Positions 1-64,000 of a stretch of DNA of 64,000 nucleotides are shown here, in pieces. The notes below the pieces were generated by a model. That model was not told the origin of the DNA, did no database searches, and worked only from the letters and a program-made list of their open reading frames with translations. Numbering within the stretch: position 1 is the first letter of the stretch; each line of letters starts with the position of its first letter. The stretch is from Polyangiaceae bacterium (GTDB lineage: Bacteria; Myxococcota_A; Polyangia; Polyangiales; Polyangiaceae), in contig JAKLKA010000011.1 in the NCBI GenBank assembly GCA_023150915.1, forward strand, positions 1 to 64,000. The letters are read 5' to 3'. The translations under genes were made by a program, and so were the position numbers.

Positions 1-27
1 GCCCACCCCCGCACAAAGGGGGTGGGC
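1..27. terminator. GC hairpin at window edge, possible terminator
   Basis: A perfect 10-bp inverted repeat (GCCCACCCCC / GGGGGTGGGC) encloses a 7-nt loop. There is no T-run on either side within the window, so it is either a weak terminator of a gene to the left or another RNA hairpin. The left context is missing. Confidence 0.4.
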
Positions 28-432
28 CGGAGTGCCGTCAGTCGCCTCGGCAGCGGCAGCGGCCCCGGTACAACTGCGATGACCGGCTCGGGCGCGTGCG
101 CGCGAGCAGAACCCACGCGCCACCGTGGTCGTCATGGTCCTGCGTCGCATCGCGTACACGCTGCTCTCGCCGTGGCGCAGCGTGACCTTCCCCGGTCACG
201 CCACCCCGGTCTCCGCCCCCGATGGCCGCGGCGTGATGCGCCCATGGCGGCAAGAGACGGGCCTCGCGCCTCGACCCCGGTCCGGTCGCCTCGCTCCTGA
301 GCCGGACGCTGCAGGTCGCCCTGACGAGAACCGATCGGGAGTGGGGAACGCGCACGCCACTATTCCACAGCTGGCGCGAGCGGGGGTGAGCGAGGTCTGT
401 CGCCGCCGGGCGCCCCCTGCTAGGGTGGCGGC
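28..432. other. Gene-free stretch, nothing recognised
   Basis: About 400 bases before the first convincing gene. Reading frames on both strands are Arg/Pro/Ala-rich with no recognisable domain, which is what random translation of GC-rich DNA gives. I see no RNA gene. The promoter of the gene at 433 should lie at the right end of this stretch. Confidence 0.5.
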
Positions 433-882
433 ATGTCGCTCTCATTGCCCCGTGAGTCGTTTCTGGCCATCGCCACCGTCGGCTGGGCCGATGGCTGGAT
501 GCGAAAGGGCGAGGCCGAAGGGCTGCTGCGCGCGGCAGCGGCATGCGGCGTGTCGGAGTCCGATCGGGCTTCGATTGCTGACGCTGCCAAAGAGGGCGTC
601 GATCTGGACAGCGTGGATCTGGGCGCGCTCGGCGATTGGGAGCGGGCGCTCACCTACGCCATTGCCGCATGGCTGGCGAAGCTGGACGGGGTCGCGAACG
701 CCGCCGAGCTGAAGCAGCTCCAGGCGCTTGGAGCTCGCCTGGACCTCGACAAGCGCCGGATCGATCTGGCCACCTCGGCGGTCATGGACATCGCGGTTCA
801 ACCCGAGGGGCACCGCCCCGAGAAGTTCGACTTCGACGCGCTGGCGTCTCGTCTGCGCGACAAGCTCCCGTCGCTGCGCTGA
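433..882 (+). CDS. TerB-like helical cytoplasmic protein
   Basis: The 149-residue protein has no signal peptide or membrane segment. Its all-helical layout begins with a stretch reading FLAIATVGWADGW, which resembles the TerB/DUF533-like fold linked to tellurite resistance and stress proteins. Acidic residues are spread through the helices, as in TerB. The ATG at 433 follows a gene-free region. The next gene, a hybrid histidine kinase, starts 12 nt after the stop, so the two are probably co-transcribed. The fold is an inference from pattern only. Tellurite resistance itself is not implied. Confidence 0.72.
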   Translation: MSLSLPRESFLAIATVGWADGWMRKGEAEGLLRAAAACGVSESDRASIADAAKEGVDLDSVDLGALGDWERALTYAIAAWLAKLDGVANAAELKQLQALGARLDLDKRRIDLATSAVMDIAVQPEGHRPEKFDFDALASRLRDKLPSLR

Positions 883-894
883 CTCGCCTCGCGC

Positions 895-2769
895 ATGCCG
901 ACTCACGACGACCCCGACGCCACAGACACCGCGATGATGCGCACGGTGCTGTCCACCGTTCCCGCGGTGGTATTGCGTGTCTCGCTGGCTGGGGTCATCG
1001 AGTACGTCAATCGGGTGCTGCCCGAGTACGCCGGTGCGCCGCTGGTGGGGCAGAGCGTGTACGTCTTCGCCCCGCCGGACCAACACCAGGCGATGCGCGC
1101 GGGCCTGGAGCGCGCCATCAGCACCCGGCGGCCCACCACGTACGAGACCGTGGCGCTTGCCCCCGACGGCACGCGCGATTGGTATCACACGACCGTTGGC
1201 CCGATCATCGACGGCGGCGAGCTCACCGGGCTCACCCTGGTGTGCGTCAACGTCAGCGCCACCAAAGAGGCGCTCGAGAAAGAGAGCACCACTCGCCGCT
1301 GGCTCGACGTGGCGCTGAAGGCCGGCAACGTGGGCGCGTGGTCGGTGGACGTGGACGCCGACGTCGTCTCGTGGAGCGACACGCTTTCTGCGATGTTCGG
1401 CGTCGCGCCGGCGCAGGCGCCGCGGACCCTGGCCGAGCTGAGGGCCGCGCTGCCCGAGGACCTTCGCGAGGCCTTCACGCAGACCCTGGCGCGGGTGGTG
1501 GACGGCGCGCCCCTCGCCCCGACCGAGTTGACCTTCCGCGGGCCCCATGGTCCCCGGACCATGATCGTGCAGGGCAGCGCGCAGCACGCCCCCGACGGTC
1601 GCGTCTGCAAGCTGTTCGGCGGCGTGGTGGACATCACCGAGCGCCGCACGCTCGAGGCCCAGGTGCGCTTCGCCCAGAAGATGGAAGCCGTGGGTCAGCT
1701 CAGCGCGGGTGTCGCGCACAACTTCAACAACGTCCTCGCGGTGATCGTGCCCACGCTCGAGCTGGCCGCGGCTCGGCTTCCGGTCGACGACCGGCCGCTG
1801 ATCGACGACGCGCTGAAGTCGGCGACCCGGGCCGCCTCGCTGGTGCGCCAGATGATGGACTTCTCGCGGATCGGCGCCGGCTCGAGCCCCGGTGAGCGCG
1901 AGCCCCTCGAGGCCGCAGCGCGCCGCGCGGTAGAGCTGTGTCGGAAGGCGTTCGACGCCCGCATCGCCGTTTCGCTGGAGGTCGAGGGCGGCGGTGACGC
2001 TGCGGTGGACGGTGCGCAGATCGAGAACGCGCTGGTCAACCTCTTGCTGAACGCGCGCGACGCGCTGGTCGAGGCTCGAACGCCCGCCGCTCGGGTACGA
2101 GTCGTGGTGCGCCCAGTGCCGCCGAGCGCGCTTCCAGAGCGCACTATCGCGGGCGCCCACGACTATGTCGAGCTCGCGGTCGAAGACAACGGGCCCGGCA
2201 TCTCTGCCGAGGTGCGGTCCCGCGTCTTCGAGCCATTCTTCACCACCAAACCCGCGGGCCTTGGCACGGGCCTTGGGCTGGCCACCGTGCAAGCGACCGC
2301 AGCGGCCCACTCTGGATTTGCAGACTGCGTTTCCAAGCCCGGCGCTGGCGCCACGTTCTCCCTCTACCTGAAGCACACGCCGCTGCCCCGCTCTGACGCG
2401 CAGTCGTCGCGGCCCCCGGCGCAAGGAAGCGGGCGGCGCGTGCTGGTGGTCGACGACGACGCGGCGGTCGCGCGCGCCACTTCGGCCGTGCTGCGCCGCG
2501 CCGGGTACCACGTGACGACGGCAGCTTCCGGCGACGAGGCAGTCAGAATCGCGAGCGTTCAACCTGCCGAGGTGGCGGTGCTCGACTTCTCGATGCCGGG
2601 CCTCTCGGCGGAAGACACCGCCGCGCAGCTGAAGTCGCTTCACCCCGGGCTTGCCATCATCTGCTACAGCGGGTTGGGCGTCGCACTCTCGAACGCCGAC
2701 CTTCAGCTGGCGAAGCCGGCGGCGCCCCGCGCGCTGCTCCAGGCGGTGGCGCGGCTGATGCCGACCTGA
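895..2769 (+). CDS. PAS hybrid histidine kinase with C-terminal receiver
   Basis: This 624-residue protein is a soluble sensor kinase with no membrane segments. Two PAS-like domains (about residues 15-125 and 130-250; the second ends in FGGVVDITERR) precede a HisKA-type dimerisation region with phospho-acceptor His275 in GVAHNFNN. An HATPase domain follows, with the N-box (ENALVNLLLNARDAL), the G1 box (EDNGPGISAEV) and the G2 box (GLGTGLGLATV). A receiver domain from about residue 515 carries the acidic VVDDDA motif and phospho-acceptor Asp564 in LDFSMPG. AHNFNN instead of AHDFNN is a mild H-box variant. No separate output regulator lies nearby, so phosphotransfer probably goes to a distant partner. 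Confidence 0.93.
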   Translation: MPTHDDPDATDTAMMRTVLSTVPAVVLRVSLAGVIEYVNRVLPEYAGAPLVGQSVYVFAPPDQHQAMRAGLERAISTRRPTTYETVALAPDGTRDWYHTTVGPIIDGGELTGLTLVCVNVSATKEALEKESTTRRWLDVALKAGNVGAWSVDVDADVVSWSDTLSAMFGVAPAQAPRTLAELRAALPEDLREAFTQTLARVVDGAPLAPTELTFRGPHGPRTMIVQGSAQHAPDGRVCKLFGGVVDITERRTLEAQVRFAQKMEAVGQLSAGVAHNFNNVLAVIVPTLELAAARLPVDDRPLIDDALKSATRAASLVRQMMDFSRIGAGSSPGEREPLEAAARRAVELCRKAFDARIAVSLEVEGGGDAAVDGAQIENALVNLLLNARDALVEARTPAARVRVVVRPVPPSALPERTIAGAHDYVELAVEDNGPGISAEVRSRVFEPFFTTKPAGLGTGLGLATVQATAAAHSGFADCVSKPGAGATFSLYLKHTPLPRSDAQSSRPPAQGSGRRVLVVDDDAAVARATSAVLRRAGYHVTTAASGDEAVRIASVQPAEVAVLDFSMPGLSAEDTAAQLKSLHPGLAIICYSGLGVALSNADLQLAKPAAPRALLQAVARLMPT

Positions 2770-2818
2770 AGGCGGTCGCGTCGCGGGAACCCGGGGCGCA
2801 GACGCGTGTCAGACGACC

Positions 2819-3415
2819 ATGCGCTGCGTGATCGTGGTGGCCGTGCTGGTGGGGTGCGCTCCCACGTTCGAGCAGGCTTCGGGCCTCGATGATGACGCCG
2901 AGGCCGAGTGGCAGGCGCTCGAGGACGACCCCTTCGACCCCGTACACCCGGTGTGCTGGCCGACCTCACACCAGCAGGCTCGCTTCGACGACAACCTTCC
3001 GCAGCGCGGGGTGTTCCCCTGGTCGGGCATTGCCGGCGTCTATCACGCTCACGGCGACGCGCCGGCTGCGCGGCTGGAGATCTTCGAAGAGGGGCGCTAC
3101 GAGTGGCGAAGCTTTGGGTGCACCGGCACGGTGCTCGAGACCGGGATCGTGGACCACGCCGAGAGCTGGGTGGTGCTGGAGATCCCCGAGTGCCGGCACG
3201 GCCGAGAGCCTCGCTCGCCGGGGGTGTTCTGGGTGGGCGAGCACCGCGGGCGACAAGTGCTGGCCGATCCGGACACCGTGCAGGCGGAAGCAGACGAAGA
3301 AGAAGCGAGCGAAACCCAGGACGGCGGCGCGGACGCGGAGGGCCTGGCCGACGGCCCACCGATCTTCTTCCCCTCCATCCGGGGCAAGCTCACTGCTTGG
3401 TACGAGCGGGAGTGA
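2819..3415 (+). CDS. Small lipoprotein of unknown function
   Basis: The 198-residue protein starts with a short signal peptide and lipobox (VLVGC, Cys13), so it is probably anchored in the envelope. The mature part is acidic, has several Cys and Trp residues (PVCWPTS, FGCTGTV) and a Glu/Asp-rich patch near residues 155-170. I do not recognise the family. The ATG at 2819 is chosen because it puts the signal peptide at the N-terminus. It is followed by the GH31 gene in the same direction. Confidence 0.7.
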   Translation: MRCVIVVAVLVGCAPTFEQASGLDDDAEAEWQALEDDPFDPVHPVCWPTSHQQARFDDNLPQRGVFPWSGIAGVYHAHGDAPAARLEIFEEGRYEWRSFGCTGTVLETGIVDHAESWVVLEIPECRHGREPRSPGVFWVGEHRGRQVLADPDTVQAEADEEEASETQDGGADAEGLADGPPIFFPSIRGKLTAWYERE

Positions 3416-3471
3416 AGGGTGACGGAGCGCCAGCCTCGACGCCGCGCGATAACCACGCCAGGCTCGGCCGC

Positions 3472-5931
3472 ATGCGAGCGCGCTTGGCTCTTGCGGTTCC
3501 GCTCTTCTGGCTTTCGCTGGCGTGCGACGACGAGCGGCTCGATCCGGGTCTCACGCTGGCCTCCGACGGCGCAAGCGTCCAGCTGCGGCTGTCGCCGTTC
3601 GGGTTCGAGATCCACGATGGCGCCGGCACGGTGGTGCTCGCCAGCACCCGGGGCGGGGGCGCGTATGGCTCACCCGCCGCCACGCAGGACGATCCCGAGC
3701 TCGTCAATCAGGTGCTGCCGGGGTGGGATGGCTATCGGGCGAACGAGGGCGCGTGGCAGAACGGCACGCGCGCGACGGTGCGCGAGGCGACCGAGCACAG
3801 CGCCGTCGTCGATCTGGAAGGCGGCATGGTGTTCTCCGCCAGCGTCGAGGGCTCGCGGGTGCGGCTGTCGCTGGACGCAAGCGGCGTCGGGGGCGTGAAC
3901 AAGACCACCCTGGGCTTCCGCTCGGGCCCCGACGAGAGCTTCTACGGCATGGGCGAGCGCTTTGGTCACGTCGACCACCGCGGCTGGCCCCTCTACAGCT
4001 ATGCGGAAGAGGGCTCGACCGGCAAGGGCGAGAAGGCCCCCATCGGACCGGAAAACCCCTACCCGAACGGCCCCAGCATGACGTACTTCCCGGTGCCGTT
4101 CGTGCTCTCGACCCGCGGCTATGCGCTGCATGCCGACACCACCTTCCGCTCCGAGATGCACTTCGCCTCGGACCGCGAAGACGCCTGGCGGCTGGCGGTG
4201 AACGCGGCTGGGTTCGCGGCCACGGTGTACGTCAACGCCGATCCGCTGCGCAGCTTGGACCAGTACACCGAGGACACCGGGCGCCCGACGGTGCCGGCGC
4301 CGTGGGTCTTCGGGCCGCGACGGCGCGTGGGGCCCACGTCGAAGGTGGGTGACGCGCTCGAGTGGCAGCTGATGCGCGAGCGCGACGTGGCCTGCACCGG
4401 GGTGGACGATGCCGTGCACTTCTTGCCGGCGCTCTCCCACAAGGGCCGCGAGAAAGAGTTGGCCGAGTGGACCGCCGCCGGCCATGCACAGGGCTACAAG
4501 GTGATGGCGTACAACAACCCGTACGTCGCCTCGAACGATCCGGCGGCAGCCGAGGACTATGCCTACGGCAAGAAGAACGGCTTCTTCGTGAAGCGCCCCG
4601 ACGGGCAGCCGGCGCTGACCGAGTTCATCTCGGGCAAGCTGCTCGAGGTCGCCGCGGTCGATCTCACCAACCCAGCGGCGGTGGCCTGGTTCCAGAGCCT
4701 GCTCAGGCGCACGCTCGACCTGGGGTACGACGGCTGGATGCACGACTTCGGCGAGTACACGCCGCGCGACGCCGTGCTGCACGACGGGCGGCGGGGCGAC
4801 GAGGTGCACAACCAGTACCCGGTGCTCTCGGCCAAGGCCGCCCACGACCTGATGGAGCGAGAGCGCCCGGGCGACTACTTGTTCTTCGTTCGCTCGGGGT
4901 ACAGCGGCACGCAGCGCTGGGTTCCTGCGGTGTGGGGCGGCGACGCCGAGGCCACCTTCGACGAAGCCCAGGGGCTGCCCTCGGCGCTGCGCAGCGGCGT
5001 CAGCCTGTCGATGAGCGGCGTGCCCTACTGGGGCAGCGACGTGACCGGCTTCAAGTGCCTGACCAGCGACCCGCACGACAAAGAGGTCTTCTTGCGCTGG
5101 GTCGAGCTGGGCGCCGTGTCGCCGATCATGATGGAGCAGAACGCCTGCTCGAACCCCCTGGGCAAGCAGACCAAGTGGTCGCTGTGGAACGACGACGAGA
5201 CGGTGGCGCACTATTCCCGCTACGCGCGCCTGCACACCCGGCTTCAGCCCTACTTCTCGAGCCTGGCCCAAGAGGCGCACCAGACCGGCCGGCCGCTGAT
5301 GCTGCACCCGTTCTTGGTCCACCCCAACTCTTCCGGCGCGCGCGCCATCGACGACGCGTTCTACCTGGGTCCGTCGTTGTACACCTCGCCCGTGGTGCGT
5401 CGCGGGCAGACCGTGAAGAAGACCTGGCTGCCGCCGGGGCGTTTCGTCCACTTCGAGAGCTACGCGCTCTACGCCGGGGATCAGACGGTCACGATCCCGG
5501 CGCCCTTGGGCAAGCTGCCGCTCTTCCTGGTCGAGAACCAGATGGTGCCGCTGCTCGACCCGAGCATCGACACGCTGGCACCCGCCAGCGACCCCGCGGT
5601 GGTCACGCCCGCCGACGTGGCCGACCGGCTGGACGTGCTGGTGGTGCTGGGCAAGAGCGGGCAGGCGCGCTTCGAGCTCGCGGACGGCACGGTGCTCGAG
5701 GCGAAGCGCGTGACCGGCGACGGCGGCAACCCGGGGAAGTTGACCCAGGTCGGCGAGGGCGAGCTTGCGAGCTGCGCCGCGTGCTTCGCGAGCGATCAGA
5801 AAGGCGACGTGCAGCGCACGCGGGTGACCAGCGCGCTGGGCCAGGGCTCGGAGCTGGCGCTGGGTGACCTGCGGCTCACCGTGAGCGGCGGGCCCGCGCG
5901 GCGGGTGCGCTGGGAGGTGCTGAAGATCTGA
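3472..5931 (+). CDS. Exported GH31 family glycoside hydrolase (lipoprotein)
   Basis: This 819-residue enzyme of glycoside hydrolase family 31 (alpha-glycosidase type) has a lipoprotein signal (FWLSLACDDE, Cys at about 18), so it acts outside the inner membrane. An N-terminal beta-sandwich domain includes GMGERFGHVDHRGWPLY. The TIM barrel carries nucleophile Asp425 in GWMHDFGEY and general acid/base Asp491 in VWGGDAEATF; the 66-residue spacing is normal for the family. C-terminal beta domains follow. The DFGE form of the nucleophile motif is that of the YihQ-like clade, but the Trp/Arg sulfonate-binding region of sulfoquinovosidases is not apparent. The substrate is therefore open. The reading frame is open far upstream, but ATG 3472 is where the signal peptide begins. 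Confidence 0.92.
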   Translation: MRARLALAVPLFWLSLACDDERLDPGLTLASDGASVQLRLSPFGFEIHDGAGTVVLASTRGGGAYGSPAATQDDPELVNQVLPGWDGYRANEGAWQNGTRATVREATEHSAVVDLEGGMVFSASVEGSRVRLSLDASGVGGVNKTTLGFRSGPDESFYGMGERFGHVDHRGWPLYSYAEEGSTGKGEKAPIGPENPYPNGPSMTYFPVPFVLSTRGYALHADTTFRSEMHFASDREDAWRLAVNAAGFAATVYVNADPLRSLDQYTEDTGRPTVPAPWVFGPRRRVGPTSKVGDALEWQLMRERDVACTGVDDAVHFLPALSHKGREKELAEWTAAGHAQGYKVMAYNNPYVASNDPAAAEDYAYGKKNGFFVKRPDGQPALTEFISGKLLEVAAVDLTNPAAVAWFQSLLRRTLDLGYDGWMHDFGEYTPRDAVLHDGRRGDEVHNQYPVLSAKAAHDLMERERPGDYLFFVRSGYSGTQRWVPAVWGGDAEATFDEAQGLPSALRSGVSLSMSGVPYWGSDVTGFKCLTSDPHDKEVFLRWVELGAVSPIMMEQNACSNPLGKQTKWSLWNDDETVAHYSRYARLHTRLQPYFSSLAQEAHQTGRPLMLHPFLVHPNSSGARAIDDAFYLGPSLYTSPVVRRGQTVKKTWLPPGRFVHFESYALYAGDQTVTIPAPLGKLPLFLVENQMVPLLDPSIDTLAPASDPAVVTPADVADRLDVLVVLGKSGQARFELADGTVLEAKRVTGDGGNPGKLTQVGEGELASCAACFASDQKGDVQRTRVTSALGQGSELALGDLRLTVSGGPARRVRWEVLKI

Positions 5932-6007
5932 GCGCCCCGCGCAGCGAGCCGCCGGCGGCCGGCCTGCCCGGTTGACCGCGAGACGCTCGTGGCGTCACCC
6001 TGGTTCG

Positions 6008-7174
6008 ATGCGACACTGGGTGTGCCTCGCGGCGGCGGCTCTGCTGGTGGGTTGCGGTGACTCGAGCGACGACGGCGGCAGCGTGGGCGGCACCGGAGCG
6101 GTGAGCGCGGGCGGTCAGGGTGGCGTTGCGGGTTGGCCCAGCGGCGGTAGCGCGGGCGTGGGCGGCGGCGCGGGCGCGGCTGGCAGCGCGGGCGCCACCG
6201 GCGGTGCGGCCGGCAGCGGTGGCAGCTCGACGGGCGGCAGCGCCGGCAGCGCGAGCGGCGGCAGCGGCGGTAATGGCACCGGCGGCAGCGGTGGCGGCGC
6301 GAGCGGCGGCAGCGGGGGATGCCCGACCAACGGACCCCCACCGGGGCCGGCGGTGAAGCGCTTCGACGTGGCCACGCTCAATTGCGGCAGCAGCGGTGCG
6401 TGCACCGGCAGCGAAGACAAGTGCTTCTGCCCGCCGGACTTCGACGCGCTGAACGTGAGCCCCGCCCACTTCATGGGCGTGGCGTCGGACGCTCACAAGG
6501 CCAAGATCTGGGGCGCGGGGAACTTCCAGGCGGCATACGTGGATGATCTGAACACCAACTGGCAGGCCGGTGGCGCTGCGCGCGCGGCAGCCATCATCCA
6601 GAGCGCGCAATCCGGCTTCCCGTGTGGCGTGCCCGAATACTTCATCTTGAACGAGATCTCGGCCGGGCAGTGGCCCGACAACGCGAGCTATCGCCAGTTC
6701 GTGATCGACGTGGCGAAGGCGCTGAAGAACACCCACGGCAAGACGCCGATCGTGGCCTCGCCGTTTCCGAACCCCGGTTCGAACGACGCCTCGTGGGCCG
6801 AGCTCGCCAAGTACGCCTTGATCGGCGCCGAGGTGTACCTGTCGGGTAAGGAGATCAACGCCAACGGCAACTCCGTTGCCTGGTGCCAGGCGCAGTATCA
6901 AGCGGCCATCACCGCGTACGCCAATCGCGGCGTCACCAAGGACCGGCTCTATCTGTTCGAGCACTTCGCCAACACCGACGCGAGCGTGGGCTGGGGTCGC
7001 GCCGGCGTGAGCGAGGCAGGCTGGACCAACGCCATCAGCGCCCGCAGCAAGGCCATCAAGAACCTGAGCTTCGCCGGCTTCATCAGCTATGGCTGGGCGG
7101 GCAACGCGATGCACGTGCCCGAGGCCCAGCGCCTCGGCTTCATGAAGCTCTACACGCAGCAGGCGCTGCCGTGA
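6008..7174 (+). CDS. Lipoprotein with Gly/Ser linker and glycosidase-like domain
   Basis: The 388-residue protein has lipobox LLVGC (Cys16), a very long Gly/Ser/Ala linker (about residues 20-110) and a C-terminal domain of about 275 residues. The domain looks like a TIM-barrel glycoside hydrolase: Glu216 in FILNEISAGQW resembles an acid/base Glu after Asn, and Glu318 in YLFEHFANT could be the nucleophile. That assignment is by motif only. Position between a GH31 enzyme and a pectate lyase supports a polysaccharide role. The ATG at 6008 begins the signal peptide. Its stop is one base from the convergent gene's stop. Confidence 0.75.
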   Translation: MRHWVCLAAAALLVGCGDSSDDGGSVGGTGAVSAGGQGGVAGWPSGGSAGVGGGAGAAGSAGATGGAAGSGGSSTGGSAGSASGGSGGNGTGGSGGGASGGSGGCPTNGPPPGPAVKRFDVATLNCGSSGACTGSEDKCFCPPDFDALNVSPAHFMGVASDAHKAKIWGAGNFQAAYVDDLNTNWQAGGAARAAAIIQSAQSGFPCGVPEYFILNEISAGQWPDNASYRQFVIDVAKALKNTHGKTPIVASPFPNPGSNDASWAELAKYALIGAEVYLSGKEINANGNSVAWCQAQYQAAITAYANRGVTKDRLYLFEHFANTDASVGWGRAGVSEAGWTNAISARSKAIKNLSFAGFISYGWAGNAMHVPEAQRLGFMKLYTQQALP

Positions 7175-7175
7175 G

Positions 7176-8270
7176 TCACTTGGTGGTTCGCGTGCACATG
7201 CGCACTACCAGCTCGCCGCTGAATGCGCCCGCGGGGCCCTGACCGGTCAGGCGCGCGAAGAAGATCGGCGGCGGCGTGGGCGGCATGGCGTCCATCGGCG
7301 ACGGCAGCGGGCAGGCGGCACCGAGCACGTCTTTGTCGGTGAACGCATTCAGGTTGGTCGAGACCTGGCCCGTAACCGGGATGGTGGTCTCGCTGACGCT
7401 GGTTTGCCAGCCCGAGGTGTTGAACGGGGGGGTGGGTGTGCCGCCGCCGAACGACGACTGGAAGGGCACGATCCGGATGTCGCTGGCGACCGAGGTGATG
7501 CCGGGGCCCGGCGGATGCGGGAGCTGCCCCATGAGCTGCGTGCTGACGAACGGCCCCATGGGCTGCACCATGGCGTTGCCGAAGGCGGGCGGATCAGCGA
7601 GCCCGCTGTGGCAGGTGAGCATGACCCGCGGCGGCCACGAGCTGCCGCTCTCGACCCCGGTGCCGCACTTTGCCTCGAAGCTGCCGCCGTCGGCCTTGCC
7701 TTTGACGATGATGCCGTAAGGCTCGATGCGATCGAGCTCGTCTTTGCAGCGCGCCACCATCTCCAAGTGCGCGTCGCCGCTGCCCCACAGGGACGTGTCC
7801 CACGACTTCTGAGCCTTGCCGGTGCCACTGAGCGTCTGCAGCACGCTTTTGTCGGGGCGCACCAGATCGATGCTCTCGGGCAACAGGCAGGTGCCATTGG
7901 CCGCCACCAGGCGACCCGTCACGCGCACCGCGGTCGGCTTGCCGGGCAGGGCGAGCACCGCAAGGTTGACGTCGTCGCAACTGACCGCGAGCGTGCCACT
8001 GCCGCCGGTGGGCGTGCAGCTCGCGCTGCCGCCGGTGCCGCTGCCGCCGGTGCCGCTGCCGCCGGTGCCGCTGCCGCCGGTGCCAGAGCCCGCGCTGCCG
8101 CCGGTGCCAGAGCCCGCGCTGCCGCCCGCGCCGCCCGAGCTGGCGCCCCCGGTGGCGCTACCGCCGCTTCCCGCGCCCCCGTCGGTGGCGCCGCCGGACG
8201 AGGCCGACGAGCCACAGGCCAGGGCGAAACAGGTGAGGGGAAGGATGCCGAAGACGAGCGCGCGTGGCAT
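7176..8270 (-). CDS. Gly/Ser-linker lipoprotein, function unknown
   Basis: The 364-residue protein has lipobox CFALAC (Cys19) and a Gly/Ser/Thr-rich linker coded by 15-bp tandem repeats, followed by a domain of about 260 residues with paired Cys residues and no family I recognise. The ATG at 8270 is picked because the signal peptide starts there, although the frame stays open upstream. It converges with the preceding gene with one base between the stops and shares linker style with the neighbouring carbohydrate enzymes. Confidence 0.72.
   Translation of the reverse strand: MPRALVFGILPLTCFALACGSSASSGGATDGGAGSGGSATGGASSGGAGGSAGSGTGGSAGSGTGGSGTGGSGTGGSGTGGSASCTPTGGSGTLAVSCDDVNLAVLALPGKPTAVRVTGRLVAANGTCLLPESIDLVRPDKSVLQTLSGTGKAQKSWDTSLWGSGDAHLEMVARCKDELDRIEPYGIIVKGKADGGSFEAKCGTGVESGSSWPPRVMLTCHSGLADPPAFGNAMVQPMGPFVSTQLMGQLPHPPGPGITSVASDIRIVPFQSSFGGGTPTPPFNTSGWQTSVSETTIPVTGQVSTNLNAFTDKDVLGAACPLPSPMDAMPPTPPPIFFARLTGQGPAGAFSGELVVRMCTRTTK
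8026..8085. repeat. 15-bp tandem repeat coding Gly/Ser linker
   Basis: Four consecutive 15-bp units of the form CTGCCGCCGGTGCCG lie inside the lipoprotein gene, followed by two copies of a 24-bp variant. On the minus strand they code GTGGS/GSGTG-type residues. Such arrays can change length by slippage. Confidence 0.85.
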
Positions 8271-8326
8271 GGCGCGCGTCCGATGCCCTGCGCGACGGGG
8301 GCATTCATCATGCGCTCGAGCTCGAG

Positions 8327-9964
8327 CTACTTGGCCAGCTCGGCCAGGTATTCCTCGAGGTTGGTCCAGCCGTCTTTGTCCAGGTCGCCGTTGCGGTCTG
8401 CAGCGTTTGCCGGGTTGAGCCCATGAGACAGCTCCCACGCATCGGCCATGCCGTCTCGGTCCACGTCTGCCACCGGCGTGCCCGATTGCAGTGGTGGGAA
8501 GCCGCCCACCTCGGCCTGCGAATGAAGATAGTTGCTCCACTTGCGGTCGACCACGTTCTTCACGATGCGCAGGTCCACGGCGTCGCGCTTCTTCCATGCG
8601 CCGGCCTGAGCCAGGACGGCGTCGTAGGCAGACTGGGCCGATTGCTCCGTCACCGGGACCGGCGGCGAGAACAGGGGCGCGTTGGACATCTGCGCCTTCA
8701 CGTTGCTGGCCGCGCTGGTGATGACCGAGCTCGGCGTGTCGTTGTCCGTCCAGACGAGCGACCACTCGCTGCCCGTGTCGGTCTTCCGATTGGGGCCGAT
8801 GTTGCCCGCCACGTGCACCTTCACCTGGCCGCTCACGCCGTGCTTCAGCTCTGCGTGGATCTCTGCCCGCGGTGCGGCGCTTGGATTGTACAGATACAGG
8901 TTCTTCCGGAAGTGGAAGAAGAAGTCGATGTTGCTGGCTGCGCTGGGGTTGGTCTCGATGCCGGTCGTGTAGCGCGAGCCCGACGCTTCGTAGTCGAAGA
9001 AGACGTTGTTCACCGCCTCCATCTGCACGTCGTAGCCCTGGCTGTTCGTCGCGTCGTTGGCCTCGAACTGCGGCCCCCGCATCACATAGTTCGCCAGAAG
9101 CGAGTGGTGCAGGGTCAGCGTGCTCGCGCTGTCGTTCAGGCCGAAGGCGTGATTGGTCCCGTAGGGGTGAAGCTTGGGATCGCCCAGCGGCTCGGCCATC
9201 AGCGCCCACTGGATGGTCACGTTCTGGTTCTGGACGATGCCGAAGATCTCGTCGCAGCTCCACGAGAGTGACACGTGATCGAAGATGACGTTCTTCGAGT
9301 CGTCGATCGAAACAGCGTCCAGGCCGATGGACCCCGTCGGCTGGCCGCTCGCCAGGATGTCGATGTCGCCGCGACGGATGCGCAAGAAACGGACGACGAT
9401 GTCGTGCGCCTTGTCGATGTCGACGCTGCGATCGCGGAGCGTGATCCCGTCGCCGGGCGCGGTCTGCCCTGCGAGCGTGAGGTTGCTCTTGTTGATGACG
9501 AGTCGGGACTCGAGCTTGATCTCGCCACCCACCTCGAAGACGATGGTCCGCGGGCCGCTCGCAGAGTTGATGCCTTCGCGCAGCGAGCCAGGGCCGCTGT
9601 CGGCCAGCGTGGTCACGTGGTAGACGTCGCCGCCTCGGCCGCCCTTGGCGTTGGCGCCAAAGCCCTCCGCACCGGGGAACGCCCGCAGCGGCCCGGTGGC
9701 GCCTCCGCCCGCGCCGCCTGTCCCGGCGTCGACGCCGGCGTCGGCTGCTCCGGTGCCGGCAGTGCCCCCAGCGCCCGCGGCCCCACCCGTGCCCGCAGCC
9801 GCGCCAACGCCCGCGGCGCCGGCGGCGCCCGCCGTTCCGCCGGTGCCCGGCGCGCCCCCGCCCCCGGCGGACTGCCCGGGGCTATCGTCCGCGGCGCACC
9901 CGACGACGACGCCGAAGACCAGCCAACGAAGTCCCGAGGTCCAGCGCGGCTCCACATCGGCCAT
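8327..9964 (-). CDS. Exported pectate lyase, polysaccharide lyase family 1
   Basis: The 545-residue protein has lipobox VVVGC (Cys23), a Gly/Ala linker and then a right-handed beta-helix lyase domain starting at FPGAEGFGANAKGGRGG, the hallmark of PL1 pectate lyases. Later hallmarks are GPRTIVFEVGG, LTLAGQTAPGDG and VIFDHVSLSWSCDE. Such enzymes cleave polygalacturonate by Ca-dependent beta-elimination. The last 45 residues hold two Asp-rich Ca-binding loops (DVDRDGMADAWE and DRNGDLDKDGWTNLEE) like thrombospondin-3 or dockerin-type repeats. ATG 9964 places the signal peptide at the N-terminus. With the GH31 and GH-like genes it suggests use of plant-type polysaccharide. Confidence 0.92.
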   Translation of the reverse strand: MADVEPRWTSGLRWLVFGVVVGCAADDSPGQSAGGGGAPGTGGTAGAAGAAGVGAAAGTGGAAGAGGTAGTGAADAGVDAGTGGAGGGATGPLRAFPGAEGFGANAKGGRGGDVYHVTTLADSGPGSLREGINSASGPRTIVFEVGGEIKLESRLVINKSNLTLAGQTAPGDGITLRDRSVDIDKAHDIVVRFLRIRRGDIDILASGQPTGSIGLDAVSIDDSKNVIFDHVSLSWSCDEIFGIVQNQNVTIQWALMAEPLGDPKLHPYGTNHAFGLNDSASTLTLHHSLLANYVMRGPQFEANDATNSQGYDVQMEAVNNVFFDYEASGSRYTTGIETNPSAASNIDFFFHFRKNLYLYNPSAAPRAEIHAELKHGVSGQVKVHVAGNIGPNRKTDTGSEWSLVWTDNDTPSSVITSAASNVKAQMSNAPLFSPPVPVTEQSAQSAYDAVLAQAGAWKKRDAVDLRIVKNVVDRKWSNYLHSQAEVGGFPPLQSGTPVADVDRDGMADAWELSHGLNPANAADRNGDLDKDGWTNLEEYLAELAK

Positions 9965-10082
9965 TTTGGGTGCAGTCGATCCGCCCCGCAAACACTTTCC
10001 GCGGGGGCTCGCCAAAGCGCGCCGCGCGGGCGTGCCGTCGTCGAGGGCCCTTCGGTTCATTCCGAACGAAGGAGATCAGCTG

Positions 10083-10910
10083 TCAGTCCACCAGCTCTGC
10101 CGGTGCGCGATCGGTGAACGCGCCTGCGGCGATCCAGCGCTCGAGCGGACCCACCGGAACGTCGAGTGCGCGGAGCCCCGGCACGATCAGCGTCTCGAGC
10201 GCGTCGACCAGGGCCGCGTGGATGACCTCGCCCGGCGGCGCACCGTGCGCCGACAGCGCGGGGTGGTGCTCGGGGTCCACGGGGCTCTCTTCCTGCCACA
10301 GGCGCAAGTTCAGGTACGCCATCGGCAAGAGCCAGCGCCCGAGCTGGCGGCGCGTGTCGCTCGAAGTAGTCGCGAGATACGCCCAGCCGACGCGGCCGTG
10401 GTCGACCTCGTCACTCAGGAGCTCGCGCAGGGCGTGCCGCGCGAGCCCGCCGGTGGCGTGCGACAGGCAGCTCTCGAGGAACGCGGTCGCGGTGGTCTCG
10501 TTCAGCACGCATTGCCCCACGACGTGCAGGGTGTCGCGGAGCTCGGGGGAGGCGCCGCGGTGCTCGGGCACCACCAGCGCGAGCAGCGCCGGGCTCGGGA
10601 GCGGGCGCCCCGCGAAGCGTGACGCCACCACTCGACTGAGCTCCGCGTGGCGGTACTCGTCGTCGACGGCCCGCTCGGCGAGCCGCACCAGCGCCTCGTC
10701 TGGCGAGCGACGCGCCAGAGCCTGCGCGACCACGCCGAACGAGTCCGCCACCCGCCGCTCCATCGCCGCGCGGCTGAGCCAGATCCCAGCGAGCTTCGTC
10801 CGCAGCTCGGGCGCCAAGGCTTCGATGGCTTCGTCGCGCTCGGGCAGCGGCTTCTGGGTCAAGCGCCCGCCCCAGCGACCCTCGCGCGTGTGCTCGATGC
10901 GCGCCATCAT
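10083..10910 (-). CDS. Ferritin-like di-iron fold protein
   Basis: The 275-residue soluble helical protein has two Glu-x-x-His motifs in separate helices, Glu85-His88 (DDEYRHAE) and one in LLSDEVDHGRVGW, plus Glu51 in an earlier helix. That is the pattern of a four-helix di-iron carboxylate bundle. The reaction is unknown; oxygenase, oxidase or iron-binding roles are all possible. The ATGATG at 10910-10905 overlaps the stop codon of the upstream lipoprotein gene (ATGA), so translation is probably coupled. Either Met could start. Confidence 0.78.
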   Translation of the reverse strand: MMARIEHTREGRWGGRLTQKPLPERDEAIEALAPELRTKLAGIWLSRAAMERRVADSFGVVAQALARRSPDEALVRLAERAVDDEYRHAELSRVVASRFAGRPLPSPALLALVVPEHRGASPELRDTLHVVGQCVLNETTATAFLESCLSHATGGLARHALRELLSDEVDHGRVGWAYLATTSSDTRRQLGRWLLPMAYLNLRLWQEESPVDPEHHPALSAHGAPPGEVIHAALVDALETLIVPGLRALDVPVGPLERWIAAGAFTDRAPAELVD

Positions 10911-11365
10911 TCGCAGGGCTCCGGCGGTTGGATGTTGCCGGCGGGCGTCGCGCCCCCCATGCAGTGCCACTCTGCCCCCACGCACTCGAGGGGATAGAGC
11001 TTGCAGCCGCCCGCCCCGTCGGGCCCGTAGCACCAGGGCGCGTCGAGCGTCGCGCACGCGTCGTAGGGGCCGCACACCTCGCGCCCGGACTTGGTGATGG
11101 GCCAGGTTGCGTCACAGAACGCCTCGAGGATGACGTCTTTCGCTGCGTCGGGTGCACCCGCGTCCGCCGAGCCGGAATCGGGTGCCATGGAAGCGTCGGG
11201 GTGAACGCCCGCGTCGTGCAGCGGCAGAGCCGCGTCGATCGGCGGCGCGCCGGCGTCATCGGGCGGCAGGTCGGCGGGGGAATCGCGCTCCATGCGCCCC
11301 CCACAGGCCACGCTTCCCAGGGACATACCGACCGCGACCACGGCGTGAAAGAGCTTGGATGCCAT
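10907..11365 (-). CDS. Cys-containing lipoprotein upstream of ferritin-like gene
   Basis: The 152-residue protein has lipobox LGSVAC (Cys at about 21) and an Asp/Pro/Ala-rich linker with repeated DAG motifs. A C-terminal domain of about 80 residues carries eight Cys residues, suggesting disulfides. The family is not recognised. The stop overlaps the start of the ferritin-like gene by 4 nt, so the two form one operon. The ATG at 11365 begins the signal peptide, and a palindromic operator-like site lies 60 bp upstream. Confidence 0.72.
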   Translation of the reverse strand: MASKLFHAVVAVGMSLGSVACGGRMERDSPADLPPDDAGAPPIDAALPLHDAGVHPDASMAPDSGSADAGAPDAAKDVILEAFCDATWPITKSGREVCGPYDACATLDAPWCYGPDGAGGCKLYPLECVGAEWHCMGGATPAGNIQPPEPCE

Positions 11366-11425
11366 TCGAAGACCTCGGGTCGAGTATGGCGACGGGCATC
11401 GTTTCAGCCATCTGAAAGATTCGAA

Positions 11426-11445
11426 GCATTCGTTCGAATGAATGC
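11426..11445. promoter_or_regulatory. 20-bp near-perfect palindrome, operator candidate
   Basis: The sequence GCATTCGTTCGAATGAATGC is a 20-bp dyad with one mismatched pair, centred on TTCGAA, and overlaps a second inverted repeat (ATTCGAA / TTCGAAT). It lies 60-80 bp upstream of the lipoprotein/ferritin-like operon in an AT-richer patch, where a regulator of that operon could bind. Confidence 0.5.
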
Positions 11446-11593
11446 AACGAACCGAGCCGGTGCCTTCAGTCGCCGCTGCCCAAGGCGCACACCCAGGCGC
11501 CGGACGCGTGGACGCAGTGGAGCGAGGTCGGAAGCCCCGTGGCGCTCTTGGCTCGGTCGTCGCTGTCTTCGGCCCGAGTGATACGCTCGGGGC

Positions 11594-11953
11594 ATGGGCG
11601 ACGGCGACGACCGCGAAGCAGAGCTGGAGCGCGCGGCTGAGGAGCACGAAGCGTATTCGCGTCATGCCGTGGCGTTCGCCGTTGGCTTCGGATTCGCCCT
11701 CCTCGGCGCGGTGCTCTTCGGGCTCTCACGCTGGCTGACCGCGGCAGGTCTGGTGCTCGCTGGCCTTGCGTGGATGCACTCGGGCCAAGTCGCTTGGGAG
11801 AGCGGGGTTCACATGTTCGGCGGGATGCGCCCGGGCGGGTTCGGTCAGTTCATGGTCACTCGGCGCTCTCAGAGCGGCGCTCGCGTGGTTGCCGCCGTGC
11901 TGGTCGTGCTGGGCATGATGAGCATCGGCGCAGCGCTGGGCGCGCTGGTCTGA
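11594..11953 (+). CDS. Small membrane protein
   Basis: The 119-residue protein has a charged N-terminal stretch (Glu/Arg/Asp-rich, about 22 residues) followed by three hydrophobic helices (about residues 25-45, 48-64 and 97-118). The loop between helices 2 and 3 holds a Gly/Met-rich turn (MFGGMRPGGFG). No family recognised. It stands alone between divergent and convergent neighbours. Confidence 0.7.
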   Translation: MGDGDDREAELERAAEEHEAYSRHAVAFAVGFGFALLGAVLFGLSRWLTAAGLVLAGLAWMHSGQVAWESGVHMFGGMRPGGFGQFMVTRRSQSGARVVAAVLVVLGMMSIGAALGALV

Positions 11954-12119
11954 CGTGATGTCAATGGCCACGATGCCGAGCGCCGCCGTCGTGAAGGTCG
12001 GTTCGTCGTCGCTGTGCGACGTAGCTCGTTGTGGCGGTGGGGGAACGACGCGCGCTCTCCACTTGCCGGCAGCGGCGAGCACCGTGGGGGCGTTCACCTA
12101 CCGGGAGAGGTCGTCGCGC

Positions 12120-12911
12120 TCACTCCACACCCTGGAACCACCAAGCGTACGGCGCCGGGTAGTCCGCGGCGTTGGCCTCGTACGAACGCACGACTGAGGC
12201 CTGCCACTTCTGTCCCGCGAGATCCACGCTGGCGATCTGGCCGTACGGAACCGTGACGGAGGGCTTGCCGGGCGGGGCGAAGCTCAGCGCGTAGAGCTTG
12301 CCGCTGCCGCCGCCCGGGCACGGGACGAGCGTGGCCGTCACCTCGAAGGGCGCGTCCGGGTGCTTCAGCTCTCCGTCGGCCGCCAGGAGATGGAAGCGGT
12401 CGTGGCTGGCCACGGGATTGGGCTGCCCGTTCCAGGTCGGAACGTTGCGGATGGCGAGGGTTCGGCTGCTGTTCCACCCGGCGTGCTCGACGGCGTGCAC
12501 GCTGACGAAGGCCCCCACCGGCGCGACGAAATCGAGCAGGGGCGCGTCCAGCGTCAGCTTGCGTGGATTCGCGCTGCACGCGCTGTTCGCGGGGCAGTCG
12601 TCGATCGTGAGCTCGTTCTTGGCAGAGGCCGTCACCTTGCCCGTGGTCGACCAGTCGAACGACACGATGCCCGCGTCGCCGGGATGGGGAGTCACGGTGA
12701 CCCAGACGTTCTTCGCGGGGTGCCAGCAGGTCGCTCCGCTGCTGCCCCCGGCGCCGCTGCTGCCCGCGGTGCCTCCGCTGCCCGCGGTGCCTCCGCTGCC
12801 CGCAGTGCCTCCGCTGCCCGCAGAACCTCCGCTGCCGTCGCTGCGCGTCTCTCCGTCGCACGAGGCGACCAAACAAACCAAAGCCAAGCTTCCCAACGCC
12901 CGCAAAGCCAT
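12120..12911 (-). CDS. Gly/Ser-linker lipoprotein, function unknown
   Basis: The 263-residue protein has lipobox LVASC (Cys18), a Gly/Ser/Ala linker coded by an 18-bp tandem repeat, and a domain of about 215 residues. The domain has beta-rich character (WFQGVE end, FDWSTTGKVTASAKNEL) and a Cys pair (DDCPANSAC). The family is not recognised. ATG 12911 is where the signal peptide begins. A short convergent gap separates it from the membrane protein gene. Confidence 0.7.
   Translation of the reverse strand: MALRALGSLALVCLVASCDGETRSDGSGGSAGSGGTAGSGGTAGSGGTAGSSGAGGSSGATCWHPAKNVWVTVTPHPGDAGIVSFDWSTTGKVTASAKNELTIDDCPANSACSANPRKLTLDAPLLDFVAPVGAFVSVHAVEHAGWNSSRTLAIRNVPTWNGQPNPVASHDRFHLLAADGELKHPDAPFEVTATLVPCPGGGSGKLYALSFAPPGKPSVTVPYGQIASVDLAGQKWQASVVRSYEANAADYPAPYAWWFQGVE
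12760..12831. repeat. 18-bp tandem repeat coding linker
   Basis: Four units of about 18 bp (CTGCCCGCGGTGCCTCCG, later units diverged) code a repeated Gly-Ser-Gly-Gly-Thr-Ala linker in the minus-strand lipoprotein gene. Confidence 0.8.
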
Positions 12912-12969
12912 GGCGCTGTCATAGCACCGCGAGAGGGGCCGCGCCCGCCCACCGTCAGCGCCGGATTCG

Positions 12970-13108
12970 GCGGGCACGACTGCGCGCTGGATGCTTCGCG
13001 CTTCGTGCGACGGTCGAGCCAAGGCACGACACGAACCCAGGCGATGATCGCCCAGGCGACGAGGCTCAGCACCATGAACACGGCAAGCAGCTGGGCCGAG
13101 GGCGGCAT
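12970..13108 (-). pseudogene. Possible N-terminal fragment of a membrane protein
   Basis: In the 344-base gap between two lipoprotein genes the minus strand codes a Met followed by one clear membrane helix (LLAVFMVLSLVAWAIIAWV) and then VVPWLDRRTKREA. This recalls the start of a family of small membrane proteins with a PWL-x-RRPRREAL-type turn. The frame then dissolves into low-complexity translation without a proper end, so I read it as a remnant. The rest of the gap shows nothing. Confidence 0.35.
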
Positions 13109-13255
13109 CGGCCTCGTCGGAGCCGCAGCCACCGCCCAGCACCTCCAGCAGATCCGCGCCGCAGACGGCCGCCACCACGGCGCCGCTACGGCTGGCGGAA
13201 CTTCGCCCCCGAGCAAATGGTTGCGGAGACCTCGGACTTCTCGGAGAGTCGCGGC

Positions 13256-13930
13256 ATGAACCGAAGTTTGCCGAGGGCCCTGGTCTTGATTGCCGTGCTC
13301 GTCTGCTTGCTCCTGGCGTGCAAGCGGAAGGAGCAAGGCGGCTCGGGCTCGGTGGGCGATCGCGCGGCCAAGCTCAAGCCGGACGCCAAGAAGCGCCTGG
13401 AGCAGTTGGCGGCGCTCGCACCGAAGGTGAAGGCCGAGGCGGCCGTCAGCTCGGACAAGCCGGTGTCCGTCAAGCTCTCCCGCAAGACCGTGGCGATCCT
13501 CGGCGAGCAGTGGCTGACCGATCCCAATCGCAGCGCATCGAGCGAGGAGCTGAAGTTCGACAACACGCTGCTCTCGCTGTGCAAGCACGGCACGGAGGGT
13601 GAGCCGAAGAGCGCGGACGACCTCAGGTACCTGGAGGACTGCGTCGCGCTCGAGACCGTGGCGGTAGTCCGCCAGCGGAGCCTGGAACGTCCCAGGATCA
13701 AGATGAAGTCCAAGAGCTACGACAGCGGTCAGCTCAAGGCCGACGTCCTGGTCTTCGAGCTGGCGACGGCCAAGCTGCTCGGCGCCTACGACCTCCACGT
13801 GTCGAACGATCCGGAGCTGAAGCTGCCGGCTGGCGACCAGTCCGAGAAGGACTGGCTCGGGCTCGCGATGGCCGACCTCGTGGTCAACGCCCAATCGAAG
13901 GTCGAGGAGAAGCTCGGGATCAAGCTCTAG
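13256..13930 (+). CDS. Lipoprotein of unknown function
   Basis: The 224-residue protein has a strong signal peptide and lipobox (VCLLLAC, Cys22). The mature part is rich in Lys and Glu with predicted helices and ends AQSKVEEKLGIKL. There are only two further Cys residues. The family is not recognised. ATG 13256 (MNRSLPRALVL) is preferred over an upstream in-frame start because it leaves a normal signal peptide. Confidence 0.72.
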   Translation: MNRSLPRALVLIAVLVCLLLACKRKEQGGSGSVGDRAAKLKPDAKKRLEQLAALAPKVKAEAAVSSDKPVSVKLSRKTVAILGEQWLTDPNRSASSEELKFDNTLLSLCKHGTEGEPKSADDLRYLEDCVALETVAVVRQRSLERPRIKMKSKSYDSGQLKADVLVFELATAKLLGAYDLHVSNDPELKLPAGDQSEKDWLGLAMADLVVNAQSKVEEKLGIKL

Positions 13931-13941
13931 GCCGCGGGCTC

Positions 13942-14412
13942 GTGGCGAGCTGCGCCATGAGGAAGATCATTTGCCGCGCCCTCCGCGCGGTTTTCTTGAT
14001 GCGCGTGCGGCCCGCCCGCCATTCGAACACTACCGTCGAGCTGCTCTCGGCGCCGGCCGCGGGAGGCAACTCGACGGTGCTTCTCAACCTTCCGCCGACC
14101 TTTGCCGAAGCGCATCCCGACGCTGCTCAGGAGGTCGCGGGCTGGGCTCGCGCGAAGGACGCGCGGCTGCTCGCCGACGAGCTGGAAGCCTTTGCGGGCT
14201 CGCCGGACCTGACCCCGGCATTGAGCTCGCTCGACATCCCGATCCTGGCGCGGGTCGGCGAGCTCGACGTTTCGACGCCCATTGCACTGAGTGAAGTCAT
14301 CGTGGGCGCAGCGCGGCGCGGGCGCCTCGAGGTCGTGCCAAGAGTCGGGCACGCCCTCTTGCTGGAAGATCTGACCGGCACGGTCGAAGCGGTGCGTCGG
14401 GCGTTGGCCTAG
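13942..14412 (+). pseudogene. Truncated alpha/beta hydrolase
   Basis: The last roughly 75 residues carry the third and second catalytic elements of an alpha/beta hydrolase, an Asp in LARVGELDVSTP and a His in PRVGHALLLED, with normal spacing to the C-terminus. The first half of the fold, including the nucleophile-elbow Gly-x-Ser-x-Gly, is absent. The region before it (RLLADELEAFAG) looks like a shortened cap. The gene is therefore an N-terminally deleted remnant. An expressed product from GTG 13942 or ATG 13957 would be inactive as a hydrolase. Confidence 0.6.
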
Positions 14413-14630
14413 CGCCCCGCCCTCACTTGCGGCCCTCCCACAGCGCTCGCAACGCAGCGCGCGTGCCAACCCGAGCGGCTGGAATTGGCCCTGCTCCCGG
14501 CCCGTATGACACAGGCTGGCACACGACGGCGGGCGCCGGAGTCAGGTGAGCCTCGCGCAGCGTGACGTCGTCCAAGGTCGGTAGCAGGCTGGGTCTGGGG
14601 CGGCGCCCGGGAAAGAAGTAGAGTGAGCGG

Positions 14631-14834
14631 ATGAGGATCGGCGTCTTGGCGAAGGCCATCTCGACCAGCGCGAAGGAGACGGACGCCTCGGGGGTGGCCT
14701 ATTTCTTCAACGTCGAGCCTGGCCCGCTCTCGCTCACCGCCAAGCGCTCGAGCACCGGCCAGGTCCTGGGGAAGGCCAGCGTCCGGACCCGCGCGGCGAC
14801 CGCGACCGCTCTGTATTTCCACCCGACACCTTAG
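14631..14834 (+). pseudogene. Fragment of a carboxypeptidase-regulatory-like beta domain
   Basis: The 67 residues read like the end of a carboxypeptidase regulatory-like (beta-sandwich) domain common in myxobacterial lipoproteins: TDASGVAYFFNVEPGPLSLT, then GQVLGKASV and ALYFHPTP before the stop. There is no signal peptide and only one repeat, so this is probably the tail of a lost larger gene. The 218 bases before it show no convincing gene. Confidence 0.4.
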
Positions 14835-15037
14835 TCGGCATCAGGGCAGCGCGCAGTCGTTTTCGGGGGCCGGAGCAGGTCAGAGGTCCGTGGGGCGGCG
14901 CACTTCTCGATGTCGATTTCAACTGCGCGCACCAGGAGCTGACGCCCCCGGCCGGACCATCGATCGGCGGCGCGGGCGGGGCCAGGCACCGGCGCAGCGC
15001 TGGGCGCGCCGTTCGGTGGTTCGGCTTCGGGTCGGAT

Positions 15038-17122
15038 TCAGTGCCGGTGCAGTGAAACCGCCGAGCCCCGCGGCGCCATGCTGGGGCGGTGCGAGAACAC
15101 GTCGGGCGCCTCGGCGGCCGGCGGATAGATGAATTGCAGCGGCGAGCGCAAGAAGCGGCCGAGCACCGCGAACAACAGGCGAATGCCGCGGCTGATGGGC
15201 ACTTCACGCGCGCGGAATGCGACGCCCAGCGCCAGCAAGAAGCTGATGCCGAAGTTCATACTGCCAATGGCCACGATGCCGAGCGCCGCCCAGCCCACGC
15301 TGGGGTCGGTCAGCGCCGAGAGCCCCAGCGCCTTCACCGACAGCGCCAGCGCGCCGGACGAGAGCGTGACGTGGCGCACGTCGAGCGGCAGGCCGAAGAA
15401 CTTGCCGAACGCGGGGGTCATGCCCAAGAGCACGCCCAGCGCCACGCTGCCGCCGAAGCCCGCCACGTGCTTCTTCACCATCTTGCCCAGCCAGCGAAAC
15501 AGGCCCCTGCCCAGGAAGCGCTTGAAGCGATGCTCGGCGATGGCCTCGGGGATGCGGCGATACACCGCCCAGTTCTCGAGCCACCCCGCGCCCAGGCTGG
15601 AAGCCCAGAGCAGCACGCCGGTCAAGACGGCGTAGGGGATGGTGCCGCTCTTGTAGACGTGGAACGAGTCGACGGTGTACTGCGCGTTTTCGACGTCGAG
15701 GAACGAGCGGCCGTAGATCGCCCGGAACACGAAATCGAAGACGATCGCCGAGGGGATCACCACGCCGATGTTGCCCAGCGCCGCCGCCAGCTGCGAACGG
15801 CAGATGCGTGCAATGGTGGTGATCAAGTCGTCGAGCTGGTGCGCGTCGCGCTGGGCGCGGATCGAGCCTGCCAGGGCCGCGGCGGTCATGCTGGGCTGCT
15901 TGGTGGCCAGGGTGAAGCCGAGCAGCTGCATGCCGACGAAGCTGCCGGCGTAGTTCACCGCCGAGATCATGCCGTCGACCGCCGGCGCGAAGTGCCCCCA
16001 CTTGGTGAAGAACTTCGCCACGCAGGTGAAGACCGTCATGAAGCCGCCGCCGCCCGCCGAGGCCAGCATCTTCCACCACTCGCCGCGCGACACGGTGATG
16101 TAGTGCTCGCCGGTCTCGCCGGCGCGCTCGATGACCTTCCGCGCGAGCAGCTGCGTGTTGTCTTTCACCACGCCGCGCACGCTGCTCTCGCGCAGGCGCG
16201 CGCGGCAGAGCTCGGCCAGGAACAGGGTCTCGGCGGTCACCAGCTCGGTGGTGGTGCGTGGGTCCAGCGCCACCAAGATCGCCTCGACCCGGTCCAGCGA
16301 TTTCGCGATCACGTCCAGGCGGTAGACCACGTCCACGCTGACGCCGAAGCGTTCGAGGTTGTCGTGCACGGCCACCATGTCGCGGCGGCACAGCAGGCAC
16401 AGGTCGGCCAGCTCGTCGCGGCGGGCGTGGGGCAGGCGGAAGAACGGTGACTCGCGCACCGGGCCGCCGGGCCCGCGCTGCCGGATGTCGTCGGACAGGC
16501 CCAGGGCCGAGACCCGCGTGGTGAGCAGCGCCAGCGCGTCTTCGGTGGAGTCGCGTAACGGTTGCCACACGTCGCCCAGGCGGCCGAGCAGGTCGAGCGT
16601 CAGGCTGGCCGGCAGGTCTCCGAGCCAGTCCGCGTCGCGCTGCGACTCGAACATGCGCGCGAACATCCCGGCCAGGTCCCCGTGGTCCGGGGGCGAGGGC
16701 AAGAAGCGGCGCGCCAGCCGGTCGGTGGTCTCGTCGAACAGCCCGCGGTCGTTGGGCAAGCCGACCTCGCAGAGCAGCCTGAGCGAGCTGGCTTCGCGGA
16801 GCACTGACTCGATGCTCGCTCGCAGTCGCTCCCGGAACGCGGGTGCGATGTCCAGCGCCCGCACCACCAGGCGCAGGCGCGTGGTGGCCATGGCCTCGGG
16901 GGGCGCGCCCTCGACCGGCGGCGGCTTCGGACCGTCGCACACCCAGCGCGCCAGGCCGACCAGCGCGTCTTCGCGAGCCTCGAGGCTGGCGGCGGGATCG
17001 AGGGCCGTCAGGCGCGCGTGCAGTTGCTTGACGGCGCGGGTGGTGTGGCCCGCGGCGGTCAGGCCCCGAGCGAACGTGGACACGTCGGGAACGGAGATCT
17101 CCGGTGCCGCCGCCTCGCTCAC
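15038..17122 (-). CDS. gcr: Gcr-type (SpecificRecomb family) membrane protein
   Basis: This 694-residue protein belongs to the family annotated as site-specific recombinase Gcr (SpecificRecomb, PF10136). About 330 N-terminal residues are helical and soluble. The signature GEHYITVSRGEWWKML leads into a set of at least seven hydrophobic segments (about residues 345-660), including GVLLGMTPAFGKFFGLPLDV. Length is normal. Despite the name, the polytopic membrane topology and lack of recombinase residues argue against DNA recombination; the real function is unknown. It lies 19 bp downstream of the hydrolase gene on the same strand. Confidence 0.88.
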   Translation of the reverse strand: MSEAAAPEISVPDVSTFARGLTAAGHTTRAVKQLHARLTALDPAASLEAREDALVGLARWVCDGPKPPPVEGAPPEAMATTRLRLVVRALDIAPAFRERLRASIESVLREASSLRLLCEVGLPNDRGLFDETTDRLARRFLPSPPDHGDLAGMFARMFESQRDADWLGDLPASLTLDLLGRLGDVWQPLRDSTEDALALLTTRVSALGLSDDIRQRGPGGPVRESPFFRLPHARRDELADLCLLCRRDMVAVHDNLERFGVSVDVVYRLDVIAKSLDRVEAILVALDPRTTTELVTAETLFLAELCRARLRESSVRGVVKDNTQLLARKVIERAGETGEHYITVSRGEWWKMLASAGGGGFMTVFTCVAKFFTKWGHFAPAVDGMISAVNYAGSFVGMQLLGFTLATKQPSMTAAALAGSIRAQRDAHQLDDLITTIARICRSQLAAALGNIGVVIPSAIVFDFVFRAIYGRSFLDVENAQYTVDSFHVYKSGTIPYAVLTGVLLWASSLGAGWLENWAVYRRIPEAIAEHRFKRFLGRGLFRWLGKMVKKHVAGFGGSVALGVLLGMTPAFGKFFGLPLDVRHVTLSSGALALSVKALGLSALTDPSVGWAALGIVAIGSMNFGISFLLALGVAFRAREVPISRGIRLLFAVLGRFLRSPLQFIYPPAAEAPDVFSHRPSMAPRGSAVSLHRH

Positions 17123-17141
17123 CGCGACAGGCTAGCCCAAC

Positions 17142-19532
17142 TCACAGCCCTTCCGCGAGCGTGGGGTCGAGCTTCCACTCGGCATCGAAGAAGCCGCTGC
17201 CGATCACGCCGGTTTGACCGAAAGCCACGAAGTCGGGCATGCCGGCGCGGGAGCTGAACGGTACGTAGCGGAACAAGAGCTGCTCGCTGCCCGCGGTGGT
17301 CACCAGGTAGGCGCGCAGACGCTCACCCTTGGGGTAGACGAAGGCGAGCGCTGCGTTCTGGAGCTTCTTCTGGCCGAGGGTGATCGCGCTTGGGCTCCAG
17401 TCGATGGGCAAGCCGCCGGGGGCCGGGGTGCCCACGAACACCAGGTTGCGCTCGGCCTCGAGCGTCGCCGTGAGCTTCGAGAGCGGCAGCCCGCAAGCGT
17501 GCCCGTTGCCGATCGTGGACCACCACGAGACCAGCAGCGAGACATAGTCGCGGTACACCACCGAGCCGGCGTCGTCCCACACGAAGCAGAAGGGCCGCTG
17601 GAAGATCTGGTTCAGCGGGCCCGAGAGATCGGCGCGTTTGCCGCTGGTCGGGCCCACCTCGATGGGCGTGCTTGCCACCGCGTGGGGCGTGCCGTCCAGG
17701 GTCACGCTGGTGATGCCCTTCTTGGCGAGCGCGGCGGCGTCGAGGGTCAGCGAGCGCACGTTCTTGGTGACCACGTTCACGGTGGTGCCGTTGGCGGTCG
17801 AGGTCACCTCGAAGTTCTGCATCGGAGAGCTGACCGACCGAACCGTCACGAAGCTGCGGCGGCTGCTGACCCACGGCCCGGGGCTCACGAAGCGGAAGTC
17901 GAGCCAGGTGGGGTCGCGCTGCTTCTGCTGCATCAGGGAAATCAGCGGCGCATAGTCGACGCAATCAGCGCCCTCTTCGTTCGGGTCCAGGTCCCACCAG
18001 TGATCTTGACCCGGTTCTTCGTGATAGGTCAGGTCTTTGACGATGCCGCCCAGCTCTTTGAACATGGTCTGGGCCTGGCCCACCGGCACGTTGGTGTCGG
18101 CGCTGCCGTGCACGATGTAGACCGCGTCGTTCGCGACGTTCTCTTTGAAGTCCAGGGTCTTGCTGGCGGCGCGGGCGCGGCCCAAGACGCCCGTGGGCAG
18201 CGGCTGCCCGCCATAGTGGTCGAAGGAGATCCAGCCCGCGCTGGGGCCGATCACCGCGAACCGATCGCTGAAGTGCACGCCCACGTGCCAGCTGCCGTGC
18301 CCGCCCATCGAGTGACCCGTGAGGTGCGTGCGCAGCGGGTCCACGGGCAGAGTCGAGAGCGCGTGCTCGAACGCTTCCATCGCGTCGAGCCGACCCCACT
18401 CTTCCCAGTCGAAGCCGAAGCGCCGGCGGTTGGTGGGCGCGATCAAATAGGCCCACGACATCGGGCCGTAGGCCTCGGCTTGGCCTTTGGCCTCGACCCC
18501 GGCGCCGTGCAGGCTGAGCACCAGCCCCGGCTTCTCGCCTGCGGGCAGGCCCTTCGGCGGCAGCACCGAATAATACTGGGTCGAGCCGTCCACCTGCGAG
18601 CGGCGGGTGCGCCGGTGGCGCGCGCCCGGAGCGACGACCGGGATCTTCAGCTCGGCGTCGTAGCCGTGGGTCAGCGAGGGCGAGCTCACGCGCAGCTTGG
18701 CCACGAGCTCGGCCTTTTCGGTGGCCTTCGGGGTGAGCTCGAACGAGAGCTGAGTCACCGCCGAGCCGGCCAGGTGCGGGTGCACCACGCTCGACGCGGC
18801 GAAGTCCTCGCTCTCGACCACGCTGGCCGAGACGTCGCTGAGCGCCGTGTCCCCGAGGTTCAGGACCGCCACGCCGAGCGGGCGGGGCTCGGTGGAGCCC
18901 TGCACCAGATCGGGCAGGGTGACGTCCTGGACGTTGACGTGCAGCTCGGCCGAGGTGGACCACAGCTCGACCTGAGGGGCGCCGCGGCGCCCCAGTGCAC
19001 GAACCACGACCAGCCCCTTCGCGCTGCGGGTCAGGACCGGCACGCGCAGCGCGTGCGAAGCGTAGAAGTCGCCCGGCTGGCGCTGCGACTTGCCCACCAG
19101 GAAGCTTGCCACGGTGTCGCCGCGCGCGAACACGTGGTGACCGGCCGGCACCTCGACCTCGGCGACGGCGTAGATCAGATCGGCGTTGGCCTCGATCAGC
19201 TCGCCATTTTGCCCGGGCGTCACGTCGGACCAATCGAGGCCCAGGTAGTCACCGATGGGGGGCAACGTGAACGTGCCGTCCGAGACCGCGCCGATCACCG
19301 GATCGGTGGCCGCATTCGTCACCGAGGTCACGCGCCACGCCGAGATGGGTACCGCTACCGGCGGCGTCGGCGGAGGGACGCTCGCGTCACCGCCCGTGCC
19401 CGCGCTGCCGCCGGTGCCGGCGTCGGCGCCGCCGGTGCCGGCCGTCGCAGGGGACTTCTCTTCGTCATCGCCGCAGGCCACGGCGACCAGGGTCGCGAGC
19501 ACCAGCAGCGTCGAGATCGCGGTCGGGCGCAT
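17142..19532 (-). CDS. Exported alpha/beta hydrolase lipoprotein
   Basis: The 796-residue protein has lipobox VAVAC (Cys at about 20), a Gly/Ala/Thr linker, beta-rich N-terminal domains (about residues 60-290) and then a prolyl-oligopeptidase/esterase-type alpha/beta hydrolase domain. Its Ser408 lies in the elbow GHSMGG. A likely Asp is in HGSADTNVPVGQ and a His in EPGQDHWWD. The oxyanion-loop motif LVLSLHGAG is present. About 230 further residues form a C-terminal beta domain. The substrate may be a carbohydrate ester or a peptide; the sequence does not decide. It shares the strand with the Gcr gene downstream. Confidence 0.85.
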   Translation of the reverse strand: MRPTAISTLLVLATLVAVACGDDEEKSPATAGTGGADAGTGGSAGTGGDASVPPPTPPVAVPISAWRVTSVTNAATDPVIGAVSDGTFTLPPIGDYLGLDWSDVTPGQNGELIEANADLIYAVAEVEVPAGHHVFARGDTVASFLVGKSQRQPGDFYASHALRVPVLTRSAKGLVVVRALGRRGAPQVELWSTSAELHVNVQDVTLPDLVQGSTEPRPLGVAVLNLGDTALSDVSASVVESEDFAASSVVHPHLAGSAVTQLSFELTPKATEKAELVAKLRVSSPSLTHGYDAELKIPVVAPGARHRRTRRSQVDGSTQYYSVLPPKGLPAGEKPGLVLSLHGAGVEAKGQAEAYGPMSWAYLIAPTNRRRFGFDWEEWGRLDAMEAFEHALSTLPVDPLRTHLTGHSMGGHGSWHVGVHFSDRFAVIGPSAGWISFDHYGGQPLPTGVLGRARAASKTLDFKENVANDAVYIVHGSADTNVPVGQAQTMFKELGGIVKDLTYHEEPGQDHWWDLDPNEEGADCVDYAPLISLMQQKQRDPTWLDFRFVSPGPWVSSRRSFVTVRSVSSPMQNFEVTSTANGTTVNVVTKNVRSLTLDAAALAKKGITSVTLDGTPHAVASTPIEVGPTSGKRADLSGPLNQIFQRPFCFVWDDAGSVVYRDYVSLLVSWWSTIGNGHACGLPLSKLTATLEAERNLVFVGTPAPGGLPIDWSPSAITLGQKKLQNAALAFVYPKGERLRAYLVTTAGSEQLLFRYVPFSSRAGMPDFVAFGQTGVIGSGFFDAEWKLDPTLAEGL

Positions 19533-19618
19533 TCCTGGAAGACTAGCTCAACGGCTCGGCCCGGCGGTCGGCGCCGCCGGTCGCGCCAAACTGGCAAGAT
19601 TGCTCGGAAGTTCGCCGT

Positions 19619-19860
19619 GAAGAATTCTGGAATAGGTCTGCCCGCCGCGTGGTTGACCCAAGTGAACCGCCAAGGAGGTGTCCAAGATCAAGAGATCACC
19701 AGCCGCGCGTGGGATTCGAGAGCGAGCCGTTGCGCGCCCTCCTCCCCGAGCCCGCCCAACCGCAAGAAGGCGCGACCGCCACCCAGAGTGGTGAGGCCGC
19801 TCTCGACCCCGCAAGGCTGCTTCTCGGAAACCCCTGGTGTTCGCACCAGGGGTTTTTTTT
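19619..19860 (+). ncRNA. Candidate structured small RNA ending in a terminator
   Basis: This lies between the start of one minus-strand gene and the end of another. The plus strand folds into a long stem: GGG 19711-19713 with CCC 19807-19809, TCGAGAGCG 19716-19724 with CGCTCTCGA 19798-19806, and GCC 19726-19728 with GGC 19795-19797. It encloses two inner hairpins, CGCGCC 19733-19738 with GGCGCG 19769-19774 and CCAC 19779-19782 with GTGG 19788-19791. A perfect Rho-independent terminator follows 21 nt later. An AT-rich patch at 19619-19637 could supply a promoter. It does not match 4.5S, RNase P or tmRNA landmarks that I know. The 5' end is a guess. Confidence 0.45.
19831..19860 (+). terminator. 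Strong Rho-independent terminator
   Basis: A 9-bp perfect stem (CCCCTGGTG / CACCAGGGG) with a TTCG tetraloop is followed directly by eight T. The T-run is on the plus strand, so it best ends plus-strand transcription. On the minus strand, where it lies 10 bp past the stop of the 846-residue lipoprotein gene, only three T follow, so it could act weakly in both directions. Confidence 0.9.
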
Positions 19861-19870
19861 GTGTCGCGCT

Positions 19871-22411
19871 TCACTTCCAGTCGATCAGCATCCGGCGCAC
19901 GCGGCCTTCGCTGCCGACGCGGTCCGCCAGGATCAGCTCGCGCCCGCCAAGCGCCGGCGCGATGCCGAGCGGGGCGGGCGAGGGCAGGCTGAGCAGGCGC
20001 GCCAGGCTGGTCGGCTTGCCGCGCGCCCATTCGGCAACGCGGAGCTCGGCCGAGCCAGCGCGTGACAGGGCGATCAGGATCCGGCAGCCGTCGTCGCGAC
20101 AGTCGAGGCCCACGGTGGTTGGCGTGCCACCGGTGGTGGCCAAGACCGAGGGCGCGCCCACCGGGCGCCCGTCGGCGCCCAGCTCCACGACCTGCACTTC
20201 GGCCGCGCCGGCCTCGCCGCTGGCCGACACCGTCTCTTCGATCCACGCCAGAAGCGCGCCGGACCCGAGCGGCGCCAGGGTCGGCGATCGCGAGTGGCGC
20301 GCGGTCTTCGCGATCACCTGTTCGGCGCCCGAGAGCGAGGCATCGGCGCCCTTCAAGAGCGCGACATGGATGTCCCCGACCCCCGGCTGATCTTTGTCCC
20401 GGGCGTCGGACCACGCGATCAGCGCGTCGCTGCCGCGGGCGAGCAGCGCGACCTCGGAGGCGATTCCGGGCGCGCTGGTGATGCGCTTCTCGGGCCCTGC
20501 GGACTGCAGCATGCGGCCCACGCGCGCGGCGTAGATCTCGGCGTCGCCGCTGCGCTCGTCCACCCAGGCAACCACCCAGCCGTCCCCGAGCCCCGCTGCG
20601 GCGACGTCCGCCTTCTCGCCCGGGGTGCGGGTCAGCATGCGCTGGCGCAGCTTCTTGCCCTTTTCGTCCACCACCGTGGCGAACACCTGCGGCTGCTTGA
20701 AGTCGATGGCCGTCCAGGCCAGCAGCGCCTCGGCGGAGGCCGCGGTGGAAGGCGCCAGCGCGACGCCGCCGGGGGAGCGCGCGCGGATCGACACCGTCTC
20801 GGTCGGAAGCGCCGCGCCCGAGCCGGGGAACGCCCGCACCTGCAAGAGCGCGCGCACCGGATCGAGCTTGCCATCGGGTGCCGGCTTGGTGAGCCGCTCC
20901 CACGGTGCGCTGGGATCGAAGTACGTGACCCAGGCCGCGACCGAGGCACCGCCGACCTTGGCCAGCGCCACGTCCGAGAGGGGGTCGGTCTTCGCGAGCA
21001 GCTCGAGCGCAGCCACCCGCGGCAGCGCAGTGGCCTGGGCGGCGCGGGCGGCGGGCAGCAGCTTGCCGGGCCGGGCCTCGGCGCGGATTGCCCAGACCGG
21101 GCTCGGGCTCGAGGCCTGCGCGCCCAGCACGCGGCACGGCGCGAGGGTGCACGAGAGCCCCCAGGCCAGATCGGGGACCTCGCCGCGCAGCGCGCTGATC
21201 CGCAGCGGCAGCGACGCGCCCACTCGCAGCGCACTGTCGAGCTCGACGTAGGTCGGGAGCACCGGGGCGCCTTCACACTCGCGCTCGGTGGTGCAGGCCT
21301 TGGCCATGGTCAGCGCAGACAGCCCCGAAGGGCGCGCTGCCAGCTCGGGGACCGAGCCGTCGCCCAGGTCGTGATCCAGCGTGGCGCGAGCGGGGCTCAG
21401 CTTCGCGTCGGCCGAGACGGCGGCGAGCGAGATCCGCCGTCCCGAAGCGGGTCGGTCGAGCAGGCTCTCCCACGCCAGATACGCGCTGCCACCCTGATCG
21501 TGGGGCGGCACCAGCCGCACCAGCGATTCGGCGCCCACCCCGCCCGGCAGGCGAGCCGGTGGCGCGCTGAGCTTGCCGTCGCCCGAGACCGCCGCCAGCG
21601 ACACGTGCTCGCGATCGGACCAGGCGAGCACCAAGCCGCGCTCGACGCCCACCATGTCGAGATCGACGGTACCGGCGGGGCCAGCGGCGACCGCGACGCG
21701 CGAGCTGGGCGTGCCATGGTCGTCGAGCACCTCGACGTCGATGCGCCCGGCCGTGCCCACCACCCCGACGGCCGCGCCGGTCCCGAGCTTCGTGGCTTGC
21801 CAGGCCCGCGCGCCGCGCGCGAAGGGCTCACGCTGCACGCGCTCTTGACCAACCAGCGCGGCGAACAGGTCGGCGCCCGCGCCGGACTTCACGCCCCAGA
21901 GCGCCAGCATGCCGCGCGAGGTGGTCACCAGATCGACCCACACCACTTCACCGCCCACGTCTGCCAGGTTGAGCGCGGACGCCTTGGCGCGCCCGCGCCC
22001 GTCGAGCTCGAGCGTGTCGATCGCGGTGCGCAGCCCCTGCTTGTGTGTCGACAAGAGCGTGAAGCCCGAAGCGTCGGGCTCGACGATGGCCAAGCCGACC
22101 TCGGCGGGCGCGTTCGCCAGCCGTTGCGGATCGCCGCGCGGCGATCCGTTTTCGTCGAACGCGACCCCGAACCAGGCGCGCTTTTGCTCGACGGCCTGCG
22201 CCCACACCGCCAGCCCACCGCTGGCCGTGGTGGCCACATAGGGGCCGAAGGTGCCGGACGGGACGGTCGCGAACCGCAGGCTCTCGAAGGCGCCAGCGGC
22301 AGAGCGCTTTGCGGTGACCGCGGGCGGGCGTGTGGGGCGCTTCGGCCCGACGCCCTCTCCCTGGCCGGCGCACGCGCACACGGCGAGAGCGGTCAGGAGG
22401 ATCTTGCGCAT
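19871..22411 (-). CDS. Large lipoprotein with beta-propeller-like repeats
   Basis: The 846-residue protein has a short lipoprotein signal (AVCACAGQ). The mature part is a chain of roughly 45-60-residue units with the recurring pattern of a Trp/Ala-rich strand followed by Asp-Gly (LAVWAQAV, LALWGVKS, LVLAWSDRE, LIAWSDARD, LLAWIEET). This is typical of bacterial proteins with WD/Kelch-like or exo-alpha-sialidase-like propellers of unknown role. A Cys pair in KACTTERECEG and another near the end (DCRDDGC) may form disulfides. ATG 22411 fits the signal peptide. It is divergent from the kinase gene. Confidence 0.78.
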   Translation of the reverse strand: MRKILLTALAVCACAGQGEGVGPKRPTRPPAVTAKRSAAGAFESLRFATVPSGTFGPYVATTASGGLAVWAQAVEQKRAWFGVAFDENGSPRGDPQRLANAPAEVGLAIVEPDASGFTLLSTHKQGLRTAIDTLELDGRGRAKASALNLADVGGEVVWVDLVTTSRGMLALWGVKSGAGADLFAALVGQERVQREPFARGARAWQATKLGTGAAVGVVGTAGRIDVEVLDDHGTPSSRVAVAAGPAGTVDLDMVGVERGLVLAWSDREHVSLAAVSGDGKLSAPPARLPGGVGAESLVRLVPPHDQGGSAYLAWESLLDRPASGRRISLAAVSADAKLSPARATLDHDLGDGSVPELAARPSGLSALTMAKACTTERECEGAPVLPTYVELDSALRVGASLPLRISALRGEVPDLAWGLSCTLAPCRVLGAQASSPSPVWAIRAEARPGKLLPAARAAQATALPRVAALELLAKTDPLSDVALAKVGGASVAAWVTYFDPSAPWERLTKPAPDGKLDPVRALLQVRAFPGSGAALPTETVSIRARSPGGVALAPSTAASAEALLAWTAIDFKQPQVFATVVDEKGKKLRQRMLTRTPGEKADVAAAGLGDGWVVAWVDERSGDAEIYAARVGRMLQSAGPEKRITSAPGIASEVALLARGSDALIAWSDARDKDQPGVGDIHVALLKGADASLSGAEQVIAKTARHSRSPTLAPLGSGALLAWIEETVSASGEAGAAEVQVVELGADGRPVGAPSVLATTGGTPTTVGLDCRDDGCRILIALSRAGSAELRVAEWARGKPTSLARLLSLPSPAPLGIAPALGGRELILADRVGSEGRVRRMLIDWK

Positions 22412-22550
22412 GCGGGCCGGAAGCTACGAGCGGGACTCGGGGCGTGCAACAGGGAAGCCGCCCGCATCGGGCCAACGCTTGGCCCCGGGCCTTACATTCC
22501 GGAACGATGGAAGTGACCAGCCGGCGCGTTCGATCCGCTAGGATCCGCCG

Positions 22551-24203
22551 GTGACGCTCGCGCAGCGCCTGCTCGTAGCCACCCTGCTTCTGACCGTGGT
22601 CACCACGGCCACGCTCGGGTTCGGTGTGCGCGAAGCCTGGCGGCGCACGGAAGAAGAGCGCTTTCGTGAGCAGGGGGCGGCGGCGTTCCAGCGGCTCGAG
22701 AGGCAGCTGGGCGTCGCGGTGCGCGACCTGCCCGAGCTGGTCGAGCCGCTGTGCAAGCACGACCCCATGGTCGACAGCGCGCTGGTCGGCTTGAAGGCCA
22801 AAGATCTCGACTCGCGGCGCCTGTCGCTGAGCCTGCGTGTGCCCGAGCTGATGAAGGCGCTGCGGCTCGACGAGCTGGTGCTGGTCACCAGCGAAGGCGA
22901 GATCTTGGGCGCGGGGCACGCCGACGGTCTGGTGGGCAAGCGCGACAAGAAGCTGGCCGAGCGCATCGGGGGGGGCGCCGCCCGTGTGCGCACCAACGAG
23001 CCCCCGCTGGCCATCGAGGCCGGGTGCCTGCTGCGCGATCGCGAGAACAAGCGGCTGTGGGTCGGGCTGTACGCCGCGCGCCACCTCGACCCCATGCTTC
23101 AGGCATCGGCCGAGTCCCACGGCGTTCGCTTGTCGGTGGTGCGCCCGGCCGCGGGAAGCGACATGGTCACCGCGGTCAACGTCGCCGAGCTCGGGGGCAT
23201 GACGCTCTTCGCCAGCCAGTCGCGCGTGCCGCTCACGCGCGCGCTGCAAGCCCTGGATTCGGCCATCGTCGTCATCGGCGCGGGGTCGTTCGGCGCCGCG
23301 CTGCTCATCGCGCTCTTGCTCTCACGCGGGCTCGCCCGGCCCATCGTGAAGATGGCGGCGCAGGCCCGCGAGGTGGTGGGGGGCGAGCCGAAGCCGGTCA
23401 AGGGCGAGGGCGGCAAAGAGCTGGTCGAGCTGGCCAACGCCTTCAATCAGGCCATTGCCGATCTGACCCAGCTGCGCAAGCGCCTGGCGGCCACCGAGCG
23501 CATCGCGGCCCGGCGCGAGATCGCGCGGCGCGTTGCCCACGAGATCAAGAACCCGCTGGCGCCGATCCGGGCGGCGGTCGAGACGCTGCGCCGGCTGCGG
23601 GCGCGCGACGATCCGGCGTTCGACGAGTACTTCGACGAAGCCACGCGCACGGTGCTGGAAGAGGTGACTCGCATCAGCAACATCGTGTCCGAGTTCACGC
23701 GCTTCGCCCGCTTGCCGCCGCCCAACCCCTCGCCCATCGAGCTGGCCGACGTGGCGCGCAAGGTCGTGAACCTGCACGCCAGCGGCGGCGCAAAGATCGA
23801 GCTCGCGGTGTCGCCCATTCCGGTGGTGAACGCCGACCCCGACCAGATGGTGCAGGTGCTGACCAACCTGATCCAGAACGGCATCGACGCGGCCCGGTCG
23901 GCCAGCGACCCGCGGGTCTTGGTCAGCCTTGCCGCGCATGGCGCCGACAAGGTTCGGCTGACGGTTCGCGACAACGGTTCGGGCGTCCCGGCCGAGCTGC
24001 GCGAGCGCCTGTTCGAGCCTTACGTGACGACCAAGCCCGAAGGCACCGGGCTTGGGCTGGCGATCGTGCACCGCATCGTGGTCGAGCACGGCGGCGAGAT
24101 CAGCCACGCCGATGCCGAGGGCGGGGGCGCCCAGTTCACCGTGGTCTTGCCGATCGCCGGCCCGACCCTGCTGGCCGAGCCGCCGGTGCCTTCTTCGGCC
24201 TGA
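22551..24203 (+). CDS. NtrY-like membrane sensor histidine kinase
   Basis: The 550-residue protein has a first membrane helix at about residues 7-24 and a second at about 240-260, flanking a periplasmic sensor domain of about 215 residues. A HAMP linker (RGLARPIVKMAAQ...) leads to the HisKA domain with phospho-acceptor His330 in RVAHEIKNPLAPI. The ATPase domain carries the N-box (LTNLIQNGIDAA), DNGSGVP and TKPEGTGLGLAIV. Domain order and H-box are those of NtrY/WalK-like kinases. The start codon is GTG. There is no adjacent response regulator, so it is an orphan kinase. Confidence 0.92.
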   Translation: MTLAQRLLVATLLLTVVTTATLGFGVREAWRRTEEERFREQGAAAFQRLERQLGVAVRDLPELVEPLCKHDPMVDSALVGLKAKDLDSRRLSLSLRVPELMKALRLDELVLVTSEGEILGAGHADGLVGKRDKKLAERIGGGAARVRTNEPPLAIEAGCLLRDRENKRLWVGLYAARHLDPMLQASAESHGVRLSVVRPAAGSDMVTAVNVAELGGMTLFASQSRVPLTRALQALDSAIVVIGAGSFGAALLIALLLSRGLARPIVKMAAQAREVVGGEPKPVKGEGGKELVELANAFNQAIADLTQLRKRLAATERIAARREIARRVAHEIKNPLAPIRAAVETLRRLRARDDPAFDEYFDEATRTVLEEVTRISNIVSEFTRFARLPPPNPSPIELADVARKVVNLHASGGAKIELAVSPIPVVNADPDQMVQVLTNLIQNGIDAARSASDPRVLVSLAAHGADKVRLTVRDNGSGVPAELRERLFEPYVTTKPEGTGLGLAIVHRIVVEHGGEISHADAEGGGAQFTVVLPIAGPTLLAEPPVPSSA

Positions 24204-24247
24204 CGGGGAAGGGTCGGGGGCCGCCCGACGTGTAATTCAGCAGAGAG

Positions 24248-24802
24248 ATGTCGAAACTGCCCGTGGTCCTGGTTTTTGCCCTGTTTGCCGGTGGCTGCTC
24301 GTTTTCTGCGACGATCGGCGGCGGGCCGGGGCAGGCACCCCAGACCGCCTACATGCCGCCCACCGCGGCGCCGGCATCGCCGGCATCGCCCGCCGCGGCG
24401 CCCGCCGAGCCGCCACCGGCGACGCCAGCGGTCGCACCCACCGAGCCCACTCGGCCCACGCCGGTTCCTGCGGCGCCCCAGGCTTCGCCGCCCGTGGCGC
24501 GCGCGCCCATGCCGAACCTGCCGCCGCGGATCGCCGATCCTCGGCCACAGGCGCCCACGGCGCGAGCGCCCGAGCGCGCTCAGCCCACGAGCCCGCCGCG
24601 CGTGCTCGAACCCGCCCCGGCCGTGCCCTCGGCATCGCCGCCGCCCGAAGCGCGCCCGCTGCCCTCCACTCCGCCCGGCGACGCGAAGCCTGCGGCCCAC
24701 AAGAAACAGCCCAAGAAGCGCAAGAAGAGCACCGGCAAGGACAACTGGCTGGTCGTCAAGGACCCGAGCACGCTGCCCCAGACGCCGCCCCCGCCCAAAT
24801 AG
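24248..24802 (+). CDS. Pro/Ala-rich lipoprotein
   Basis: The 184-residue protein has lipobox FAGGC (Cys17). Almost the whole mature part is Pro/Ala-rich and probably unstructured, ending in a Lys-rich stretch (HKKQPKKRKKSTGKDNWLVVKD). Such proteins often span the periplasm as spacers or bind peptidoglycan or acidic polymers through the basic end. That is inference. It sits between the orphan kinase and the methyl-accepting protein, all in one direction with short gaps. Confidence 0.65.
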   Translation: MSKLPVVLVFALFAGGCSFSATIGGGPGQAPQTAYMPPTAAPASPASPAAAPAEPPPATPAVAPTEPTRPTPVPAAPQASPPVARAPMPNLPPRIADPRPQAPTARAPERAQPTSPPRVLEPAPAVPSASPPPEARPLPSTPPGDAKPAAHKKQPKKRKKSTGKDNWLVVKDPSTLPQTPPPPK

Positions 24803-24859
24803 CGCCGAAGGCGCTTGGCGACTCGGCCCGAGCCCAATAATCTCGCGGGCTCGGGCGCG

Positions 24860-26476
24860 ATGAACATGAACGGTGTGTCCCAACGTAAGCTCGTGGGTTT
24901 GGGGCTGCCGCTGATCGCGGGCATGGTGGTGGCGGTGCTGCGGCAAGAGATCGCGGCCTACGCCCTTGCCGTGGGCATGGCGGGCGCGGTGGGCGCGTGG
25001 ATGGCCGCAGCCGGCGACGCCTCGGGCGGCGCCCTCGATTCGCTGCAGTCCGCCCTGCGCCGCGTGCGCGAGGGCCGGCGGCCCGAGCTGCCGGTCGGCG
25101 CCGACCCGGTGGTGAAGCCGCTGTACGACGAGCTCGGGGACCTGCACGAGACGCTGGCCGAGCTCGAAGCCCGCGACGAACGCCGGGCCGCCGCCATGGA
25201 AGACGCCGCGCGCGCCGTGTCCGACGCCCTTCGGTCGCTGACCGAAGGCGTGGCCGGTCAGATCGACGCCAGCGAAGACACCGCGCGCACCATCAAAGAG
25301 TCGACCTCGTCGCTGCGCGAAATCGCGCAGCACGTCGAGGTGCTGGCGGCCAGCGCCGAAGAGTCCAGCTCGTCCATCTTGGAGATGACCGCCACCAACG
25401 AAGAGGTGGCCTCCAACATCGTCGAGCTCGCCTCCAGCGTTCGCGAGAGCGTCAGCAGCATCGAAGAGATGGCTTTCTCGATCAAAGAGGTGGCCAAGAA
25501 CGTCGATGCGCTGTCGCTCACCGCCGAAGAGACCAGCTCGAGCATGAACGAGATGGACGTCTCCATCGACCAGGTGCAGTCGAACGCCAACGAGACCGCG
25601 CGGCTCTCGGAAGAGGTGGCCCAAGACGCCGAGCGCGGCGCCGAAGCCATCTTGAAGACGATCGGCGAAATCTATCGCATCAAAGAGAGCAGCCAGGAAG
25701 CGGTGGCGGTGATCTCGAACCTGGGCTCGCGGATCGACGCCATCGGGCAGATCCTCAACGTGATCGACGACGTGGCCGAGCAGACCAACCTGCTGGCACT
25801 GAACGCGGCGATCATCGCGGCGCAGGCCGGTGAGCACGGCAAGGGCTTTGCGGTGGTGGCCGACGAGATCAAAGACCTGGCCGAGCGCGCCGGCGCCAGC
25901 ACCAAAGAAATCGCCGATCTGATCAAGACCATCCAGTCCGAGAGCCGCAACGCCATCCAGGCGGTAGAGCGCGGTGCGCAGAACGTGGACCGCGGCGTCG
26001 AGGTGTCGAACGAGGCCGAGCGGGCCCTGAAGAAGATCCTCGAGAGCTCGCAGAAGAGCACCAACATGGTGCGCGCCATCGCCCGCGCCACGGTCGAGCA
26101 AGCCAAGGGCAGCAAGCAGGTCACCGACGCCATCGGCCGGATCGCCGAGACGGTTCAGCAGATCGCCGCGGCCACGGCCCAGCAGGCGCGCGGTTCCGAG
26201 CTGGTGATCCGGACCAGCGACAAGATGCGGTCCATTGCCCAGCAGGTCGAGCGCTCGAGCCAAGAACAGGCGCGTGGCGGGCGGCAGGTCACCCAAGCCA
26301 TCGAGAGCATCAGCCACATGGTGAACCAGATCAACGCGTCGCACCGCTCGCAGACGCGCGGCACCGAGCACGCGCTGACCTCGGCCACCCGGCTGGAAGA
26401 CACGGCGCGCCGGCAAGACGCCGCGCTGCGCGAGCTGATCACCCACACCGAGAAGCTGAAGAAAGCGCTGACCTGA
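24860..26476 (+). CDS. Methyl-accepting chemotaxis-type protein without periplasmic sensor
   Basis: This 538-residue transducer has an N-terminal hydrophobic hairpin (about residues 8-50) with almost no periplasmic loop, then a HAMP-like linker and a long coiled-coil signalling domain. The hairpin tip reads [20 protein letters not shown] and continues [17 protein letters not shown], clearly MCP. At two usually invariant spots Ile replaces Glu (AAIEAA) and Gln replaces Arg. Glu/Ser-rich heptads ([11 protein letters not shown]) offer methylation sites. No che genes are in the window. ATG 24860 is preferred to an upstream start because it sits just before the hydrophobic hairpin. The membrane-protein gene follows after 3 bp. 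Confidence 0.9.
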
Positions 26477-26479
26477 GCC

Positions 26480-27961
26480 GTGGCCCTGGCCGTCGTCGCG
26501 GCGCTGGCGGTGACGCTGCTGCGGGTGGGCTTGCGGCGGCGGCTCGAGCCCGTGGTGGCCACGCCGGCCGCGCGCTGGCGCCCGGGTGACGTGACGCTGC
26601 TCTTGGTGGTGACGGGCGTGGCGCTGGTGACGCGTCTGATCGGCCTCGAGTCGCGACCGATCGACAACGACGAGCCGGTGGGGCTGGGGCTTCGATCGCT
26701 GGCGGCCTGGGCCAGCGAGAGCGACGCGCGCCTGCACCCGCCGCTGCCCGCGCTCTTGATGACCTGGCTGGGCGGCGAGGGCGACATCGCCGCGGCGCGC
26801 TCGGTCTCGGTGCTGGCGGGCGTGGGCACCGTCGCGCTGGCGTTCGCCGTGGTGCGCGCGTCCGCCGGGCGCGGGCTCGCGGGCCTGGCGGCGCTGTGGC
26901 TCGCCGCGATGCCGGCGGCCATCCACACGTCGCAACTGGCGCGGGGCTACGCGCTGTGTGCGCTGGGGTTGCTCGCCGCGCACGCCTGCCTCGAGAAGGC
27001 CCTGGCGACCGGTCGCGAGCGCTGGTTCGTGCTCCACTCGCTGGCCGCGCTGCTGGCGCTCGCCAGCGAGTACTGGGCCCTGCCCCCGCTGCTGGCCAGC
27101 GGCGCGCTGGCGCTGCTCGGCGCGCGTGGCAGCCGTTCGCTGGGGGTCGGCGTGATCGGCTCGCTGGGCGCGGCCCTGACGCTGTCGAGCATCTTCGCGC
27201 CCCACGCGCTGCCCACGCTGTGGCTGGGCGTCGGCGGCGGCCCCCACGTGCCCACCGGTCCGGGTCGGGCGCTCTGGGACGCGCTGGCCCTGGCGTCGGG
27301 CCCGGCGGCCCCGATGGGTGCGCTGCTCGCGCTTTCGCTGATCGTCGCGGCGGCGCGGCGCCGCACGCTGGGCCGCGCCGAGCTCGCGGCGGCCGGCGCG
27401 GTCGGCGCTTTGGTGGTCACGCTGCTCGCGGCGTCGTTCGTCACCGCCGTGCGCGCCCGCTATCTCTTGCCGGTGCTACCGCTGTTCGTGTGTCTGCTGG
27501 TCGCAGGCGCCCGCGGCATCGGCGCCCTGGGGGTCGGCGCTGTGGCGCTGGGGCACGTCAGCCTCTTGCCGGCGTTCTACGCGGGCACCGCGCCGGGACC
27601 CGAGATTTCGACCGGCGAGCGCGCACCACGCATCTTGGCGCTGCTCGCGGCGGATCCGACCACACCCGTTGCGGTGATCCCTGCGTGGTCCATCGCCGAG
27701 GTGAGCTATCGGCTGGAAGGCAGGTTCCCCGACAAGGGCACTGGCCCCTGCCCGGCAGAGCTGTGCGTGCGCGGCAAGCGGACGATCTACGGCGCAACCC
27801 ACCAGCATATCTCACAGCTCACTTCACAGGAAAGCTCAATCTACCTGTGGGTCCGTAATCGAGACACTTGGACGCGCGAGTGCGAGCAGGTCGCCGTGGA
27901 AGCCCGGTCGGTGCTCTTCCGGTGTCAGCAAAAGCGGACTTCCGAAAGGCCGAGCAACTGA
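26480..27961 (+). CDS. GT-C/GT39-like membrane glycosyltransferase
   Basis: The 493-residue polytopic protein has about ten hydrophobic helices. The first outward loop carries Asp-Asn-Asp-Glu (SRPIDNDEPVGLGLRSL) followed by HPPLPALLMTWLGG, the acidic-loop plus HPPL pattern of ArnT/PMT-type (GT39, GT83) transferases. These move sugars from polyprenyl-phosphate donors. The C-terminal roughly 100 residues are extracytoplasmic. It starts with GTG 3 bp after the methyl-accepting gene, so the two are probably co-transcribed although no functional link is obvious. Confidence 0.8.
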   Translation: MALAVVAALAVTLLRVGLRRRLEPVVATPAARWRPGDVTLLLVVTGVALVTRLIGLESRPIDNDEPVGLGLRSLAAWASESDARLHPPLPALLMTWLGGEGDIAAARSVSVLAGVGTVALAFAVVRASAGRGLAGLAALWLAAMPAAIHTSQLARGYALCALGLLAAHACLEKALATGRERWFVLHSLAALLALASEYWALPPLLASGALALLGARGSRSLGVGVIGSLGAALTLSSIFAPHALPTLWLGVGGGPHVPTGPGRALWDALALASGPAAPMGALLALSLIVAAARRRTLGRAELAAAGAVGALVVTLLAASFVTAVRARYLLPVLPLFVCLLVAGARGIGALGVGAVALGHVSLLPAFYAGTAPGPEISTGERAPRILALLAADPTTPVAVIPAWSIAEVSYRLEGRFPDKGTGPCPAELCVRGKRTIYGATHQHISQLTSQESSIYLWVRNRDTWTRECEQVAVEARSVLFRCQQKRTSERPSN

Positions 27962-27978
27962 TCTAGATTCCATCCGTT

Positions 27979-29190
27979 TTGCGAACGCTCGGCCTTGCTC
28001 GGGTCCTCTTCGTTTCTCTCGTGCTTTCGGTTGCGGTGCCTGCGCACGCGCAGTCGGAAGAAGAAAAGAAGGCTCTGGAAGAGATCGACAAGAAGGCCGC
28101 CGCCGAGAAGAAGAAGGCGCTGGAGAAGATCCGCAAGAAGGCCGAAGAGGACAAGAAGAAGACCGAGGCGAAAGAGAAAACCGCCGCGGCCAAGAAGCAG
28201 AAGGACGACGCCGAAGCCAAGAAGAAGGCCGAACGCGAGCGGGCGAAAGAGCCGAAGAAGGAAGAGCCGCCGCCGCCCGCGGCAGCGCCGCCGCCCCCTC
28301 CCGCGGAGCCTCCGCCGCCCCCGCCGCCGGCGGTGAAGCCGGCGGCCGCGCCGGTCGAGACCGTCGGCACGGCGCGCTTCACGGGCGTGGGCTTCGTGCA
28401 ACCGGGCGAGACCCCGCCCGGTGCGGGCGGCGCCGCGGCCGCTGGCGTTCAGATCCCCGGGATCGCCAACCTCGACAGCCTCACGGTCCTGGGCCTTCGT
28501 CTGGGCGCGAGCCGCGCCACCTTCAACCCGATCAACGACGACCGGACCGACGACGACACCGCGTTCTCGCTGGTCGACTTCGACTTCGGGGTGAACGCCG
28601 AGTTCCGCAACGTGGGCCAGCTGTTGGTTCCGTGGTTCGACGTCGACCTTGGCATCTTGTTCGGCAAGCGACGCGAAGAGCTGGCGGGCAAAGAGACCGG
28701 TCGCGTCTTCAGTGTGTTCGCCAACCGGATCAGCGGCCTGTTCGGGCTGGATCTGGCCGCGGGCGACTTCCTCTCGGGGGGCCCCTTCGTCGGGTATCGC
28801 GCCGAGATGTACTCCGTGTCGCTGCAGACCGAAGAGAGCCTGGACACCTCAGGCACCGCGTTTCACCATGGTCTCCAGTACGGGCTCCACGCGCGGGTCA
28901 GGACCCGAGCCAAGCCCAAGGAGCCGTCGATGTTCTTTGCCGACGCACGCTACGAATGGCGCAAGGGCGAGTACCAGACCGCGAACTACGCCATGCTTCA
29001 GGCCGGGGTGCGGGCGGGCATCGTCTACTTCACGGGCTGGTACGAGACGCGACTCGGGTCGTCGGGGTCGTTCTCGCTCTCGGACTTCTCCGATGCCACG
29101 GACCAAAACTCGCTGATCGCCAGCGCCACGGCGGCCTCGTTCCCCATCGAGCAGCGGCTCGGCGGCGGCCTGATGATCGCGTTCTTCTGA
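27979..29190 (+). CDS. Exported protein with Lys/Glu coiled coil and barrel-like C-terminus
   Basis: The 403-residue protein has a signal peptide (ending VPAHAQ), then a highly charged Lys/Glu/Ala helix (about residues 26-92), a Pro-rich spacer (93-125) and a C-terminal domain of about 250 residues. The C-terminal domain has alternating hydrophobic strands and a terminal Phe (GGGLMIAFF), as in outer-membrane beta-barrels. The layout suggests a periplasm-spanning arm attached to an outer-membrane domain. No ATG or GTG fits. The TTG at 27979 is the only start that leaves a complete signal peptide, so an unusual start is proposed. Confidence 0.72.
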   Translation: MRTLGLARVLFVSLVLSVAVPAHAQSEEEKKALEEIDKKAAAEKKKALEKIRKKAEEDKKKTEAKEKTAAAKKQKDDAEAKKKAERERAKEPKKEEPPPPAAAPPPPPAEPPPPPPPAVKPAAAPVETVGTARFTGVGFVQPGETPPGAGGAAAAGVQIPGIANLDSLTVLGLRLGASRATFNPINDDRTDDDTAFSLVDFDFGVNAEFRNVGQLLVPWFDVDLGILFGKRREELAGKETGRVFSVFANRISGLFGLDLAAGDFLSGGPFVGYRAEMYSVSLQTEESLDTSGTAFHHGLQYGLHARVRTRAKPKEPSMFFADARYEWRKGEYQTANYAMLQAGVRAGIVYFTGWYETRLGSSGSFSLSDFSDATDQNSLIASATAASFPIEQRLGGGLMIAFF

Positions 29191-29205
29191 ACAGGAGGCG
29201 AAAGC

Positions 29206-31377
29206 ATGGAACACAGCGTCTCGCGAATCCTGATCTCGGTTCTCGGCGTCAGCCTTGCCGCCTGCGCGGGTCCGGCCAAGACCCTCTCGCTCTCGAGCTA
29301 CCGCGCCACCGCGGGGGATGAGTCGGCCAGCTGGAAGGGGCTCGAGCCGGGGACCAAGTACCTGATCTTCGCGCCGGCCGGCTCGTGTCAGGTGGCCATG
29401 GCCAGCTCGCTCTCGGAGCTGGAACAAGGCAAGGGCACCCCCGTGGCCGGCACGCCGGCAGGCACCAGCCTGAGCGTGGTCGAGATCCGGGACGCCTACG
29501 TGCGAACCGGCAGTGACGCGTTCGCCGCCGTAGAGGTCCAGACCGAGTCCGGCGCCACGCATTGGCTCAAGCTGCCCGCCGGTGCTTCGCACGGCTGCCT
29601 TCAACCGGTTCCAGCCGGCCTCGAAGCGGCGCGGGCTCTGGTGGGCAAGTCGCTGGTGTTCACTCCGTGGGCGTCGGGCTGCAGCGAGGTGCAGGCCACG
29701 GGCCGCGCGCCCGGGTCGATGCTGATCGACGCCGAGGGCGACCTGACCTTCAAGGTCGACGGGCTGGCCCTGGGCCCGGCCAGCGCCCAGGCCAAGGCCG
29801 CGGGACAGCTCGGCCACCGGCTGTGGGCCAAGCTCGGAGGGATCGACGTGCGCGTCGACGTGGTCGCCCAGTGCTTCTCGGCGCCGGGCTCGGATCGGGC
29901 AGCGCGGCCGTCGGACCCGCTGGCCCACCTGCGCCTGCCTGCCACGCGCTGTGACGAAGACAGCGACGACGGCAAGCAGCACGTCTCGTGCCGCACCACG
30001 CTGGGCCTGTGGGAAGGCGCGATCAGCGACACGGCGGTCGAGCTGCGTGCCGTGCGGCGCACGCTGGGCGCGGTGCACTTCCTGGACGGCAAGCTGGTGG
30101 ACGGCGCCCGCTACGCGCGGACCATCGTCGCGGTGAGCGTGGGGCAGGCTCCAGACGCGCGTCGCCAGCGGCTGTATGCAGCGCTGACCCCGGCCATGCA
30201 GAAGGCAATGGCACGGGAAGCGGGCGGCGTTCGCGTGACGGCTGCGGGGTCGAGCGACGCAACCTACAAGATCGGAGTCGAGCTGGCCGAGGTCACCATC
30301 GGTGAGCTTCAGACCTCTGAGGTGCCGCAGAGCGCCAAGTACAAGGTGCGCGACGAGCAGCGGCCGAACGCCGAAAAGCCCGCCGCGCGCGAGCGCGTGT
30401 CGAGTGCGCGGGCGAAGCTGTCCGAGGCCGAGACGGACTTCCAGAACAAGAAGGCCGACTTCGACCGCCTCAAGCGCGAGGCGCGGGCGGAATGCGACCG
30501 AGTCGCCTCGGAACAGAAAGAGGCGTGGGCGCGTATCGCGGCGGGCACGGGCTGCGCGGCCGCTGACGCCATCATCCAGCCGAGTGACTCCGAAGTCGTC
30601 GCGGCTCGCAACGAGCTCAGCGCTGCCGAGACGCAGCTCGCGAAGATGCCCGACACCATCACCGTGCCCATCATGGCCGACTGGCCGTACACCAAGAAGC
30701 TGTTCTCGCGCTCGGTGAGCAGCACGCTCAGCATCAGCTTGCAGCCCGCCGACGCGCCGACCCCTAAGACCTTCCAGACCCCGCTGCAGTACACCTGGCA
30801 GGACTACGAGGTGGTGGCCGATGCCGCGCACAACGTGCCCGGGCACGCCGCCGACCGCGGCCCCATCGACAACGCCGAGGGCCTGGTGCCGTACATTGCC
30901 GCGGCGGCGAGCAACGCCATCGCGACCCGGTTCCGCGCTGCCATGGCCGAGGCGCAGATCGAAGCGGCGCGGCGCGCCATGGCCGCAGCAGGGATCGAGG
31001 CTGCCAAACCCGGGTACGAGACCATCGACGCGCTGGCCTACGACAGCGTGGGCAGGCGGCTCGAGAAGCCGCTCTTGCGCGGCAGCTGGAACCTGGCCCC
31101 CGGCAAGGCGCTGCCGCTCCCGTCGGATGCGCTGGCCTTGAGCGCCGACCAGTGCCTGCTGGCGGTCGCCGCCGGGACGGCCGAGGCGCCGCTGTCGCTC
31201 TCGATTCGCACCGCGGATCGCCTCTTCGGCGACACCCGCGAAGGGGGCTTTGCCGTGGTCGAGCTCTGCCACGCCGAGATCGCAGGCAAGTCGCCGACCC
31301 TCGAGCTGGTCAGCAAGGCGCCGGGCGCGGTGAAGTGGACGCTGTTTCGCACGCGCGTCAGCGGAGGTGGGTCGTGA
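29206..31377 (+). CDS. Large lipoprotein of unknown function
   Basis: The 723-residue protein has lipobox SLAAC (Cys20). Domains appear as about 300 beta-rich residues, a charged helical stretch (about 380-470, ARERVSSARAKLSEAETDF), and a mixed region with RFRAAMAEAQIEAARRAMAA. The end is beta-rich (AEAPLSLSIRTADR). The family is not recognised. It lies 15 bp after the barrel-like gene and its stop overlaps the next start (GTGA), so genes from 27979 to 31760 look like one operon for an envelope structure. Confidence 0.72.
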   Translation: MEHSVSRILISVLGVSLAACAGPAKTLSLSSYRATAGDESASWKGLEPGTKYLIFAPAGSCQVAMASSLSELEQGKGTPVAGTPAGTSLSVVEIRDAYVRTGSDAFAAVEVQTESGATHWLKLPAGASHGCLQPVPAGLEAARALVGKSLVFTPWASGCSEVQATGRAPGSMLIDAEGDLTFKVDGLALGPASAQAKAAGQLGHRLWAKLGGIDVRVDVVAQCFSAPGSDRAARPSDPLAHLRLPATRCDEDSDDGKQHVSCRTTLGLWEGAISDTAVELRAVRRTLGAVHFLDGKLVDGARYARTIVAVSVGQAPDARRQRLYAALTPAMQKAMAREAGGVRVTAAGSSDATYKIGVELAEVTIGELQTSEVPQSAKYKVRDEQRPNAEKPAARERVSSARAKLSEAETDFQNKKADFDRLKREARAECDRVASEQKEAWARIAAGTGCAAADAIIQPSDSEVVAARNELSAAETQLAKMPDTITVPIMADWPYTKKLFSRSVSSTLSISLQPADAPTPKTFQTPLQYTWQDYEVVADAAHNVPGHAADRGPIDNAEGLVPYIAAAASNAIATRFRAAMAEAQIEAARRAMAAAGIEAAKPGYETIDALAYDSVGRRLEKPLLRGSWNLAPGKALPLPSDALALSADQCLLAVAAGTAEAPLSLSIRTADRLFGDTREGGFAVVELCHAEIAGKSPTLELVSKAPGAVKWTLFRTRVSGGGS

Positions 31378-31760
31378 AGCTTCCGGTGGTTGCGTTCGCA
31401 GCGCTCTCGCTGGCGGCTTGCGAAGACTCGGGCCCGGTGCCGTTCGGGGGCTACGGCCTCTCCGGCGGCAGCAGCGGCAGCGCCGGCACCAGCGGCTCCG
31501 GCGGCGGCAGCGGCTACGGCGGCAGCGGCGGGTATGCCGGCAGCGGCGGCTGCAAGGGTGGCCCCGGCACGAGCTGCAACGCCCACGACGACTGCTGCCA
31601 GGTCAGTCCCAACGGCAACATCTGCGTTGGGTCTCCGATCTACAAATGCGCGTCGGTCTGCAACATGAGCAGCGAATGCGAGAACAACTGCTGCGTGCAA
31701 CTCGACGGCGTGAGCTACGGCGCGTGCATCACCGGGTCTGGCTTCACGTGCTTGCCCTGA
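31374..31760 (+). CDS. Small Cys-rich lipoprotein with Gly/Ser linker
   Basis: The 128-residue protein has lipobox SLAAC (Cys16) and a Gly/Ser/Tyr linker (about residues 22-60), followed by a compact domain with twelve Cys residues (NAHDDCCQVSP, CNMSSECENNCC, GFTCLP). The Cys pattern is that of small disulfide-knotted extracellular modules (toxin-like or colipase-like). It starts at GTG 31374, overlapping the previous stop by 4 nt, so it is translationally coupled. Confidence 0.75.
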   Translation: MKLPVVAFAALSLAACEDSGPVPFGGYGLSGGSSGSAGTSGSGGGSGYGGSGGYAGSGGCKGGPGTSCNAHDDCCQVSPNGNICVGSPIYKCASVCNMSSECENNCCVQLDGVSYGACITGSGFTCLP

Positions 31761-31770
31761 CGGGGGCTCC

Positions 31771-32262
31771 GTGCGCCTGACCTTCCCCCGCTTCGCCGTC
31801 CTCACCCTGTGCGGTGGCGCGCTGCTCGCACTGGCGTTTCGCCTGAGCACACCGCCCGACCCCCCCGGCCCAGCCGACCCGCTCGCTGCGGGTGCGCCGG
31901 AGCCCTATCCCAACTCGTGGCCCGATCCGCCCCCGCCCGACGTGGCCGCGCTGCTCGGCGGGCTCGGGCCCGGCTCGGATCTGGGCGGCGGCTGGCGGGT
32001 GCGCGGCGTGAGCCCGGTGCTCGAGCAACGCATCGTGATCGACGTCGACAAGGCCGGCGTCGGCTTTCGCGTGGCGCTGACCACGAAAGGCCGCGACGAG
32101 CGCGTGCCGCCAAAGAGCACCGCGCGCTACGCGCTCTACACCATCCAACCGCGCCCCAGCGCCGAGGCGCCAAAGGACGCGGACTATGCCGCCGTGCTCA
32201 CGGCCATCGCGGCCCGCGTCACCGAGCGCGAGGGCAGCGTCGCGGTGCCGGCGGGGCTCTGA
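31771..32262 (+). CDS. Small exported or membrane-anchored protein
   Basis: The 163-residue protein has one N-terminal hydrophobic helix (about residues 8-24) and a Pro-rich segment, then a domain of about 110 residues (GWRVRGVSPVLEQRIVIDVDKAGVGFRVALT) with no family I recognise. The start is GTG, 10 bp after the Cys-rich lipoprotein gene. It converges with the following minus-strand gene with 15 bp between stops. Confidence 0.65.
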   Translation: MRLTFPRFAVLTLCGGALLALAFRLSTPPDPPGPADPLAAGAPEPYPNSWPDPPPPDVAALLGGLGPGSDLGGGWRVRGVSPVLEQRIVIDVDKAGVGFRVALTTKGRDERVPPKSTARYALYTIQPRPSAEAPKDADYAAVLTAIAARVTEREGSVAVPAGL

Positions 32263-32277
32263 CCGATCCGCCGGCTT

Positions 32278-32751
32278 TCACCGGCGTCGCCGGGCGCGGG
32301 CGACCCAGAGCATCGCGGCGCTGACCGCCAGCGCCACGCCCACGGGCCACCACGCGGTGCCGCGGGCGTGGCTCGCGATCGGTGCCGGACGCGCGGCAGG
32401 CGTTCGCCAGAACCCGCCGCGGTCGTTGTTCCGAATGGCGGCGACTAGCGCGTCGGTGGCGGCGTTCGTGTCGCGCCGAAGGTCGAAGCTGGCGCTGTGC
32501 TCTGCGGCGCCGGCCCGCTCCGAGAGCGTGATCTGCGCGGCTTCGTTCGGGCCTGCCGTGAGCTCGATCACGATCTCGCGGGCGCCGATCCGCACGTTCC
32601 ACAGCTTCCAGCCCGCGGCGACTTCGCGCCCGAGCTGGTAGGGCGCCAGCAGCGCCAGCACCTCGCCCTCGCGGCCGGGCTCGATCACTGCCTCACCGGC
32701 CTTGGCCAGCGCCGCGACGCTCAGCGAAAGCAGCAAGGCTCGCCGGTTCAT
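32278..32751 (-). CDS. Exported protein with C-terminal membrane anchor
   Basis: The 157-residue protein has a signal peptide (MNRRALLLSLSVAALAKA), an extracytoplasmic domain of about 100 residues (VRIGAREIVIELTAG) and a C-terminal membrane helix (WWPVGVALAVSAAMLWVA) with an RARRRR tail. It overlaps the stop of the upstream polytopic protein gene by 4 nt (ATGA) and so is translationally coupled to it. It is probably an accessory subunit of that protein. Function unknown. Confidence 0.7.
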   Translation of the reverse strand: MNRRALLLSLSVAALAKAGEAVIEPGREGEVLALLAPYQLGREVAAGWKLWNVRIGAREIVIELTAGPNEAAQITLSERAGAAEHSASFDLRRDTNAATDALVAAIRNNDRGGFWRTPAARPAPIASHARGTAWWPVGVALAVSAAMLWVARARRRR

Positions 32752-34598
32752 GGCAGCACCCGATACAGCGCCACGCGCACCTCGCTCGTCAGATAGCCAT
32801 GCCAGCGCATGCTGGGTCGCGACGGCAAGCTGCGCTCGCTCGAGAGCTCGAGCCTCGCGCCCCGCTCGAGCGCCTCGCAGGTCGGGGCCCCCGCCGGGGT
32901 GGAGCACAGCGACGAGCGGAAATAGAGGGCCGGCGGCGGAAGCGCGCCAAGTGCCAGGTTGGCGTCGAGTGGCGTGAGTGCCGCGCGCTGCCCGGCAGGT
33001 AGCGGCAGCACGCTGATCTGCGAGCCAGCGCGCTCCAGATAGGCAACGCGCGCGCCCGCGGGCAGCGTGCGCTTCCATTCGTCGGCGAAGCTGGCCTCGA
33101 GGGCGTCGGTGCACGGCAGCGCCAGCGCGTGCCGCGACGCGCTGGCCGCGAGCGCCGCGACGACCATCACCGCCGCTGCGCGCCGCGGCGCCCGCCGCAG
33201 GCGACGAAGGCGGGTGGCGACCACCGCGATTAGCGTCACCGCGGCGGGCCAGAACAGCGCCTGGTGCGCCGCCGTGACCGCGCGGTTCGGGTCGCTCAGC
33301 AGATCCGTGGCCCGGGCCAGAAACAAGCTGCCAAGCCCCGCACCGATCAGCGCGACCCCGCGCCAAGAGCGGAGCGCCAAGCCCAGCGCGATCACCAGCG
33401 CGAAGAGCAGGCGCATGCCCGTGTGATCGAACAGCTCCCAGCGGATGGCGGCTCCGGGGAGCCACTTCTCGCCCAGCGAACCTCGCAGCACGCCCGCGAT
33501 CTGCGGCCCGCTGATCAGGGCGACCACGGCAGCGATCGCGAGCGCGCCCGCCGCCGCCAGCATTGCGCGACGCCGGAGCGAGCCCGGACCGAAGAGCAGC
33601 GGCAGCGGTGTGACCAGCGCCGCAGGCCACGCCACGGGGTGCACGCGCACCGACTGCGCCAACAGCAGACCGGCTGCCACCACCGGCAGCCAGAAGCCAG
33701 GGTCGCGGAGCCTGGGTGCGGCGCATGCGCACGCTGCCGTGGCGCACATGCCCAGCGACAGCGCAACGCCGAAGTACGACTCGGAGCCGGAGAGGCGCGC
33801 CAGCAAGGGATCGAGCGCGCCGATGAGCGCGATGGCCGCCGCGACCCAGGGCGCTGTGCCCAGGCGGCGCGCCACGAGCCACGTTGCGGGCACGCAGGCC
33901 GCCGCCAGCACCGACTGCACCAGCCGCACACCGAGCTCGGGGCGATCGCCGAAGCTCTGCGCCGCCAGCCCGAACAGCTCCGGAAAGCCCGGGCCATAGC
34001 TGGCCAGCCCGGGGTCGTCGGCGCGCGCGTATCCCACCCAGGCGGGCCCCTGCCCGTTCTGGTGGAAGTACGAACCGCCCACCATCAGCCAACGCATCAC
34101 GCCGGTGAGAGCTCCGAGCAGCAGCGCCAGCATGGCCTCGCGTGGCGGTCTTCGGGCGACGATTGCGAGGGCGGCGATCGCTGCCAGCAAGAGCCACGGT
34201 GGCCGGGCCGCCCGCGACGGAGAGGCCGCGTGCGTCGCCGAACCCAGTGGCAAGTCGGTGTCGCGGCTCGCGCACGTCACCAGCGCGTCGAGCGCTTGCC
34301 GGCGCGGCGCGCTCTCTTGCGACCAGTCGGGGAACTGCCCCACGGGCGAGAGTCCGATCTCGCCGGCCGCGCGGAAGCTTCGCTCGGACTTCGCGCGGAG
34401 CTCGACGTCGAGTCGAGCCTCGGGGGAGCGCACCACCAGGACCCCGCGATCGCAGGTGAGGATCTCGAGCGGCAGAGCCGCGCTCGCCTGGCAGCGCTCG
34501 ACCCACGCGGCGATCCCGGGCTCGCATGCCGGCGCGGCCGGGGCCGGCGCCGCCGCGAAGAGCAGCGCGAGTGCCAAGCCGAGGGTGCCGCCGCGCAT
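32748..34598 (-). CDS. Polytopic membrane protein, GT-C-like
   Basis: The 616-residue protein has a signal peptide and a periplasmic domain of about 110 residues containing Cys pairs. About eleven hydrophobic helices (about residues 133-470) follow, and then a periplasmic C-terminal domain of about 140 residues. The loop ARADDPGLASYGPGFPELFGL after the second helix resembles the first luminal loop of GT-C transferases, with acidic residues. The catalytic class is an inference. It forms an operon with the small anchored protein downstream and is divergent from the Cys-rich lipoprotein gene with the sigma-54 promoter. Confidence 0.7.
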   Translation of the reverse strand: MRGGTLGLALALLFAAAPAPAAPACEPGIAAWVERCQASAALPLEILTCDRGVLVVRSPEARLDVELRAKSERSFRAAGEIGLSPVGQFPDWSQESAPRRQALDALVTCASRDTDLPLGSATHAASPSRAARPPWLLLAAIAALAIVARRPPREAMLALLLGALTGVMRWLMVGGSYFHQNGQGPAWVGYARADDPGLASYGPGFPELFGLAAQSFGDRPELGVRLVQSVLAAACVPATWLVARRLGTAPWVAAAIALIGALDPLLARLSGSESYFGVALSLGMCATAACACAAPRLRDPGFWLPVVAAGLLLAQSVRVHPVAWPAALVTPLPLLFGPGSLRRRAMLAAAGALAIAAVVALISGPQIAGVLRGSLGEKWLPGAAIRWELFDHTGMRLLFALVIALGLALRSWRGVALIGAGLGSLFLARATDLLSDPNRAVTAAHQALFWPAAVTLIAVVATRLRRLRRAPRRAAAVMVVAALAASASRHALALPCTDALEASFADEWKRTLPAGARVAYLERAGSQISVLPLPAGQRAALTPLDANLALGALPPPALYFRSSLCSTPAGAPTCEALERGARLELSSERSLPSRPSMRWHGYLTSEVRVALYRVLP

Positions 34599-34710
34599 CG
34601 GCCCTCAGACTAGGACCGAACGGATCCAGCACGGAATCGAAGTCGTGGCTTGGCACACGCTGGGCCAGGTGGCATCGACGGAACCCCGGTGGGAATGCGG
34701 CGTATCGCCG

Positions 34711-34726
34711 TGGCACGTGCATTGCT
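34711..34726 (+). promoter_or_regulatory. Sigma-54 (-24/-12) promoter
   Basis: TGGCACGTGCATTGCT matches the RpoN consensus TGGCAC-N5-TTGCW at every fixed position, with the GG and GC elements 10 nt apart. A start site about 12 nt after the GC falls at about 34737, only 1-3 nt from the ATG at 34739. The transcript of the lipoprotein gene would then be nearly leaderless. It would also require an enhancer-binding activator, which I do not see nearby. Confidence 0.65.
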
Positions 34727-34738
34727 CAGGCCCCGGGC

Positions 34739-35431
34739 ATGCGTGCTCTCGCGATCCTGGGCGCTCTGGCGTTTTTGGCTCTGACTGCCGGCTGCGGCGG
34801 CAGCTCGACCTCCGACGGGACTGGCGGGTCGGCCGGCGGTGGCGCGGGCGGCAGCTCGGGCGGCGGCGGCAGCTCGGGCAGTGGCGGCAGCTCGGGCAGC
34901 AGCGGTGCGGGCGGTGTGGCCGGTGGCGGCGGCGTGGCGGGCAGCGGCGGTCAGAACAGCTGCGGGCCCGAGGCGAAGCAGTGTGCCGAGCCCCCGGACT
35001 GCATTCTGGCGACGCAAGACTGCTGCCTGTGCGGCGTCCCCGAGCTGAAAGACTTCCAGGCGGTCAACTCGAAGTACCAGGCGCAGTGCTCGTGCGGCGG
35101 ACCGGTCTGCGACTGCGCCACCGCCGTGAACCCGAACCTGGGCGCCACCTGCAGCGCGGGCAGCTGTCAGGCGTTCGACGTGCGCCAGGTGGACGCGCTC
35201 TCGGCCTGCAACATCGACGACGACTGCACGCTGCGCATGGGGCTGGGTTGCTGCGAGAGCTGCGGCTCGAACGACTACGAGCTGATCGCCGTGGCGAAGA
35301 AGGGCGGCGACGCCCTGCACAAGGCCGTCTGCCCCTCGAGCCCCGTCGGTTGCCCGGCTTGCATGCCGCAGTACCCAGCGAACAAGACCGCCAAGTGCGT
35401 CGCGAAGCACTGTCAGGTCGCGGACAAATGA
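34739..35431 (+). CDS. Cys-rich Gly/Ser-linker lipoprotein
   Basis: The 230-residue protein has lipobox LTAGC (Cys19), a Gly/Ser linker (about residues 22-78) and a domain of about 150 residues with about twenty Cys residues in CC and CxC groups (TQDCCLCGVPE, CSCGGPVCDC, LGCCESCGSND). It is clearly extracytoplasmic and disulfide-rich. The family is not recognised. Its 3' end overlaps the convergent VWA gene by 19 bp. The sigma-54 promoter just upstream suggests regulated expression. Confidence 0.75.
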   Translation: MRALAILGALAFLALTAGCGGSSTSDGTGGSAGGGAGGSSGGGGSSGSGGSSGSSGAGGVAGGGGVAGSGGQNSCGPEAKQCAEPPDCILATQDCCLCGVPELKDFQAVNSKYQAQCSCGGPVCDCATAVNPNLGATCSAGSCQAFDVRQVDALSACNIDDDCTLRMGLGCCESCGSNDYELIAVAKKGGDALHKAVCPSSPVGCPACMPQYPANKTAKCVAKHCQVADK

Positions 35432-36636
35432 CCGGCCTTCACGGCGCGCACCTTCGAGAGCTGCGCCATTGCCTGGGTCAGCCCCTCGAGGGTCAGGTGG
35501 TGCATCGAGATGACCTCGCCGATGGCCTTGGCGGTGCCACCGTTCCAGTATTCCGGCGGGTCGGGGTTCAGCCACACGCAGCGCTCGAAGCGCTCGTGGA
35601 TGAACGTCAGCCAGTCCAGGCCCGACAGCGTGCGTTCGCCGGCGGGCGAGCCCCAGGGCCCGGTGCCGAGCAGCTCGCCGGGGGCCATCGCCGCGTCGCC
35701 CACGAAGATCACCTTCCAGCGGCCGTTCAGCTGATCGACCAGGCGTGGCACCTCGATCGGGTCCATCAGCCCGTCGGTCGAGTACACCCGGCCGTAGACC
35801 GTGTTGTGGAAGTAATAGGTGCGAAGCTCGCGGAAGTTCGACGCGCGGCGCGCGGCGCTGAACAGCTGCGAGCAGGTGTGCGCGAAGGGATCCATCGACC
35901 CGCCCACGTCCATCAACAAGAGCACGCGCAGGTTGCTGCGGCGCGGCGGGCGCGTGACGATCTCGAGCTCGCCGCCGTTCTTGGCAGTGGCGTCGATGGT
36001 GCCCTCGAGATCCAGCTCGTCGAGGGCGCCTTCGCGGGTGAACGAGCGCAGCTTGCGCAACGCGACCTCGATCTGCCGCACGTCGAGGACCAGATCCGAG
36101 CGATACGGGCGATACCGTCGTGCGTCGGCCATGCTCATGGCGCTGCGCCCGCCGCGACCCTGCGAGCCAGCGCGCATGCTGATGCCGCTGGGGTGATGGC
36201 CGCCAGTGCCGAACGGGCTGGTGCCGCCGGTGCCGATCCACTTGCTGCCGCCCTCGTGCCGCTCTTTCTGCTCGCGCAGGCGCTGCTCGAGCAGCTCGCG
36301 TAGCTCGTCCAGATCGAGCTCTTTCAGCGCAGCCTTCTGTTCGTCGGTCAGGCTCTCGAGCACCTTCGGATCTCGCAGCCACTCTTCCAGGTCCTTCAAG
36401 GCACTGGCGGTCTCGAACACCACCCCCTTGAAGTGCGACAAGAAGGCCTCGTCGAACTTGTCCAGGTCGCTCTCGCGGTGGACCATCAGCGCGCGCGCCA
36501 CGTAATAGAAGCCGTCGAGCGTGTTTTCGTGCAAGCCCAGGGCCAGCGCCCGCGACAGCTGCACCGCTTCTTGCGCGCCGACCGCCAGGCGCCGGGCGCG
36601 CAGCGCATACAAGAACGGGACGACGAAGTCGCTCAC
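35413..36636 (-). CDS. VWA domain protein (CoxE-like)
   Basis: The 407-residue cytoplasmic protein has a helical N-terminal part (residues 1-135) with a Glu/Leu coiled stretch, a Gly-rich spacer (GTGGTSPFGTGGHHPSG), and a von Willebrand A domain from about residue 225. The metal-ion site reads LLMDVGGSMDP (Asp-x-Gly-x-Ser), with a later Asp in VIFVGDAAMAP. Such CoxE-like proteins usually work with MoxR-type AAA ATPases, but none is present here. The start overlaps the transglutaminase stop (ATGA), so the two are coupled. Confidence 0.87.
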   Translation of the reverse strand: MSDFVVPFLYALRARRLAVGAQEAVQLSRALALGLHENTLDGFYYVARALMVHRESDLDKFDEAFLSHFKGVVFETASALKDLEEWLRDPKVLESLTDEQKAALKELDLDELRELLEQRLREQKERHEGGSKWIGTGGTSPFGTGGHHPSGISMRAGSQGRGGRSAMSMADARRYRPYRSDLVLDVRQIEVALRKLRSFTREGALDELDLEGTIDATAKNGGELEIVTRPPRRSNLRVLLLMDVGGSMDPFAHTCSQLFSAARRASNFRELRTYYFHNTVYGRVYSTDGLMDPIEVPRLVDQLNGRWKVIFVGDAAMAPGELLGTGPWGSPAGERTLSGLDWLTFIHERFERCVWLNPDPPEYWNGGTAKAIGEVISMHHLTLEGLTQAMAQLSKVRAVKAGHLSAT

Positions 36637-38246
36637 TCGCCCTTCCCTGCGCCGCAGCGGGCGTCGCCGGGGGTCGAGACCACCAGCTCGTATTCGCCCA
36701 CCTCGAGGTGCGGGGGCACCACGATGGCGCCCTGGTACTTGCCGTCGTCGCCCGCCGAGAGCGACTGAATGGGGATCAGCTTCCCCGACTCGTGCCGCAG
36801 AGCGAAGTCCACGCGCACGCCCTTGCAGCCGTCACCGCTCGATTCGATGCGCCCGTTGACGGCCAGTGGCTCGCCGCGTTTGACCGAACCATTGCCCAGC
36901 CGGACCTCGACCTTCGATGCCGGGCGCTCGTCGAAGCTGCTGGTGCCCGCGTCGCCCATCGTGCCCGGCCCGGCGCTGGGCGCCGGTGAGAGCGTCACGC
37001 CACCGTCAGCGCTGACGCCCGCGTCGCCCCCGGGCCGATCGCCCGAGGGGCGATTGCCGCCGGTCGGCGACATGGTGCGCTCGACCAGATCCCGCGCGCT
37101 CTCGGAGCCGGCGGGCCAGTTGAAGGGATCAGTGGGCGGTGCGTGCATCGGTTGCCCCGGATCGCGCTCGGTGTCGAGGCGCTCGGCGGCACCACCCAGA
37201 TCGATCCGGTGCCAGATGCGGGCGTCGAACACCTCGACCCAGGCGTGCGCTTCGTTGCGGACCATGCGCGTGGGCAGCCCCAGCGCCTGGGCGGTGATGA
37301 TGAAGGCATAGGCGCGGTGGCGACACACGCCCTTCTTGCTGAGCGCCAGCTCTTCGTACAGCGCGGCCCCGGACGAGATCGGGCGATCGTCCGACGGCGC
37401 GAACGAGCGGAAGTGCGCCACCAGGGCGGCGACGGCCGCGGCAGGGGTGATGGCGCGCGACACGCCCATCTTCTCGAGCACCCGCTCGCCAGCCGCGCGG
37501 ATCGACTGCGGCATGCGGGGCACGAAGCGCGCCAGCGACACGAAGGTGGCGTCGGGCGCGAACGGGCTGCCGAAAATCTCCCGCGGGATGGCGAGCTGAA
37601 GGACCAGCCGCACGCGCTTGTTCTCGCTCGCGCGGATGAACCAGTTCTCGGCGCCGTCGCGCTGCAGCTGGAACGGGGTCTCGGGCAAGGTGTGGGCCGA
37701 AAGCACCCGCGTGCCGGGGCCGACGGTCGGGATGCGGACCGGGGTGTCCGCCACCAGATCCACGTTCATGTCCGCATAGAACTGATCGTCGCCGCTGCGC
37801 ACGCTGCCGCCGATCAAGAGCTTGCTGATGCCCTTGTCGGCCACGCCCAGCTCCAGCGACTCTTCGACCACGTCGTAGGCAAACAAGCGCTTGAACGGGG
37901 TGACGGCTGGAATGAACGGGTCGTCGTAGCTGACCAGATCGGGGCGCGAGGTATTGCGATCGATGCGATAGGTCGCGTCCACGCTGCCGGGCGTGGATTT
38001 CCCTCCGTAGGTGGGCTCGTTGTTGCGCGGCGCGCGCAGCGGGTCCGGCGCACGCGCCACCCCGCTCGGGGTCTCGAGCGCGGCCGGCAGCTTGCCGTCC
38101 GAGGTGGTGGCGTTCAGCGCCAGGTCTTCACTCGGATCGGGCTCGAAATAGGTGTGCAGCACCGGACCGGCGGCGTGGGCCGGCAGCCCCAGCGCCACGA
38201 ACAGCACCGCCAGAAGCTGGGCCAGGTGGCGGGAGCGGCGACTCAC
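36633..38246 (-). CDS. Exported transglutaminase-like protein
   Basis: The 537-residue protein has a signal peptide (ending LPAHAA) and a beta-rich N-terminal region of about 240 residues. A transglutaminase-core domain follows with an intact triad: Cys308 in KKGVCRHRA, His334 in NEAHAWVEV and Asp349 in HRIDLGG. After a low-complexity Gly/Pro/Asp linker, the last roughly 95 residues form a beta domain. The start codon is GTG 38246. The gene overlaps the VWA gene by 4 nt. Transglutaminase-like proteases next to VWA proteins are a recurrent pairing; the substrate is unknown. Confidence 0.85.
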   Translation of the reverse strand: MSRRSRHLAQLLAVLFVALGLPAHAAGPVLHTYFEPDPSEDLALNATTSDGKLPAALETPSGVARAPDPLRAPRNNEPTYGGKSTPGSVDATYRIDRNTSRPDLVSYDDPFIPAVTPFKRLFAYDVVEESLELGVADKGISKLLIGGSVRSGDDQFYADMNVDLVADTPVRIPTVGPGTRVLSAHTLPETPFQLQRDGAENWFIRASENKRVRLVLQLAIPREIFGSPFAPDATFVSLARFVPRMPQSIRAAGERVLEKMGVSRAITPAAAVAALVAHFRSFAPSDDRPISSGAALYEELALSKKGVCRHRAYAFIITAQALGLPTRMVRNEAHAWVEVFDARIWHRIDLGGAAERLDTERDPGQPMHAPPTDPFNWPAGSESARDLVERTMSPTGGNRPSGDRPGGDAGVSADGGVTLSPAPSAGPGTMGDAGTSSFDERPASKVEVRLGNGSVKRGEPLAVNGRIESSGDGCKGVRVDFALRHESGKLIPIQSLSAGDDGKYQGAIVVPPHLEVGEYELVVSTPGDARCGAGKGE

Positions 38247-38283
38247 GCGCGGAGCGTAGCACGTGGTATTGGCCGTCCGTCCC

Positions 38284-39294
38284 GTGTCGAAGCTCGCCGC
38301 TTTCAGCCTGCTCGCCTGCGCGGCGTGCGCCAGCCCACCGCCCGCGCCGAAGCCCGCGCCGGCTGCGCCCGCGCCCGCCGCCCCCGTGTCCGCTTCCGCG
38401 GCCCCGGTGCCCGCGCCGGTGCCGCCCGTGCCGACTGCCGCGCCCTTGCCGCCGCCTGCCAGCGTGAAGCTCTTGACGGTCACGCGCGTCCTCGACGCGC
38501 CGGTGCACTCGCTGGCGCTCGGTCAGAAGGGTCGCGTTGCAGCCCTGGGCAACGACGCCTGGCTCGACGCCGGCAAGGGGCTTCAGAAGCTGCCGAAGCC
38601 ACCCGCGAACGATCCGAGCGTGACCCTCTACTTCGGGCGCGACGATCAGCCACGCTTGATGGGAACCAGCCAGGGCCGCGGCGTATACGCGCGGTTTCGC
38701 AAGGGCGGGTGGGAGCGCGGCGCGTCCGAGATCGGCAAGCTGGGCAGCCTGCCGATGGCGCCGCTCTTCGGCGTGCTGGGTTACGACGACCCCGAGGTGG
38801 TGTGCGCGCCCGACCGCCTGTGCATCGTCAAACGGCACACCGGCTGGACGATGATCGCTCCGCCCCCGGGTGTACCCCGCGTCGAGCTGTGTGGAAAGGT
38901 GGCCTTCGCCTGGGAGCGCGCCGCAGTGCATCGCCTGGGCGACGCGGGCTGGCGAGCGCTCGACGTGAAGCCGACGTTCTCACGGGCCGAGCACCTCTGG
39001 GCGGTCGGCGACGCGGACATCTGGCTTGCCGAGCACGAGCCGAGCCAGGTGCACCACTTCGACGGCAAGGAATGGAAGGCGCAGGCCGCGGTGGTGCAGG
39101 GCCCGCGCGCGCTCTGGGCCACCGGCCCAGCGGACGTGTGGCTCGCGGCCGACGGCGGCGCCGCCCACTTCGACGGCCAGCGCTGGAGCCGGGTCGACGG
39201 GCTCGACCAGCCGCTGAGCGTGGTGATCGGCAGAAGTCGGCGCGAGATCTGGTTTGCGGGCCAGAGCGGCGTGTGGCGGGGCCTGCGCGACTGA
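38284..39294 (+). CDS. Lipoprotein with short beta-propeller-like repeats
   Basis: The 336-residue protein has lipobox LLACAAC, a Pro/Ala linker (about residues 18-55), then units with the pattern aromatic-Ala-x-Asp-x-Trp-Leu (HLWAVGDADIWLAEHEPS, ALWATGPADVWLAADGG, EIWFAGQSGVWRGL). This is typical of propellers in myxobacterial lipoproteins. The GTG at 38284 leaves a normal signal peptide; an in-frame GTG at 38263 is possible. It is divergent from the transglutaminase gene over a 37-bp gap. Confidence 0.72.
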   Translation: MSKLAAFSLLACAACASPPPAPKPAPAAPAPAAPVSASAAPVPAPVPPVPTAAPLPPPASVKLLTVTRVLDAPVHSLALGQKGRVAALGNDAWLDAGKGLQKLPKPPANDPSVTLYFGRDDQPRLMGTSQGRGVYARFRKGGWERGASEIGKLGSLPMAPLFGVLGYDDPEVVCAPDRLCIVKRHTGWTMIAPPPGVPRVELCGKVAFAWERAAVHRLGDAGWRALDVKPTFSRAEHLWAVGDADIWLAEHEPSQVHHFDGKEWKAQAAVVQGPRALWATGPADVWLAADGGAAHFDGQRWSRVDGLDQPLSVVIGRSRREIWFAGQSGVWRGLRD

Positions 39295-39482
39295 GCCTGG
39301 CCCTCGATCAGGTACACAAGCTCGAGAAGATCGTGCAGATGTGCGCCTGGACCAAGCGCTTCGAGATCGACGGCCAGTGGGTGGACATCGAAGAGTTCCT
39401 CGCCCGCCGCTACGGCGTGACCGTCAGCCACGGGATCTCGGAGGACATGGCCGCCGAGCTCGATCCGGATACCGAGCGCTAG
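39291..39482 (+). CDS. Small stand-alone CAWC/HGIC-type module with lost Cys
   Basis: The peptide LEKIVQMCAWTKRF, then DGQWVDIEEFLARRYG and TVSHGISEDM, matches a short tail often fused to PAS or receiver proteins (ICAWCKxIRxxxGxWxxxExYL...SHGICPEC). Here the second Cys of CAWC is Thr and both Cys of HGICPEC are missing, so any metal site is lost. A CTG at 39291 would overlap the previous stop as CTGA and give 63 residues. GTG 39333 or ATG 39339 would give 47-49 residues but lose the helical lead. It lies 84 bp before the hybrid kinase. Confidence 0.5.
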   Translation: MSLALDQVHKLEKIVQMCAWTKRFEIDGQWVDIEEFLARRYGVTVSHGISEDMAAELDPDTER

Positions 39483-39566
39483 CTGCACGTTTCATGGGGT
39501 CTTCGCGACGTGGTTGCGAGATCCGCCCCCCCTGTGTTGCGATCCCGGGTTGGCGTAGACCGAACG

Positions 39567-42035
39567 ATGACGTGGCGAACCGATGAGGGGAGAGTGTTGC
39601 GCGCGCTGGTGGCGGGAACAGCCGCCCAGACCGGCGACGCCTTCTTCTGCAACCTGGCGTCGGAGCTGGCCCGAGCGTTTCAGGTGCGCTGGTCGTTCGT
39701 CACCGAGCGGCTCGCTGACCCGGCCGACCGGGTGCGCACACTCGCGCTCTGGGACACCGGCCAGCTGGCCAAGCCGTTCGAGTACTCGGTGATCGGCACG
39801 CCGTGCGCGGGGGTGATTCTCTCGGGTCGTGCCGTGCTCGAGACCGACGTCGCGGCCCGGTTTCCGGACGACGCCTGGTTGCGCGACGCGGGCGTCTCGA
39901 CCTATGTGGCCGTGCCGCTCTTGGACGAGGCGGGCCGAGCCACGGGCGGGCTCGGGATCATGCACGATGGCGTGCTGCACGACACCGCGGGCGTCGAAGA
40001 AGTGCTGCGCGTGTTCGCCGCCCGCGCCGAAGCCGAGCTGCGTCGGGTGCGCGCCGAGGCCGCCCTGCGCGACGAGGCCGAGTTCCGTCGCCGTCTGTTC
40101 GAGCGCGCCTCGGAGGGGATCTGCGTGTGCCACGCCATCCCCGAGTTCCCGTTCGTACGCTTCACGTCGTGGAACGCGCGCATGACCGAGATCACCGGCC
40201 ACAGCATGGCCGAGATCAACCGCCTCGGGTGGTATCAGACCCTGTACCCCGACGCGGAGGTGCGCGAGCGCGCCATCTCGCGCATGGCCAGCATGCGCGA
40301 GGGCGTGGATCTGGCCCGCGAAGAGTGGACCATCACCCGCGCCGACGGCCAGGCGCGCGCGCTCGAGATCTCGACCTCGCTGGTCAGAGACGAGGCGGGC
40401 GCACCGCACGTGCTGGCCCTGATGCACGACGTGACCGCGCGCCGGGCCCAAGAGCGCGAGATCGAGCGCCTCAGGCGCTTCCACGCCGAGCTGGTGGACA
40501 CCATGAGCGAGGGGATCGCCGTGATGGACGCCGACAACCGCTGGCTCTACGTGAACGCCGCCGGCGCCCGGATGCTCGGCTACGAACCCGGCGAGCTGAT
40601 CGGTCGCGAGGGCAGCGAGACGGTCATGCCCGAGGCCGTCTCGCTGCTGGACAAGGCGCTCGAGACGCGGCGCGTCGGCCAGGCGGGGCGCTACGAGATC
40701 ACCCTCCGGCATCGCTCGGGCCGCGCCATTCCGGCGCTGGTGCACGCGGTGCCGCGGCTGGACGGCGGCCGGTTTGCCGGCAGCCTCTCGGTCTTCTCCG
40801 ATCTGACCGCACAGAAAGAGGCTGACCAGCGCGAGCGCGAGCTTGGGAACCGACTGCGCCAAGCGCAGAAGCAAGAGGCCCTGGGCCGGTTGGCCGCGGG
40901 CCTGGCCCACGACTTCAACAACCTGCTGACGGTCATCTTGGGTGCGACCCAGATCGCGGCCGAGAAGCTGAGCGCCGGCGAGCCCCCAACCGACGAGCTC
41001 CAGAGCGTCGAGGCCGCCGCGCGGCGCGCGGAAGAGCTGGTGCGTTCGACGCTGACCTTCGCGCGCCGTGGCGACGACGTGTTTCGCCCCATCGACGTGC
41101 CCGCGCTGGTGCACGGCGCGCTGGCGATGCTGCGGCAGACACTTCCGTCCAGCATCGAGCTGCGGGCTGCGGTCGACCCCGCCTGTCCCCAGGTGCTGGG
41201 GGCCGCCGCCGAGATCGAGCAGGTGCTGATGAACCTGTGCACCAACGCTTCGCACGCAATGCGAGGTGGTCCCGGGCGGCTCGACGTTTCGGTGGGCTCC
41301 GGTGGCGTGGGCGCCGACGCTTCCCTCCGGAACGCCGATCTGACCGAGGGGGAGTACGTGATGATCAGCGTCACGGACTACGGCGCCGGGATGACGCCCG
41401 AGGTCCTCGCCCGCGTCTTCGAGCCGTACTTCACCACCAAGGGCGTGGGCGAGGGCACCGGCCTCGGGCTCGCGTCGGTGCTCGGCATCGCCCGCCGCCA
41501 CGGCGGCGCCGTCGACGTCGAGACGGCGCCCGGCAAGGGCTCGACCTTCGTGGTTTACCTCCCGGTGGCGCCCGACGGCATCACCGCCGAGACCGAAGTT
41601 CCTCCGCCCCCGCCGACCCTGCGGGGCCACGAGCGGGTGCTGTGCGTGGACGACGAACCGCTCATTGCCAGCGTGTGCCTTCGGGTGCTCTCGGCCTTCG
41701 GCTATGACGTGAACGTCACCACCTCTGCCGAAGACGCGCTCGATCGCCTGAAGGCTGCGCCCGAGGCGTACGACCTCTTGCTGACCGACCACACCATGCC
41801 GAAGCTCACCGGCATCGCCCTGGCATCGGCGGCGCGCGCGCTTCGGCCCGACCTGCCGATCATCTTGTGCACCGGGCAGCTCGAGTGGATCGACCGCCAG
41901 CAGGCCACCGCCGCCGCCATCACGGCGTTTCTGGAAAAGCCGTTCGATCGCAACTCGCTGGCGCGCGCGGTGCGGTCGGCGCTCGATGGCCCGCAGGCTT
42001 CGACGGCCCCTCTACCGCCGGGCGGTTCGAAGTAG
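39567..42035 (+). CDS. GAF-PAS-PAS hybrid histidine kinase with receiver
   Basis: The 822-residue soluble sensor kinase begins with a GAF-like domain (about residues 10-165) and two PAS domains (about 180-305, ending LALMHDVTARR, and 310-430, ending FSDLTAQKEAD). Phospho-acceptor His448 in LAHDFNNLLTVI and an ATPase domain with ISVTDYGAGMTPEV and GTGLGLASVLG follow. The C-terminal receiver has CVDDEP and Asp741 in LLLTDHTMP. This is the same architecture and HDFNN class as the kinase at 895. ATG 39567 is preferred to an upstream GTG because the GAF fold begins right after it. Confidence 0.93.
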   Translation: MTWRTDEGRVLRALVAGTAAQTGDAFFCNLASELARAFQVRWSFVTERLADPADRVRTLALWDTGQLAKPFEYSVIGTPCAGVILSGRAVLETDVAARFPDDAWLRDAGVSTYVAVPLLDEAGRATGGLGIMHDGVLHDTAGVEEVLRVFAARAEAELRRVRAEAALRDEAEFRRRLFERASEGICVCHAIPEFPFVRFTSWNARMTEITGHSMAEINRLGWYQTLYPDAEVRERAISRMASMREGVDLAREEWTITRADGQARALEISTSLVRDEAGAPHVLALMHDVTARRAQEREIERLRRFHAELVDTMSEGIAVMDADNRWLYVNAAGARMLGYEPGELIGREGSETVMPEAVSLLDKALETRRVGQAGRYEITLRHRSGRAIPALVHAVPRLDGGRFAGSLSVFSDLTAQKEADQRERELGNRLRQAQKQEALGRLAAGLAHDFNNLLTVILGATQIAAEKLSAGEPPTDELQSVEAAARRAEELVRSTLTFARRGDDVFRPIDVPALVHGALAMLRQTLPSSIELRAAVDPACPQVLGAAAEIEQVLMNLCTNASHAMRGGPGRLDVSVGSGGVGADASLRNADLTEGEYVMISVTDYGAGMTPEVLARVFEPYFTTKGVGEGTGLGLASVLGIARRHGGAVDVETAPGKGSTFVVYLPVAPDGITAETEVPPPPPTLRGHERVLCVDDEPLIASVCLRVLSAFGYDVNVTTSAEDALDRLKAAPEAYDLLLTDHTMPKLTGIALASAARALRPDLPIILCTGQLEWIDRQQATAAAITAFLEKPFDRNSLARAVRSALDGPQASTAPLPPGGSK

Positions 42036-42176
42036 CCAGGCACGCCTTCCCCCTGCCGTCACTGAGCCACCGACGACGATCCCAGATCGCCGCCGCTCGG
42101 TCCTCCGCCGCCACGCGGCCCGGGCATGAGCGCCGCCATGGGGGAATTGGCGCGCCGCCAGCGTAAGACGAAGCAA

Positions 42177-43076
42177 ATGAGTCGAACATCTGGCCTCGCA
42201 CTGGCTCTTGGCGCGACGGGGTTTCTGCTGCTCGCCTGTTCGAGCGGGGGCGACGACGGTGCGAGCTCGAGCGACTTTGCGCAGCGCTATTGCGCCCTCT
42301 TCGACCCGTGCTGCGTCGCTGCGGGTCTGCCCACCGAGCACAAGGCCTGCCACATGCTGTTCGGCGCGGCGGTGGCGAAGGACCAGGCGGCCGCCGAGGA
42401 GTGCATCGCCGAGTACGAGGCGATGGCCAAACAGTCGGACTGGTGCGCGACGTTCGGGACCAAGCCGCGCCCGGCGAGCTGCGAGAAGGCGTACCCCCAG
42501 GGCGCCGGCGGCACCAACGGCGGGACCCAGAAGCCTGGCGACGCGTGCGAGCTCTCCGGTGACTGCGCCTCGAGCTCCAAGGGGCCGGTCAGCTGTCATC
42601 ACGACTTCGGCGCGAACAAGGACTACTGCCTGGTGCTTGCCATCGTCGGCGTGGGCGAGGCCTGCTACGGGATCACGTCCGGCGGCGGCACCAGTACCGT
42701 CAACGTTCCTTCCGGGGTCACCGAGGTCGGGATCTGCGATCGCGACGCCGGCAACTATTGCGACTCCGGCAAGTGCGCGCCGCTCGCCCTGCTCGGCGGG
42801 AAGTGCTCGGGCTCTGGAAGCTGCGCGGACGACGCCAACTACTGCGGTGACTCTACCTGCAAGCCCAAGGTGGCCTCGGGGGCGAGCTGCGCGGACAGCT
42901 CGGAGGCCTGCGTGGAGACGGCCTACTGCGATTTCCCGGACGACGTCTGCAAAGCGCGCCTGCCCGACGGCTCGACATGCGACACGAACGTGGAGTGTCT
43001 GAGCCACTATTGCAGCGGGACCTGCAAGCCATCACCGGGGATCGGTGGGCTGACTCTCGCGGCGTTTTGCGGCTGA
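42177..43076 (+). CDS. Cys-rich lipoprotein
   Basis: The 299-residue protein has lipobox LLLAC (Cys19). The mature part contains about 28 Cys residues arranged in units such as GDACELSGDC, GGKCSGSGSCADDANYCGD and GSTCDTNVECLSHYC, the disulfide pattern of Dickkopf-like or TIL-like modules common in myxobacterial surface proteins. The function is unknown; adhesion or predation roles are guesses. The start is ATG 42177, just before the signal peptide. Confidence 0.75.
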   Translation: MSRTSGLALALGATGFLLLACSSGGDDGASSSDFAQRYCALFDPCCVAAGLPTEHKACHMLFGAAVAKDQAAAEECIAEYEAMAKQSDWCATFGTKPRPASCEKAYPQGAGGTNGGTQKPGDACELSGDCASSSKGPVSCHHDFGANKDYCLVLAIVGVGEACYGITSGGGTSTVNVPSGVTEVGICDRDAGNYCDSGKCAPLALLGGKCSGSGSCADDANYCGDSTCKPKVASGASCADSSEACVETAYCDFPDDVCKARLPDGSTCDTNVECLSHYCSGTCKPSPGIGGLTLAAFCG

Positions 43077-43195
43077 CGTCACGCCGCGCCCGCGATGCCG
43101 TCGTCGCCGGTGACCCGAGCGCGCCCCGGTCGACCTGCGCCGGCTTTGGAACTCTCTGGGATTTGGCCGGCAACGCTTACCCGGCGAGGAGACCG

Positions 43196-44239
43196 TCACG
43201 GCTTGGGCTGGGGGCACTCGTGGACGAAGGTAGTCTCGCTGGCCACCGACCCCTCGAGCTCGAGCTGCGCGCGGATCAGGCGCCCGGCCGCGTCGTACTT
43301 CATTTTTCGAACCGTGGGGCTCATGCCCCCGACCGAGAGCCGCACCAGGTTGGCGCGCTGCCAGGTGTAGGTCTCTCGAAAGCGTGACGACACCTCGCTG
43401 CTCTGGATCCGTGCTTCGAGGATGCGGCCGCGCGCGTCGCGCACGAACGTCGTGTCGGTGCTCGGCGGCGCCCCGCGGACCACCGCGCCACCCAGGTACA
43501 CCTGCTGTCGCTGGAGGCGGCCGTGCTTGTCGTAGAGCAGCTCCTTCACGTAGCTGGTCTTGTCCGGTCGATCGACGATTGTCACCCACCCCGTCGTCGG
43601 CAGCTGGTCGAAGGACTCGTCGACGAGCCGATCGCGGATCCAGCGCCAAGGCAGACGCTCTGCGCGAACGAAGACCTCACCGGTTCGTGCGGCCTTGCCG
43701 TACCCGACCCTGTGCTGGAAGCCGTCGGAGTCGTGGAAGCGCTGGAGCACCCCCTGCGCGTCGAACTCGAACTCCTGACTGTGTGTCGTATTCCCGGACG
43801 CATCGATGGTGTCGACCCGGACGACGTTGCCTCTCTCGTCGTAGCGCAGGACTTTCATCGAGGCGACGCCCTTCTCGTCGTCGTCCACGTAGGCCATGCG
43901 CCGGAGGTTTCCTTGAGCGTCCTCGAACGCGACCTCAGTGAACCCGCCCCGGGATCCGCGCGCGACGACGCAGCTGCGCTCGTCCGGTCGCAGCGCGAGC
44001 ACCTCGGCGAGCACCAGCGGGTGTCGCGGCGACGCGCTCGGGCCGGCGTCGGTGGCGCCCGCGTCCGCGGCGGAACCCTCCGCGTCGCCCGCCGCGGCGT
44101 TGGCGATCGGCGCGGCGCTGCTCGAGGCCGACGCCGGCGTGGCTGCCACCGGGCTCCGGGATTCCAGTCGCTCGGTGCTCGTTGGCGCGCAGCCGAGGAC
44201 CAGCCACAGGGGCGGGACCACGAAGGGCAAGTGTCTCAT
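43196..44239 (-). CDS. Lipoprotein with YD/RHS-like repeats
   Basis: The 347-residue protein has lipobox LVLGC (Cys at about 17) and an Ala/Asp-rich linker. About 250 residues follow in repeated strand-turn units (LRYDERGNVVRVDTIDASGN, FEFDAQGVLQRFHDSDGF, YDAAGRLIRAQLELEG), the short-repeat style of RHS/YD proteins. It is too short to be an RHS toxin shell, so it is probably a small beta-sheet surface protein. The function is unknown. Confidence 0.72.
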   Translation of the reverse strand: MRHLPFVVPPLWLVLGCAPTSTERLESRSPVAATPASASSSAAPIANAAAGDAEGSAADAGATDAGPSASPRHPLVLAEVLALRPDERSCVVARGSRGGFTEVAFEDAQGNLRRMAYVDDDEKGVASMKVLRYDERGNVVRVDTIDASGNTTHSQEFEFDAQGVLQRFHDSDGFQHRVGYGKAARTGEVFVRAERLPWRWIRDRLVDESFDQLPTTGWVTIVDRPDKTSYVKELLYDKHGRLQRQQVYLGGAVVRGAPPSTDTTFVRDARGRILEARIQSSEVSSRFRETYTWQRANLVRLSVGGMSPTVRKMKYDAAGRLIRAQLELEGSVASETTFVHECPQPKP

Positions 44240-44273
44240 GGCGTCTTTGTGCCGCACCGAGAACTGATGGCAC

Positions 44274-45239
44274 TCATTGGCAGGGCGTCGCGGGCGCGCT
44301 GGCGGCGGTGGCGACCCCGTCGGCGACGGCCTCGCGGTGGATCACGATGCGGTCGATCAGGTGCAGATCAGCGCGTGCCGAAAGCTCCAGCGTGTAGGTG
44401 CCAGCTTGGGCAAACTCCGCGTAGATCTGGTGAGCGTCGTTGTCGCTGGTGTTCGTCGACCACTTCCAGTTGCTAGCCCCGGAGCAGTAGACCTTGAACC
44501 ACCCCTCGGCGGTCGAGCCGTTCGGGCAGGTCGCGCTGGTGACGCCGGGGAGCGCCTGGACTTTCGCCATGAGCGTCGAGTCGTCGCACTGGGGCTTCGG
44601 ATAGCGTCGGCTCTCGCCGCCGCTGGCGGGCTTCATCCCGTAGAACGCCGTCGCGTCCGGGAAGCGCACCCACGTGTCGTTGTGCTCCGTGGTGTTGGTG
44701 CCCGCACCGATGCGGCTGCGCCACTGCATGCGGTAGCGCCCCGGCTGATCGATGCCGAGCTTCACGCTGATCAGCCCAACGCCGGGCTTGGAGTTTTGAC
44801 TCGCTCCGGTCCACTCGATGTAGCCGCTGCCGTACGCGCCGGAGGCTTCGCTATTGACCTTCCAGCTCGCCGAGAGCTTCAACTTCTCCGCCTCGATCAC
44901 CAAGACACCGTTCGACCCCACCTGGTAGTCACAGGTGCCGGTGGCGCCGCCGGTCCCTGCGCCGCCGGTGCCCGCGCCGCCGGTCCCTGCGCCGCCGGTG
45001 CCCGCGCCGCCGGTGCCTGCGCCGCCGGTGCCTGCGCCGCCGGTCCCGCTTCCGGCAGCGCCGGCGGTGCCGCCGGTCGAGCCGCCGGTGCCGCTTCCCG
45101 CAGCGCCCGCGGTGCCGCCGCTGGCGCCGGCCGCGGTCCCACCGGAGCCGCCCAGGGCGTTGTCGCCCGCCCCATCGTCGCTGCAGGCCGCGCAGAGCAG
45201 CCCCACGACACCCAGACCGAAGCAGATGATCCGTCGCAT
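44274..45239 (-). CDS. Gly/Thr-linker lipoprotein with CBM-like domain
   Basis: The 321-residue protein has lipobox LLCAAC, a Gly/Thr/Ala linker coded by 15-bp repeats (about residues 25-110), and a domain of about 200 residues beginning [12 protein letters not shown]. It includes [22 protein letters not shown] and ends with [20 protein letters not shown], the build of a CBM6/35-like carbohydrate-binding beta-sandwich. A GH remnant lies immediately upstream, in the other orientation. Binding function is inference from the pattern. Confidence 0.73.
44944..45048. repeat. 15-bp tandem repeat coding linker
   Basis: About seven 15-bp units of the form GCGCCGCCGGTGCCT, with small variations, code the Gly-Thr-Gly-Gly-Ala linker of the minus-strand lipoprotein. 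It is the longest linker array in the window. Confidence 0.85.
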
Positions 45240-45284
45240 ACGAGCGAACATGTCAGATCCGACCGCGCCGAGAAAGACAAGACA

Positions 45285-45484
45285 GGCCGAGACCACCGCG
45301 GCAAGGGGCGGCTCGACTACGACGGCTCTCACCACCCGAAGTTCGCCGAGACCGGCGAGTACTTCCTCAAGCAAGGCGCCGACTCGCCGGAGAACCTGCG
45401 ACGGTGACGGGCGGCGGGGTGAAGACCCTCGGCAACGCTCCGGTCGACCCCAGCGCGGACTGGGTCATCCTGGTTCGGCAGTGA
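45285..45484 (+). pseudogene. Glycoside hydrolase remnant with large internal deletion
   Basis: Two plus-strand pieces remain. The first (45285-45407) reads [20 protein letters not shown] and then [16 protein letters not shown] before a stop, matching the N-terminal sandwich of DUF5060-type glycosidases. The second (45419-45484, shifted by one frame) reads VKTLGNAPVDPSADWVILVR and a stop, matching the usual C-terminus of collagenase-like/DUF4038-type glycosidases. The several hundred residues between, including the catalytic barrel, are gone. No start codon or signal peptide remains. Family recall is from memory, so names are tentative, but two matching ends in order strongly suggest a deleted gene. 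Confidence 0.6.
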
Positions 45485-45527
45485 AGGCACCACCCGGCAC
45501 GCCGTCCGCCGATGCGCGCGGCCCGCG

Positions 45528-46079
45528 TCAGAGCTGGCAGGCCGCAAACGGCAGGCATGAAGGCGGCGTGGTCTGTTCGCAGCAGACGAGCCCCAGGCAG
45601 CACTCCCCTGCCATGGAACAGTACGTGTCTTGCGGCTTGCAGCTCGGGCCCCCGCCCCCCCCGCCCCCGCCGCCCCCGCCGCCCGTGCCGGAGCCGCCGC
45701 ACTGCGCGGCGCAAGCGCCGCTCGTGGCTGCCGAGACGCACTGCACGGTGTTGGCGAAGGCCGGGTTCGAGCTGCATGACGCGTCCGCCTGCTGCACGCA
45801 GCCCGCGCACGTGGTGTCCGCCGCGCACGCATCGGCTTGGCTACAGCAAGCGGCGTTCAGGCACACCTCGCAGGGGTCGTTGGGGGCCTCGGGGAACACC
45901 GGCTTGCCGCACCACTGGGACGAGCCGCCACCGCTACCCCCGGCGCTGGTGCCGCCGCTGCCACCGCCGGCGCCGCCGCCGCCCGCCCCCGCGCCGGCGT
46001 CGCTGCCGCCGCCGCCGCTGCTGCTGGAGCACGCCAAAAGACCCGAGACAACGAGCGCGGGAAACGCACGAGAAATCAT
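45528..46079 (-). CDS. Cys-rich poly-Gly lipoprotein
   Basis: The 183-residue protein has lipobox GLLAC (Cys17), a Gly/Ser/Ala linker, a first Cys domain (WCGKPVF... CEVCLNAACCSQADAC), a run of about twelve Gly (coded by a near-homopolymeric stretch around 45660-45680) and a short Cys-rich end (CSMAGECCLGLVCCEQ). It is an extracytoplasmic disulfide protein of unknown role. The Gly run could be a slippage site. It is divergent from the next gene. Confidence 0.73.
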   Translation of the reverse strand: MISRAFPALVVSGLLACSSSSGGGGSDAGAGAGGGGAGGGSGGTSAGGSGGGSSQWCGKPVFPEAPNDPCEVCLNAACCSQADACAADTTCAGCVQQADASCSSNPAFANTVQCVSAATSGACAAQCGGSGTGGGGGGGGGGGGPSCKPQDTYCSMAGECCLGLVCCEQTTPPSCLPFAACQL

Positions 46080-46183
46080 GACCGCGCAGGTTAGTTGACG
46101 TCACCGGGCGTTGTCCAATGGTCGTCCCAGGCGCTCTCGCCTTGGCGGGTGCCTCGCAGGGCGCCAGCGTTTATGCTTGCCCC

Positions 46184-47176
46184 ATGCGCTGCATCGCTCC
46201 CCTGGCCGGCGTCCTGGCGCTCGGGCTCTCGCTGCTTGCCTCGCCGGCGCTCGCCGCGCCCACGCTCTCGAGCGTGGCAGACCGAGCGCCGCCGGTGTCC
46301 AAGGCAGCGTTCGGCGCCGTCAAGGTGACCGTTGTCAGCGGCGCGATCGTCTCGCAGAGCTTGCAGGCCGCCTCGGTGCTCTACGCGGCCTCCCAGCTCG
46401 AAGAAATGAAGCTCTTCGAGGTTGCCGATCGTGTCGCCGAGGCTTTCGCTTCGGGGCAGCTGCCGGCCGGGTCTGGCGCAAGGCAGCTCGCGCAGAAGTA
46501 CTTGGAGTCGCGTCCAGAGCGCCTCGACACCGCGCAGCGACGCAGCTTGTACGCCCATGTGCTCGGTGAACCCGGCGGCGTCGCCGTCGCGCCGAACACC
46601 GAGTTCTCGCCGCTGCTCGCCGAGCTGTTGGCGTCCGTCGCGGACTTCGAGCGCCGCCTGGCGGCGGGGAAGGGGACCGGCCAGTCAGTCAGCGGCGCCC
46701 CGGTGCAGCTCGCTGCGCGCGCGCTCGCGCAGAACCTCACCGCGCGAATGCCCGGAGGCCCTTTGGCGGCTGCGGGCTTCCTAGGGCAGCAGATCCGCGA
46801 CATCGAAGCGTTGCTCTCGCACCCCCAGACCCTGACCGCGTACAAGGTGAAGGACGCCTGGCAGCTCGCGCAGAAGGTGGCCAAGCACGAGCTCGGCGCC
46901 AGCGTGAACGTCAGCCGGGCGCGCTCCGCGGCGCTGTCCGGCGCTGCCGTCATCGCCTGGCTCGGGAGCGTCGCGGCCCCGCTCGCGTCGAGCGGCGGCG
47001 CGCCGGAGATCGCCGCCTCGCTCACCCGATCGGACGTCCCGGGGAGCGCGCGTGACCTCTCACGCAACGTCAGCCCCAAGAAGAAGCCCGCCAGCATGGC
47101 CAAAGCGCTGGAGATCCACGCCGTCTGCTTCGACGCGAAGCGCCAGCTGGTCACCTGTCAGGTGACGAAGAAGTAG
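46184..47176 (+). CDS. Exported helical protein of unknown function
   Basis: The 330-residue protein has a clear signal peptide with cleavage after SPALAAP. The mature part is mostly helical (Ala/Leu/Gln-rich, for example QLAQKYLESRPERL), with a hydrophobic stretch near residues 245-262 (LSGAAVIAWLGSVAAPLASS). It ends with a Lys-rich region and two Cys residues (VCFDAKRQLVTCQVTKK). No family recognised. The ATG at 46184 starts the signal peptide. Confidence 0.7.
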   Translation: MRCIAPLAGVLALGLSLLASPALAAPTLSSVADRAPPVSKAAFGAVKVTVVSGAIVSQSLQAASVLYAASQLEEMKLFEVADRVAEAFASGQLPAGSGARQLAQKYLESRPERLDTAQRRSLYAHVLGEPGGVAVAPNTEFSPLLAELLASVADFERRLAAGKGTGQSVSGAPVQLAARALAQNLTARMPGGPLAAAGFLGQQIRDIEALLSHPQTLTAYKVKDAWQLAQKVAKHELGASVNVSRARSAALSGAAVIAWLGSVAAPLASSGGAPEIAASLTRSDVPGSARDLSRNVSPKKKPASMAKALEIHAVCFDAKRQLVTCQVTKK

Positions 47177-47361
47177 CTCGCTCTGGGTAGCCGTCTCGAT
47201 CGAGCGTGACCGGTTCGAGGTTCGCCTTGCCCCATGCAGAGGATCCCGAGCGGCGGTGCGAGTCTGCCGCGGAGGATCGGGCGGCGCAGGGCATGCCCGG
47301 CCTCATCCCAGAGGCGGCTGCGCTGCGCGACGCCACCCGAGCCCGCGCCGCACTCGACGCG

Positions 47362-47757
47362 TCAGGGGCAGGTCCACTTGCACCACTTCTCTCCCGGGCC
47401 CGCCGACTCGCACAGGTCCTTGGCAACGCTGGGTGGGTACTGCGACGAGTTGAACTGCGTGCACGCAGCCGTCGTGGCGTTGGGGTCGCCGCCGGCGTCG
47501 GTCACCTTGGCAAGGATCTCGGGTCTGACGTCGCAGCACCCACCGCCGGCCTCACTGGAGGAATCGCTGCTCGACCCATCGGGGTTGCCGCCGCCGCCGC
47601 TGCCACTGCTGCCGCCGCTGGCGCTGCCGCCGCTGCCGCCGCTAGCGCTGCCGCCCGTCCCGCTGCCACCCCCCCCGTCATCGTCCCCACCACAACCGGT
47701 GGACAGCGCGCCATACATGAGCCCCACGACCGCAGCGACAACGAGGTGACTTCTCAT
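47362..47757 (-). CDS. Small Gly/Ser-linker lipoprotein
   Basis: The 131-residue protein has lipobox LSTGC (Cys22), a Gly/Ser/Asp linker (about residues 24-70) and a small C-terminal domain with six Cys residues (GGGCCDVRPEI, CTQFNSSQYPP, GEKWCKWTCP). The family is unknown. It marks the left edge of the accessory region. The 185 bases between it and the previous gene show nothing. Confidence 0.7.
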   Translation of the reverse strand: MRSHLVVAAVVGLMYGALSTGCGGDDDGGGGSGTGGSASGGSGGSASGGSSGSGGGGNPDGSSSDSSSEAGGGCCDVRPEILAKVTDAGGDPNATTAACTQFNSSQYPPSVAKDLCESAGPGEKWCKWTCP

Positions 47758-47835
47758 TCCAGACCTTCTCCTTGGCTACACTTCTGAGCCAACTCATCCT
47801 TCTAGGCGACGGCGCCGCACCAAGTCAAGCTCAGC

Positions 47836-47910
47836 GAGAGCATCGAGGCGCGCGTAGCCAAGCTGGAGCAGCTCACCATCGACAGTCGCGACTCGGGCGT
47901 GCCGGTGGCG
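47836..47910 (+). pseudogene. Truncated second copy of the 52241 gene's 5' part
   Basis: These 75 bases code ESIEARVAKLEQLTIDSRD and then GVPVA, nearly identical in DNA and protein to bases 52298-52372 of the gene at 52241 (ESIEAGVAKLEQLTIDSRDL). The match stops abruptly on both sides, so this is a fragment. The rest of 47758-48104 has no recognisable gene. Confidence 0.7.
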
Positions 47911-48104
47911 GCGGCGCGCGCGGTGCTCGGCGCATCTCTCGCTGCCCCGCCCCGCAGCGCGGCCAGAATGTGTGGAACAGGCCAGCTGAAGGCAGCGTTC
48001 CGGCCGCAGCCGGCAGAAGCGCGCATCGGGCGTTATTTCAGCGGGTTTGGCGAGATCTTGCGCGAGGGCCGCTGGGACAGGGATGGACACGGGTGGACAC
48101 GGCT

Positions 48105-48120
48105 GGACACGAACGTGTCC
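48105..48120. promoter_or_regulatory. 16-bp palindrome upstream of TA operon
   Basis: GGACACGAACGTGTCC is a perfect inverted repeat with 7-bp arms and an AA centre, 27 bp before the antitoxin ATG. It is preceded by two extra GGACACGG half-sites. The same 16 bases occur at 52914-52929 before another TA operon. It is probably the operator for antitoxin autoregulation. Confidence 0.6.
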
Positions 48121-48147
48121 CACCGGGCGTGCGACACTTGGAGGGCC

Positions 48148-48411
48148 ATGAAGACCGCGGCCACCATCGACGTCACCGTCCCGGAGAACCGGAAGCTGGA
48201 GCTCGAGCTGCCGCCGGAGGTGCCGGCGGGCAAGGCGAAGCTGCTGGTCATGGTGGAGGAGCAACCGGGTGAGGCCGCTCTGCCCGAAGCCCATCTTGTG
48301 GAGCGGGACGGCTTCCTGCTGATCGAAACTCCGTCGGAGGCTTCGCTCGACGACTTCGACCACCGGAAGATCCGCGACGAGCGCATCCGCAAGCTCGCGG
48401 GCATGCCGTGA
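48148..48411 (+). CDS. Antitoxin-like protein, partner of a PIN toxin
   Basis: The 87-residue protein begins MKTAATIDVTVPENRKLELE and continues to a C-terminus ending RDERIRKLAGMP. Its start overlaps a repeat shared with two other genes in this region, and its stop overlaps the start of a PIN-domain gene by 4 nt (GTGA). Order, size and overlap are those of VapBC-type type II modules: the antitoxin N-terminus would bind the operator and the C-terminus the toxin. A conserved block upstream includes the palindrome. Family membership is inferred from context and the linked PIN gene. Confidence 0.72.
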   Translation: MKTAATIDVTVPENRKLELELPPEVPAGKAKLLVMVEEQPGEAALPEAHLVERDGFLLIETPSEASLDDFDHRKIRDERIRKLAGMP

Positions 48412-48845
48412 AGCCACTCGTCGCCCTCGACACGTCGGTGCTCGTGCCGGCGCTGCTCCCTCGGCATGACCGTCACGCCCAGGCTTTGCCGTGGCTAACC
48501 GCGATCGACACAGGTCGGGTGCGCGCTTGCTGCAGTGCCCACGCTCTGGCCGAGACGTTTGCTGCGCTGACCTGCATGCCCCGCATGCGTGTTTCGCCGG
48601 AGACGGCTGGCGCCGCCATAGAGGCACTCGGACCAGGCTCTCCGTGATCGCGGTGACGCACGAGGTTGCCGAGGTCGCCATTCAACGGTGCATCGGCATC
48701 GGGGCAAGCTCCGGAGCGATCTGCGACGCGGTCCACTTGGCTGCTGCCGAGGCCGCGCGGGCGGCGGCGCTGGTCACCTTGAACCGGGTGGACTTCGAGA
48801 GGTTCCGCATTGAAACGAGCCCAGCGTTGCAGCTGGCCTACTGGG
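48408..48845 (+). pseudogene. Frameshifted PIN-domain toxin
   Basis: From GTG 48408 the frame gives VALDTSVLVPALLPRHDRHA (first PIN acid) and AHALAETFAALT (second acid), then stops at 48647. In a shifted frame from about 48636 it continues as LSVIAVTHEVAEVA, then SGAICDAVHLAAAEAA (third acid) and TLNRVDFERF. All parts of a VapC-type RNase are present but split by one frameshift, and the 3' end runs into the neighbouring gene's end near 48845. Either it is a dead toxin or there is a sequencing indel. Confidence 0.72.
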
Positions 48846-49411
48846 GGGCGGGTTCCCCGCGCTCACCCAGCGCGACGCCGACGTGCAACCCAAGCCCAAG
48901 CCCCCGCTCGATGTCGCCAGTCGCGAACCGCCTCCGCGTAGATACCGAGCAACAACCACCGCAAGCGCAAGTCCGAGCCGGCTCTTCCGCTGACCCCCAA
49001 CGCCCACCCAACGCCAGGGTCGCCATCCGGTCCGGGCGGCCTCCTTGCGGCTTGCACGGCATCGATGCCGAGGCGAACCCACGGCTCCCAGGCCACCGCG
49101 GTCTGCCGCTGCAGCCATCTCGATTCGGCGAAGGCGCCAAAGCGGTAGAAGCGACGCAGACAGAAGCGGCCCGCCTCGCAAGGGAACGAATAGGACTCGG
49201 GCTGCGACAACGTGATTGCCAGACCGGCTCCGATCCAGCGAGAGGGAAAGACTGCTGCCGAGGTTCCGAATGTCAGCGCGAGTGGTGCGGCTTCCTCGCC
49301 GGCGAAACGCGAAAGTCCCAACAGGCCCGCCGATGCATCGAGGCGGTACTCCAGCGGCTCGGCATGCGCAGTGGAGCTCGCCAACAGATACGCGCTGGTT
49401 GCGGCCGCCAC
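48838..49411 (-). pseudogene. Outer-membrane barrel-like protein, probably frameshifted
   Basis: From about 49411 (GTG) the protein has a signal-like N-terminus (ATSAYLLASSTAHAEPLEYR) and alternating strands (APLALTFGTSAAVFPSRWIG, FAESRWLQRQTAVAWEPWV). The frame as it stands ends at 48863 with an Arg-rich tail. A shift near 48940 gives a much better end, RFATGDIERGLGLGLHVGVA and then LGERGEPAPQ, stopping at 48838. The start is uncertain, since no ATG fits. It lies 8 bp after the preceding minus-strand gene. Confidence 0.5.
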
Positions 49412-49418
49412 GCTTCGT

Positions 49419-50389
49419 CTAGTCGCCCACCTGATAGTGCTTGAACCAGTAGCTGCGCGACGGGAAATTATCGACTTGCATGACATGGAGGTTTCCGCGG
49501 ATGCCGGGAGCGCGTCCGTCTCCGAGGTCCCAAAATGTGACACCTTCGAGCTCTTCGTTTCGACATGAACCTGCATCGCCGAGCGTGTCGGCAAGGTCGC
49601 ACCCAGACGGGTCAATTACATACATCGAGTACGGAATCTGATGTCCTGCTACCGGAACGCCGGTCTCTGCTACGACGCCGAGGATTCCTCCGGCGTACGG
49701 CGCGACGGGATAGTGCGGTTCGTAGACGTCGGAAATCAGGTAGAGGATTCCGCCGGGCCCGAACGCGCCGCCCTGAAGCCCAGGGATGGGCGTGCCGACA
49801 GCCAGGCGTGGGCCCCAGTTGCCGTCGAGCCGCAGCGGGACGTCGAGCTCCCGCTCCAACCAGAACCCACCATCCCAGTGGATCTTGTAGACACGCAGTA
49901 CCTTCGGGTTCGAGTCGGACGTGCACAGCCTGCCCGATTCGGGATGAACTGCGCACCACGCGGCTTGTGCTGCGCCAGGAATCGGGGCGACCCCAAGCTC
50001 ATTCAGATCAGCATCCAGCGCACCGATCGAGGGCGGACCCTGCTCGAGCGGGACGTAGATCACGCCGTCGTGGTACTCGGGGTCACCCAATTGTCCGAAC
50101 GACTTGAACGGGCGCACCCTCAAGGAATACGAGCCCGTCGCAAGGTCTGAAGCGACCGGAACCTTGTACACGTGGGTCGTGCTCGTGATGTACCAGTTGT
50201 TCGCATCGTGCGTGACGCCCTGAACGAGCTCGTCACTCCACTTGGGGTCGTCGTCGCCAGGATGAGTGCCCTTGCCCGCGATCGGTATCTGCCGGACGCA
50301 GCGCCCGAGCGCGCACTGCGCGGCGCCGCTCCAGCAGGTTGGCGCGTAGAGGCAGCATGCTTCCCAATCGTCTCCACAGTGTGCCTTCT
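49419..50389 (-). pseudogene. Secreted-type protein truncated at its N-terminus
   Basis: About 320 residues remain of a Cys-containing extracytoplasmic protein (HCGDDWEACCLYAPTCWSG... then beta-rich THDANNWYITSTTHVYKVPV, GGILYLISDVYEPHYPV). The pattern suggests a beta-propeller. The frame runs upstream into a transposase fragment at about 50389, so the signal peptide and start are missing. It is probably not expressed as a normal exported protein. Confidence 0.6.
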
Positions 50390-50552
50390 GCCACCGAAGA
50401 ACCGCCAGGCGCGGTCGAGCCCCTCGCAGACCGCCTCGGTCGTCTGCTCGAACGCCGGCCACACGACGCATGGGAGCTCCACTAAGCGCTCAAGCACGGT
50501 CGACGGGAGCTGCATTTCGACTACGACGGGGCGGACGTCATCGATCGAGACC
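50390..50552 (-). mobile_element. IS21-type transposase fragment
   Basis: The minus strand codes MQLPSTVLERLVELPCVVWP and then AFEQTTEAVCEGLDRAWRFFGG. The end matches the catalytic-domain stretch of IS21-like (IstA/Mu-type) transposases, where F-x-x-T-x-E-A-V precedes A-W-x-F-F-G-G before the DN motif. It ends exactly at FFGG, where the truncated secreted protein begins, so this is a small IS remnant. No inverted repeats or istB were seen. Confidence 0.55.
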
Positions 50553-50840
50553 CGCCGCCCCCCGGCACGAGCCGAACTGCCCAGTTGTCAGCTTGGTGAA
50601 AAACGCCTCGACAGGGGGCGGCAGAGATCGCGGAGATCCCGAGGGCGTTGACGTCGCCCGCGGGCCCGTGAGATGTTTCCGAAACACGGCGGCACCGACG
50701 CCGAACCCCGATGGATCCACCCCCGCGGGATCCCTCGACCGGGGCAAAGGGGAGCTCACTCCTCCGGCTGGCTGGTCGCGCGATCTTCGCTGCGCAGCCG
50801 AGGGCGGGGGCCGAGGCGGCGCGGAGCGAGGAGAACGCTG
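50553..50840. other. Gap with no recognised feature
   Basis: There are 288 bases between the transposase fragment and the next gene. No frame on either strand reads like a known domain. The last bases (GAGGAGAACGCTG) supply a good ribosome binding site for the ATG at 50841. Confidence 0.5.
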
Positions 50841-51881
50841 ATGACCGCCCATCGAGATCTGAAGAGAATCATCCGTGACCGCCAGAAGAAGACTGGCGAG
50901 TCCTACACCGCCGCGCGCGCCCACGTGCTGCGCGAGCGGACCGCCGTGACTGGTCTGCACGACGACCCGGCCGACGGCGCCTCACCAGTGCGCGCCGACG
51001 AGGCCGAGAGTGCGCTTCCAGTGCGCGCCGACGCGGCCGTGCTCAAGGTGAACCGGCAATCGGCGCGCGTGCGCATCCTCGGTGAGGCGGGCGAGGTCAC
51101 CTTCCGGTCGCGGGACGTCTGGGAGGTCGTGCCGGGGCAGCTCGTCACGCTCGTCGTCGAGAAGATGTGGACGTGGAAGGACCACGCCTACGCGAGCGGC
51201 CGGATCGAGAACCCGCGCATCACCGTCGAGAAACTCGGCCTCGTTCCCCTTCCTCTGACGGGCGGACAGCTCGTGGACCTTCGGTCGGGCTACGAGCCCT
51301 TCCGCAACCCGGAGCCCTATGCGCCCTTGTGGAGGAAGCTGACGGCGAAGCCTCGCGCTTGGTTCGAGATGGATCCGATCGCTTGGGGCGCGTTCCCGAA
51401 CCGGGCCTTCGATGAGAACCCGACCTGCGACGCGGCGGATCTCGCGGCGACCGGCGACCGCGAGGGGGCGCGTGACCTCTTGATGGATGTGCTCGGCACC
51501 GACCTACGCTGTATCGACGCGCACGCTCACCTCGGTAACCTCGAGTTCGATCGGTCCCCGGAGCGGGCGCTGACCCATTACGAGATCGGTATCCGGATCG
51601 GTGAGCTCTCGTTGCCTCCGGGCTTCGACGGTGTGCTGGTTTGGGGTCGGATCTACAACCGGCCGTTCCTTCGCTGCCTGCACGGCTATGGCCTCTGCCT
51701 CTGGCGCCTGGGAAAGTACGCAGAGGCGCAGATGGTGTTCGAGCGGATCTTGTCGCTGAACCCGCACGACAATCAGGGCGTGCGCTCGTGTTGGCATGAC
51801 GTTCGCCGCGGGCGAAGCTGGGACGAGATGTACGAGCAAGAGGATGCCGTGCGCGCCGAGCGTCGTCAGAGTCTGCACTGA
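50841..51881 (+). CDS. Cytoplasmic protein with TPR-like C-terminus
   Basis: The 346-residue protein opens with RDLKRIIRDRQKKTGESYTA followed by ARAHVL, a motif seen at the start of several small bacterial proteins of unknown role. A beta-rich domain (about residues 65-140, VRILGEAGEVTFRSRDVWEV) and a C-terminal helical region (about 200-320) follow. The helical region reads like tetratricopeptide repeats (AHAHLGNLEFDRSPERALTHY, GYGLCLWRLGKYAEAQMVFE). No signal peptide. It has a good ribosome binding site and a full-length look, unlike its neighbours, so it may be the one intact cargo gene in this part. Confidence 0.75.
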   Translation: MTAHRDLKRIIRDRQKKTGESYTAARAHVLRERTAVTGLHDDPADGASPVRADEAESALPVRADAAVLKVNRQSARVRILGEAGEVTFRSRDVWEVVPGQLVTLVVEKMWTWKDHAYASGRIENPRITVEKLGLVPLPLTGGQLVDLRSGYEPFRNPEPYAPLWRKLTAKPRAWFEMDPIAWGAFPNRAFDENPTCDAADLAATGDREGARDLLMDVLGTDLRCIDAHAHLGNLEFDRSPERALTHYEIGIRIGELSLPPGFDGVLVWGRIYNRPFLRCLHGYGLCLWRLGKYAEAQMVFERILSLNPHDNQGVRSCWHDVRRGRSWDEMYEQEDAVRAERRQSLH

Positions 51882-51906
51882 CGTGACGCCCCCCGAGGAG
51901 CTGGCC

Positions 51907-51990
51907 ATGAGGTACGAGGACTTCCGCTCGGCATTCATAGCTTCATGGCATTCATGGTGGCGCTGCGTGAATCGAGGCTCGGGGCGTGCG
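51907..51990 (+). pseudogene. Start of a small protein, broken off
   Basis: An ATG at 51907 gives MRYEDFRSAFIAS. Shifted frames within the next 40 bases give FMVALRESRLG, as if a longer MRYEDFRxAFxxALRESRL protein had suffered a small local duplication (TTCAT repeated) and then been cut off where the antitoxin block begins near 51987. Family not named. Confidence 0.35.
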
Positions 51991-52004
51991 ACACTTGGAG
52001 CGCC

Positions 52005-52178
52005 ATGAAGACCGCGGCCACCATCGAGGTCACGGTCCCGGAGAACCGGAAGCTCGAGCTCGAGCTGCCGCCCGAGGTGCCGGCGGGGAAGGCCAAGCTC
52101 GAGCTCGAGCCGGAGTACCCGGCGCTCGAGGACGAGGACGTCCGGCAGGCCCTGGCGCTGCGGATCGGCGTGCCACGG
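52005..52178 (+). pseudogene. Chimeric antitoxin (VapB-like front, DUF433 back)
   Basis: Residues 1-33 (MKTAATIEVTVPENRKLELE, then VPAGKAKLE) match the antitoxins at 48148 and 53421 almost exactly. From there the protein reads EPEYPALEDEDVRQALA, which is the C-terminal helix region of the DUF433 antitoxin at 52954 (QEYPELEDEDIRQALAYA). The join lies at GAGCTC-type microhomology near 52098-52106. The frame runs on to 52358 through unrelated sequence, overlapping the next gene, and no toxin follows. This looks like recombination between two TA operons. Confidence 0.65.
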
Positions 52179-52240
52179 CCGGACAGCCCGGACAGCGGAG
52201 GGCTGCTGAAGCCGGAGCCTGGCAAGTGTATGCTCCCTGT

Positions 52241-52720
52241 GTGGGTAGCTTTGGGCGCAAGATCAAGCGCAGCGCCGGTCGTCAGCACAAGGGCGCCGAG
52301 AGCATCGAGGCAGGCGTGGCCAAGCTCGAGCAGCTCACCATCGACAGTCGCGACCTGAGCGTGCCGGTGGCGTACTTCCACGACGAGCTCGCGTGCCTCG
52401 ATGATTTCGTGCGGGCGAGCCGCAGCGAGAAGCCGGAGCTCTTGGACCGAATCGTCGAGGCCACGCTGAAGCGCACGCTGCCGGGCTTCGAGATCCGCGA
52501 GTCGGTGTTTCTTCGGCTCGAGGCCCTTGGTTTCTGGCATGGCTTCGCGCGCGGCGCGAACCAAGAGTTCGCAGCCTTCTACTACTTCGAAGGCATCGGC
52601 GTGGGCGTAGCACACGTCGTCGAGCAGTTGCTCGGGGGCAAGAACCACTTCATTCGCTTCACGGGTGTGCCGCTCAGCGGTCCGGTGCTTCCCGGGCCGG
52701 TCGAGCGCGGCCAGGGGTGA
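52241..52720 (+). CDS. Protein of unknown function with a partial paralogue nearby
   Basis: The 159-residue cytoplasmic protein starts at GTG 52241 (VGSFGRKIKRSAGRQ). A charged N-terminus leads to ESIEAGVAKLEQLTIDSRDL, DELACLDDFVRASRSEK and AHVVEQLLGGKNHFIRFTGV. It has no signal peptide or membrane segment. The segment 52298-52372 is repeated at 47836-47910. I do not recognise the family. Its 3' end lies 68 bp outside the left attachment repeat, so it belongs to the older accessory region. Confidence 0.65.
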   Translation: MGSFGRKIKRSAGRQHKGAESIEAGVAKLEQLTIDSRDLSVPVAYFHDELACLDDFVRASRSEKPELLDRIVEATLKRTLPGFEIRESVFLRLEALGFWHGFARGANQEFAAFYYFEGIGVGVAHVVEQLLGGKNHFIRFTGVPLSGPVLPGPVERGQG

Positions 52721-52788
52721 CAGTTCGCGGGGCCGCGGCAACGTCGTCTCCCGAAGGAGATTCTTCAACGTCTCCGAGTCGTTCCCTT

Positions 52789-52826
52789 GTGGGTCATGAA
52801 GGACTTGAACCTTCAGCCAACGGATT
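52789..52826. other. Left attachment site: 38-bp copy of tRNA-Lys 3' half
   Basis: These 38 bases are identical to 55422-55459, covering the anticodon-arm 3' side, T arm and acceptor 3' strand of the tRNA-Lys gene. Identity ends sharply on both sides. A tRNA 3' fragment facing a full tRNA across an integrase gene is the standard footprint of site-specific integration. Confidence 0.85.
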
Positions 52827-52913
52827 GAAAGTGCTCGGCGGTGGAGACGCGAATCGAGGGTGATTCCTGCGGGTTGTTGAGATTTCTGGCGAGGGGCGGT
52901 GGGACTGGGGGAT

Positions 52914-52929
52914 GGACACGAACGTGTCC
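52914..52929. promoter_or_regulatory. 16-bp palindrome upstream of second TA operon
   Basis: This is an exact copy of the GGACACGAACGTGTCC palindrome at 48105-48120, ending 24 bp before the GTG start of the DUF433 antitoxin. About 50 bases further upstream also resemble each other at the two sites, which suggests a shared TA promoter-operator module. Confidence 0.6.
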
Positions 52930-52953
52930 CACCCGAGGTGCTACGATGGCGAC

Positions 52954-53184
52954 GTGACGTTCGACCGCATCACCGTCGACCCGGCCAAGATGGGCGGCCA
53001 GCCTTGCATCCGCGGCATGCGGCTCACGGTGAAGCGGGTGCTCGAGGCGCTGGCCGTGTACCCGAATCCCGCCGAGCTCAAGCAGGAGTACCCCGAGCTC
53101 GAGGACGAGGACATCCGCCAGGCCCTGGCGTACGCGGCCACGCTGGTGCCGGGACAGCACACGGACGTTCCGGCCGCGTCGTGA
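52954..53184 (+). CDS. DUF433 antitoxin
   Basis: The 76-residue protein with motif FDRITVDPAKMGGQPCIRGM, then RLTVKRVLEAL and ELEDEDIRQALAYA, is a clear DUF433 member. It is a short helix-turn-helix protein acting as antitoxin to DUF5615 PIN-like toxins. GTG 52954 is chosen because family members begin three to five residues before R-I-T; an ATG at 52912 would put the palindrome inside the gene. Its stop overlaps the toxin start (GTGA). This is the only full-length DUF433 copy in the window. Confidence 0.88.
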   Translation: MTFDRITVDPAKMGGQPCIRGMRLTVKRVLEALAVYPNPAELKQEYPELEDEDIRQALAYAATLVPGQHTDVPAAS

Positions 53185-53424
53185 AGCTGCTCCTCGACCA
53201 GGGCCTGCCGCGCGGCGCGTGCCCGCTGCTCGCAGCCCAAGGGCACGACGTCCTTCACGTTGGTGGGATTGGCCTTGCCGCCGCGTCGCGCCGAAGCGTT
53301 CGCCGCGCTCCTGGCCAAAGTCATTGCCCAGTCGGCGATCGCTTTGAACGCGGGCGCGATGGTCACGGTCGGTCCTGACGGCGCGACCATCCGCGAACGA
53401 GGACTGCCGTTGCGGCGACCATGA
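53181..53424 (+). pseudogene. DUF5615 PIN-like toxin with internal deletion and frameshift
   Basis: From GTG 53181 it reads KLLLDQGLPRGACPLLAAQG and HDVLHVGGIGLA, the N-terminus of DUF5615 toxins including the first Asp. The other end, in another frame, reads RAEAFAALLAKVIAQSAIAL through MVTVGPDGATIRERGLPLRRP with stop at 53422-53424, the normal C-terminus. The middle, which holds the remaining acidic residues, is missing, so the toxin must be inactive. The stop still overlaps the next antitoxin start (ATGA). Confidence 0.8.
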
Positions 53425-53690
53425 AGACCGCGGCCACCATCGAGGTCACCGTCCCGGAGAACCGGAAGCTCGAGCTAGAGCTTCCGCCCGAGGTGCCGGC
53501 GGGGAAGGCGAAGCTCTTGGTGATGGTCGAGGAGCAGGTCGAAGGGCGCGAGCTACCCGCGGCCACGGTCGAGTCGGTCGACGGGCGGCTGCGACTCGTG
53601 CTTCCGGAGGGCGCAGACATCGACTGGGAGCAGGTCAGCCTGAAGCGCTCCCGGGATGAACGCACCAAGAAGCTGCTGGGGATGGGGTGA
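53421..53690 (+). CDS. Antitoxin-like protein, second intact copy
   Basis: The 89-residue protein has the same first 37 residues as the protein at 48148 (MKTAATIEVTVPENRKLELE, then VPAGKAKLLVMVEEQ) but a different C-terminus (LPEGADIDWEQVSLKRSRDE). The divergent end probably fits a different toxin. It starts inside the stop of the DUF5615 remnant and ends overlapping a PIN fragment (GTGA), so four cistrons from 52954 to 53690 and beyond are chained by 4-nt overlaps. Confidence 0.75.
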   Translation: MKTAATIEVTVPENRKLELELPPEVPAGKAKLLVMVEEQVEGRELPAATVESVDGRLRLVLPEGADIDWEQVSLKRSRDERTKKLLGMG

Positions 53691-53880
53691 ACGTTCGGGT
53701 CGCGTTCGATGCGTCGAGCCTGTTGCCCCTAGTTCTGCCCGGGCACCCGCGCTACGACTGGATGAAGCCCTGGGATGAGGCAGTGCGAGCCGGCCGCATT
53801 GCCGGGGTGGTCCTGGCGCACGCGCGTGCTGAGCTGTTCGCGACTGCGACAGCGATCCCGGAATCCGCATCGGAGGTTTA
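53687..53880 (+). pseudogene. N-terminal half of a PIN toxin
   Basis: GTG 53687 gives VRVAFDASSLLPLVLPGHPR (first acid) and AHARAELFATATAIP (second acid), then similarity ends abruptly near 53870. The frame continues to 53971 only through fused DUF433-type DNA read out of frame. The third and fourth PIN acids are lost, so there is no active RNase. Confidence 0.72.
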
Positions 53881-53888
53881 CTGTATCC

Positions 53889-54005
53889 GTGGCGTCCGAC
53901 CGCATCACCATCGACCCTGCCAAAATGGGTGGTCGGTCGAGAGGGTACCGCGGACGCGCGCTACCGCCTAACCCCCGCCCGGCGGTGGTAGGTCGCGCGG
54001 CGTGA
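53889..54005 (+). pseudogene. DUF433 antitoxin N-terminal fragment
   Basis: GTG 53889 gives VASDRITIDPAKMGG, the family start, then similarity stops and 23 unrelated residues follow to the stop at 54003-54005. It is joined directly to the PIN half, a second recombination scar between TA operons of two types. An imperfect inverted repeat (GCTACCGCC near 53960 with GGCGGTGGTAGG at 53981) follows it. Confidence 0.7.
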
Positions 54006-54111
54006 TAGCAAAAGGGCGCGCGAGCAGAAGCGGCACGCCGACGACGAGCCGGGCGCAAGCGAGAAGAAGAGACCGTTCCGCGTCTACCCGTCACCGCGTG
54101 GTTGCGGATTC

Positions 54112-55263
54112 ATGGTGAAGTACTACGACGGCCAAGGCGTTCGTCGGTCGCACCGAATCCCCGCTGACCTCGCGCCTGCAGTCACTTCGCTCGCGGACTC
54201 CGAAGCGCATGCTGACTCCTGGTACCATCGCGAGATCCTGGGGCGTGGTGCCGCGCCACCTCGCGACAGGGTTCGAACCGCGCTGCTCTCGCCCGAGATG
54301 ACCCTCGAGCAATTCGGCGCGTGTTGGACCTCAGGCGAGCTCGCGCGTCGGTTCCCGGACCACGTCGCGCTCAAGAAGACCGCGAACGACGACGCCAGCC
54401 GCTTCAGGAACTACGTCTATCCGGTCATCGGGACCGAACCAATGCGAAGGTTCGAGGGACGTCGCGGGGTAGAGCTGGTCGAGCAGGTGCTGAACTGCTT
54501 GCCACCGCTGGGGCCGACCTTCAGCCGCAGCTCACGCCGCCAGGTGATCCAGTCGGTGCACCGGTTGTTGACGTTGGCCGTGTATCCCGCGAAGGTCCTC
54601 AGCGCGAACCCGTTGCCGAGGGGGTTCGTGCCAAAGACCGGTGACGAGAAGGCGAAGGCCTATCTGTTCCCCGACGAGGACGCGAAGTTGATGGCCTGCG
54701 TCGCCGTGCCGCTTCCCGAGCGCCTGCTGTACGGAATCCTGGCCCGCGAAGGAATGCGCGTATCCGAGCTGCTGGATTTGACGTGGGCGGATCTCGACCT
54801 CGAGCGCGGGATGCTCTTCCTGGACCAGAACAAGACCGACGATGCACGGTCGTGGGCGCTGGACCCTGGCGTGGCAGAGGCCCTGCGCCGCTGGCGAGAT
54901 CGCTTCGCCGGGTCCGCGCGCCCCGAGAGATCGGTGCTGTCCCATCGGAAGTGGACCGTCGACCGCTTTGGCGTCGCAGGCCGCCTGCGCGACTACCTGA
55001 AGGAGGCCGGCGTCACCCGGGTCCAGCTCTTCGAGTCCAACGACAAGAGGGGTCCGCTTCGAGCGCATGATCTGAGGGCCAGCTTCGTCACCGTGAACTT
55101 GGCGCTCGGCAAGACCGAGGCCTGGATCACCGACCGGACCGGTCACCGTTCGTCGCAGATGATCTACCGGTACAAGCGCGCCGCGCGCACCCACGCCGAG
55201 CTGAACTTGGGCGGCTTCCTGCCTCTCCACGAGGCCATCCCCGAGCTCGCTCGAGCCGCATGA
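54112..55263 (+). CDS. int: Tyrosine recombinase (integrase)
   Basis: The 383-residue phage/ICE-type integrase has its catalytic set in place: Arg216 in EGMRVSELL, a Lys in DQNKTDDAR, His319 and Arg322 in RAHDLRASF, His345 in TGHRSSQ, and nucleophile Tyr354 in MIYRYKRA. An N-terminal arm-type region and a core-binding domain (about residues 60-165) precede. In-frame sequence before the ATG (RPFRVYPSPRGCGF) also reads like integrase N-terminus, so the true start may be upstream or a small shift may have occurred. It lies inside the tRNA-bounded element and should catalyse integration at tRNA-Lys. Confidence 0.92.
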   Translation: MVKYYDGQGVRRSHRIPADLAPAVTSLADSEAHADSWYHREILGRGAAPPRDRVRTALLSPEMTLEQFGACWTSGELARRFPDHVALKKTANDDASRFRNYVYPVIGTEPMRRFEGRRGVELVEQVLNCLPPLGPTFSRSSRRQVIQSVHRLLTLAVYPAKVLSANPLPRGFVPKTGDEKAKAYLFPDEDAKLMACVAVPLPERLLYGILAREGMRVSELLDLTWADLDLERGMLFLDQNKTDDARSWALDPGVAEALRRWRDRFAGSARPERSVLSHRKWTVDRFGVAGRLRDYLKEAGVTRVQLFESNDKRGPLRAHDLRASFVTVNLALGKTEAWITDRTGHRSSQMIYRYKRAARTHAELNLGGFLPLHEAIPELARAA

Positions 55264-55421
55264 GCCGCCCCGCGTGCTCATACGCGAAGGTGTTCGGTGG
55301 CACGGTGGTCTCCGCGTCGCGAGCGGCCACCGTGTCACTGCGCCTTCGCAGCGGTTGTCTCGGCATTGTCTCGAGCTGTCTCGGCCTAGCGTTCGGTTCG
55401 CCGTTATCCGAAGCGATCTTC
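55264..55421. other. Spacer between integrase and tRNA-Lys
   Basis: 158 bases with no gene. It contains alternating TGTCTCGGC repeats (55352-55385, GTTGTCTCGGCATTGTCTCG then CTGTCTCGGC), about three copies in direct order. These could be arm-type integrase binding sites near the attachment core. Confidence 0.4.
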
Positions 55422-55422
55422 G

Positions 55423-55495
55423 TGGGTCATGAAGGACTTGAACCTTCAGCCAACGGATTAAGAGTCCGCTGCTCTACCAATTGAGCTAATGACCC
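55423..55495 (-). tRNA. tRNA-Lys (CTT)
   Basis: A 73-nt cloverleaf on the minus strand has acceptor GGGTCAT/ATGACCC, D arm TAGCTCAATTGGTAGAGC, anticodon stem GCGGA/TCCGT with loop CTCTTAA (anticodon CTT) and T arm with GTTCAAGTC. CCA is not encoded. The 3' 37 bases form the right copy of the 38-bp repeat, so this is the integration target kept intact by the element. Confidence 0.95.
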
Positions 55496-55583
55496 ATCCT
55501 GGTCGCGTTTCCGCGTTCAGGGAGGCCCGCTATTACCACGGTGGTTTTCTGCGTCAAGCGGAGGATTTCACGCTCGCGTCGGG

Positions 55584-55657
55584 CGCGCCCCGTAGGATTC
55601 GAACCTACGACCGTCGGATCCGAAGTCCGAAGCTCTATCCAGCTGAGCTAGGGGCGC
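55584..55657 (-). tRNA. tRNA-Arg (TCG)
   Basis: A 74-nt cloverleaf on the minus strand has acceptor GCGCCCC/GGGGCGC, anticodon stem TCGGA/TCCGA with loop CTTCGGA (anticodon TCG) and T-loop GTTCGAATC. CCA is not encoded. It lies 88 bp upstream of tRNA-Lys on the same strand, so they may be one transcript. Confidence 0.95.
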
Positions 55658-55767
55658 TCTGAGGCGCCCTTCATCCCGCGCCCGGCGCCGCTCGTCAAGT
55701 CCGCCGCAGCTCGTCGAGCCCGGCGCCTCTCGTCAAGCCTGGCGCGTTGTTCTAGCGTCCCGGGCGC

Positions 55768-57417
55768 ATGCCCAGCGCCTCGGTGCCCCCGCCCGCGGAG
55801 GCGATTCAGCCCGAGCGCGTGGTCGACCCCGATGGGTGGCTGGTGGTCGTGTCGTGGGCGGTGGTGGTGCTGTCGGCTGCGCAGATCGTGCTCCTCTCGT
55901 TCGGGCGCGACCAGGGGATCTACGCCACGGTGGCCGACGGGATCCTGCGGGGGCAGATGCCGTACCGCGACGTCTGGGATTTCAAGCCACCGGGGATCTT
56001 CCTGGTGTACGCGCTGGCGCAGGCGGCGTTCGGCAAGACCATGCTCGCCGTGCGCCTGGTCGAGGTGGCCGGCCTGGTCGGCATGGTGTTCGGCTTCATG
56101 CGTCTGACCGAGACGTTCTTCGGCGTCCGGCGCGTGGGCGTGGTCGGCGGCGCGGTGGCGGCGCTGATCCACGCGCAGCTCGAGTTCTGGCACAGCGGGC
56201 AGCCCGAGACGTTCGGCGGGTTCTTGACGGTCTGGGCCCTGGTGCTCACCGCCAGCGAGGGCAAGCGCAGCCGCCGGCTGTGGCGGTGGCTGGCCGTCGG
56301 TGCGCTGTTCGGCGGCGCGTTCTTGCTCAAGCCCCCACTCGGGGGCGGCGCGCTGGCCTGCGCGGCGTTCCTGGCCCGCGATCAGTGGGCGCGCGAGGCG
56401 AAGTGGCGCGCCGCGGTGCTGCCCTTCGTGGTGGTGGGGCTCGGAAGCCTGCTGCCTCTCGTGCTGTGCGGCCTGTGGTTCAAGTCACGCGGCGCGTGGG
56501 ACGCGCTCTCGTGGACGCTGTTCGAGTTCACGCCCGGCTACACCAAGCTCGGGTGGACCAACCGCAGCGCACCCGAGATGTTCTACTGGGGGCTGGAAGA
56601 GCTGTTCTTCCGCTTCTCGGCCGTGGGGGCCTTCGGCTTCATCGCTGCCATCGTGATCCGGCCGATGCACGAGCACGAGCGGCGTGGCGTGTTCCTGGTG
56701 CTGGGCGTGATGGCGATTCACCTGGCGGGCATCGCCATGCAGGGCAAGTTCTTCCAGTACCACTACGCCGCAACCCTGCCGCTTCTGGCGCTCTTGGGTG
56801 GGCTGGGGCTGTACAAGCTGTGGCGGCGCACGCTGGCGGCGGGGCTCAGCGGCGTCTTGGCCTTCGTGGGGTTCGTGCTGGTGGCCGGCAGCATGCGGAT
56901 CGCCGTGCGCGATCTGGGCAGCTTCTGGGATCGCGCGGTGCTGCGCACCGGCTACCTGCTGCGCACCGGTCCGATCCGCTCGCGCGAGCTGCTCGACAAA
57001 GAGCTGTATCGCGTCGCGGACTACAACCTGGACGCGAACCGTTTGGTGGCGCTCGAGGTGGCGCGGCGCACACCGCCGGGCGCGAAGATCTTCGTGTGGG
57101 GGTTCGAGCCCGGCATCTACTGGATGGCCGATCGGCCGCCGGCCACGCGCTACGTCTACGACGTGGCGCAGCGGGTGTCGTGGGGGCGCGAGCGCGCACA
57201 GCGCGAGCTGATGGCCGACCTGGCGAAGAACCCGCCGGCGCTGGTGGTGGTGCAGCACGGCGACCGCTTCAGCTGGGTCACCGGCGACGACTTCGACTCG
57301 GCCGAGGCGCTGCCGCACTTCCACGATCTGGCACGCCTGGTCGAGCGCGACTTCCGGCTCGTGACCACCATCGAGGACTTCGACGTGTACGAGCGTCGGC
57401 CTGCGCCGGGGGGCTGA
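55768..57417 (+). CDS. GT-C/GT39-like membrane glycosyltransferase
   Basis: The 549-residue polytopic protein has about ten hydrophobic helices and an extracytoplasmic C-terminal domain of about 140 residues. The first loop reads FGRDQGIYATVADGILRGQ, then PYRDVWDFKPPGIF, a well-known signature of bacterial GT39/PMT-like proteins (acidic Asp, then a W-D-x-K-P-P-G turn). It would transfer a sugar from a polyprenyl phosphate to an unknown acceptor. The gene starts the chromosomal segment right of the tRNA genes. Confidence 0.85.
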   Translation: MPSASVPPPAEAIQPERVVDPDGWLVVVSWAVVVLSAAQIVLLSFGRDQGIYATVADGILRGQMPYRDVWDFKPPGIFLVYALAQAAFGKTMLAVRLVEVAGLVGMVFGFMRLTETFFGVRRVGVVGGAVAALIHAQLEFWHSGQPETFGGFLTVWALVLTASEGKRSRRLWRWLAVGALFGGAFLLKPPLGGGALACAAFLARDQWAREAKWRAAVLPFVVVGLGSLLPLVLCGLWFKSRGAWDALSWTLFEFTPGYTKLGWTNRSAPEMFYWGLEELFFRFSAVGAFGFIAAIVIRPMHEHERRGVFLVLGVMAIHLAGIAMQGKFFQYHYAATLPLLALLGGLGLYKLWRRTLAAGLSGVLAFVGFVLVAGSMRIAVRDLGSFWDRAVLRTGYLLRTGPIRSRELLDKELYRVADYNLDANRLVALEVARRTPPGAKIFVWGFEPGIYWMADRPPATRYVYDVAQRVSWGRERAQRELMADLAKNPPALVVVQHGDRFSWVTGDDFDSAEALPHFHDLARLVERDFRLVTTIEDFDVYERRPAPGG

Positions 57418-57444
57418 CCGAACCCCGCCCTCGCCCCGCAGGTG

Positions 57445-57834
57445 CTAGCCCGCGTACTTCCGGGCGAGCTCGAAGCGCGAGCGCACGCCGGCCTTGCGCA
57501 GCACCGAGGCGACCTGGTTGGCCACCGTGCGCACCGCCACCCCACGGCTGAGGGCGATCTCGCGATTGCTCAGCCCCGCGAGCAGGCCGGCGGCGATGGC
57601 CTGCTCGGTGGTCGTGAGGCTCTCGGGCAGCGCCGGCACCGCTGCCGGGTACGAGAGCACCAGAAATTCCGCTTCGCCCACCGTGAAACTGGCGGCCCGC
57701 AGCCCACTCGGCGGTGGCAGGCTCGAGTCCTCTGCCTCTGCCTCTGCCCCAGCCCCAGCCGCCGCCTCTGTGACCGCCTCTGTGACCGCCTCTGCGACCG
57801 CCGCCGCGCCCACGCCCCGAATCGTTCCCCGCAT
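57445..57834 (-). CDS. LuxR-type regulator with Ala/Glu repeat
   Basis: The 129-residue protein ends in a LuxR-type helix-turn-helix domain (TEQAIAAGLLAGLSNREIAL, then RTVANQVASVLRKAGVRSR), about residues 70-125. It is preceded by a short N-terminal region with AVTEAVTEAAAGAGAEAEAE coded by 12-bp tandem repeats (57726-57806). No receiver or ligand domain is present, so control is probably through expression or a partner. The second LuxR gene lies 41 bp upstream on the same strand. Confidence 0.82.
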   Translation of the reverse strand: MRGTIRGVGAAAVAEAVTEAVTEAAAGAGAEAEAEDSSLPPPSGLRAASFTVGEAEFLVLSYPAAVPALPESLTTTEQAIAAGLLAGLSNREIALSRGVAVRTVANQVASVLRKAGVRSRFELARKYAG

Positions 57835-57875
57835 AATCTGTCAGGCTAGGGGCGGGGGCAGGGCACGGACAATGG

Positions 57876-58490
57876 TCATTTCTTCTCGGTCGGCTTCCCG
57901 GACCGAGCGTTCGGCGCGGCGCGGGTGCGCGGCTTGCGGGTTGTCCGCGACGGCGGCGGAGAAGAGGGATCGGCGTGCGCGCCCGGTTCGGCGTGCGCGC
58001 CCGGTTTGGCGTGCGCGCCCGGTTTGGCGTGCGCGCCCGGTTCGGCGTGCGCGCCAGGCTCGGAGGCCCCGCCGACCGGCCCCGCCGCGCTGCCCAGGAC
58101 CGCGACCAGCTCGGCCTGATTCTCGAGCCCGAGCTTGAAGAGCGCGCGCTGCAATGATTTCGCGACGGTGGAGATGCTGACGCCCAGGGCCGGCGCGATG
58201 TCCTTGAGCTGCGCGCCGCGCACGCGGTGTTGAACGGCCGCAAGCTCGCGCGGGGTGAGCGGGGCCACGCCGGCCTGCGTGGGGTTCTCGGTGCGGCGGG
58301 CCACGATGAATCGGCGGCCGTCCCGGTCGAAGCGGCTCACGACCCGCACGCGCCCCGCGATCAGGTCATTCCAGGCCGCTTCCGACGAGCTGCCTTGTCC
58401 CTTGCGCACGCGCGAGCGCTGACGGTCCACGGCGTACGCCACGTCACCGATCCACTCGCCTTCCGGCCCCGCAGGCCCCTCGCGCACCAT
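57876..58490 (-). CDS. LuxR-type regulator with repetitive C-terminal tail
   Basis: The 204-residue protein has about 70 N-terminal residues (WNDLIAGRVRVVSRFDRDGR) and a LuxR-type helix-turn-helix (LTPRELAAVQHRVRGAQLKD, then VSISTVAKSLQRALFKLGL), about residues 78-130. An unstructured tail follows with five GAHA(E/K)P units and a basic end. The tail unit is coded by 18-bp tandem repeats. It is paired with the shorter LuxR protein downstream; the two share only the HTH. The target is unknown, possibly the flanking glycosyltransferase genes. Confidence 0.8.
   Translation of the reverse strand: MVREGPAGPEGEWIGDVAYAVDRQRSRVRKGQGSSSEAAWNDLIAGRVRVVSRFDRDGRRFIVARRTENPTQAGVAPLTPRELAAVQHRVRGAQLKDIAPALGVSISTVAKSLQRALFKLGLENQAELVAVLGSAAGPVGGASEPGAHAEPGAHAKPGAHAKPGAHAEPGAHADPSSPPPSRTTRKPRTRAAPNARSGKPTEKK
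57971..58060. repeat. 18-bp tandem repeat, five units
   Basis: Five consecutive units of CGGCGTGCGCGCCCGGTT (first base C or T, last unit diverged) lie inside the LuxR gene and code the repeated Pro-Gly-Ala-His-Ala-(Lys/Glu) tail. Because 18 is a multiple of 3, gain or loss of units keeps the frame. Confidence 0.9.
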
Positions 58491-58595
58491 GCTCCCCCCC
58501 CTCGGATATCAGCTGGGGGCCGACGCATTCCATGGTCATTTTTTCAACGAGCGAGCGAGGTCACCCGTTTGGGTGAGGCCCGTGGGGGTGGGCGC

Positions 58596-60974
58596 TCACG
58601 GCGCCGTGGCCCAGCCGTCGATGCATGCGACGCGCGGGGTCGCATCACGCGTGGTCACGACCGCTTCCACCTCGTGCTCTGCGCCCGCGAATGCAGAGGT
58701 GTCGATCACCGCCAGCTCCGCTCCCGGCAGGTTTCGCAGGCGAAGCGTGCCAACGGGCTTACCGTCGACGGCCACGCGGACGAACGCCGGCTGCCGGCCG
58801 TAGATCACGTTGCCGTCCTCGATGCCGCCCAGCACGATCAGGCGCTTGCCGAGCGTGGCACGCCATCGCTGGGCAATTGGGCGCCCGCGCGACGGGCTGA
58901 CGGCTGTCATGACGCGCGTTGCGCCACCCAACCGACAGGGGCGGGGCGCGAGGCCCCCCCGCGTTTCACTCAGCTTCGACCCGATCTGCAGCCCCTCGAT
59001 GCCGACCAGCCGATAGTGCCCGATGCGGCGGTCATCGATCTTGCCCGGCAGCGAGCGAAGGGCCCGGCTCAGATCGTTCTCGCGACCGTGCCGCAGCACG
59101 AACCACGCACGCGGGTGGCCCAGTGCGCCGCTGGGACCGAGCGCCGGATCGAGCACCTCGCGGGTGGTGGCTACGGGCGGGGGTGCGGTGGAAAACAGCG
59201 GCTTGGGCTGCACGAAGGCCACGCTCCAGTCGCTGCGATCGACCAGCACGTCCCCGGGGCGCAGCGTGCCGGTGAGGTGCGCCGCGAGCGCGCTGGCGCC
59301 CGCGCGGCTGCGAGCCACGAACAGCGTCCACACGAGGTAGGCGCCACACGCGCTGGCCAGCGCGAAGGCCAGCACGGCCACGCGGAGCCCCAGCCGGGAC
59401 ATGGGGCGGGGCGCAGGGGCGCGAGCCAGCGTGTGGCCGCCCGCGACGGCGAACGCGGCGAACAGGGCGCAACCCAGATAGAAGCTGTCCCAGATGATCC
59501 CATTGAACATCACGAACAGCACATAGGCGGTGCCGAGCGGCGCGATGGCGCGCCGGCGGCCGCGAACCACGACCGCGACCAGCAAGCAGAGCGCGGGCAG
59601 CGCGGCCTGGGCGCGGGGCATCCACTCGGTCTTGTCGGCCTCGTAGAGCGGGCCCGAAAACCCGAACTTCTGCCAGAACCAGCTCTCGTGCACCGGGCCG
59701 TATTCGACCAGCCAGCGCAGCGTGCCGAACCAGAATGCGTCGGGGTTTCGGATCACGAAGGGCACCAGCAGAGCCGCCGTCACGCTGCCGGCGAGCGCGA
59801 TGCGCCCCAGCGCGCGGCGCCAGCCCAGGTCGCGCAGCATGGCGACCAGCACGAAGGGCGCGACCACCGCCGCGAAGTGACGGGTGGCGAGGGCGAGCCC
59901 CAGGAAGAACGCGCACAGCCACCAGCGCTTCTGCAGGGTGGTGCAAAGAAGCAGCGCCAGCACGAACCACCAGGCATGGGGCTCGGCATAGATGCCGTTC
60001 CAGGCCAGGCTGGGCGAGAACAGCCACACCGCGCCGAAGGCTACGGCGGCGCCCTGAGCGCGCTCGCGCACCGGCTTGTGCACGGCGCTGGCCGCCCAGA
60101 ACAGGCCCAGCACCACCGCCGCGTCGGCCGCGAGCCCCATCAGTCGGAAGTCGGTCGCGCCCAGCAGGCGCGGCAGGCCCCAGACCAGCCACATGCCCGG
60201 CAGATAGGTCAGCGGCACCACGCTGCCCGCCTGCATCTGGTGCAGCCCGTAGGGGTTGGCGCCACTCAGGAACGCGTCTTGCGCGCTCTTCACCAGCGGC
60301 AGCATGTCGCGGGTCGATGGATCGATCTTCCAGGTGTCGAGCCCGACGTAGCGCAGGCCCAGGCCGGCACCGAGCAGCGCCAGCATGCGGAGGAACGGCG
60401 GCACGCGCGGCACGAACAAGAGCGCGCCGAGCACCAGCCCGGCCGACAGCGTGAGGGTGTCGAGATCGGGCCGACCGTAGGGCAACACGGGCAAGCCCTG
60501 CACCCGCAGCTTGCCCACCTGGTGCACCAGAAGCACCAGGGCGATGAGCAGGCCCAAGCGCTCGACGTCGCGGCCCGAACCGCGACCGCGCACCAGGCGC
60601 CAGCCGAGTGCGACCGGATAGGCGGCGAGCACGGGCGCGTAGTGGAAGACCTCGCGTTCGCGCAGCGTGGCCGAGGGCAGTATCGGGTAGCGCTTCGGCC
60701 AGAGCAGCGGGGCCAGGTAGCGTGACGCGAGCCACAGCCCGGCGGCCACCGCCACGAGCCCGGCGACGCGACCGACCCAGACCAGCCACCGCGGCGGAGC
60801 GCTGGGCGGGGCCTCTGGCGTGGGGATCCAGAGCGCGCCGGCCAGGAGCGCCAAGAGGCCCAGGCTGGCGCCCACGGTGTGGCCGAAGGTCGTGCCGACG
60901 TACTCGGCGACCACGACCAACGGCAAGAGCCAGACGAAGAGCCCTGCCAGAGTCCGTTGCGCCGCCACGATCAT
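58596..60974 (-). CDS. Large GT-C-like membrane glycosyltransferase
   Basis: The 792-residue polytopic protein has about fifteen hydrophobic helices (residues 1-590) and an extracytoplasmic C-terminal domain of about 200 residues. A loop reading KSAQDAFLSGANPYGLHQMQ, followed by LPGMWLVWGLPRLLG, resembles the loop of GT87-type alpha-mannosyltransferases (x-G-x-N-P-Y). It is probably a polyprenyl-phosphate-sugar-dependent transferase. The C-terminal domain ends VVTTRDATPRVACIDGWATAP and is beta-rich, perhaps binding the acceptor. No other gene follows on its strand before the LuxR pair. Confidence 0.8.
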   Translation of the reverse strand: MIVAAQRTLAGLFVWLLPLVVVAEYVGTTFGHTVGASLGLLALLAGALWIPTPEAPPSAPPRWLVWVGRVAGLVAVAAGLWLASRYLAPLLWPKRYPILPSATLREREVFHYAPVLAAYPVALGWRLVRGRGSGRDVERLGLLIALVLLVHQVGKLRVQGLPVLPYGRPDLDTLTLSAGLVLGALLFVPRVPPFLRMLALLGAGLGLRYVGLDTWKIDPSTRDMLPLVKSAQDAFLSGANPYGLHQMQAGSVVPLTYLPGMWLVWGLPRLLGATDFRLMGLAADAAVVLGLFWAASAVHKPVRERAQGAAVAFGAVWLFSPSLAWNGIYAEPHAWWFVLALLLCTTLQKRWWLCAFFLGLALATRHFAAVVAPFVLVAMLRDLGWRRALGRIALAGSVTAALLVPFVIRNPDAFWFGTLRWLVEYGPVHESWFWQKFGFSGPLYEADKTEWMPRAQAALPALCLLVAVVVRGRRRAIAPLGTAYVLFVMFNGIIWDSFYLGCALFAAFAVAGGHTLARAPAPRPMSRLGLRVAVLAFALASACGAYLVWTLFVARSRAGASALAAHLTGTLRPGDVLVDRSDWSVAFVQPKPLFSTAPPPVATTREVLDPALGPSGALGHPRAWFVLRHGRENDLSRALRSLPGKIDDRRIGHYRLVGIEGLQIGSKLSETRGGLAPRPCRLGGATRVMTAVSPSRGRPIAQRWRATLGKRLIVLGGIEDGNVIYGRQPAFVRVAVDGKPVGTLRLRNLPGAELAVIDTSAFAGAEHEVEAVVTTRDATPRVACIDGWATAP

Positions 60975-61034
60975 GGTCGCGCGCCGGACGCTAGCACGCG
61001 ACCCGGTCCGGGATCGGCATGATAGGATTCACGG

Positions 61035-61295
61035 GTGACCGAGCACGCCGTCACCGTTCCACCCCCGCGAGACGGCTTTGCCGACGCGCGGGAGGAAGCG
61101 CGCGAGCTCGAGGGTGCGACCTTCGAAGAGCGCTATGCGCTGCTTCGGGCCGCCTGCGCGCTGGTCTTCGACGTGCTCGAGCACCATCCGGAGCGCGAGC
61201 TGATCTTGTCACAACGCGACCCGCTGCCGCCCGACTTTGCGGCCGTGTTCGAGCGGGCGCGGCACGCACGGCCGGCAGGGGCGCCGGGTGGCTGA
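61035..61295 (+). CDS. Small protein paired with nucleotidyltransferase
   Basis: The 86-residue acidic helical protein (REEARELEGATFEERYALLR, AACALVFDVLEHHPERELIL) starts at GTG 61035 and overlaps the start of the nucleotidyltransferase gene by 8 bp. Size, order and overlap are those of an antitoxin or regulatory partner of an MNT/AbiEii-type module. The sequence itself is not one I recognise. Confidence 0.65.
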   Translation: MTEHAVTVPPPRDGFADAREEARELEGATFEERYALLRAACALVFDVLEHHPERELILSQRDPLPPDFAAVFERARHARPAGAPGG

Positions 61296-61851
61296 GCCCA
61301 CTGTGCTCGACGCCACGGCCGACGTGGCTCGTGCGCTCGAGCGGGCCGGCTTCGAGTACGCGGTGGGCGGAGCGATAGCGCTGGCGTACTGGGGCGTCCC
61401 GCGCGCGACCGTCGATGTGGACGTGGGCGTCGCCGCCGAGCCGATGCAACTGCCCGAGCTGTTCGCGGCGCTCCGCGACGGTGGCTGCGACCTGGACGAG
61501 GCGAAGGCTGCCGAAGCGGCCATGCGTGGCGACTTCGGTTGTCGCGCCCGCGGCGTGCGCGTCGACGTGTTTCTGCCCCTGCTGCCCCTGGCCCGAAGTG
61601 CGCTCGATCGTCGCGTACGCGTGCCGTTCGGGGGCAGCGAGCTGTGGATCGTGACCAAAGAGGATGCCATCTTGTTCAAGTTGCTCTTCGGCCGCACCAA
61701 GGATCTGGCCGACCTGGAGCGGCTGTTCGCCATCCACCCCGAAGCGCTGGACCGGGTGTACATGGATCACTGGGTCAGCTCGCTCTTCGCCGAACGAGAT
61801 CAGCGGCGCGTGACCTACGCCGCGTTGTGCGGACGCGCCGGTCTGGTTTGA
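61288..61851 (+). CDS. AbiEii/MNT-like nucleotidyltransferase
   Basis: The 187-residue protein has a DNA polymerase-beta-type nucleotidyltransferase fold. GFEYAVGGAIALAYWGVPRA gives the Gly-Gly motif, TVDVDVGVAAEP the paired Asp, VRVDVFLP the third Asp, and IVTKEDAILFKLLFGRTKDL the C-terminal Lys motif. These are the features of the AbiEii/AbiGii and MNT toxin-antitoxin families. GTG 61288 is chosen because the fold starts at once. The small upstream gene overlaps it. Whether it acts as toxin, as an AMPylating antitoxin or as a housekeeping enzyme cannot be read from the sequence. Confidence 0.8.
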   Translation: MAEPTVLDATADVARALERAGFEYAVGGAIALAYWGVPRATVDVDVGVAAEPMQLPELFAALRDGGCDLDEAKAAEAAMRGDFGCRARGVRVDVFLPLLPLARSALDRRVRVPFGGSELWIVTKEDAILFKLLFGRTKDLADLERLFAIHPEALDRVYMDHWVSSLFAERDQRRVTYAALCGRAGLV

Positions 61852-61854
61852 CGC

Positions 61855-62598
61855 TCAGATCTCGCCGCGCAGCGCCGAGAGCCGCAGCTTCCACACCATC
61901 ATGATGGCCTCGGCGAAGATGCGCCGGCTCATCTTGCTCTGCCCCACGCGCCGATCCACGAACACGATGGGCACCTCTTTCACGCGCAGGCCCCGGAGCA
62001 GCGCGCGATACGTGGTCTCGATCTGGAACGAGTAGCCGTTGGAGCGGATGCTGGCCAGATCCACGGTTCGAAGCGCGTGGGCGCTCAGTGCCTTGTAACC
62101 GGTGGTCAGGTCTTTCACCCCCACGCCCAAGATCAGGCGCGAATACAGCGAGCCGCCTTTCGACAGCACGTGACGCCCGAGGCCCCAGCCCTCGACGCCA
62201 CCGCCGGGGATGTTGCGCGAACCGATCACCACGTCGTTGCCTTCAGCCAGCGCCGCGAAGAACGCCGGCAGGTAGCTGGGGTCGTGGGAAAGGTCGGTGT
62301 CCATCTCGAAGAACCAGCGATAACCTTCGGCCAGGCCGCGCTCGAAGGCCTGCACGTAAGCCGTGCCCAGGCCCAGCTTGCCCGGCCGGTGCATGACACG
62401 GATGCGCGCGTCGTTTGCCGCCAGCTCGTCGGCCACCTCTCCGGTGCCGTCCGGCGAGGCGTCGTCCACCACCAGGATGTGGGCTTTGGGTGCGACATCG
62501 AGCGTGGCGCGCACGAACAGCGGCAGGTTGTCCCGCTCGTTGTAGGTCGGCGTGACGATCAGGGCGCCTTCACCCAAGAGCTGGCCTTGGTCGCTCAT
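61855..62598 (-). CDS. Polyprenol-phosphate mannose synthase-like GT2
   Basis: The 247-residue glycosyltransferase family 2 enzyme has VTPTYNERDNLP at the start, VVDDASPDGTG, and FFEMDTDLSHDPSYLP with the metal-binding Asp residues. GSRNIPGGGVEGWG and DLTTGYKALS follow. The layout matches dolichol/polyprenol-phosphate mannose synthases (Dpm1), which load mannose on a lipid carrier at the inner membrane. Met at 62598 leaves the usual short lead. It would supply donor for the GT-C proteins upstream. The transaldolase-family gene lies 10 bp upstream on the same strand. Confidence 0.9.
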   Translation of the reverse strand: MSDQGQLLGEGALIVTPTYNERDNLPLFVRATLDVAPKAHILVVDDASPDGTGEVADELAANDARIRVMHRPGKLGLGTAYVQAFERGLAEGYRWFFEMDTDLSHDPSYLPAFFAALAEGNDVVIGSRNIPGGGVEGWGLGRHVLSKGGSLYSRLILGVGVKDLTTGYKALSAHALRTVDLASIRSNGYSFQIETTYRALLRGLRVKEVPIVFVDRRVGQSKMSRRIFAEAIMMVWKLRLSALRGEI

Positions 62599-62608
62599 CG
62601 GGCGAACG

Positions 62609-63265
62609 TCACTTCTTCTTGCGGTTCTTCCAGGCGTCGTTGAACTCGGCAATGGTGGTGTCGGTGCGCGGGTTCCACAGCATCTTGCGCAAGATGGGGG
62701 GCGGCACGGTCACGATGTGAGCGCCGTCGATCAGCGCCTCGTTCACGTCCATCATGTGGCGCACGCTGCCGACGATGATCTTGCTGGGCAGACCCTCGCG
62801 ATCGAGGATGGCGCGGGTCTCGCGCACGATGGGCCGCACGTCGTACCCCATGTCTTTCACGCGACCGCTGAAGATGCTGACGTAGGTTGCGCCGGCCAGG
62901 GCCGCCAGGTACGCCTGGTTGAAGCTCATCATGCAGGTGACGTTGGTGGGGACGTTCTTGTCCGCCAGCTGCTTCAGCACCTTCAGCCCCACCTCGGTGA
63001 AGGGCACCTTCACGCAGATGCGTGAGCGGTCCCAGTCCCAGTAGCCGAGGGCCTCGTCCAGCATCTCGCGCTCGGTCTCGGTGGTGAGCTCGACCGAGAC
63101 GTGACCGGTCGAGACCGCCACCACCTCGAGGATGCGCTCTTTCAGATCGGCGTCGGGCGCCTCGCGGCTGATGATCAAGGGGTTGGTGGTGACCCCGGAT
63201 ACGACGCCCCACGAGAAGATCTCGCGGGTCTCTTTCGGGTCCGAGCTGTCCAAGAAAAGCGCCAT
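62609..63265 (-). CDS. Transaldolase / fructose-6-phosphate aldolase family
   Basis: The 218-residue enzyme has the short transaldolase (Tal/FSA) form: MALFLDSSDPKETREIFSWG, VVSGVTTNPLIISRE, the Schiff-base lysine Lys86 in ICVKVPFTEVG, and NVTCMMSFNQAYLAALAG. It forms or cleaves C-C bonds of sugar phosphates (transaldolase of the pentose phosphate pathway or F6P aldolase); sequence alone does not decide. ATG 63265 gives the normal family start. It is followed after 10 bp by the GT2 gene. Confidence 0.9.
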   Translation of the reverse strand: MALFLDSSDPKETREIFSWGVVSGVTTNPLIISREAPDADLKERILEVVAVSTGHVSVELTTETEREMLDEALGYWDWDRSRICVKVPFTEVGLKVLKQLADKNVPTNVTCMMSFNQAYLAALAGATYVSIFSGRVKDMGYDVRPIVRETRAILDREGLPSKIIVGSVRHMMDVNEALIDGAHIVTVPPPILRKMLWNPRTDTTIAEFNDAWKNRKKK

Positions 63266-63337
63266 GGATCTCCTGCCGCGGCCGGCGGCGGGGACCATAT
63301 ACGGGATCCCGCCGGCCTCGGCGAGGGCAATTCGGGC

Positions 63338-63946
63338 TCAGCCCGCGGCGATGATGGCCCGGGCCATTTCGTCCAGCCGCGCGGCCACGAGGTCCGGGCC
63401 CACCGGCGGCCCACCCTTGAGCGGACAGAGCTCGCAGCGGCTGAGCGGGAACACCAGCCCCGCGCGAATGCCAGCGCGGCGCGCGGCCTCGACGTCGCTC
63501 GGCGAGTCGCCGATCATCCACGTCCGCGACGGGTCGAGGCCCGCGTGCTGCATTGCGCGGAGCAGCAGGCCCGGCGCGGGCTTGCGGCACTCGCAACGCG
63601 TGACCAGCGCGGGGTCGCCGCCGGGCCCGCCCTCGGGGTGGTGCATGCACACCTCGAGGGCCGCGATCGGCACCCCCTCACCGGCCAAGTGTGCGATCAG
63701 CGCCTGGTTGGTGCGCTCGACCGCCTGGGCCGAGAACTGGCCCTTGGCCGGCGCCGGCTGGTTGGTGGCGATGGTCAGCGTGAAGCCGGCGGCCGAAAGC
63801 AGCTTCAACCCCTCGAGCACGCCGGGCAAGAGCACCAGGTGGCTGGGGTGAAAGGCCACGCTGATGGCGCCCGAGGCCTCGTCGCGCACCACGTCGATCA
63901 ACGTCGCGTCGCGGTCGACGATCACGCCCTTCTTCAGCTCTGCCAT
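63338..63946 (-). CDS. HAD phosphatase, GmhB/HisB-N-like
   Basis: The 202-residue protein has nucleophile Asp11 and acid Asp13 in IVDRDATLID, Thr-Asn in IATNQPAPAKGQF, Lys in CRKPAPGLLLRAM and IGDSPSDVEAARRAG. The zinc loop CMHHPEGG...RCECRKP is typical of D-glycero-D-manno-heptose-1,7-bisphosphate 7-phosphatase (GmhB) and the HisB phosphatase domain. It probably serves LPS heptose synthesis or a related sugar phosphate. The C-terminus is somewhat longer than in GmhB and adds a Cys pair (SRCELCPLKGG). Start ATG 63946. Confidence 0.87.
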   Translation of the reverse strand: MAELKKGVIVDRDATLIDVVRDEASGAISVAFHPSHLVLLPGVLEGLKLLSAAGFTLTIATNQPAPAKGQFSAQAVERTNQALIAHLAGEGVPIAALEVCMHHPEGGPGGDPALVTRCECRKPAPGLLLRAMQHAGLDPSRTWMIGDSPSDVEAARRAGIRAGLVFPLSRCELCPLKGGPPVGPDLVAARLDEMARAIIAAG

Positions 63947-64000
63947 GGCTCGAAGGTCGCGGACCGTAGCACGCCCTTTCGTGCTCTGCTAAACGCCAAG

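Follow-up and report, generated by a model that had tools for sequence, protein, structure and literature searches.

A candidate small RNA gene with a predicted ECF-type promoter and an intrinsic terminator in a genus of Polyangiaceae

RybB and MicA are sigma-E-dependent small RNAs (sRNAs) of the envelope stress response. In the Rhizobiales, the alpha-r14 / NfeR1 sRNAs carry CCUCCUCCC loops that block ribosome binding sites (PMC10746234, PMC3927594). Few sRNAs have been described in myxobacteria, and the literature searched yielded one that has been studied, Pxr: its host, Myxococcus xanthus, is without hfq, and the sRNA is functional (PMC5684412).

The locus described here lies in a window of 64,000 nucleotides (the whole stretch of DNA that was analysed) from a Polyangiaceae bacterium. 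The candidate sRNA gene extends over 19628-19860 (+) and comprises promoter-like boxes, a 5' tail, a structured core and a terminator. Both flanking genes are located on the minus strand: P0002 (17142-19532), which is Peptidase_S9-like and similar to prolyl oligopeptidase/esterase proteins, and P0001 (19871-22411), encoding a lipoprotein-like product of 846 aa without any Pfam family. The candidate is divergent from the former and convergent with the latter. Of 97 related genomes, 55 contain a match to P0001, which represents a conserved, uncharacterised family of the group. The plus strand had been predicted to hold no protein gene at this site, which agrees with the orientation of both neighbours and with the lack of a conserved ORF; a stop-free plus-strand ORF of 1058 aa (17214-20390), which spans the element antisense to P0001 and P0002, looks like a shadow ORF of GC-rich DNA and not a gene. 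Elsewhere in the window, two tandem tRNA genes (55423-55657, minus strand) are preceded upstream by several CTTGACGAG-like units spaced 20-30 nt apart (55660-55750, minus strand).

The element ends in an intrinsic terminator (19826-19860, +), recovered by a terminator search and a scan of the whole window, in which 14 pairs precede a T tract. Its hairpin (19826-19857) reads GGAAACCCCTGGTG-TTCG-CACCAGGGGTTTTT followed by TTT, with G-C in 7 of the 14 pairs, a TTCG loop and eight T's. The original prediction, that this is the sole strong Rho-independent terminator of the window and points along the plus strand, is borne out by the scan of both strands, since the other candidates reach at most 10 pairs with a poor T tract and T8 is found once in the 64 kb. 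The terminator is kept in all three genomes of the genus, being 93-94% identical in the relatives, and no comparable one was found beside P0001 homologues of other genera within the neighbouring sequence examined.

The whole element is present once per genome in the three genus genomes, at the same site and convergent with the P0001 orthologue; one copy comes from a groundwater MAG labelled 'Myxococcales bacterium' (JACPVJ010000150.1). Its identity is distributed in blocks. The 10-nt box GGAATAGGTC (19629-19638) and the 32-nt block GTTGACCCAAGTGAACCGCCAAGGAGGTGTCC (19652-19683) are identical in the three genomes at 10/10 and 32/32 positions, and the core and terminator are 83% and 94% identical, respectively, to those of G001, the most distant genus genome. 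The spacer between the boxes reaches 46% in the same comparison and the linker (19684-19699) 35%, that is, 6 of 17 columns, while identity at the fourfold sites of P0001 is 49% with G001 and 59% with G002. At the fourfold-site rate of 0.49, the chance of finding 42 of 42 box positions identical would be about 1e-13. Blockwise identity set against drifted spacer, linker and fourfold sites thus points to promoter-like and 5' boxes, core and terminator parted by freely evolving sequence.

A homology search was carried out with model R1, built from the MFE/centroid and alignment folds of the core, which scores 190-216 bits in the three genus genomes. Beyond the genus it gave nothing convincing, whether in 145 relatives or in 184 genomes from the order, using a first-look filter by which weak matches can be lost. 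Four weak matches (24-27 bits) were rejected as homologues, as they have no 5' block and appear to be chance matches. Moreover, when up to three mismatches were allowed, the 27-nt 5' block was recovered only from the genus among 108 family genomes; scans for exact 18-mers in genome and viral collections yielded, besides a genus copy, matches that score as chance, and no copy was found in plasmids and phages. As judged from these sequence searches, the element appears to be genus-restricted, going undetected elsewhere in the family or order.

These distributions also bear on the idea that the element acts in cis, as the 5' region of the divergent P0002 or the 3' element of the convergent P0001. 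Such a role would suit a sequence that sits between both genes with its terminator facing the end of P0001. However, P0002 was not found beside the element in the stretch of G001 examined and the element is still there; P0001 homologues of other genera stand without it, within the neighbouring sequence examined; and the T tract fits plus-strand transcription only. A cis function is therefore considered improbable. Instead, syntenic conservation in three species, the lack of a conserved ORF and the kept terminator favour the free-standing small RNA of roughly 150-240 nt that had originally been proposed, at about 200 nt, and the element is very probably an RNA gene.

The upstream boxes suggest how this gene would be transcribed. 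The putative -35 element TGGAATA (19628-19634) forms the opening of the invariant box GGAATAGGTC and is separated from a putative -10 element, GGTTGA (19651-19656), by a spacer of constant length (16 nt, 19635-19650), whose inner 13 columns have diverged (alignment columns 18-30, 46-54% identity, no gaps in the three genomes). The -10 element lies in the invariant 32-nt block except for its first base. This arrangement resembles two consensus sequences as quoted in PMC3489674, GGGAATG/C-16-C/GGTTG for Streptomyces SigR and G/TGGAATA-16-19-C/TGTTGAA for corynebacterial SigH, and we infer from it a SigR/SigH-type ECF promoter. The position of this promoter would place the RNA start near 19660 and give a length of about 200 nt; the predicted start region, set by the -10 element, and the invariant 5' tail AAGUGAACCGCCAAGGAGGUGUCC (19660-19683) fall within the 32/32 block. 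The 5' limit at 19619 given in the original prediction has accordingly to be moved, as it lies upstream of the probable transcript start and 19628-19656 looks like promoter.

Other promoter assignments were discarded: TTGACC as a housekeeping -35 has no TA-rich -10 after it, GAATAG as a -10 is without a conserved -35 upstream, and the invariant boxes are unlike the sigma-54 GG-N10-GC type. In this genome, the 6S RNA gene (L030 1650-1850, minus strand; 50.8 bits, just above the gathering cut-off of 46.4) and a tRNA gene show TTGACG with AT-rich segments behind, a combination that may be the promoter of the 6S gene. A regulon of the promoter motif is not supported by the GGAAT-N18-GTTGA matches elsewhere in the three genus genomes, of which one other trio, common to all three, sits in coding DNA and the remainder are unshared.

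The structured core (19700-19819) consists of a basal stem (19700-19728/19795-19819) around three hairpins, according to the MFE, centroid and alignment folds. The stem first proposed, 19711-19728/19795-19809, is present in the MFE and centroid folds; it proved to be part of a longer two-segment stem, and it encloses three hairpins, not the two that had been described. All 10 pairs of the apical hairpin (GUUG...CAAC with a C-rich loop, 19729-19760) are unchanged in the three genomes; in the third hairpin (19777-19793), G001 has G-C in place of one A-U pair, a compensatory change. The fold energy of 19619-19860 lies below all 200 dinucleotide shuffles (z -5.66), as does that of the core without the terminator (19700-19822, z -5.40), and the copies of the relatives give z values of -4.79 and -3.55. 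In the consensus structure of the three sequences, 94.6% of cells are paired, versus 32-48% with the partners slid. Covariation, for which three sequences offer little power, amounts to one compensatory pair and does not exceed the shuffle control. The apical part has two competing folds, one with GUUG/CAAC plus CUC/GAG, the other pairing CGCGCC with GGCGCG and leaving a large loop.

The 5' tail contains a full Shine-Dalgarno-like sequence, AAGGAGGUG (19672-19680), the only copy in the window and invariant in the three genomes. This perfect sequence would suit a small mRNA (a leader or a type I toxin-like transcript) whose short ORF is driven by it, and a TTG frame (LRALLP...) is open in 3/3 genomes, because two indels in G001 compensate each other. 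Nevertheless, no ATG, GTG or TTG stands 5-10 nt after AAGGAGGUG in any of the three copies, a GTG overlapping it yields different peptides in G000 and G001, and the open frames read through the terminator. Furthermore, the relatives differ by indels of 1 and 2 bases, which disrupt the frames starting at AAGGAGGUG, and no conserved reading frame was found in the three genus copies. Given the broken frames and the missing properly spaced start codon, the element is most likely non-coding, and a small mRNA is regarded as very improbable.

On balance, we lean towards a stand-alone non-coding RNA gene of about 200 nt, with an ECF promoter, whose product acts in trans by pairing without Hfq; Hfq itself was not found in the genus. 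In the proposed mechanism, transcription would run from near 19660, at the SigR/SigH-like ECF promoter, to the terminator at 19857, and the C-rich loop CCCUCCUCCCC would pair with Shine-Dalgarno regions of target mRNAs, repressing their translation. This anti-Shine-Dalgarno-like segment (19737-19747) differs among the three genomes only by one C that G001 lacks, and its CUCCCC end is unpaired at above 0.9 in each of the three folds; on the other hand, part of CCUCC pairs with GAG in the MFE fold, which counts against an anti-Shine-Dalgarno loop. By analogy with the blocking of ribosome binding sites by the rhizobial loops, pairing to Shine-Dalgarno regions would be the most likely action, and we hold the chances of this particular mechanism to be about evenly balanced. 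A second contact, with a target, the ribosome or a protein, may be made by the 5' tail, which is invariant, contains AAGGAGGUG and takes part in no conserved stem.

The two segments could also meet within one molecule, as an auto-inhibited switch in which AGGAGG of the 5' tail pairs with CCUCCU of the loop. Six perfect pairs are possible and both segments are invariant, but opening them costs 8.4-9.2 kcal/mol against a duplex of -8.6, so that the net gain is about zero before any pseudoknot penalty, and complementary 6-mers are common by chance in a GC-rich 200-mer; such a switch is hardly probable at all.

More weight, if still well short of likelihood, is given to an RNA that binds a protein (as a CsrA sponge or in a 6S-like manner) or the ribosome instead of mRNAs, its core being a platform. 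The core is long, and nearly all bases of its apical hairpin are unchanged, in line with an RNA that is recognised by both shape and sequence. The usual 3' end of 16S rRNA would pair with AAGGAGGUG, a further point for this reading, and a search for that 3' end in the genus assemblies gave no match, probably because the pattern was unsuitable or rRNA operons are missing. Against it, CsrA-type GGA motifs are few, 6S RNA has a separate gene, and the element lacks a 6S-type central open bubble. It is unlikely that the RNA is a genus-specific, ribosome-directed sRNA of a bacterium without Hfq which, as part of an ECF stress response, would use two motifs to address ribosomes and mRNA start sites simultaneously: AAGGAGGUG, mimicking a full Shine-Dalgarno sequence, and CCUCCUCCCC, mimicking an anti-Shine-Dalgarno sequence, both nearly or fully unchanged.

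For the preferred reading, pairing in trans to mRNAs, a conserved sRNA with promoter-like, seed-like and terminator segments would offer a concrete case for base-pairing sRNAs in myxobacteria apparently lacking Hfq. The RNA had been put forward as undescribed, in keeping with the Rfam scan, which gave no match for the element and, at permissive thresholds, only sub-threshold scores; it would thus make a new Rfam-type family of ordinary kind. 6S RNA (RF00013) is similar in its size of about 190-200 nt, its long stem and its own gene, whereas the present element is multibranched; identity was discarded, as RF00013 has no match in the window and its only genome match is at G000:C235. Pxr is likewise a myxobacterial stand-alone sRNA of an hfq-less host, with several stem-loops and, judging from the published probe, a C-rich segment, but it has a predicted sigma-54 promoter, is flanked by nla19 and an NADH dehydrogenase gene, and is known from Cystobacterineae (PMC5684412, PMC5568312); the neighbours P0001 and P0002, together with boxes of another type, speak against identity. 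With RybB and MicA the element would share control by an ECF sigma factor (predicted here) and a conserved 5' end, while differing in its SigR/SigH-like promoter, in that no Hfq was found and in having no sequence relation to them. Finally, alpha-r14 / NfeR1 (RF02344), which scores 19.1 bits here against a gathering score of 58.8, is alike in presenting a C-rich CCUCCUCCC anti-Shine-Dalgarno loop on a hairpin and in being a stand-alone trans-acting gene. Three CCUCCUCCC hairpins would be expected of alpha-r14, and CCCTCCTCCC occurs once in the window: there, three (or four) simple hairpins each bear the motif; here it is present once, within a branched, long-stem core.
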